A stretch of DNA of 17,543 bases, taken from assembly GCA_002284615.2 (NCBI GenBank), contig MU069899.1, positions 105,576-123,118 on the forward strand. The letters are read 5' to 3'. A program made the translations under genes and the position numbers. Positions 1 through 17,543 of this stretch are shown in pieces. Numbering within the stretch: the first letter of the stretch is position 1; every line of letters starts with the position of its first letter. This stretch comes from Dunaliella salina (Eukaryota; Chlorophyta; Chlorophyceae; Chlamydomonadales; Dunaliellaceae). The notes below the pieces were generated by a model. The model was given only the letters and a program-made list of their open reading frames with translations. It made no database searches and had not been told where the DNA came from.

Positions 1-129
1 CCAGCTATACAAATTGGCAAAACATTTTGAGGTCTGGAAGGCCTGGAAACGAACGACCTACTGCAAATCCTAGATCCCAAAATCAGCAACGCCTTTTGGA
101 ACTTGAAATCTGTCTCAAAGAAAAAGTCA

Positions 130-535
130 GCATCCTTAAAAAAAGAAAAAAAAGAAAAAAAAGAAAAGAAAAGAAAAGAAAAGAAAAGAAAAGAAAATAT
201 TAGAAAAGAAAAGAATAAAAGAACAGAACAGAACAGAAAAGAAAAGAGAAGAACAGAACAGAAAAAAAAAAGGAAAGAAAAGAAAAGGAAAGAAAAGGAA
301 AGGGAAGGAAAGGAAAGAAAGAAAGAAAAGAAAAGAAAAGAAAAGAAAAGAAAAGAAAAGAAAAGGAAAGAAAAGAAAAGAAAAGAAAAGAAAAGAAAAG
401 AAAAGGAAAAAAAAGAAAAGAAAAGAAAAGAAAAGAAAAGAAAAGAGAAGAAAAAAAAAGAAAAGTAAAGAAAAAAAGAAAAGACAAGACAAGACAAGAA
501 AAGAAAAGAAAAGAAAAGAAAAGAAAAGAAAAGCC
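130..535. repeat. (AAAAG)n satellite, overgrown LINE tail
   Basis: About 400 bp of AAAAG repeat on the + strand, mixed with AAAGG and AACAG variants. Bases 261-465 contain only purines. It directly abuts a LINE 3' UTR fragment at 536-586. On the minus strand it reads as (CTTTT)n, the same tail type seen at the ends of the other LINE copies here, where the tail is only 20-30 bp. Lysine-rich and phenylalanine-rich ORFs across it are products of the repeat and not genes. Confidence 0.95.
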
Positions 536-586
536 GAAGGTAGCGTGCGTTAAGGGAAGGTCCTCTAATTGACAAGCTACATCAGA
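536..586 (-). mobile_element. 5'-truncated LINE subfamily B 3' end
   Basis: Read on the minus strand this gives GAGGACCTTCCCTTAACGCA followed by a CGGCTTTTC-type junction into the CTTTT tail. The same block occurs at 3240-3304, 4438-4490 and, on the minus strand, 6840-6885. Only the last 50 bp of the 3' UTR remain, as expected for a 5'-truncated target-primed insertion. No clear target-site duplication could be matched around 116-600. Confidence 0.7.
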
Positions 587-589
587 ATG

Positions 590-1040
590 TTATTTTCCTT
601 TACCAAATGTGGTTTCCACGATTACTTTCTGCATTCATGGTTTCGTCATCGAGCAGATGCCGGTTGGTTTCACTTCCTTGAAAATCAGTCTGAAATCGCT
701 TAGGAAAGAACCTTCTGATTACCTTACTAAAATCGTTTGATTTCACTTGCCTGGAAGTCGGTCCAGCAATCGCTTAGAAAAGAAGTTCCTGATTACCTAA
801 TTAGTAACCAAGCAGAAATCAGGTAATTTCGCTTTTCTGGAAATCTGTCTAGAAATCCTTCAGAAAAGAACTTGCTGATTACCTTATTAGTAACCAAGGA
901 GAAATTGGGTAATTTCACTTTCCTGGAAATCTGTCTGGAAATCATTCAGAAAAGATCTCTATGATTACCAAAATGGCAATTGGAGCAGAAATCAGCTTTA
1001 CACTTGCTGGTCCAGGAGTTGGTCAGTAAATAGTCAAAAA
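590..1040. repeat. Degenerate tandem repeat, unit about 75-86 bp
   Basis: The motif GATTACC recurs at 717, 791, 877 and 963. Between occurrences each unit carries GGAAATCTGTCTRGAAATC, CAGAAAAGA and TAGTAACCAAG-type blocks. About four to five units are visible and they decay at both ends. The repeat is AT-rich and non-coding, and I could not assign it to a known satellite family. A fragment at 104-125 (AAATCTGTCTCAAAGAAAA) resembles the same unit. Confidence 0.75.
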
Positions 1041-1744
1041 TGCTTTTAAACTTCTGCCACAATAAGTGTTGACCAGGTAAACGTCAGGAATAGAAGCCGT
1101 GTTTACTTTCAGGAAAGGTACCAGTAATCAGTGAGAAGCAAATGAACGCCTTGTCCGGTTACCAGTCAGAGAAACAAAAAAATTATATGAATGCCATCTC
1201 TTAGAGATCAGGGAACAATTTCCGATTAAAAAATTGGTCAGTAGACAGGCACGAATACTTTCTAGCTTGTGATGCGAGCTGTATCTTGCGCAAACGTGTC
1301 TTTACCAGGTAATAGGCCAGAAATTGAAGCTGCATTTTCTGCCAGAAAATGTATCAGGAAACAATGGTAAGCAGAGCGTATGCTCTGCCTGGTTACCAGC
1401 CTCACACATGAATATCACTTGGGATTAATTTGTCTTCTTCTCCTGAAAATACGAGGACCAGTCATCAGAAAAATGGTTTTCTAGAAGTCAATGGAACAAT
1501 TCCTACTGGAGAAAACGAGGCGGCTCACCTGATGGTTTCTAGAAATCAGTCAATTGGCCATGTAGAGTTTTCCAGCACCAGAGTTTTCCAGCACGTGTTC
1601 TTGAGCATAAAAGATAGAATGTGTGGACTATGCGCTTGGCGTGGCCTAGTTGCATGACAGTGTGCATGCATGTATGAGGTTTTCAGTTCAAATCTGACAA
1701 AATGCAATCAAATTGGATCTCATTGGACAATTAATACGTAAACG
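1041..1744. other. No gene seen; AT-rich, weak repeat remnants
   Basis: No protein family recognised on either strand. Short motifs such as GGTACCAGTAATCA, GGTTACCAG and GGTAATAGGCCAG recur loosely, which suggests decayed copies of the flanking GATTACC/GGTAATC repeats. A 75-codon ORF at 1430-1657 has no recognisable motif. Confidence 0.5.
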
Positions 1745-1749
1745 TGAAG

Positions 1750-2110
1750 GTCACCAGTAATCATGAGTAAAACAATTTCTAACGCAGGCAGAAATCACTG
1801 ATGAGGTGGTTATCACCAGCATGACTACCTGGTTTCCAAGGATCGATATGTTCCAAGCCATTCTGATGTCAATAGCATGATTGCTAGGAAACATGATGTC
1901 AGTGATAACTAGTAAAGCAATTTCTAATGCAAGCAGAACTCGCTTAGAATATGGTTACCACCAGCATAAGTACTTCATATTTAGTAATCGAGAAAATGCA
2001 AGCCATTTTGATGTGAAAAACATGAATACTAGAAAATATGTCGGTAGTAAAGCAATTATACATTGACTGAGAAATCACTGATTACCTGCCTGATTACTAG
2101 TGGTTTCTAG
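1750..2110. repeat. Tandem repeat, unit about 140 bp, about 2.5 copies
   Basis: The block AGTAAARCAATTTCTAAYGC starts near 1764 and 1909, with a shortened form (AGTAAAGCAATTATAC) near 2046. Each block is followed by a GCAGAA, a GGTTATCACCAGCAT-like segment and AAGCCATTYTGATGT. The spacing is roughly 137-146 bp. Copies differ at many positions, so the duplication is old. ORFs inside it are incidental. Confidence 0.7.
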
Positions 2111-2224
2111 TAATCACTGACTACTAACCCGATTCGAAATTGCTTTTCTAGAAATAGCATTTATCATGATTACCAGGTAACCAAGAGGGACTAGGCTGGT
2201 AAAGAAAAACAACATTCCGATGTA

Positions 2225-2262
2225 GCAAGCTAGCAAGCTAGCAAGCTAGCAAGCTAGCAGAT
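2225..2262. repeat. CTAGCAAG octamer repeat in LINE 3' UTR
   Basis: About 4.5 tandem copies of CTAGCAAG. The equivalent position of the insert at 6816-6984 has a shorter, imperfect version (6886-6906), so the octamer belongs to the subfamily B 3' UTR and varies in copy number. Confidence 0.85.
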
Positions 2263-2925
2263 GCCTCACCAGCAGGCCCTCTAAGCCTGCACTAGAAACT
2301 ACCAGCCTAGGAGAGAGCCAGAGACAGAGCTAATGAGGATCTGGGGGGTTGTCCGCCATGCTCCTGGACGCCTGGACTCTCCTTCTCCTGTAGTCCTTGC
2401 CGTGCACCCAGCCCCCCCCCCCCCGGAAGCTCTCTGAAAATGAAGAGCATGTCTGATGTTAATGATGGATGTCAATTTTTGGATTGCATGCCAATGTTTA
2501 GCTACTGATTCAGCTTTGTGCTTCGTAAGGCCCAGCTTCACAAGGGGTTGATTGTATATTCATTGTTAACAGAGCCACCACACCAAGGTGATATGCAGAG
2601 TCCCTTTGTTATTCCTGTTAGGATTTCTTGAGCTGCGAAATTTAAGTCTGGTTACATTGTGAGAATGTTGAGCTGCCCGTTTCAAAGTGATGAAGGGGTT
2701 GGTGTCAGGGCATAATTTCAAATGAACAAGGTGGATGTCCCTGTCACGATCAGGGATGTTGTGGAGTGATCCAGGTGGACAGGTCAACCTGGTAAAGAGC
2801 GCACAAAGAGAGCATCTGGGCGGCTTTGGTGGCGTGCTGAGGAGCCAGTACCATATGGAACACCCAATCAGGAATACCTTGTGTTATGTTTCGTGTTATG
2901 TCAGGTATGCCTTACATTGTGTATA
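2225..2925 (-). pseudogene. LINE copy D: RLE domain, C-terminus and subfamily B 3' UTR
   Basis: Read on the minus strand from 2925 downward. First comes a segment like the LINE linker (GIPDWVF), then SRPDALFVRSL near 2830-2790 (the PD of a PD-(D/E)XK core), then DIHLVHLKLCPDTNPF near 2735-2685, which aligns with HLIEIKFCEDTRP of copy A. The catalytic Glu has become His. After a GTLHITLVW strand and YTINPL a frameshift leads to KLGLTKHKAESVAKHWHA (from 2541). The C-terminal NPPDPH-stop equivalent lies near 2340, followed by the B-type 3' UTR. Stops and frameshifts make it a dead copy. The terminal CTTTT tail is missing. Confidence 0.75.
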
Positions 2926-2939
2926 GGAATATCCCTAAA

Positions 2940-3879
2940 TACCAAACAAACACTCCCTAAAATGGGAAACACGCCAGGCAATTCACAGGCGAACCTGGCC
3001 CTCAACTTTGCCCCTCATGAAGTGTGCCTGATTGCACTCCTCAAACTCTCCTCAGATGCACTCATCCATAGGTAAACAAAATGCGCATCAATCGCCATCA
3101 TCAAGTCGTCAGCAAGTGTTTTAAAGAAATCAGCAAAGGAGGTTCAGGCAATTTCATCATTGCTATGGACGCTTGTAACAAGGATAAACACTGGGATTCA
3201 GACATCAATGTACCCTTTCTGGTGAGGCCTCTAGCTCTCCAATTAGAGGACCTTCCCCTAATGCACGTGGCCTTTGGCTTGCGCAGACTTCTCTTTTTCT
3301 TTGTCCCGGATGACGAGTCCAAAGGATTATCCAACCTGGTTGTACCCTNCAGGTCGGACTCCTGCCGCACAACAAANCGAACCAAACGGCATGACTGTTC
3401 TACCAATGCAAGGCAGAGACACCACTCGCTCTCCAAGACTGTTGAATCCTTGAGACAAAGATATTAACCTCATTGAGCTGTAGTTCCGCTCAGACACCGA
3501 GCCTGAACAAACTCTCCCGACTGCACAAAATCAACACAAAAATACTGTCAAAAGCCNGCGCACCAAAACCCTCTGGGGCACACTGTGGCACATCGCAATA
3601 AGAGGGCCACATTGCATACTATACCCGCTGGAGTTGCCGGAACTGTGTACAACCCATACACAATCAATCCCCAATACAGTATAGGGGTTGCAACTTGGCC
3701 TAACTAAAGAAAAGGCAACCAGACTGGCAATAAAAACCCACTGCCATGCTGTTGCAACCTTCACAAAAATGCACAACACTAAACACATCATCCAATGCAA
3801 CAATCCCAGCAATGCAGCACCAGGGGCACGGGCTACTCCCACCAGACCTATTAGTTTACCAAGTTCATCTCTAGGCTAA
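2940..3879 (+). pseudogene. LINE copy E: zinc-finger linker and RLE domain, broken
   Basis: The copy begins in the linker after RNase H. A CPS-containing finger remnant near 3008 is followed by NKMRINRHHQVVSKCF and EISKGGSG (3080-3150), which match EAISKGDFGS in copy G. A 3' UTR fragment of another copy interrupts it at about 3217-3304. It resumes into the RLE core, INLIEL-stop-FRSDTEP, at 3463-3498, where the catalytic Lys codon (AAG in a healthy copy) is TAG. It then runs on to LGLTKEKATRLAIKTHCHAV (from 3691) and THHPMQQ/NIIQCNNPSN-like C-terminal residues. Several stops and frameshifts are present. The subfamily is B, judged by LGLTKEKA. Confidence 0.75.
3217..3304 (+). mobile_element. 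LINE subfamily B 3' UTR fragment nested in copy E
   Basis: The segment carries CTGGTGAGGCC, GAGGACCTTCCCCTAATGCA, GTGGCCTTTGGCTTGCGCAG and a CTTCTCTTTTTCTTT tail, matching the copy at 4395-4490. It interrupts coding sequence that is continuous in the other copies. Its exact borders are uncertain, and I found no convincing target-site duplication. Confidence 0.7.
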
Positions 3880-3978
3880 TGGTGAGGCTGACACTTAGTG
3901 CCAGTGCTAACTGTTGTGTCTTCCCTTAATGCATGCTGGATACTGCCCAGCGTGGAATTGTACTTTTTCTTTTTAGGT
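3880..3978 (+). mobile_element. Diverged LINE subfamily B 3' UTR of copy E
   Basis: Directly downstream of the copy E reading frame. It keeps TGGTGAGGC, CTTCCCTTAATGCATGC and a TACTTTTTCTTTTTA tail in the same order as the other B-type 3' ends, though strongly diverged. It marks the 3' terminus of copy E. Confidence 0.55.
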
Positions 3979-3984
3979 AAAAGA

Positions 3985-4228
3985 AAAGGATNTTCAGCCT
4001 GGTTGGGTGAGGTGTCAGTCTCATTGAAGGACATAGCTGCTTGAAGTGCAAAAGCATTTGCACCTTCATCACCAAGGATGCCACAGTGGGGCTTTCGGAT
4101 GCACCAATGCAAGCTACGATCTCTTTAAGAAAGTGCATGGACATATCAATGGGTTTGAAGATCTGGTTTATAATCTGATTCAGTGTTGAAGAACTGTCAG
4201 TTGCAAAAATGCAGTCGAAAAAATTAAC
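3985..4228 (-). pseudogene. LINE copy C: RNase H fragment
   Basis: Minus-strand translation gives CIFATDSSSTLNQI (the TDS strand of RNase H, near 4215), then, after a frame change, KPHCGILGDEGANAFALQAA (about 4090-4030). In retrotransposon RNase H this reads HSGI.GNE.AD. The terminal catalytic Asp of the AD pair is Asn here, so the fragment could not be active even without its frameshift. It continues for about 20 residues and is cut off at an AAAAGAAAAGG tract near 3980. It lies tail to tail with copy E. Confidence 0.7.
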
Positions 4229-4495
4229 TACCATTATTATCACCAGGCATGCCCTTCATTCTCAGGGGGCTTGTGCGGGGAGGGTCCGCAGGGTGCGCAG
4301 TGGTGGAGAGCAGGAAAAAGATCCCAAGCATCAGGAGCAAAGCAGACAACCCTCCAGATCCTCATTAGCTCTGTCTCTGGCCCTCACCTAGGCTTTTGAG
4401 GGCCTTTTGGTGAGGCCCTTCCTAGCTTGCTATATAGGCGACCTTCCCTGAATGCANGCGGCCTCTGGCCTGTATAGGCTTTACTTTACTTTACT
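4207..4495 (+). pseudogene. LINE copy F: C-terminus plus complete subfamily B 3' UTR
   Basis: A short coding remnant, MQSKKLTTIIITRHALHSQG (4209-4268), aligns with HAIQKLTSIINIRHALHFQ of copy D. The end of the ORF is AACCCTCCAGATCCTCATTAG-like, that is NPPDPH-stop, near 4349-4369. The 3' UTR then runs through CTCTGTCTCTGGCC, GGTGAGGCC, GACCTTCCCTGAATGCA and GCGGCCTCTGGCCTGTATAG to a TTTAC-type tail ending about 4495. This copy shows most clearly that the short B-type repeats elsewhere are LINE 3' ends and not an independent SINE. Confidence 0.7.
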
Positions 4496-4684
4496 TTGGC
4501 AGGGCATTATGGCATGGGTTGCTCCCAAGAACTGTCTCGGGGTTGTTGACTCCACTGGCAGTAGAAGAGGTGCCTGGGTTTGTGATCAAGGATTGAGGCC
4601 ATTTTTCTTTTGCTACTGGCGCTCACTTCTGCATTTCTGTGTGGATGTGATTAGGCAGGATGCGCATATAGGAGACCTTTCTCN
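4496..4684. other. Short unassigned stretch between LINE copies
   Basis: The translation has no recognised domain. It is probably spacer or a strongly decayed element segment. Confidence 0.4.
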
Positions 4685-4900
4685 CATGAAGCAATCAGCA
4701 AAGGCGACTTTGGATCCTACATTGCTACTATNCATGCAATACAGAAAGGCTGCGCTTGCTGGAGATGGAAATTCCTAATGATGTCCACAGAACGTCCCCC
4801 CACTGGGTTTTTCCATCTGGACAGCCACCAAACACACAACTCAGCCATATTCTGACAGCATTGTAGTTCTNCCCCTCGCAGGTAGAAATTCCAATCAAAA
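4685..4900 (+). pseudogene. LINE copy G: short pre-RLE fragment, subfamily B
   Basis: The segment EAISKGDFGSYIAT (4686-4730) matches copies B and E. It is followed by HWVFPSGQ and, near 4848-4890, YSDSIVVLPLAGR, the counterpart of SRPDAVLI/HHDGIVVLPLGR at the start of the RLE core. It ends abruptly where copy A begins. Three Ns lie within it. Confidence 0.55.
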
Positions 4901-4904
4901 TCCA

Positions 4905-5560
4905 AAACACATGTTCCCACAGAGAGAGATGGACGATTTTAAGCTTGCCCAACACAACCTCCAACTCCCTACACATGCCTCGAACAGAACTTTCCCTGTT
5001 TACCTCTTCCCTCGTAACCTTCCAGAAAGGAAAAGACTCAACTCCAGTCGACCAGATGCTGTTCTCATCACCCCTTCTAATGCCAAACATACTTCTAACG
5101 GTGTTTCTCCTACCCATTCCCATCACGCTTTGCGCAGCTCCTCACGGAGGACCACCAGAACTAGCCGCATGAGGCAACCCCATGAACTCCATGCAAATGA
5201 ACGCCATGTGCACCTAATAGAAATCAAGTTCTGTGAAGACACAAGGCCAGCGCATCAGTTGAACGCAGCAAAGCAGCAACATGCAACCTTTGTAAACTTA
5301 TCAATGCTAAAGCTGTTACAATTCACCCTTTTCTCCTGGGTGTAGGTGGAACTATTTACACTGAGCATACCCTGAAGCAATTCAAACAACTAGGATTGGA
5401 TCATCAGCGTGCCACGAAGCTTGCTCAACAACTTCATGCCCATTCTGTTCAATATGCCCACAAACTAGTCACCACACGCCGAGCTATTGAAAACAATAAT
5501 ACTTCCCACAGCCAGGTTCTAGAGCCAGGAGCTTCTAGTAACCCTCCAGATTCACATTAG
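4905..5560 (+). pseudogene. LINE copy A: restriction-like endonuclease domain and C-terminus
   Basis: This is the best-preserved endonuclease of the cluster. In the frame starting at 4911 it reads DDFKLAQHNLQLPTHASNR, then SSRPDAVLI (Asp at residue 49), a basic insert, and RHVHLIEIKFCEDTRP with Glu104 and Lys106, forming a PD-(D/E)XK core. It continues into AAKQQHA and, after a shift near 5284 that looks like one lost base, LLGVGGTIYTEHTLKQFKQ, LGLDHQRATKLAQQLHAHS and NPPDSH-stop at 5558-5560. Family knowledge: in RLE-type non-LTR elements this domain nicks the target before reverse transcription. The 1-base shift makes the copy non-functional. The subfamily is A, judged by LGLDHQRA. Confidence 0.8.
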
Positions 5561-5692
5561 ATTTCTCCTTCTCATACTTTGTGGTGGAGGGGGCACACGG
5601 CTCTTTTTGAGCCAATGTGCCTCCTCTTCCTTAATTGATGTAGGGAGTGTTTCTCTGCCTACGTAGTTTTTCTTTTTCTTTTTCTTTCTTGG
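5561..5692 (+). mobile_element. LINE subfamily A 3' UTR and CTTTT tail
   Basis: It follows the copy A stop codon directly. It contains the stem-loop at 5586-5624, then CCTTAATTGATGTAGGGAG, CTGCCTACGTAG and a TTTTTC-repeat tail (5668-5692). The same sequence recurs at 16241-16348 and, inverted, at 6330-6402. Confidence 0.8.
5586..5624 (+). promoter_or_regulatory. LINE 3' UTR stem-loop
   Basis: GGAGG / GGCACA / GGCTC pair with GAGCC / TGTGCC / CTCC around a TTTTT loop. The stems are 5599-5603 with 5609-5613, and 5592-5597 with 5616-5621. The second copy at 16245-16283 keeps the fold, with a G-C to A-T exchange at one pair. Some LINE reverse transcriptases recognise a 3' hairpin of their own RNA, so that role is plausible but inferred. 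Confidence 0.65.
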
Positions 5693-6329
5693 ACAATTGT
5701 GTTAGTTTATCAGAATTCTCCAAACATTTCTACAAAGTCAAACCACATAGTGGCATTCTTGGCAATGAAAGCGCAGATGCACTTGCTCTTCAAGCAGCAA
5801 TGTTGCTTTATGAAGCTGACACCTCACTCAGCCAGGCTGAAAAACCCTTCTTTCATCTCAATTGGCTTGCTACATCAGTTAAAAAACTGGATCTCATACA
5901 GAATGTTGGCCCCTTTCAAACTTCCAAGACAAAGTGAAACAAATTGTGCATGACAAGCAGGGAACAGCAAACATTTACTCTTGCGCCTACACAAACTTGC
6001 GAAACAGACAAAGCATGAAAAATCATCAAATCATCAACCCACAGCTAAATTCAAGATCAGTAATGCTTCCTGGCATATGAAAGCTGTGACCCTCAACGAG
6101 TTGATCAATGTCATCAAGCATCGAACAGACACCCTTTACAATGGCAAGCATGCCAGATGCTACTAGCTGTAGTACAGTGGCCACCCAGGGCCCGCTCTTT
6201 GCCCTCTGTGTGATGCATCTGATAGCACCTCCCTTACCCTACCCTCAGATGCACCTACTAAAAGAAATGAATCGTTACCATCAAGCTCTCAGCATTTTTG
6301 GTGAAGCAATCAGCAATTGAGATTTCAGA

Positions 6330-6402
6330 AAAGAAAATAAAAGAAAAGAAAAGAAAAACTACGCAGGCAGTGAAAACACTCCCCACATCAATTAAGGAAA
6401 AG
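6330..6402 (-). mobile_element. 5'-truncated LINE A 3' end, 73 bp, with 18-bp target duplication
   Basis: On the minus strand it reads CCTTAATTGATGTGGGGAG, CTGCCTGCGTAG and a TTTTTCTTTTCTTTTC tail. The direct repeat AGCAATTGAGATTTCAGA is perfect over 18 bases on both sides (6312-6329 and 6403-6420). Removing the insert restores the continuity of copy B (AATCAGCAATTGAGATTTC, compare copy G). This is a textbook target-primed insertion, truncated just downstream of the stem-loop. Confidence 0.9.
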
Positions 6403-6815
6403 AGCAATTGAGATTTCAGACCATAAATTGTCACTATGAATGCATGCAATTCAAAAAGCCTATGCTCCCTGAAAATGGAAATTCCTGAGGGTTTCGAACA
6501 AAACATTCCACATTGGCTTTCCTATCTGTACAGCCATCAAATACAACTCAGTCGCCCATCACCCACATCATGATGGCATTGTAGTCCTGCCCCTTGGCAG
6601 AGACTCCACCCATTGCTCACAAGGTATGAATCCCAGAGGTAGAGATATGCACCTCATCGTACTTTTTGCTCTGACACCAAGCCTGAACAGACTCTCTTCA
6701 CTGCACAATACAACATAAATACACCATGGAGAGCCTATGCACAGAAGTTCTTTGGGGCAGACACTGCAATAACAGNGTCATATTACACCATTTCTAATCA
6801 GAGTTGCCGGAAGTG

Positions 6816-6984
6816 AAATGGAAAGAAAAGAAAAGTCTACGCGAGCCAGAGGCCGCGTGCATTAAGGGAAGGTCCACTAACTAACAAGCTAGCAGGCTAG
6901 CAAGGTAGCAGTGGACTCACTAGAAAGCCCTCAAAACCTACACTAGACACAGCTAGCCTAGGAGAGAACCAGANACAGATCTAG
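6816..6984 (-). mobile_element. 5'-truncated LINE B 3' end, about 169 bp, with 11-bp target duplication
   Basis: On the minus strand it starts at CTAGATCTGT, matching the last codon and stop (CATTAGCTCTGT) of copies D and F. It runs through CTCTCCTAGGCTAGC, the CTAGC-repeat, GACCTTCCCTTAATGCACGC, GGCCTCTGGCTCGCGTAGAC and a TTTTCTTTTCTTTCC tail. TGCCGGAAGTG (6805-6815) and TGCCGGAACTG (6985-6995) flank it with one mismatch. The uninterrupted target is visible in copy E at 3631-3650. Confidence 0.85.
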
Positions 6985-7160
6985 TGCCGGAACTGTTTAC
7001 AACCTTACATAATTGATCCCCTCTGCCTAACCTGAATATAAAGCCCCACTTGGCCTAACCTAAAGACAAAGCCCACAAAACTGCATCCAAACTCCACTAT
7101 CACGCTGTCAAAACTTTAACAAAAAAAACACCAAACATGCCATCCAATTCAGCAACCTAA

Positions 7161-8128
7161 GCAGAAAGGGTTTTAGGGGAAAGGCTAAGGGACGGGCTGC
7201 TTACATGAGAACGAGGCGCATGCCTGGACGGATGGCCGACAGCCCGTTGGGCCCGCATTAGCTTTGTTGCAATGTTGTCTGCTAAAGCTGCTTCACACCT
7301 AACTCAGTGAGAGCTAATTTCATAAATTGCGATGCGGCAGAAGCTCCTTTTTTTATATTTTTCACCACACTGCCCCTTTTTCCCCTCTTTGAGCACGTAC
7401 TCCGAGCCATTTTCATAATTGTCTTTATGCAGGGCTGTTCCTTTATCACTGTCATGGAGCACATTCATGGAGCAGGATTGCTAAAGAAGCTCCAAGGCAT
7501 ACATAGCGATTTACCCTTACCTTACCTAAAGAAGCTCCGGGATGGGCGAAAATGGGTTGCGCGGCAAGATTCTCTATTTCTGTCACACTTGTCACCTAAC
7601 CCTGTTCATTAAGGGTCTCTTTGCAATGGCAAATAAAAGTGCTTTTCTCTGAGACAACCAACAATATGAAGCAAGAAGCCAAATTTCAATCCTATTAACG
7701 ATGTTAGTCTTGAAACTATTGTTATCATTCTTTTAGTCATCAGTGACACCAAATCTGGACTTGGCACCCAGAACTGATGGCACTGGGCAGGAGCATCAAC
7801 TGTGTCACCAAGACAGTAATCACAAGCAGACAGCAACTTTGGGCTCCACTCCAGAAGTCCTTGCTCTTCCCTGTGAAAGGTAGACATGCGTACCTGTCAT
7901 GAAAATCCTCACCTGCATGCACAGAAGGCGATGCAGCCCCTCCTCCCTCTTTGTGGATCTTTGTCTTTTCCTTTTAAACGCATGCCTTCCTCGAAATTGC
8001 CTTCGTTGACGCCGCTTCAACATTTTCCTGCGTCATAGGTCCGAAGGCGCCCCTTGCCACAATTTGCTTTTCAAAATTGTACACATTTTCCAGGTGACTT
8101 CTGCCGTCTTTTCGCGGCACACAGCAGC
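7161..8128. other. No recognised gene; upstream region of IDH exon 1
   Basis: No known domain found. CTAAAGAAGCTCC occurs twice (about 7479 and 7527). A minus-strand ORF at 7820-8023 begins with a very basic stretch (RRQRRQFRGRHAFKRKRQR), and overlapping minus-strand frames at 7609-7922 contain CDYCLGDTVDAPAQC. These could be exons of a divergent gene starting about 105 bp upstream of the IDH ATG, but I recognise no family. The core promoter of IDH should lie here, and no TATA-like box is convincing. Confidence 0.4.
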
Positions 8129-8199
8129 ATGGCGGGAACAAGGCCAAGAATAGCTGTCTCGAACCCCGTGGTGGACCTGGACGGGGATGAACAGACCAG
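8129..8199 (+). CDS. IDH: NADP-dependent isocitrate dehydrogenase, exon 1
   Basis: The translation contains RIAVSNPVVDLDGDEQTR, the conserved N-terminal strand of eukaryotic NADP-IDH (typical form NPVVEMDGDEMTR). The enzyme oxidatively decarboxylates isocitrate to 2-oxoglutarate with NADP+. The start ATG at 8129 sits in a CAGCAGCATGG context, is the first ATG of the frame, and leaves only five residues before the conserved strand. There is no visible targeting peptide, which suggests a cytosolic form unless an upstream exon exists. The exon ends with AG of a split Arg codon (phase 2) followed by GCAAGA, a GC-type donor. The next coding block, equivalent to human IDH1 residues 21-90, was not found between here and 11215. 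Confidence 0.85.
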
Positions 8200-9097
8200 G
8201 CAAGAGCTGTACACTTGTAAAAGCTCCTGCACTCAATACGTACAAACCAGGGTANTCTGTTAGTTGAGAAGACTCAACCTGCTGTCCACATCAGCCAAGA
8301 CAGTTGAGGAAGGCAGCCAAGTNNTNGCCTCCAGCAAGTGTGTAGGTGCACCAAGGAGAAGGAGACAGCCAGANAAAACATTCATCCACTCAGTTCCCGA
8401 ATGCAATCAACAGCGTTCCTGAGTCCTGAGGAATACCGCATTCAGATGCAAAATACAGGATGAAGCGCTGCTGTGTCTGTGGAAGGATATTCATTGCTTT
8501 TTNTAGAGCTTACCCTCCAGCAAGTGTACAGGTGCACCAAGGAGAAGGGAAAAAATTAAATTACGACAGCTGCACATGCTGTTGTTTTTGTNTACACATG
8601 ACAACTGTTGTACATTACATTACATAAAGTTTTCAGCACATGTTGCACATTATTGTTCAGCACAGGACTGGGGATTCCCCAGTTCTGCTTTGCAAGCTCC
8701 TGTGAGAGCAACTCAGTGTCCTCGTGCTTCTCCTTGTTTCTTCTGTGCCTTAGCAACTCTGTCATCAATGTCTTGTGTAGCTGGAGGACTCGTCAGAGTC
8801 CGACATCTGTCATCAATAAATTTGAGGCCTTCTGAGGCTGCTGCTGTGTGCAGCAAGACTGAAAGAAAATATTATTTCCTTTTGTCTCTTAATTTTCCTG
8901 TGGCTTCGGCTGAGCAGTTAGTTTGTGTGGTCAGGGTTGTTTGTTACCCTGAGTAGGCTCTCTTTGAATCAATCCGTCAGCCTCGAGTGTAACATCCTAC
9001 ACCAGCAATCGTCAGACTCAGAGCCCGGCGCATATCCAGGCTGCGTCCGGTGAGTAGTATAGGAGGAACTCAAGCAAGGAAGCATCCCAAGCATTAG

Positions 9098-9215
9098 CCA
9101 GTACCATCTGCCCCTCCCAGGGTCCAGATACACCCTTCCAGTACCATCTGCCCCTCCCAGGGTCCAGGTACACCCTTCCAGTACCATCTGCCCCTCCCAG
9201 GGTCCAGGTACACTC
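9098..9215. repeat. 40-bp minisatellite, about 3 copies
   Basis: The unit CCAGTACCATCTGCCCCTCC plus CAGGGTCCAGRTACACCCTT starts at 9098, 9138 and 9178. Copies are nearly identical, so the expansion is recent. Repetitive ORFs on the minus strand follow from it. Confidence 0.95.
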
Positions 9216-9457
9216 AATCCGAGTGCCAGCATTCAATTGCGCTAGGTGATCTGCATTTCAGTCTCGAATCTCACGGAATCTTCTAGGAATCTCGCCAGCC
9301 ACAAACTCATTCCACCAAGCCCCAGGCCCTGCAGCACTCATTGCAGCGCGGGCCGAGGCGCAGGGGAGCAGCCTTAGCAGAAGGGGCAGCAACTCATAAC
9401 CCCTGTGCTCCTCAGCAACCATCTCTCCCCTGTCTAGTTGGCGCAGTGAATTGAACA

Positions 9458-9575
9458 GCGAAGTTAACACACACGACAGTTGCTGGAATTATCTCTATTC
9501 CCTACACTATTGATCCCATATGCAAACTTGGCCTAACAAAAGACAAAGCTTACAAAACTGCCAACAAGAGGATGA
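9458..9575 (+). pseudogene. LINE subfamily B fragment (RLE C-terminal part)
   Basis: The translation gives VAGIISIPYTIDP and KLGLTKDKAYKTANK, matching the segment VAGTVYNPYTINP ... LGLTKEKA of copy E. Only about 110 bp remain and no 3' UTR follows. It lies inside the putative first IDH intron. Confidence 0.7.
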
Positions 9576-9593
9576 CAAGCCGCTGATGCTTCT

Positions 9594-9720
9594 TTGCAGC
9601 CCAAGAAAAATTTGCATTCTGAGTCTCCAAGTGCCTCAGTAAGTGTTCATGCTTTCATTGCAGCCCAAGAAAATTTGCATCCTGAGTCTCCAAGTGCCTC
9701 AGTAAGTGTTCATGCTTTCA
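9594..9720 (+). repeat. Tandemly duplicated 64-bp segment with exon-like borders
   Basis: Two units (9594-9657 and 9658-9720) differ at very few positions. Each reads TTGCAG, then 38-39 bases, then GTAAGTGTTCATGCTTTCA. TTGCAG is a good acceptor and GTAAGT a strong donor, so each unit looks like a microexon with its flanks. The enclosed codons do not match IDH. Confidence 0.8.
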
Positions 9721-9985
9721 TCTTCCTGGTGTGCAAGTGCCTCAAGGACACAAGTCCCTTGCAAGGGACTCCAATTGGCTATATGACTCTGCGTCCTGAT
9801 GCTAGGAACACTGTCCTTTCGGCCTAGCTGATTCTTAGCTGCTCTCGCTGCATCCGGGCTCACATCGAGGATACCCTTGCATTATATTCAATACTTCATT
9901 GAAATATTCGAAAGTATTCCTATAACATTATAAGTGCACGAGGTGCAACCGGGGTCAAGTGTTACATTTGCTGTGGCGCTTGTGN

Positions 9986-10062
<77 letters not shown>

Positions 10063-10091
10063 GTTTGTGTGTGTATGTGTGTATGTGTGTC
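9986..10091 (+). repeat. (TG)n microsatellite
   Basis: Seventy-two bases of pure TG (9986-10057), then imperfect TG with C, TTT and A interruptions to about 10091. An N precedes the tract. Confidence 0.97.
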
Positions 10092-10296
10092 AACATTATC
10101 TGTGCTTCAACCTCCAGCTTCAAACACTTGACAACCCTGGTGGTATACAGCCAAAGATAGCAAGCAGTGGCCTCTTGTAGCACCAGCTGAAAACCATGTG
10201 CATTGATTCTCTTTTTGCGGTTTTGCTAGACCCGATCCCATTGTTGCTCACTCACCATGCTGCAGCCATTTGCATCCCATGTGAACTTGATGCTGT

Positions 10297-10482
10297 GTGT
10301 GTAAATGTGTGGGTATGTAGGTTTGGGTGGGCGTTGGTGTATGGATGTTGGGTGAGGGTGCTGGTGTGTCTGTGTGGGTGGTAGGTGTGGATGTAGGTGT
10401 GGGTGTGCGGGTGAGTTTAAGGTGTGGGTGTAGGTGTATGGGGGTTATCAGTGTGGATGTGGGTGTGGGTGTGGGTATTGGC
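10297..10482 (+). repeat. Degenerate GTGTGGGTG-rich repeat
   Basis: Variants of GGTGTGGGTGTAGGTGTG with irregular 6- and 12-base spacing. The + strand is strongly G/T. Several GGG runs could allow quadruplex formation. It is not a canonical telomere repeat. Confidence 0.85.
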
Positions 10483-11215
10483 TGCACATGGCAGTAGAAA
10501 AGAGGATGAGAGCAAATAACCCCAACTTAGCCAATTTGTGGGGTTCTACTCTGGCAACAGCAAACTCTTGCGCGCCTCCCAGACTAGGCCCTTCCTAACT
10601 CAGCTTTCAGCCCAGTGTTTGTGCTAGGGTGCTGAAGAAAGGGAGAAGGGGGCAGTGTGGCGACCCAAGAACACTTCCAGGGTTCTCCATTCTGTCACAT
10701 TTACCCTCAGGTGTGTTGCAGTGATAACGCAAACACTAATTCGTCAGGAATGGGTTCAGTTGGTGGTCCGGGAAGGTCAGGGAGAGCAAGAGGGTCTGTG
10801 GGCTTAGGTGGACCTCAGAGGCGCTTTTCTGTTTTCCTTACAAGGAGCACCTCCAGAGAGCTTTTTCCCCACATGTCTTTTTCAATTAAACCACCACAAT
10901 TTCTACCTGAATGCAAAATTTAGGTTTAAGATCCTGAGGTTTGCTCTGATTCCAACCAAACTCTGGCCGAGATTGAGCCCAGACTCCTGTAGCGAAATAA
11001 AAAGTAAAGAAATTTCTCATGCACTTCTTACTACCTTGGTAGCAATAAGAGGTATCAGAATTGGGTACTTGCATTAGTTACGGCAGTTCTGTGTCATACA
11101 CATGTGTTTGGACCCTCTGAAATGAGTGCTATGCTGCACTAAGAGTTTGCTCACAGCCCTGTCCCAATTTGACCAGAGGTGTGTTGATGGACCCTACCCT
11201 CTATATGGCTTGCAG

Positions 11216-11271
11216 ATGTGGAAGAGCCCAAATGGTACCATCCGCAACATTTTGAATGGCACAGTTTTCAG
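11216..11271 (+). CDS. IDH: NADP-dependent isocitrate dehydrogenase, substrate-binding exon
   Basis: The 56-bp exon encodes MWKSPNGTIRNILNGTVF plus the first two bases of Arg. It is preceded by ...ATATGGCTTGCAG and followed by GTGCGTGCC. The block is almost invariant in eukaryotic NADP-IDH. It carries the equivalents of human IDH1 Ser94, Asn96, Arg100 and (split codon) Arg109, which bind isocitrate. It starts in phase 0 and ends in phase 2, joining exactly to the next recognised exon (AG|G = Arg). No substitutions hit the active-site residues, which argues for a gene under selection until recently. Confidence 0.93.
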
Positions 11272-11887
11272 GTGCGTGCCAGCTGAGGTGTTTGCAACCT
11301 GCTTAAGTTTTCCTCCCTTCTCTGTTTCTCCCGTCAACATAAATGTGTATTTGATGCGAGTGCATGCACTTGCATCTGCACGTTCATCCATTGCTCTAGC
11401 AGGTGCAGGAAAAAGAGAGGGCATAAAGTTTGATGTGAGCTCCATGGACTTTGGTTTTGTTTATGAAAATATGCCTCTTTGGAGTTCATTTAATGACGCC
11501 TTGCAAAAGAAGAAGCTTATCTCAAGTTCCGTCCTAGTTTTATTTCTTCTTTCTGGTGAAGGAGGCTTGTGGCATTTTAAGCTTGCGCTTCATAGCTTGT
11601 CAATGTTAAAGGTGTCTCACTGCCTTTGCAGGTTTCCTTTTGGAGGCAAATCTTTGCTTGGCTGCTGGTTGCCGCACCCTTCCCTTGCGCTCCCCTGTTT
11701 GTGATGCAACTGTTCACGCATCCTTTGATGTTATCATCTGGATGCATGAAACTCATTGAGAAGGTTTTACGCACGTTTAAAGCCACTGTTCAGAAGCACA
11801 CGACTGCTAAGTTGTGCCTTGAAAAAAGATTTCAAGAGGCTCCAACATGAAAGTAGTGCACAAAATCATGCAAGAAACTGGATGCAG
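11272..11887 (+). other. IDH intron, 616 bp
   Basis: The donor is GTGCGTGCC and the acceptor is ACTGGATGCAG. The phase-2 junction restores an Arg codon and the order of the conserved protein, so this intron is well supported. ORFs of up to 192 codons that cross from the preceding exon into it are read-through of non-coding sequence. Confidence 0.85.
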
Positions 11888-11956
11888 GGAGCCCATCGTC
11901 ATCTCCAACATCCCTCGCTTGGTGCCTGGATGGAAGCAGCCCATCGTGATTGGCAG
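11888..11956 (+). CDS. IDH: NADP-dependent isocitrate dehydrogenase exon ending at the Arg132-equivalent
   Basis: The 69-bp exon has split Arg codons on both sides (phase 2/2). It encodes EPIVISNIPRLVPGWKQPIV then IG, matching human [22 protein letters not shown]. The second split codon (AG|.) is the counterpart of Arg132, an isocitrate-binding residue. The donor is CAG|GTGTGAG. The final 17 bases of this exon and the following intron bases are the founder of the tandem array that starts here. The next block, human residues 133-221 with Tyr139 and Lys212, was not found before 15328. Confidence 0.93.
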
Positions 11957-13204
11957 GTGTGAGCAGTGTGAGCAGATTGAGCCCATTGTGATCGGTAGGT
12001 GTGTGCAGTGTGAGTTGAAAAAGGATGGAAGCAGCCCATCATGAATCGCAGGTGCGAGCAGTGTGAGCAATTAGAGCCCCTCGTGATTGGCATGTGTGAG
12101 CAGTGAGAGCAGTGTGAGTGGTTTGAGCCTACTGTGTTTGGCACGTGTGAGCAGTGTGAGCAGTAGGAGTGGTTTGAGCCCATTGTCATTGGCAGGAGTG
12201 AGCTGTGTGAGCGGTGTGAGCAGTGTGCGCAGTTTGAGCCCACCGTGATTGGCAGGTGTGAGCAGTGTGAGCATCGTGAGCCCATTGTGATTGGCATGTG
12301 TGAGCGGTGTGAGCATTGTGAGCAGTTTGAGCAGTTGAGCCCATCGTGGTTGGCAAGTGTGAGCGGTGTGCCGGCGTGCCCCTTGTGGTTGGCAGGTGTG
12401 AGCAGTGTGAGCAGTGTGAACAGTGTGAGCCCATTGTGGTTAGCAGGTGTGAGCAGTGTAAGCAGGTTGAGCTAATCGTGATTGGCAGGTGTGAGTGGTA
12501 TGAGCAGTGTGAGTGGTGTGAGCAGTGTGTGCAGTTTGAGCCCGCTGTGTTTGGCAGGTGTGTGCAGTGTGAACAGAGTGAGTGGTTTGAGCCGATTGTA
12601 ATTGGTATGTGTATGCAGTGTGAGCAGTTTGAGCCCAATCACAATATTGGTGATTGGCAGGTGTGACCAATGTGAGCAGTTGAAGCCCATTCTGATTTGC
12701 AGGTATGTGCAGTGTCAGCAGTATGAACAGTTTGAGCAGTTTGAGCCCATCGTAATTGGCAGGTGTGACCAATTTGAGCAGTTTGAAACCATTGTGATTT
12801 GCAGGTATGTGCAGTGTGCGCAGTTTTAGCCCATCATGATTGGCAGGTGTGACCAATGTGAGCAGTTTGAGCCCATTGTGATTTGCAGGTATGTGCAGTG
12901 TGAGCAGTGCGAGCAGTTTGGAAAGGCAGGTGTGTGCAGTGTGAGCAAAGTGAGCAGTATAAGCGGTTTGAGCCTATCGTGATTGGCAGGTGTGACCATT
13001 GTGAGCAGTTTGAGCCCATTGTGGTTGGCAGGTATGTGCAGTGTGAGCATAGTGTGAGCAGTTTGAGCACTTTGAGCCCATCGTGATTGGCAGGTGTGAC
13101 CAATATGGGCAGTTTGAGCCCATTGTGGTTGGCAGGTATGTGCAGTGTGAGTGGTGCGAGCAGTTTGAGCCCATCATGAATGGCATGTGTGAGCAGTGTG
13201 AGCT
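11939..13204 (+). repeat. Exon-intron junction array: about 26 units of a 42-bp (plus n x 9) repeat
   Basis: The unit is CCCATCGTGATTGGCAGGTG followed by TGAGCAGTGTGAGCAGTTTGAG. Its first 17 bases are the end of the IDH exon and the rest is the start of the intron. Unit lengths are mostly 42, 51, 60 or 69 bp because a nested GTGTGAGCA nonamer varies in number. One unit near 12025-12055 carries a longer exon piece (GGATGGAAGCAGCCCATC). From about 12630 two unit types alternate: one with GGCAGGTGTGACCAA, the other with TTGCAGGTATGTGCAG. Unit lengths are multiples of 3, so long ORFs appear on both strands. They have internal stops and no protein family, and are not taken as genes. Confidence 0.95.
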
Positions 13205-13667
13205 GGAAAAGGAAAGTTAAAGAAAGAGGAAAAAAACTTCCTGAAGAGTGGAAGCACTCCCTACAGTGTATGAGCAACACCAGCTTTACAAGGGTCACAA
13301 GGTCCACAAGAGAGGGGCCCTCAGTCAGTCAGAGCGCATGCCTGCTTGCAACAGCTTGACAATTGGATTTGCCTTTCGGAAAGGCACTTTGTCAGCCCTT
13401 GTGTTGATCTGCAGCCTAATGTGCTCATCAGGTGTGAGCAGAGCTGATGGAAGGAAGCGGTGGTTGCCATGCTGATGCTGCCTTAAGTTCACACAGTTTA
13501 CAAAAGGTTTAAAGCAAGGAAAGGAGCCATCAGCCAAAACCTGGACCTGCCTGAAGGGCATGTGCAAGTGGAAACAAGGAGAACAGCGTGCTTGTACGGG
13601 TAAGAGCATGCCCACACAAAAGGATCAGCTTTTTTGTTGCTGCGCATTGCTCATGAAAATTGGTCTT

Positions 13668-13678
<11 letters not shown>

Positions 13679-13701
<23 letters not shown>

Positions 13702-13702
13702 N

Positions 13703-13752
<50 letters not shown>
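13679..13752. repeat. (AC)n-N-(TG)n inverted microsatellite
   Basis: Twenty-three bases of AC are followed by a single N at 13702 and fifty bases of TG. The two arms are perfectly self-complementary. It may be a real hairpin-forming tract, or an assembly join through the N. Confidence 0.93.
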
Positions 13753-13753
<1 letters not shown>

Positions 13754-13912
13754 ATGTGAGCGCGCTGATAGGCTGGGCGCATGCGCTATGACAGGATTGT
13801 TGGCTTTGGGCATTTACTTACCGTACACAACATACTTACCGGCACATGATTATTACGCATTGTGTATCTTTTTTCAAGGTGTGCGAATTGCGTAATGGGG
13901 TTTTACAGTGGG

Positions 13913-13982
13913 ATGCGTAAAGGTGCATAAAGGTGCATAAAGGTGCGGAATGGTGCGTAAAGGCGCGTAAAGGTGTGCAAAG
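13913..13982 (+). repeat. 10-bp tandem repeat, 7 units
   Basis: Units of the form GTGCRTAAAG: ATGCGTAAAG, GTGCATAAAG twice, GTGCGGAATG, GTGCGTAAAG, GCGCGTAAAG, GTGTGCAAAG. No function is apparent. Confidence 0.95.
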
Positions 13983-14557
13983 AAAAAACTGCAGTGAGCT
14001 TTCTGACGCGCAATGGAGAAACTCAGTTGCTGATAAAAGGGGACGAGAACTGGTCACGAGACGGTGCGGCATTAAAAACGTGTCTTGGTAAGACCTCTTG
14101 ATTGGCCAATCGGCATAGCGAAGTTGCTAGTTTGAAAGAACTCCTCAGAAACTTCTCTATATGCATGCGGCCTTTTATGCTTGTGCAGTCTTTCCTTTCC
14201 TTTTTTCAGTTTTAAACACGTACTTGGTGATTTCTACAAAGGATTACAAGGGTCACAAGGAAAAAGGAGGCCTCCAGTCAAACCGACCAAATGCTAGCCC
14301 GTTCAAAATAAAAAAAGAGGAGTTCATGAAGAGTGCTCCTCTCAAGTGCTTGGTTGTAATCTCTACAAAGTAAAGTTTGTGTCACTGCCGATGAGCTTGT
14401 GCTTTCTAAGTTCGCAGAGAACAAGTGCAGCTGCATGCAAATACACATGTGCTCCAGCTTGCTTGAAGAAAATTGGGAAGCCCATACCTGGCTCTGTCGG
14501 ACACAGGGTTCACACTGCGACAGGCTCGGAAGGGCTTTTGCAGGATTGGCCCATTCC

Positions 14558-14791
14558 CTCTATTACACAGCAAATGCATCAAATTTTGAGCACTCAATAC
14601 ACAGCAAATGCTCCTCCAGCAAATGCTCCTCCAGCAAATGCTCCTCCAGCAAATGCTCCTCCAGCAAATGCTCCTCCAGCAAATGCTCCTATTACACAGC
14701 AAATGCATCAAATTTTGAGCACTCAATACTTCACTTCAAATGTGTCTACTTATGACACAGCAAATGCATCATATTTTGAGGACTCAATATG
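14558..14791 (+). repeat. 15-bp repeat nested in a larger duplication
   Basis: CAAATGCTCCTCCAG is repeated five times from 14605, then partially. It is bracketed by two copies of CTATTACACAGCAAATGCAT plus CAAATTTTGAGCACTCAATAC (about 14559-14600 and 14689-14730), with a third diverged copy at 14754-14791. The 15-base period gives a PPANA repeat in one frame and SSKC in another, with no sign of coding constraint. Confidence 0.95.
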
Positions 14792-15327
14792 GGCACACGG
14801 TATTGGCACACAGAGGAAAATAATGTGGCGAACCCAGGCTTTTGCCATTTTTTGCCAATTCCGCCGCAAATGCGGGCAGCCTCAAGCTGAGGAAAGGAAT
14901 CACATCCACAATGGGCAGCAAAAATAAGTCCCTTAAGTTCTTTAGACCGCTCATGCACCTCAAAAGCTGACTGCAGAGTTCTGCGACCCAAATTTCCAAT
15001 CCACCCCAGTGCAAGTTGCAGTTTAAAGCCCAGATTGCTGATCCGCCTTGTTGGAGACTGCAGAGGTGCGCGTTCCAAAGCCCAAGCCAGTCCAAGATAC
15101 TCCAGCTTATTGCAGAGTCTCATATGATTGCGGAGTTTCACAAGACAAACGAGAAACCTGACCATAAATGCGTGCCTCAGGCTTATTGCAGACGTCCAAA
15201 GGCAAGGGAGGAACCAAACCATGAATGTTTCCTCAGGCCCCTCGAAATATTTGTCTCAGGGTCCTGCAGCCATTTGCAGAAGTTCATGCATTCAACCTGG
15301 AACCTTTTGTATTCACGTGTTCCCCAG

Positions 15328-15431
15328 ATTCCTGGAGATTTTTGCAGAAGCATATGAGACAAAGTACAAGGCTCTGTTTGAGGCTGCTGGCATTTGGTAC
15401 GAGCACAGGCTCATCGATGACATGGTGGCTC

Positions 15432-15433
<2 letters not shown>
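15328..15433 (+). CDS. IDH: NADP-dependent isocitrate dehydrogenase exon with LIDDMVAQ motif
   Basis: The exon is preceded by CGTGTTCCCCAG. Its first base completes an Arg codon (phase 2), then come 35 codons: [35 protein letters not shown]. The human counterpart is residues 223-257. The first Asp of LIDDMVAQ is the Asp252 equivalent, which contributes to the divalent metal site of the partner subunit in the dimer. The exon ends on a full CAG codon (phase 0) and the next base starts an uninterrupted (GT)n tract. The following conserved exon (SEGGFVWACKNYDGDVQSD) was not seen in the remaining 2.1 kb. Confidence 0.93.

Positions 15434-15502
<69 letters not shown>
15434..15502 (+). repeat. (GT)n microsatellite forming the IDH 5' splice site
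   Basis: Sixty-nine bases of pure GT begin at the first intron base, followed by degenerate GCGTGC/GTGAG repeats to about 15580. Any GT in the tract could in principle be used as donor. Only the first keeps the exon end intact. Confidence 0.97.
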
Positions 15503-15512
<10 letters not shown>

Positions 15513-15847
15513 CGTGCGCGCATGAGTGCGTGCGTGAGTGTATGCGAGCATGCATGCTTGTGAGCGTGCGTGCGTGTGTGCTGGACAAGGGCGTGTCGGT
15601 CTTGTAAGGAGGAGCGAAAAAGGAGAGTGCTAGCTGAAAAGGCCTTTTGATGGTTTGTGCGACCATGGCTGTAGGCATACTTGCTCCTGCCATACTTCGC
15701 AAGTGGGCTTTGTCCATCACCCCGTAAGTTTTAAGTATACAGTAACTAAGAGCGCTGAGTTTGTGAGCTCAGTGCAAATTTGAGCAGCAGCTGGTGGAGG
15801 GTACATCTCATTAGGATGGAGGTTCTGGTCAGCAGCTGGAAGAAAAT
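15503..15847 (+). other. Degenerate GT/GC repeat tail, then unassigned sequence
   Basis: Imperfect GT/GC-rich repeats to about 15580, then no recognised coding sequence. A strong donor-like CACCCC|GTAAGT lies at 15723, but the upstream frame has no recognisable domain. Confidence 0.4.
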
Positions 15848-16153
15848 ATGTCCGCCCAGGGATCCACATCATGGGCTGGAATGGAGACAGAGGGGGAAAT
15901 AGATGAGCAAGAAGCAGGAGTTGAAGGGGCTATGGATGTAGAGGAGGATGAAGGAGAGGGTGGAGGGAAAGAAGGAGAGGGAGAGGTCCATGCAGCGGTT
16001 CATGGCAGAAGGCGCGAACGTGTGAAGAAAACACAACTTTCGTACCAACTGCACAGGGACGTCAACGCTGCATGGAACCTGTGGGAAGTGTGTGTGGCTC
16101 AGTACTTTGGGCACCCTAGGCCTGGGTATCTGAGAGCGCACGCAGCGGCTTAG
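15848..16153 (+). pseudogene. Fanzor/TnpB-like C-terminal fragment
   Basis: The 101-codon frame begins with an acidic, Glu/Gly-rich low-complexity half (EEDEGEGGGKEGEGE). It ends with KKTQLSYQLHRDVNAAWNLW, EVCVAQYFGHPRPGYLRAH. The string HRDVNAAWN followed some 15 residues on by a RPxYL box is the typical end of TnpB-family RuvC nucleases, including eukaryotic Fanzors. The Asp of RDVNAA is the third RuvC catalytic acid. The usual Cys4 zinc finger just upstream is absent, as are the first two RuvC motifs, so this is a truncated remnant or the last exon of a gene whose other exons I cannot see. The true start is unknown; 15848 is only the first ATG of the frame. A chance match to a short motif cannot be excluded. 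Confidence 0.5.
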
Positions 16154-16240
16154 CCGCCAGGGGCCACATTGCTGCCTCAGTTGGACATGCGCCGCGGAAT
16201 TAAATCGGTGCACTAAGTAGCTGTCCTATCTTTTATATTG

Positions 16241-16348
16241 TAATGGAGGGGACTCACGGCTCTTTATGAGTCAATGTGTCTCCTTTTCCTTCATTGATAA
16301 AGGGAGAGTTTCTGTGCCTATGTAGTTTTTCTTTTTCTTTTCTTTACC
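16241..16348 (+). mobile_element. LINE subfamily A 3' end downstream of the Fanzor-like ORF
   Basis: TAATGGAGGGGACTCACGGC, CTTCATTGATAAAGGGAGAG and CTATGTAGTTTTTCTTTTTC follow the order of the copy A 3' UTR (5583-5692), including the stem-loop. It starts about 88 bp after the Fanzor-like stop codon. No LINE coding sequence precedes it and no target-site duplication was found. Confidence 0.8.
16245..16283 (+). promoter_or_regulatory. LINE 3' UTR stem-loop, second copy
   Basis: GGCTC (16258-16262) pairs with GAGTC (16268-16272, one G-T wobble), and GACTCA (16251-16256) with TGTGTC (16275-16280, one T-T mismatch). Relative to 5593-5620, a G-C pair has become A-T (16252 with 16279), so both partners changed together. 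Confidence 0.6.
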
Positions 16349-17042
16349 AAGCTTGTATGATGATGCACCGTGTTGAAATCACATCATAAAACAAGGAAAT
16401 TTGGTCCGCACGTTTTCTTATGAAGAACATTGCACTTTTTAGATGCCGGACTCGCCACACTGGTGGGTCAAGTGGGTCAGATTTGCTTTGCTGCCATGAA
16501 AGGTTACAAGCATGGAGAAATGGGCTGATAAAAAGACAAATCTATGATGCATGGCCTGTTAAACAATTCTCTTCGCAATGGTGCCAACACGGAGATGGAG
16601 TATGGGATGCATTGTGCCCAGTTCCTTCACTGAGTAAGGTTAAACGCAAGGAGGAAGGGAGTCAAAGCTCCCATTGAGCAGAGCCTTCTCCCACCGCATC
16701 AGACCTGCATGGTAAGGGGAATGGATTGGGAGGCAGTGATTTTGTTGCAAGGACGCGAGACTTCGAGTGAGCGCATGTACTCCTGGACTTCTTAAAAATA
16801 AAAAACAAGGGAAAATGCCCGAGAAATGAATATCAAGGACTGGCGAAGCAGCTGATCTCAACAGAGTATGAAGCAGTGTGTCCCAAAAAAAATTCAAGAT
16901 TTCTACGGTGCTGCCAAATGGAGCTGGAGGACAACACAGAGCGCATCAACCAGCTTGATTTTGTGATGCTGACAAAATGGAATCCGTGCATGATGCTGTG
17001 CGTCTGTCACCCGTTGGGAAATCTCAGACCTTAGAGCACTTT
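16349..17042. other. No gene recognised
   Basis: ORFs at 16420-16677 (+) and 16640-16897 (-) have no identifiable domain. Neither the next IDH exon nor more of the Fanzor-like protein is visible here. Confidence 0.45.
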
Positions 17043-17543
17043 AGGTGTGTGCGCGCCTCATGTGTGGGCGCGCCACAGGTGTTGGTGCCCCTCAGACGGT
17101 GGTGCACCACAGATGTTGGAGCACATCAGGTGTTGGCTTCAAGTGTCTGATTATAATGCCCAAGTATTTTTTTTGCTGTGTGAGGTTCTGTGGTGCACCT
17201 CAGGTGCCGGTGCATGCCAGGTATGGTGCACCTCAGGTGGTGGGATAAGTGTTGGATTGTAATGCCTGAGTGTGTTGGTGCTGTGTGAGGTTCACTGGTG
17301 CACCTCAGGTGTTGGTACACCTCAAACGTTGGAGCACCTCTGGTGTTGTTTTAAGTACCTAATGATAATGCCTGAGTGCATTGGTGCTGTCTCAGGGTCA
17401 TTGGTGCACCTCAGGTGTTGGTGCATGCCAGATATTGGTTTCAAGGGGCTTATGCCTGAGTATTCTGTTGCTGTGTGAGGTTCATTGGTGCACCCCAGGT
17501 GTTGGTGCATGCCAGATATTGGTTTCAAGTGCCTGATTCTTAT
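17043..17543 (+). repeat. Minisatellite, unit about 90-107 bp, cut by window end
   Basis: Anchor TGCTGTGTGAGGTTC (variant TGCTGTCTCAGGGTC) occurs at about 17173, 17280, 17382 and 17470. Each is followed by YTGGTGCACCTCAGGTGTTG, GTGCATGCCAGATATTGG, TTTCAAGTGCCTGATT and AATGCCTGAGT. A shorter nested period around CCTCAGGTGTTGGTGCA is also visible. The ORFs on both strands are repeat artefacts. Confidence 0.93.

Follow-up and report, generated by a model that had tools for sequence, protein, structure and literature searches.

What is an array of splice-site copies doing at the start of an intron in an isocitrate dehydrogenase (IDH) gene of Dunaliella salina, where did its unit come from, and does the alga make any use of it? 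These questions arise from a stretch of 17,543 nucleotides of contig MU069899.1 (the whole stretch analysed, hereafter the window), for which a sequence-only reading had proposed that an IDH exon-intron junction was amplified into about 26 decoy splice donors.

The exon named as the source of the repeat (EPIVISNIPRLVPGWKQPIVIGR) proved to be an NADP-IDH exon, as it is matched both by the IDHs of the PDB and by the transcript product P0002. The 43-residue product of the exons at 11216-11271 and 11888-11956 matched 46 distinct PDB sequences at E <= 0.001, every one of them an isocitrate dehydrogenase. Ranked by summed score over the exon peptides of the window, the best relative among the 120 listed was P0002, an MMETSP transcript product with Volvox africanus and Gonium pectorale as its closest named kin (82% identity), kin that point to a chlorophyte as the source of the window, and P0002 came out on top again in a search with the fourth exon. 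In tblastn, P0002 matched four exons of the window, all on the forward strand, with probable ends placed by splice signals. The first, at 8129-8199 (87% over 23 amino acids, E 3e-9), encodes MAGTRPRIAVSNPVVDLDGDEQT and a split Arg codon and ends at AG/GCAAGAG, an apparent GC donor at 8200-8201 (here and below a slash marks the junction). The second, at 11216-11271 (95% over 20 amino acids, E 6e-9), encodes MWKSPNGTIRNILNGTVF and a split Arg codon before the donor CAG/GTGCGT. The exon at 11888-11956, found by P0002, by the PDB IDHs and by a profile of 58 IDHs, encodes EPIVISNIPRLVPGWKQPIVIG and a split Arg codon and is the source of the repeat, and the exon at 15328-15433 (91% over 33 amino acids, E 1e-16) encodes 35 residues. 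The profile found the same four exons in the window and nothing more below E 0.8. All four are open; three of the four matches are 87-95% identical to P0002, and the remaining one, at 62%, runs into the intron. The junction of the source exon lies, as had been claimed, inside the codon equivalent to human Arg132 (AG/...). Pfam searches of six open reading frame stretches returned just two matches, both below threshold, one to Iso_dh in 15128-15607 and the other unrelated, and Iso_dh did not match the alga's own genome; this search is blind to short exons, since the protein query does find IDH exons in the genome. Rfam and tRNA scans of the whole window found nothing.

The array is real, and it begins at the end of the source exon, where the forward strand carries copies of the exon end and the intron start from 11940 to 13204. 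A window-wide comparison with the last 17 bases of the exon (CCCATCGTGATTGGCAG), with a cut-off of 6 mismatches in 17, found 25 non-overlapping copies that start between 11940 and 13170 and span 11940-13186. Copy no. 1 is the IDH exon itself; two of the 25 copies match exactly, the exon included, 21 have no more than 3 mismatches, and the worst copy accepted has 5. Chance similarity is ruled out as their source by the 21 matches at no more than 4 mismatches in 11957-13204, as against a mean of 0.04 and a maximum of 1 in 200 first-order Markov sequences. Outside the array, seven sites in the window have 5 or 6 mismatches to the 17-mer, one of which (11892) is the start of the same exon, and its reverse complement occurs nowhere in the window at up to 4 mismatches. 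The sequence-only reading had allowed that the 17-mer might turn out to be absent from most units on realignment; instead, with 25 copies at no more than 5 mismatches, its description of a unit that begins with the last 17 exon bases and continues into the intron stands. The intron bases copied along with the exon end are those of the authentic 5' splice site (GTGTGAGCAG, 11957-11966). A GT directly follows 24 of the 25 copies, in keeping with the claim that nearly every unit has a GT donor, and GA follows the other; the junction reads AGGT in 18 copies and GCAGGT in 17. A longer exon piece, GGATGGAAGCAG (29 exon-end bases), is seen again once, at 12023-12051, which is the early unit that had been singled out, and a damaged 26th unit, of which just GGCAG/GTGTGTGCAG is left, lies at 12925-12939 and brings the total to the 26 or so proposed.

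The 24 steps from copy to copy measure 42 bases ten times, 51 five times, 60 twice, and 69 and 39 once each, and the remaining steps are 53, 59, 52, 101 and 62. A spacing of 33+9k fits 18 of them because the units hold a varying number of a 9-base sub-unit, GTGTGAGCA. Over the array region TRF reported several periods, including 9, 42, 51, 60, 69, 84 and 104. The second half (12721-13170) has higher-order periods of 84 and 104 bases, with two alternating kinds of unit (GTGTGACC units and GTATGTG donors) and a greater similarity at lag 2 than at lag 1. On the minus strand, open frames of 190 and 177 amino acids cross the array (11899-12471 and 12440-12973); these most likely arise just because the repeats lack stops, and they could mislead gene-finding programs.

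As had been argued from the conservation of the protein, copying ran from exon to repeat. Compared as 36-mers, the exon copy is the most central of all, with a mean identity to the other copies of 0.867 (rank 1 of 25; the next has 0.832), and the mean is 0.778 among the 24 intronic copies; on the 17-mer alone, the exon copy shares first place with the copy at 13077, whose 17-mer is identical. Taken together, the intronic copies give a consensus that agrees with the exon copy at 35 of 36 positions, and the sole difference is the C of a CpG, altered in 14 of the 24 copies and in 13 of these to T, in a window that is poor in CpG (observed/expected 0.40, with TpG at 1.47). This central position of the exon copy, and the near-identity of the intronic consensus to it, uphold the direction; the opposite direction, from repeat to exon, is ruled out by protein conservation together with this centrality. 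The divergence is star-like, so the exon junction is the founder and most copies drifted independently, accumulating changes at about 13% of positions (115 of 864 cells). Judged from the sequences, the dimer expansion in the second half would have come after this drift of most copies. Conservation is about the same in the exonic 17 bases as in the intronic part (0.86 and 0.88-0.89), as expected in the absence of coding or splicing constraint.

We interpret the array as a mirage-type minisatellite at the 5' exon-intron junction of the NADP-IDH gene, most likely a neutral passenger, and give this reading a probability of roughly three in four. The junction, with 17 exon and about 10 intron bases, would have been duplicated head to tail, and the process may well have begun through slippage or unequal exchange at short repeats (GCAG or AGCAG) that flank the junction, which stand in the exon as ...GGAAGCAG/CCCATC...GGCAG and in the intron as GTGTGAGCAGTGTGAGCAG. 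Amplification would then have proceeded jointly with the 9-base sub-unit TGTGAGCAG, giving rise to the 33+9k steps, and the copies would have drifted afterwards, with CpG decay. The array is most likely removed with its intron, with the first, authentic donor presumably in use, and the repeated AG/GT sites would be passengers whose cryptic use is low-level at most. Under this model the array is probably neutral, and most likely a harmless by-product of DNA copying.

Alternatively, the 9-base minisatellite TGTGAGCAG may have been the older part, an element common to another locus that settled beside the donor and captured the exon end later, an order of events that we consider unlikely. Within the 285-Mb assembly, the exon-derived unit is concentrated at the IDH locus: the unit 20-mer CCCATYGTGATTGGCAGGTG has 20 sites at up to 2 mismatches, 17 of them in the array and three on the opposite strand of three other contigs, and the reversed-pattern control has none. 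One further locus, C756:3527-5930, carries the 9-base element in tandem, as a 2.4-kb array, and a 24-base pattern of it has 14 genome sites at up to 1 mismatch, 3 here and 11 there (none for the reversed pattern), so the 9-base part need not have arisen at the IDH locus. The C756 array, however, is without the exon 17-mer (best match 7 mismatches ungapped, and gapped score no higher than that of order-4 Markov sequences) and without CAGGT, and consequently a 9-mer that came first would account for half of the unit only. Moreover, the 9-mer begins exactly at donor +1, which local amplification of the intron start can explain. We therefore rejected C756 as a second exon-founded array, the 9-mer being all that the two have in common; the 9-base half of the unit may have its own history, which the exon half does not have. 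On both strands of the C756 array (L018:3527-5930), whose 9-mer is TGAGCAGTG, long open frames encode repeat residues. The core patterns of the IDH array had no matches in viral contigs and prokaryote genomes, collections from which records of the alga's own genome may be excluded, and viral contigs held no relatives of P0002.

Other repeats in the window bear some likeness to splice junctions. A (GT)34 microsatellite at 15434-15502 (forward strand) begins exactly at the donor CAG/GTGTGT of the exon before it, so that two of the four IDH donors in the window open a tandem repeat. A broader reading, which we hold to be improbable, is that donors rich in GT would more generally give rise to tandem repeats in this genome. 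When the 36-mers of six further IDH junctions were compared with the window, five found just themselves, and that of the donor at 15434 had 84 matches, the best 8 of the 84 being itself and GT runs. A 63-base repeat at 9586-9721 (2.2 copies) contains in its unit both a TTTCATTGCAG resembling an acceptor and a GTAAGT resembling a donor. It might likewise be a repeated junction, from an exon that escaped recognition. The 17-base repeats at 17043-17523 (TGGTGCACCTCAGGTGT) show a weak likeness to the junction of the 15328 exon (ATGGTGGCTCAG/GTGTG; shuffle P 0.01). Two stretches, at 3926-4255 on the reverse strand and 5639-5953 on the forward strand, resemble pieces of a retroelement's RNase H, which we take the HSGILGNESADALALQAA-like motif to represent; Pfam gave no match to either.

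The copied donors raise the question of whether the array has a function. GT sites that agree with the consensus at 7 or more of 9 positions occur at 21.6 per kb in the array and at 2.3 per kb elsewhere in the window. Using what we take to be the sequence of the U1 5' end, 9 of the 24 decoys form a stronger duplex with U1 than the authentic donor, 8 an equal one and 7 a weaker one, which makes correct splicing at the first donor an assumption. In U1 duplex energy the decoys average -6.7 kcal/mol, the same value as the authentic donor and stronger pairing than the -5.8 expected from mutation alone. Of the 35 pairs of neighbouring columns, GT has changed least (1 of 48 cells, against 115 of 864 overall). 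Both observations speak against a pure passenger, and the donors may be weakly retained. The surplus in pairing energy is not robust evidence of selection on them: P is 0.003 when the 24 copies are treated as independent and rises to 0.19 on the 12 distinct sequences that remain once identical ones are collapsed, so that we see no firm evidence in these sequences for retention by selection.

We think it improbable, a little more so than the prior existence of the 9-mer, that the array is functional, with its AG/GT units acting as alternative or dual-specific splice sites (donor and acceptor), through which transcripts would skip or take up varying numbers of units of 13 to 23 residues (CEQCEQFEPIVIG-type) at the Arg132 codon, or would be directed to decay. 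AGGT at 18 of 25 junctions and the retention of GT are suggestive, and human UBC provides a real case of dual-specific AGGT sites arrayed in tandem (PMC10809524). Taken as mini-exons, 16 of the 24 unit-to-unit stretches are in frame and open (5 shift the frame and 3 have stops), counts that presuppose use of the unit as acceptor as well as donor; the unit AGs have a mean pyrimidine share of 0.53, higher than the exon's own acceptor (0.35) and lower than two other acceptors (0.70 and 0.75). A change of donor alone, however, leaves the message in frame and free of stops for one decoy of 24 (donor 11999, +42 bases), and the other 23 lead to a stop codon after 29 codons. The in-frame insertions of 42 to 69 bases that had been suggested would thus be the exception if they came from a donor shift, and the ideas that decoys buffer donor loss or poison splicing did not gain support. 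The donor -1 G is altered in 6 of 24 copies, a unit length of 42+9k maintains phase without selection, and changes fall on the three codon positions as 30/41/44, with no strong third-position bias. Less probable still is a more specific version suggested by the sequences, a kept bank of dual-purpose AG/GT sites in which re-splicing or random choice of units would give a share of IDH messengers one or more CEQCEQFEPIVIG-type units (14 residues in the case of the basic one), or else a stop, right at the Arg132 codon; the output of NADP-IDH would thereby be tuned, and the length of the array would be the control.

Parts of the IDH gene could not be detected in the window. Residues 27-96 of P0002, between the first two exons, had no counterpart in the window (best E 0.38 when queried alone), and neither had residues 139-230, between the array exon and the 15328 exon (best E 0.65), in a search where exon matches of just 20-23 residues reached E below 1e-8. 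The stretch 11957-15327 had been treated as a single intron; this was not borne out, as residues 139-230, due between its flanking exons, are undetectable in the window. The sole N of that interval, at 13702, separates (CA)n from (TG)n and marks a possible assembly seam at which the next IDH exon or exons may have been lost. The other interval lacking expected exons, 8200-11215, holds eight Ns, one at the edge of a (TG)n run (9985) and seven (8255-8592) away from such runs, and the complete interval 11272-11887 has none. Across 57.7 kb (the window and 8 of 49 loci, two of them overlapping), 7 of the 13 GT runs that are 16 bases or longer abut on an N or reach a contig end, and one N is common to two of these runs; GT/CA runs meet Ns or contig ends at 9985 and 13702 in the window and at L017:3420, L018:1, L042:341 and L049:1340. 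Dinucleotide repeats are likely assembly breakpoints, and Ns at such runs are probably seams where sequence, exons included, dropped out, in which case 11957-15327 is not one intron.

The window fills exactly the space on scaffold C464 between two N stretches of 5362 and 12172, which may represent gaps or withheld sequence. In the whole genome P0002 had five matches, all on C464, including a last-exon match past the second N stretch (C464:138429-138521). A (CA)n run there (L019:5306-5334, C464:138424-138452) ends a few bases before the probable acceptor of this last exon (...CACACATGCAG/TAC). When the whole assembly was queried with the 92 missing residues, no match appeared, a result without weight because alpha-tubulin and actin were likewise not found: pieces of human alpha-tubulin reached at most 49% identity, with the best match at 44%, and the best actin match was unconvincing (E 0.10). 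Such poor recovery is odd for an algal genome, and coding parts may be missing from the assembly or withheld in it. The contig's lack of detectable exons for residues 27-96 and 139-230, the single Ns at its dinucleotide repeats (9985, 13702) and the N stretches that bound it would all fit an assembly artefact or a dead IDH copy, yet we hold this to be very improbable, since the array is free of Ns, its 25 36-mers are all distinct and its longest exact repeat is 43 bases, which makes an assembler's false duplication of one junction unlikely, and since the open, largely well-conserved exons and the last-exon match on the same scaffold speak against a dead copy.

A mirage-type minisatellite has known relatives, and the implication that junction-founded arrays lack precedent does not hold: in amphioxus genes, exon-intron boundaries duplicated in tandem after the manner of a minisatellite have been described under the name of mirages, for Adh3 and the globins BflGb6 and BflGb9 in PMC3087553 and for TnC and PGBD5 in PMC3902484, and they reportedly leave splicing undisturbed. 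Like mirages, the IDH array is a tandem head-to-tail repeat (25 copies in one orientation), its unit spans the exon-intron boundary of the host gene, and many but not all units have AG/GT (GT in 24 and AGGT in 18 of 25). Its units are similar in size to those of Adh3, given as 10-72 bp in PMC3087553, which also describes BflGb9 as duplicated, like IDH, at a 3' exon boundary, that is, on the donor side. The hosts differ, a chlorophyte here and a cephalochordate there; the IDH array has 25-26 units and a 9-base inner repeat, whereas BflGb6 has 6 and 3 units in two haplotypes, and the IDH copies are more diverged (mean pairwise identity 0.785 over 36 bases) than the units of BflGb6 (81-100%). The IDH array is a mirage by its anatomy in one assembly, the traits of mirages also including length polymorphism, somatic instability and undisturbed splicing.

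By analogy, the nearest functional parallel would be human UBC, a tandem repeat with dual-specific AGGT splice sites that act as donor or acceptor and for which splicing was observed (PMC10809524). Its tandem units, like those of IDH, contain an AGGT able to serve either way; they are coding ubiquitin monomers, whereas the IDH units are intronic and their dual use is putative. In potato RdRp, an intron is reported to have been gained by tandem duplication across an intron-exon boundary (PMC4974935). That duplication also crosses a boundary, but it was single and created an intron, whereas the one in IDH produced extra boundary copies within an existing intron. A partial literature search, at the level of titles and abstracts, found no such array outside amphioxus or in an alga. 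The IDH array is therefore of a known kind, in a new lineage, the chlorophytes, and with many copies.

If this is indeed a large algal mirage, the duplication of splice junctions into minisatellites is not peculiar to lancelets. The array offers a natural test of how the spliceosome chooses among 25 near-copy donors, including 9 whose pairing with U1 is stronger than that of the authentic one, and it bears on the question of intron gain by tandem duplication.
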